Source of the DNA: JALTID01 sp027004335 [NCBI: bacterium]
GTDB taxonomy: Bacteria; JALSQH01
DNA: 5,010 nt
Direction of reading: 5' to 3'
NCBI GenBank assembly: GCA_027004335.1
Contig: JALTID010000059.1
Coordinates: forward strand, 1-5,010
Below the pieces are notes generated by a model that made no database searches, was not told the origin of the DNA, and was given only the letters and a program-made list of their open reading frames with translations. Below are positions 1 through 5,010 of the stretch, one piece after another; within the stretch, counting starts at the first letter, position 1; each line of letters opens with the position of its first letter. The position numbers and the translations under genes are program-made.

Positions 1-847
1 CATGGGAGCCATGCCTTTGGATGAAGCCCTCGCAGACAGATTCGGGTTTATTTTCTATTTTAATAATCCTCATGAAAAGTATCTCAAAGAAATTTTAATG
101 GTAAAAACAAAAGAGGATGCTCCACTTTTAAACAACGAAAATGAGATCTCCCCAGACATTGAATTTATGAAAGCGCTGGGATATTACAGGGTACAGTTAG
201 AAAGGAATCTTGAGGATTCTGAAGATCTGAGGGAGACGGTGCAATCAGCTGAGAGAGCATGGAAAACCTATATGCCCAAGAAATATATCAGCCCAAGAAG
301 ATGGAAAATAATTTACTACAACTTAGCAGGAATTAAGACAATAATGAGGAAATTAACACCAGAGCTGGTGAGCAACACAATTTTTTATTCTCTCCCCTTT
401 GCTGCTTATGATGAAGAGTTTCTTGAAAGATTACAGGAGGTAAAACATCTTCTAAGAAATATCATCGGTGGGAAAAAAAGGATCACCTTTTTCGGTAACC
501 TTCCCGGTGTCCACCAGAGATCCCCATTCAATATTGAAAATGAAAACGATCTTGAAGAATTTCTAAAAGAGCTAAAAGACCTTGGAGATAATTGGGAAGA
601 AATTGCAGAAGAAAGAGGATGGGTGTATATCATGATCCTTAAGTTTTTAATAACAGGATCCTATGATGAACACTCCAGAAACTCTCTCATTAATTTTGCG
701 AGATACTTCGGAAACAACTTACCCACCTCTCTCTGGGGAATTGCCTTCATAGCACAGAAGGCATTAACAAAAAGCAGGTCAAGACTGGACGAGGATCATG
801 TGTTAAGAACATATATTAAAACATTTCTAAGGAGGCGAATGCCATGA
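1..847 (+). CDS. MoxR-type AAA+ ATPase, C-terminal part (5' truncated)
   Basis: The reading frame is open from the left edge, so the Met codons at positions 2 and 11 are internal and the true start lies upstream. Visible residues 5-14 (PLDEALADRF) match the segment after sensor 1 in MoxR-family AAA+ ATPases; Arg13 is the likely arginine finger. A helical lid-like region follows, with SPRRW at 97-101 resembling the conserved S-x-R-x-W of the MoxR lid. Residues about 115-281 go beyond a usual MoxR lid and are charged and helical, with no motif I recognise. Walker A, Walker B and the sensor 1 Asn are not in the window, so ATPase activity is inferred from family membership. MoxR proteins use ATP to remodel or insert cofactors into partners, often through a VWA protein, and one lies two genes downstream. 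The gene overlaps the next by 4 bases (ATGA), implying translational coupling. The family call is fairly sure; the substrate is unknown. Confidence 0.82.
   Translation, partial: MGAMPLDEALADRFGFIFYFNNPHEKYLKEILMVKTKEDAPLLNNENEISPDIEFMKALGYYRVQLERNLEDSEDLRETVQSAERAWKTYMPKKYISPRRWKIIYYNLAGIKTIMRKLTPELVSNTIFYSLPFAAYDEEFLERLQEVKHLLRNIIGGKKRITFFGNLPGVHQRSPFNIENENDLEEFLKELKDLGDNWEEIAEERGWVYIMILKFLITGSYDEHSRNSLINFARYFGNNLPTSLWGIAFIAQKALTKSRSRLDEDHVLRTYIKTFLRRRMP
829..835 (+). promoter_or_regulatory. Strong ribosome binding site for the 844 start
   Basis: AAGGAGG lies 8 bases before the ATG at 844, inside the last codons of the ATPase gene. It is a near-perfect Shine-Dalgarno match at ideal spacing. 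It fixes the start of the second gene and shows that the ATGA overlap is a real gene junction. Confidence 0.85.
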
Positions 848-1932
848 AAATAATTGCCTACAAAGCCGAAGAAATTGAGAAGGGGATATATGCTTTTGTT
901 GAACAGGAAGAAGAGATGAATATTGATGAGATCATGTTCTTCAGGCCGATCATCAAGCATAGCTTTATTTATTCTCTGGAAATGGACCCATTTAACTTTA
1001 TAAAAAACTACTACAAAAATCTTTACAGAAAATTAGGGCTGGGCGAAATAAGTGACAGAATCCTCACTCTTGGATACGATTCTGAGATTACCATGGTAAA
1101 ATTTATCTCAAAAAACTTTCCCCAATTGCTCCCCTTTTTTGTCCAGTACTCTTCAGGTCATTCAGATGTATTCACTCTTCTTGACTCTCTTTTTAAATTT
1201 GCAGAAGACCAAAAGGTAAGAATCTCATTTCCACCACAACTTCTCAATCTTCCACTTCTTGCAGATATTCTGATACCCCCCTTCATAAAAATGGCATTCA
1301 AAAAAGACAAAGCAGATTTTGAACAGGACACATTCTATCAGCCCAGGAGATATATCTCTCATTATAGGAGGGGAAAACATAGGCCACCGCAACCCCCTGC
1401 GCAGAGGAATTTCAACGGCAGCACGCTGCTTTCCTATACACCAAATTATGAAAATATTTCCTTCGCTGTAGGTAAGATAAACAGAAAGAAGAAGGAAGTT
1501 AAATTCATCACAAAAATTCCAGTGAGTAGAGATATATATGGAGCCGACGGGGAAAGCTTTTCGGAGAAATATATCTATTACAATGGCCACGACTATACTT
1601 TTTATTCCGACATTGGGGAGACCGGAGATAGGGATTTTAACTCAATTTTTCTGATAAATTTTATAATCCTGCCATTTTTCAACCTTCAAGCTGATTATGT
1701 AATTATGCCCAAGGAGGATGAAGAAACAGAAGAAGCAAAATGGCCCGGAGCACCATATATGATCTTTCCATGGTATGCCCCTGTAAAGAGGAAAGATGAT
1801 CAACCTGAAATTTTCTCATCTCACCTGCCCAAGTTTGCCAATCAGGATGTTTACTTCCCGGGTGAACAACTATCAATTGTCCCCATAAAAATCAGCAAGC
1901 CTCTCTTTTTCACAAAAATAGTTACTACCTGA
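844..1932 (+). CDS. Unknown protein between MoxR ATPase and metallopeptidase-VWA genes
   Basis: I do not recognise this 362-residue protein. The start at 844 is set by the strong AAGGAGG and the ATGA overlap. It has no signal peptide or clear membrane helix and no Cys, so it is probably cytoplasmic. The N-terminal part (about 1-160) looks mixed or helical, with several aromatic and hydrophobic stretches such as LLNLPLLADILIPPF near 133-147. A basic, Arg/Pro-rich stretch at about 168-190 (RRYISHYRRGKHRPPQPPAQ) looks like a flexible linker. The C-terminal part (about 193-362) has alternating hydrophobic/polar runs, suggesting beta structure, and an acidic patch EDEETEE at 291-297. No catalytic motif is evident. 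Its place between a MoxR ATPase and a VWA protein, with tight junctions on both sides, suggests a third subunit, adaptor or target of that pair. That role is inferred from position only. Base composition resembles its neighbours. Confidence 0.85.
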   Translation: MKIIAYKAEEIEKGIYAFVEQEEEMNIDEIMFFRPIIKHSFIYSLEMDPFNFIKNYYKNLYRKLGLGEISDRILTLGYDSEITMVKFISKNFPQLLPFFVQYSSGHSDVFTLLDSLFKFAEDQKVRISFPPQLLNLPLLADILIPPFIKMAFKKDKADFEQDTFYQPRRYISHYRRGKHRPPQPPAQRNFNGSTLLSYTPNYENISFAVGKINRKKKEVKFITKIPVSRDIYGADGESFSEKYIYYNGHDYTFYSDIGETGDRDFNSIFLINFIILPFFNLQADYVIMPKEDEETEEAKWPGAPYMIFPWYAPVKRKDDQPEIFSSHLPKFANQDVYFPGEQLSIVPIKISKPLFFTKIVTT

Positions 1933-1936
1933 GGAG
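1931..1936 (+). promoter_or_regulatory. Ribosome binding site for the 1941 start
   Basis: GAGGAG overlaps the TGA stop of the preceding gene and sits 4 bases before the ATG at 1941. The spacing is short but usable. A stop codon embedded in the next gene's binding site favours coupled translation of the second and third genes. Confidence 0.7.
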
Positions 1937-1940
1937 AAAA

Positions 1941-3287
1941 ATGAACAGACTTGATATTCAAAAGATACTTAACAAAGCAAAAAAAATCTCCAAAGAACTC
2001 TCCAGACTTATAGAGTATCTCTTATCAAATGTATCCTCCGTTGAACTCGTAGATGATGGAGTTATATCCACCGCCGCTATAATCATGGAGGAAGAACCCA
2101 GAATATTAATAGGAAAAAATTTCTGGAAGAAAAAGGTTAATAGTTACGAGGACGCTGTAACAGTTTTTGCCCATGAAGTTCTCCATCAAATGATCTATAC
2201 AGAAGAGAGAAATGAGCTGGATAACAGATTTAACAATTTTGTGCAGGACATGTGGATCAATGGTTTTCTATTTGCAAAATATGGGATTGGTAAGAAACTA
2301 TTCAGGAGATTATATGGTCACTCTTCACCTTTTTTCCTTCTGACACCCGCGGGGATCATAAAAGAGAAGGAATCAAAAGCAATCAGAGAATTGTTTCCCG
2401 AATCGGATTTGAAAAGGAAAAAAATTAAACAAATCTGGCTGGGAGTTTCTGAGAATAGATTTACACCACCTCAGCTAAAAAGGCACCTTCTGGAACTTTT
2501 CCCACCTCAATTCATACCCCCTTATTTTCTTCCAGTTCGCACCTTTATTAATCACACAAAATTTCAAAAAAACACCTGGATACCTCTGGAAGTTGGAAGA
2601 GGAAGCAGGGGATTTTCTGAAAATGGTGGTGAGTCTCTGGAGGAAGAAATATCAGAGGTTGATTATGTTTACCACATAAACCAGCTGGTAAAGATCATAT
2701 ATAACTATTTCTCTCCTTCCGGGCAGATCAAGCACAGGATGCTGGAGGAAGAAAATGTAAAGGGAGTCATCCCCAGAATAGGAAGAAGAGAAATTATCAC
2801 CATTTCTCAGGGTAAGACCCCGGTTTTCTTTGACAGTCATGAAATATTTAAAACCACAAGCTACAAATCAGCGGGGATCTGCATTGATGTCTCAGGAAGC
2901 ATGGATGAATTCTATCCCCCTCTCTACTCTCTTATGAAAAAACTATCCAGCTTTATTGAGCCGCCATACTATATTTTCTCAACAAAAATATATGAAACAA
3001 CTCTATCTGATCTAAAGAAAAAAATTATAAGAACCACACTGGGAACATCCATAGATATCGTAATTGAGGATGCAAGAAAAAAGAGGTTGAAAAATGTTGT
3101 CATCGTTACAGATACTCTCTGGCATTTATCCGATGAAAATTTAAAATGGGCTAAAAACAATCTCAATTTGATCCTGATCATCATGGATAACACTGGGCCC
3201 GAGGAATATTTTGAGCTGCCCGATAGAAGTGAAGTAATAAGATTAAAGAAAGCAGGAGCCAGTGTTATAAGATGGTTCATAGCTTAA
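1941..3287 (+). CDS. Putative metallopeptidase fused to VWA-like domain (DUF2201 / COG3864 type)
   Basis: The 448-residue protein has two recognisable parts. Residues about 5-170 form the putative metallopeptidase domain (DUF2201_N type). It contains HEVLH at 78-82, a zincin HExxH motif in which His78 and His82 would bind zinc and Glu79 would be catalytic. It is followed by N99-x3-D103-x3-N107, which resembles the family's downstream N-x-A-x-D-x-x-I-N signature; Asp103 could be the third ligand. A less conserved middle, about 170-300, includes a Gly/Glu-rich stretch at 219-237. The C-terminal VWA-like domain, about 305-448, carries the MIDAS motif D316-V-S318-G-S320, a GTS at 368-370 in place of the usual GGTD, and a TD at 390-391 after a hydrophobic strand. 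The metal site thus looks intact. No signal peptide is seen, so it should be cytoplasmic. Such proteins are commonly encoded beside MoxR ATPases, as here, and probably act as their partner. Whether it cleaves proteins is unproven. Confidence 0.88.
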   Translation: MNRLDIQKILNKAKKISKELSRLIEYLLSNVSSVELVDDGVISTAAIIMEEEPRILIGKNFWKKKVNSYEDAVTVFAHEVLHQMIYTEERNELDNRFNNFVQDMWINGFLFAKYGIGKKLFRRLYGHSSPFFLLTPAGIIKEKESKAIRELFPESDLKRKKIKQIWLGVSENRFTPPQLKRHLLELFPPQFIPPYFLPVRTFINHTKFQKNTWIPLEVGRGSRGFSENGGESLEEEISEVDYVYHINQLVKIIYNYFSPSGQIKHRMLEEENVKGVIPRIGRREIITISQGKTPVFFDSHEIFKTTSYKSAGICIDVSGSMDEFYPPLYSLMKKLSSFIEPPYYIFSTKIYETTLSDLKKKIIRTTLGTSIDIVIEDARKKRLKNVVIVTDTLWHLSDENLKWAKNNLNLILIIMDNTGPEEYFELPDRSEVIRLKKAGASVIRWFIA

Positions 3288-3301
3288 CTCAGTCTCTGCA
3301 C

Positions 3302-3331
3302 TTGAACCTTCTCCCAAATCCATGCTATTAT
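3302..3331 (+). promoter_or_regulatory. Sigma70-type promoter with extended -10
   Basis: TTGAAC (3302-3307) and TATTAT (3326-3331) are separated by 18 bases, and TG at 3323-3324 forms an extended -10 (TGCTATTAT). The -10 matches the consensus at 5 of 6 positions and the -35 at 4 of 6. Transcription would begin near 3338, giving a leader of about 15 bases before the ATG at 3353. It lies just after the VWA gene stop, so it probably starts a new transcription unit. Confidence 0.55.
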
Positions 3332-3342
3332 TTAACAACCTC

Positions 3343-3347
3343 GGAAG
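3343..3347 (+). promoter_or_regulatory. Modest ribosome binding site for the 3353 start
   Basis: GGAAG lies 5 bases before the ATG at 3353. It is a modest match, but with the promoter just upstream it supports 3353 over the earlier in-frame ATG at 3272. The nearest Shine-Dalgarno to 3272 (AGGAG at 3254-3258) is 13 bases away. Confidence 0.4.
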
Positions 3348-3352
3348 TAAAA

Positions 3353-3616
3353 ATGAATTATATAAAAGGTTCGCTGATTTCGGCCCTGCTTTTCCCACTG
3401 TTCATCTACAATTTACAGGGGGAAATTAACAAACCTCAACAGTTAGATGCGCAAAAACATATTAAGAAACTTGCTAAGAATTACATAGAGATCCTCAACA
3501 TAGACTACAATCCTGAAAAACTTCTTGAGACTGCTTCGCTTGCATTGGGAATAGTTCAAATAGTAAAGGACAAAAAAGAGGGTGTCCTTATAAAAGATTT
3601 CATGAAAAACATGTAA
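3353..3616 (+). CDS. Small hypothetical protein with hydrophobic N-terminus
   Basis: This 87-residue ORF is not recognised. It begins MNYIKGSLISALLFPLFIY: a short positively charged start and a hydrophobic stretch at about residues 7-20. That fits an uncleaved membrane anchor or a weak signal peptide with no lipobox Cys. The rest is a charged helical region (about 24-87). The frame is open back to 3272, inside the VWA gene, but those 27 extra residues look non-coding (Leu, Ser and His runs) and would overlap the upstream gene. The 3353 start has its own promoter and ribosome binding site. It may be the front part of a longer gene whose remainder appears in other frames at 3624-3910, in which case its stop at 3614-3616 is a frameshift artefact or mutation. 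It may also be a genuine small protein. Confidence 0.5.
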   Translation: MNYIKGSLISALLFPLFIYNLQGEINKPQQLDAQKHIKKLAKNYIEILNIDYNPEKLLETASLALGIVQIVKDKKEGVLIKDFMKNM

Positions 3617-3623
3617 AAACATA

Positions 3624-3910
3624 ATGATAGAAAGCGAGTATCAGATCGAGCAGTTCACTCTGAATGAGGAAACGGAAAAAGATGTTCTTGAGGAGATGCA
3701 TCGGATCTGATCCGTTATTTTGCCATTACCTCAAAGGAGATGGGCTGGGAAGGGTTACAGACACCCTTCATACCATATTTTGATCCAGCACCATTTAAGA
3801 AAGCAAATTTCCTGTTTTTCCCGAAAGATCTTGTAGTTGCACTTTTTCCCCTGAAAAACAATATAAGAATTGAAGAACCTGTAAAAAGTTTCTATTTTGA
3901 CTGGCGGTAA
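3624..3910 (+). pseudogene. Broken hypothetical gene, single-base frameshift near 3702-3706
   Basis: From ATG 3624 the frame reads 28 residues (MIESEYQIEQ..., ending EEMHRI) and stops at TGA 3708-3710. From 3704 a frame one base back reads on without interruption as DLIRYFAITSKEMGWEGLQ... to ...SFYFDWR and a TAA at 3908-3910. Restoring one G to the GG at 3703-3704 joins the parts as HRDLIRYF and gives a product of about 95 residues. The second part reads like real protein: aromatic/hydrophobic segments, a charged tail and no internal stop over 68 codons. I do not recognise the family. No Shine-Dalgarno precedes 3624, so this may be the tail of the gene beginning at 3353 with another indel in the A-rich stretch at 3605-3619. 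The break could be true decay or a sequencing/assembly error; the site is not a classic slippery heptamer, so programmed frameshifting is less likely. Confidence 0.5.
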
Positions 3911-3926
3911 GATTCCCCATAAAAAG

Positions 3927-3954
3927 TTGCATTACTGAAATTTGGGAATAGAAT
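3927..3954 (+). promoter_or_regulatory. Weak promoter upstream of the ureohydrolase gene
   Basis: TTGCAT (3927-3932) and TAGAAT (3949-3954) are spaced by 16 bases. The -10 is good (5 of 6) and the -35 poor (3 of 6). Transcription would start at about 3961-3963, almost on the ATG at 3963. A 6-base inverted repeat, ATTCCC (3912-3917) / GGGAAT (3944-3949), overlaps it and could be an operator, though it is short enough to be chance. Confidence 0.33.
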
Positions 3955-3962
3955 ATTGAAGT

Positions 3963-4829
3963 ATGAAAATAGGTGAATCTCCCTGTGATTTTCTTGGATT
4001 CCAGACGCCTTTTGAAGAAGCTGAATTTATAATACAACCCTTTCCCTATGAGTATACCACCACTTTTGGAAAGGGAACTGGAAACGGCCCGGAAAAAGTC
4101 CTTGAAGTTTCTGACTATCTTGAAATGTACGATGAAGAAAGCGGAACTGAGCCATATCTAAGGGGAATTCGCACAGCAACACCAATTGAACTACCTGAAA
4201 TCAAAGAGGAAAAAGATGTGGAGGAGGCGGGCAGGTTATTTCAAAAATATTTTGAAAATAAGAAAAAGCTACTCACCATAGGTGGTGAACATACAATTAC
4301 ATACCCCATATTTAAAGAAGCCTTAAAGTACTACCCAAAAACTGGTGTTCTCCACCTTGATGCCCATGGTGATCTCAGAGATGAGTATGAGGGTAGCAGA
4401 TACAACCATGCCTGTGTTATGAGGAGAGTTGCAGATACAGGTGTGAAAATGGTTTCAGCAGGGATAAGGGCTATTTCAGCAGAAGAGATGCAATTTATCA
4501 ACAGTAACAGCGACAGGATAAAACTATTTTTAGCTCATCATATATACGATAATACAGGATGGCTGGAAAAAGCCCTCTCCTTTCTTCCCGATGAGGTCTA
4601 TCTTACAATTGATGTGGATGTTTTTGACTCCTCGGTTATCAGGGCAACAGGAACTCCAGAACCTGGAGGGTTAAGCTGGTACTATATATTAAAATTGCTT
4701 AAGAATATCTTCCTCAGAAAAAATGTAATTGCTGTAGATATCGTGGAGATCTGCCCCGATCCGCCCTATGAAGTTTCTACCTATAGTGTAGCTAAACTGA
4801 TTTATAAAATTATCTCTTACTGGAAATGA
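3963..4829 (+). CDS. speB: Agmatinase-family ureohydrolase
   Basis: The 288-residue protein has the family's usual length and motif order. GGEH (107-110) gives metal ligand His110. DAHGDLRD (133-140) gives Asp133, His135 and Asp137. IDVD (216-219) gives Asp217 and Asp219, followed by TGTPEPGGLS (229-238). NH at 148-149 matches the conserved active-site His, and VEICP (261-265) the late conserved Glu. All six Mn ligands are present, so it should be active. The usual DP after the last ligands is DS here (Asp222-Ser223). Agmatinases hydrolyse agmatine to putrescine and urea in the cytoplasm, for polyamine synthesis from arginine. In some thermophiles relatives act instead on N1-aminopropylagmatine to give spermidine, and guanidinobutyrase-like activity is also possible; sequence alone does not decide. 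An in-frame TGA at 3957-3959 excludes an upstream start, and the N-terminal FLGFQTPFEEA fits the family, supporting 3963. No spaced Shine-Dalgarno is present. It overlaps the next ORF by ATGA. Confidence 0.88.
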   Translation: MKIGESPCDFLGFQTPFEEAEFIIQPFPYEYTTTFGKGTGNGPEKVLEVSDYLEMYDEESGTEPYLRGIRTATPIELPEIKEEKDVEEAGRLFQKYFENKKKLLTIGGEHTITYPIFKEALKYYPKTGVLHLDAHGDLRDEYEGSRYNHACVMRRVADTGVKMVSAGIRAISAEEMQFINSNSDRIKLFLAHHIYDNTGWLEKALSFLPDEVYLTIDVDVFDSSVIRATGTPEPGGLSWYYILKLLKNIFLRKNVIAVDIVEICPDPPYEVSTYSVAKLIYKIISYWK

Positions 4830-5010
4830 GTAAAATTAGAATCATCATTATCCTCTTAGCTATTGCACTGATTGCATACCATGACTATCTGCTTTTTTCC
4901 ACAAGGAAAACTGTTTCAATAACCCCTGCTAAATTTTCTCAGGAAAAATTTGGCAAAAAAATAAAACTTAAAGAGAGAGGAAAACCCTTCAGGTACTGGG
5001 AAGTTGTCAA
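4826..5010 (+). CDS. Membrane-anchored protein of unknown function (3' truncated)
   Basis: An ATG at 4826 overlaps the ureohydrolase stop (ATGA) and opens a frame that runs to the right edge, 61 complete codons without a stop. It starts MSKIRIIIILLAIALIAYHDYLLFS: two basic residues and then a strongly hydrophobic helix at about 5-18, typical of an N-terminal membrane anchor or uncleaved signal. The visible remainder (about 26-61) is basic and Lys-rich, and would lie outside the membrane. No family is recognisable from this fragment. The ribosome binding site is poor, so translation probably depends on coupling to the gene before it. The overlap suggests co-transcription, but a functional link to polyamine metabolism cannot be claimed. 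Confidence 0.7.
   Translation, partial: MSKIRIIIILLAIALIAYHDYLLFSTRKTVSITPAKFSQEKFGKKIKLKERGKPFRYWEVV

What the first reader, a model, noticed from the sequence alone, without database searches (positions are those of the whole stretch)
1..3287. Three-gene unit: MoxR ATPase, unknown protein, metallopeptidase-VWA protein
The sequence shows an ATGA overlap, then an 8-base gap with the stop codon inside the next ribosome binding site, so the three proteins are probably made in coupled amounts. MoxR-VWA pairs are known remodelling machines, and ternary MoxR-VWA systems with a third variable protein have been proposed as conflict or stress systems. Here the third protein is unrecognised and encoded between the pair. 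A chaperone-like ATPase with a peptidase-VWA partner and a dedicated third protein would be a coherent, possibly undescribed system. Its function is inference.
Basis: partly seen in the sequence, partly recalled or inferred. Interest (0 to 1): 0.6.

Follow-up and report, generated by a model that had tools for sequence, protein, structure and literature searches.

The report
MoxR ATPase, adaptor, zinc-peptidase-VWA system
Three neighbouring bacterial genes encode a ring-type ATPase, a fast-changing protein of unknown fold and a zinc-peptidase joined to a VWA domain; the same trio recurs in many distant bacteria, sometimes beside antiviral genes, so it may be an undescribed ATP-driven protein-remodelling or defence machine.

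Summary
The window starts inside gene A, whose 5' part lies on another contig; joined, it encodes a 430-aa MoxR-clade AAA+ protein (P-loop GPHGTAKT). It overlaps gene X by ATGA. Eight bases after X starts V, an HExxH peptidase with a VWA MIDAS motif.

The unit is conserved. A scan seeded only with the ATPase gave 54 loci: 25 have A - middle gene - V, 4 have A - middle gene at a contig end, 15 have V-A-third gene, 2 have A-V directly, 8 are incomplete or unclear. The middle proteins form a very divergent family (T) with no Pfam or NCBIfam match; an AlphaFold model of one (pLDDT 82) has no convincing PDB match. The window's X is a distant member by weak profile scores that beat shuffle and neighbour controls. 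T diverges fastest in 78 of 78 pairs. Beyond the seed loci, carrier genomes hold only three more T copies, two of them in A-T-V units.

Best reading: a further kind of MoxR-vWA ternary system, with T as sensor/adaptor and A powering V. A defence role is suggested by verified neighbours (Cas1, HsdS/HsdM, WYL, type ISP) at 7 of 20 loci, not at the window. Function is unproven. Novelty: new variant of a known kind.

The parts
1..847 (+). Gene A, 3' part of a MoxR-clade AAA+ ATPase (LDEALADRF at 17-43); 5' part lies on another contig (G000:C158:2492-3073)
   Evidence: the subfamily profile finds Midasin, 2r44 and RavA in the PDB
844..847 (+). ATGA stop/start overlap of A and X
   Evidence: a 4-base overlap at 10 of 23 A/T junctions
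844..1932 (+). Gene X: middle protein, 362 aa, divergent member of the T family
847..915 (+). N-terminal stretch of X (residues 2-24), predicted beta-hairpin, in register with the T-family profile
   Evidence: the window X model itself is low confidence
1561..1887 (+). C-terminal part of X (residues 240-348) aligning with T profile positions 229-357
   Evidence: score 29.6, best of 100 shuffles 22.9
1931..1936 (+). GAGGAG, likely ribosome-binding site of V overlapping the stop codon of X
   Evidence: sequence
1941..3287 (+). Gene V: HExxH metallopeptidase (divergent DUF2201 type) joined to a VWA domain, 448 aa
2172..2186 (+). HEVLH, zinc-binding and catalytic motif
2247..2249 (+). Invariant Asp (D103), possible third zinc ligand
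   Evidence: invariant in 8 of 8 rows; the ligand role is inference
2886..2900 (+). DVSGS, MIDAS motif of the VWA domain

Best explanation
A, X and V are the three parts of one machine, a MoxR-vWA ternary system of a kind not among the published ones I could check. Shown: a MoxR-clade AAA+ ATPase, a fast-diverging middle protein (T family, to which the window's X distantly belongs) and a DUF2201-like peptidase-VWA protein are co-encoded in conserved order in many bacterial lineages. Inferred: A forms a ring that uses ATP to remodel the complex; the VWA MIDAS site of V holds T or a client; T, which has no enzyme-like signature, recognises the trigger or client; recognition plus ATP hydrolysis brings the HExxH site of V to bear on a target protein. 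The most likely use is conflict with phages or other invaders, because T behaves like a sensor under diversification and some loci sit beside defence genes. My estimates: conserved three-part system 0.9; X a true T-family member 0.85; defence as main role 0.45.
For: Order: 25 of 54 ATPase-seeded loci are A-T-V (some with a gene cut or broken), 4 more are A-T at a contig end. Copies outside the seed set: 3 in 22 carrier genomes, 2 of them in complete A-T-V units. T family: a profile of 19 reaches 6 further ORFs at E<1e-5. X: it scores 29.6 and its G001 relative 31.0 against an extended T profile that holds neither; 0 of 100 shuffles of each reach that (best 22.9 and 20.1), and the matches are colinear at opposite ends. 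With the profile of 19, the top three of 188 neighbouring ORFs were Calescibacterium's middle protein, the window's X and the ORF directly before V in G026 (its A is on another contig). V: HExxH in all 53 V rows; DUF2201_N over cut-off in two sister V proteins; V profile matches DUF2201 proteins over the HExxH region, probability 96%. T diverges fastest in 78 of 78 pairs (median identity T 9.8, V 26.0, A 34.4%). Patchy: 9 of 290 genomes at E<1e-30, the window's own included. Defence neighbours verified by Pfam at 7 of 20 A-T(-V) loci: L061, L064, L068, L071, L083, L102, L103. 328 PADLOC models matched among 130 neighbour ORFs, 56 among 130 control ORFs of the carrier genomes.
Against: The window's own neighbours (agmatinase by Pfam; macrodomain-, glycosidase- and acyl-CoA-synthetase-like ORFs by eye) and those of Calescibacterium and Goldbacteria (by eye) do not look like defence genes. 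The relation of X to T rests on weak scores (hhalign probabilities 13% and 32%) plus controls and synteny; phmmer of X finds only its G001 relative, and the T profile in a genome search misses X itself. G031's middle protein L049 alone scores no better than chance (16.4). The X model is unusable (pLDDT 30). In G001 the V gene is not seen because the contig ends inside X; a V search there found only a degenerate fragment. One T copy adjoins an ABC-type ATPase ORF and an AbiEii pair instead of A and V. The 24 seed T loci are next to A by construction. Peptidase activity, complex formation and any phenotype are untested.
Confidence: 0.45

Rival explanations
1. A housekeeping maturation chaperone: like CoxD-CoxE or RavA-ViaA, A and V load a metal or assemble one host complex; T is the client-specific adaptor and the HExxH site trims the client.
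For: The MoxR-vWA mechanism is established for such roles (PMC7159879 section 8); the A profile matches RavA and 2r44; neighbours that look like housekeeping genes at the window, Calescibacterium and Goldbacteria (by eye).
Against: No constant client gene: in BLAST clustering of neighbours the only families found in three or more A-T-V loci were the system itself and one that includes WYL regulators (L068, L083, L102; the L083 member was not checked by Pfam). Patchy distribution, several copies in some genomes and the extreme divergence of T fit poorly with a fixed client.
Confidence: 0.3
2. Virus-derived virion-assembly module: a phage MoxR plus peptidase-VWA pair that processes structural proteins, captured by bacteria together with a third protein.
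For: A MoxR and metallopeptidase-vWA pair is described in group 2.2 jumbo phages and proposed for virion assembly (PMC7824862, passages). Three IMG/VR contigs carry A, V and a third gene that matches the T2 profile, clearly in L112 and L113, weakly in L111.
Against: The viral loci are of the T2 type, not the A-T-V type of the window; only 3 viral loci were confirmed out of 57 pattern matches. No phage library was run on the window's neighbours.
Confidence: 0.12
3. T is the substrate: V cleaves T, driven by A, to release an active fragment, as in a protease-activated signal.
For: T is the fastest-diverging part and is co-encoded with a peptidase; the published VMAP model includes proteolytic release of effectors (PMC10907252 passage on Kaur et al.).
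Against: T has no known effector domain; the T model is confident over both ends.
Confidence: 0.1
4. X is an orphan gene that merely sits between A and V in this lineage.
For: No plain BLAST or phmmer match outside its own family.
Against: The same slot is filled in 25 of 54 loci, and X passes profile controls.
Confidence: 0.03

Closest known systems
MoxR-vWA ternary conflict systems (VMAP, iSTAND, FtsH and beta-propeller types; Kaur et al. 2020, PMC7159879)
   Same: MoxR AAA+ ATPase, VWA protein and a dedicated rapidly changing third protein; P-loop GxxxTAKT here against the GXXXTAKS noted for the FtsH and beta-propeller types. Peptidases also occur there: a metallopeptidase on rare occasions among effector domains of VMAP systems, and vWA fused to variable peptidase effectors in iSTAND systems as summarised in PMC12839542 (passage).
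   Different: Here the peptidase is N-terminal to the VWA and present in every V row seen; the third protein matches no Pfam model, VMAP-C included.
MoxR plus metallopeptidase-vWA pair of group 2.2 jumbo phages (PMC7824862, passages)
   Same: The same pair: MoxR ATPase and a VWA protein with an N-terminal metallopeptidase.
   Different: Described as a pair for virion assembly; no third protein is mentioned in the passages read. The bacterial A-T-V type has one.
DUF2201 proteins (PF13203 / PF09967)
   Same: HExxH peptidase domain plus VWA domain; such proteins also sit next to an AAA-like gene (L062, L097; weak A-profile matches; Pfam).
   Different: The window's V reaches neither Pfam cut-off; the DUF2201 genes at L062 and L097 have no T gene between them and their AAA-like neighbour.
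RavA-ViaA and CoxD-CoxE
   Same: MoxR-type ATPase with a VWA partner (PMC7159879 section 8).
   Different: No peptidase domain or T protein (recalled, not tested).

Membership tests
MoxR-clade AAA+ ATPase (gene A) | AAA_3 / MoxR profile match | tested here: met
   G000:C158:2600-2980, 46.6 bits, cut-off 27; the subfamily profile finds RavA and 2r44
MoxR-clade AAA+ ATPase (gene A) | Walker A, Walker B, arginine-finger region | tested here: met
   GPHGTAKT, IDEISR, LDEALADRF (labels recalled); of 60 related rows the sixth P-loop residue is Ala in 45, Gly in 10, no motif match in 5
MoxR-clade AAA+ ATPase (gene A) | Insert in helix 2 | not tested
   no structure of A was predicted
MoxR-vWA ternary systems (general) | Three co-encoded components: MoxR, vWA, third conserved protein | tested here: met
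   25 of 54 loci A-T-V
MoxR-vWA ternary systems (general) | vWA with MIDAS aspartates | tested here: met
   DVSGS and VTDT in the window's V
MoxR-vWA ternary systems (general) | Variable effector domains fused C-terminal to vWA | tested here: not met
   In the window's V the VWA runs to the C-terminus, and in the alignment of V the peptidase precedes the VWA
VMAP-type ternary system | Third protein carries VMAP-C | tested here: not met
   X: no VMAP-C at E<=1; 19 T proteins: none at E<=0.05; the model is in Pfam by name (where it rang in no genome)
iSTAND, FtsH and beta-propeller ternary systems | iSTAND domain, FtsH peptidase gene, or beta-propeller | tested here: inconclusive
   No such Pfam match for X, V or T, but I did not verify that each model is in the library
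DUF2201 (PF13203 + PF09967) | Pfam gathering scores reached | tested here: not met
   Window V: neither model listed at E<=1. Of 7 V proteins, L059 and L102 exceed DUF2201_N (26.7 and 24.8 bits, cut-off 23.2)
DUF2201 (PF13203 + PF09967) | HExxH followed by a conserved N-x3-D-x3-N and a VWA domain | tested here: met
Known anti-phage system | PADLOC model match for A, X or V | tested here: not met
   no hit at E<=1, with A truncated as in the window
Known fold for T | Foldseek or VIA match in the PDB | tested here: inconclusive
   0 Foldseek matches at E<=0.001; best VIA Z 4.0

The most novel reading that the evidence does not exclude
A fifth class of MoxR-vWA ternary immune system: an ATP-gated zinc protease in which a hypervariable T subunit of new fold senses an invader, and the MoxR ring opens the HExxH-VWA subunit; a related version with a SAP-like domain is carried by large viruses and possibly mobile elements.
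Probability: 0.4. Interest if true: 0.8.

Novelty: new variant of a known kind. Interest (0 to 1): 0.55.

Why it matters
The third protein of MoxR-vWA systems is thought to set their specificity. Here is a widely spread T family with no Pfam or NCBIfam model and no convincing PDB match, found so far almost only between an ATPase gene and a peptidase-VWA gene. If it works as proposed it would be a new kind of regulated protease, possibly an immune one, and it gives many natural versions for testing how VWA co-chaperones choose targets.

Tried and rejected
Plain BLAST and phmmer of X against the third proteins found only G001. X in IMG/VR: nothing. T profile in 386 genomes: nothing; that set held no genome with a T close to the profile, and the divergent T proteins of G000, G070, G031 and G166 were missed. 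The positive control is (20 of 22 carrier genomes rang; those of L064 and L096 did not). T profile in IMG/VR could not be run. T model: Foldseek PDB and BFVD gave nothing at E<=0.001; best VIA Z 4.0 to a Mediator chain, not taken as kinship. X model: pLDDT 30, unusable; that its first three elements coincide with those of T (E2-12, E15-24, H27-32) is noted only as consistent. PDB sequence search: nothing for V at E<=0.1; for T two weak hits, E 0.09 and 0.36.

Defence enrichment: the phmmer control (7 of 20 loci against 0 of 20 control stretches) is circular, because the queries came from these or related loci; it is not counted as proof. The PADLOC comparison (328 against 56 models) counts models, not proteins; many models overlap and only the first 25 of each list were shown. 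In the control list 22 of those 25 were PD-T4-6 models. The control set was 130 of 155 control ORFs, from 16 of the 20 stretches fetched, one arbitrary contig each from 20 of the 22 carrier genomes. ORFs under 100 or over 900 aa were left out of both sets. Only 20 neighbour proteins were checked singly by Pfam. The listing of neighbours was cut in the middle.

The 54 loci, all told: 25 A-T-V (in 22 the middle protein is found by the T profile; L060, L064 and L066 only by profile-profile comparison); 4 A-T at a contig end (L057, L069, L073, L074); 15 V-A-third; 2 A-V direct (L079, L092); 2 A-T2 without V in sight (L086, L106); 6 fragments or unclear (L067, L097, L107, L108, L109, L110).

In one search three middle-position proteins had been left in the control set by oversight; they ranked first to third of 188, and the best of the other 185 scored 20.7.
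Full report
What is in the window. The window is the first 5010 bases of contig G000:C59 (13,171 bases) of a draft genome of 1.5 Mb in 262 contigs, completeness 80%. Three genes run on the + strand: A (2-847, cut at its 5' end by the contig edge), X (844-1932, 362 aa) and V (1941-3287, 448 aa). A and X overlap by ATGA at 844-847. The X stop codon overlaps the GAGGAG that precedes V, and 8 bases separate the stop from the ATG of V. The 5' part of A is at the end of contig C158: the last 136 bases of C158 equal the first 136 of C59 at 135 positions. The joined frame encodes 430 aa with P-loop GPHGTAKT, IDEISR and LDEALADRF. That the two contigs adjoin is an inference from this overlap and the continuous homology.

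The proteins one by one. A is a MoxR-clade ATPase: AAA_3 at 46.6 bits against a cut-off of 27, and the subfamily profile finds Midasin, 2r44 and RavA among solved structures. V has HEVLH, an invariant Asp 21 residues after its last His, and a VWA domain with DVSGS and VTDT. It is not listed for the Pfam DUF2201 models, but two sister proteins, L059 and L102, exceed the DUF2201_N cut-off, and a V profile matches DUF2201 proteins at 96% probability over the HExxH region. I call it a divergent DUF2201-type peptidase-VWA protein. X reaches no cut-off in Pfam or NCBIfam and has no PADLOC match at E<=1.

The trio is conserved. The only other genome of the same family held (G001) has A followed by an X homologue (29% identity, E 9e-14) overlapping A; the contig then ends inside X. 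In 290 genomes, the window's own included, the A subfamily stands apart in 9 (E below 1e-30), followed by a gap down to about 1e-16. A scan of genome contigs (84,980 species) with an alignment of the ATPase alone gave 54 loci. Of these 25 have A, a middle gene and V in that order, some with a gene cut or broken; 4 have A and the middle gene and then a contig end; 15 have V, A and a third gene; 2 have A and V directly; 2 have A and a T2 gene without V in sight; 6 are fragments or unclear. Record titles of the A-T-V loci include WOR-3, Endomicrobia, Goldbacteria, Calescibacterium, Desulfuromonas, Myxococcota, Deltaproteobacteria, Oligoflexia and Planctomycetota; most are metagenome bins. All 53 V rows carry HExxH (L047 and L066 are the same gene, and three rows are DUF2201 proteins outside the system).

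One family of middle proteins. Nineteen middle proteins join by BLAST; their profile reaches 6 further ORFs at E<1e-5. More divergent ones need profile comparison. With the profile of the 19, the top three of 188 neighbouring ORFs were the middle protein of Calescibacterium (28.0), the window's X (22.9) and the ORF just before V in G026 (21.2; its A is on another contig); the best of the other 185 scored 20.7. With an extended profile X scored 29.6 (profile 229-357 against X 240-348) and its G001 relative 31.0 (profile 15-110 against 1-92); the best of 100 shuffles of each scored 22.9 and 20.1. Calescibacterium and L064 also beat their shuffles, G031's L049 alone did not stand out (16.4). The two X matches are colinear and cover opposite ends. 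The scores remain weak in absolute terms (hhalign probabilities 13% and 32%), so membership rests on scores, controls and synteny together. Of 13 third proteins of the V-A-T2 type 9 match SAP at E<=0.05, the first member just under the cut-off (22.0 against 23.9 bits). One of them, L095, shares the N-terminal stretch of T, another, L090, shows nothing.

Searching 22 genomes that carry the system with the T profile gave 27 distinct T loci in 20 of them; 24 are the seed loci. Of the 3 others two are complete A-T-V loci (G396:C19 and G392:C63), and one (G392:C63, about 917-2062) adjoins an ABC-type ATPase ORF and an AbiEii gene with an AbiEi-like neighbour below cut-off, about 2 kb before the A of the other unit. 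So few T copies exist outside the seeds, and 2 of 3 lie in the trio. In 386 other genomes nothing rang, but the profile is blind to the divergent T proteins known in four of them.

What T is. The AlphaFold model of a Goldbacteria T (19-row alignment) has pLDDT 82 and pTM 0.78, is rich in strands and starts with two long strands and a helix. Foldseek found nothing at E<=0.001 in the PDB or BFVD; the best VIA Z is 4.0, within what the tool calls common. The model of X itself failed (pLDDT 30). T diverges fastest: in 78 of 78 pairs of 13 complete systems it had the lowest identity (medians T 9.8%, V 26.0%, A 34.4%). The loci were found through A, which favours high identity in A, but not in V over T.

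Function. By analogy with MoxR-vWA systems (PMC7159879 section 8) A should remodel a complex held by the VWA domain of V; T, without an enzyme-like signature, is the natural adaptor or sensor; the HExxH site is the natural output. Neighbours give a hint of conflict. Checked by Pfam: a type I specificity gene at L061, L064 and L103, with N6 methylases at L064 and L103; a Cas4-Cas1 fusion gene at L083; WYL regulators at L068 and L102 (and at the A-V loci L079 and L092); a type ISP enzyme at L071. L083 also has a second Cas1-like ORF on the other side. That is 7 of the 20 A-T(-V) loci whose flanks were examined. PADLOC models matched among 130 neighbour ORFs: 328, against 56 among 130 ORFs from arbitrary stretches of carrier genomes; the limits of this comparison are under Tried and rejected. 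The window's own surroundings do not look defensive. I therefore put the defence role at 0.45.

Known or new. Kaur et al. 2020 describe four MoxR-vWA ternary types (PMC7159879: outline, passages, sections 8 and 22); there a metallopeptidase is mentioned on rare occasions among effector domains. PMC12839542 summarises iSTAND systems as having vWA fused to variable peptidase effectors (passages). Iyer et al. 2021 describe a MoxR and metallopeptidase-vWA pair in jumbo phages without a third protein in the passages read (PMC7824862). Five searches of the PMC library (MoxR with vWA, ternary system, conflict, DUF2201, metallopeptidase, anti-phage defense, defense island, von Willebrand, WYL) listed no paper whose title, or whose passages where I read them, describes an A-T-V trio. 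Most listed papers were seen only as listings; subscription papers and supplementary tables were not searched. I class it as a new variant of a known kind.

Noticed in passing
L115 (G392:C63) 164-3866: A T-family copy beside an ABC-type ATPase ORF (LSGGEK, by eye) and an AbiEii gene with an AbiEi-like neighbour, about 2 kb upstream of a complete A-T-V system.
   Followed up: partly
L054 6185-10457 and L056 889-3500: In G005 and G026 the V gene is followed by a gene that by eye resembles S-adenosylmethionine synthetase; in G005 a short ORF lies between A and V.
   Followed up: no
L062 2-2506, L067 469-1908, L097 2-2544: DUF2201 genes (Pfam), at L062 and L097 next to an AAA-like gene, lie beside or near the ATPase of this system.
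   Followed up: partly
L111, L112, L113 (IMG/VR contigs of 103-181 kb): Viral contigs carry the ATPase, the peptidase-VWA gene and a T2-like third gene, in order A-V-T (L111) or V-A-T2 (L112, L113).
   Followed up: partly
L083 3449-6488 and 14683-15792: An A-T-V system lies between a Cas4-Cas1 fusion gene with repeat-like sequence (by eye) and, on the other side, a second Cas1-like ORF.
   Followed up: partly
window 3601-3960: Between ORF 3272-3616 and the agmatinase gene (3963-4829) all three + frames are broken, with a readable stretch of about 70 aa; possibly a decayed gene.
   Followed up: no
L123 (G001:C63:15226-17038), about 1501-1641: A DUF2201-like fragment with HELMR in place of HExxH near the contig end, probably degenerate and not the V of this system.
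   Followed up: partly
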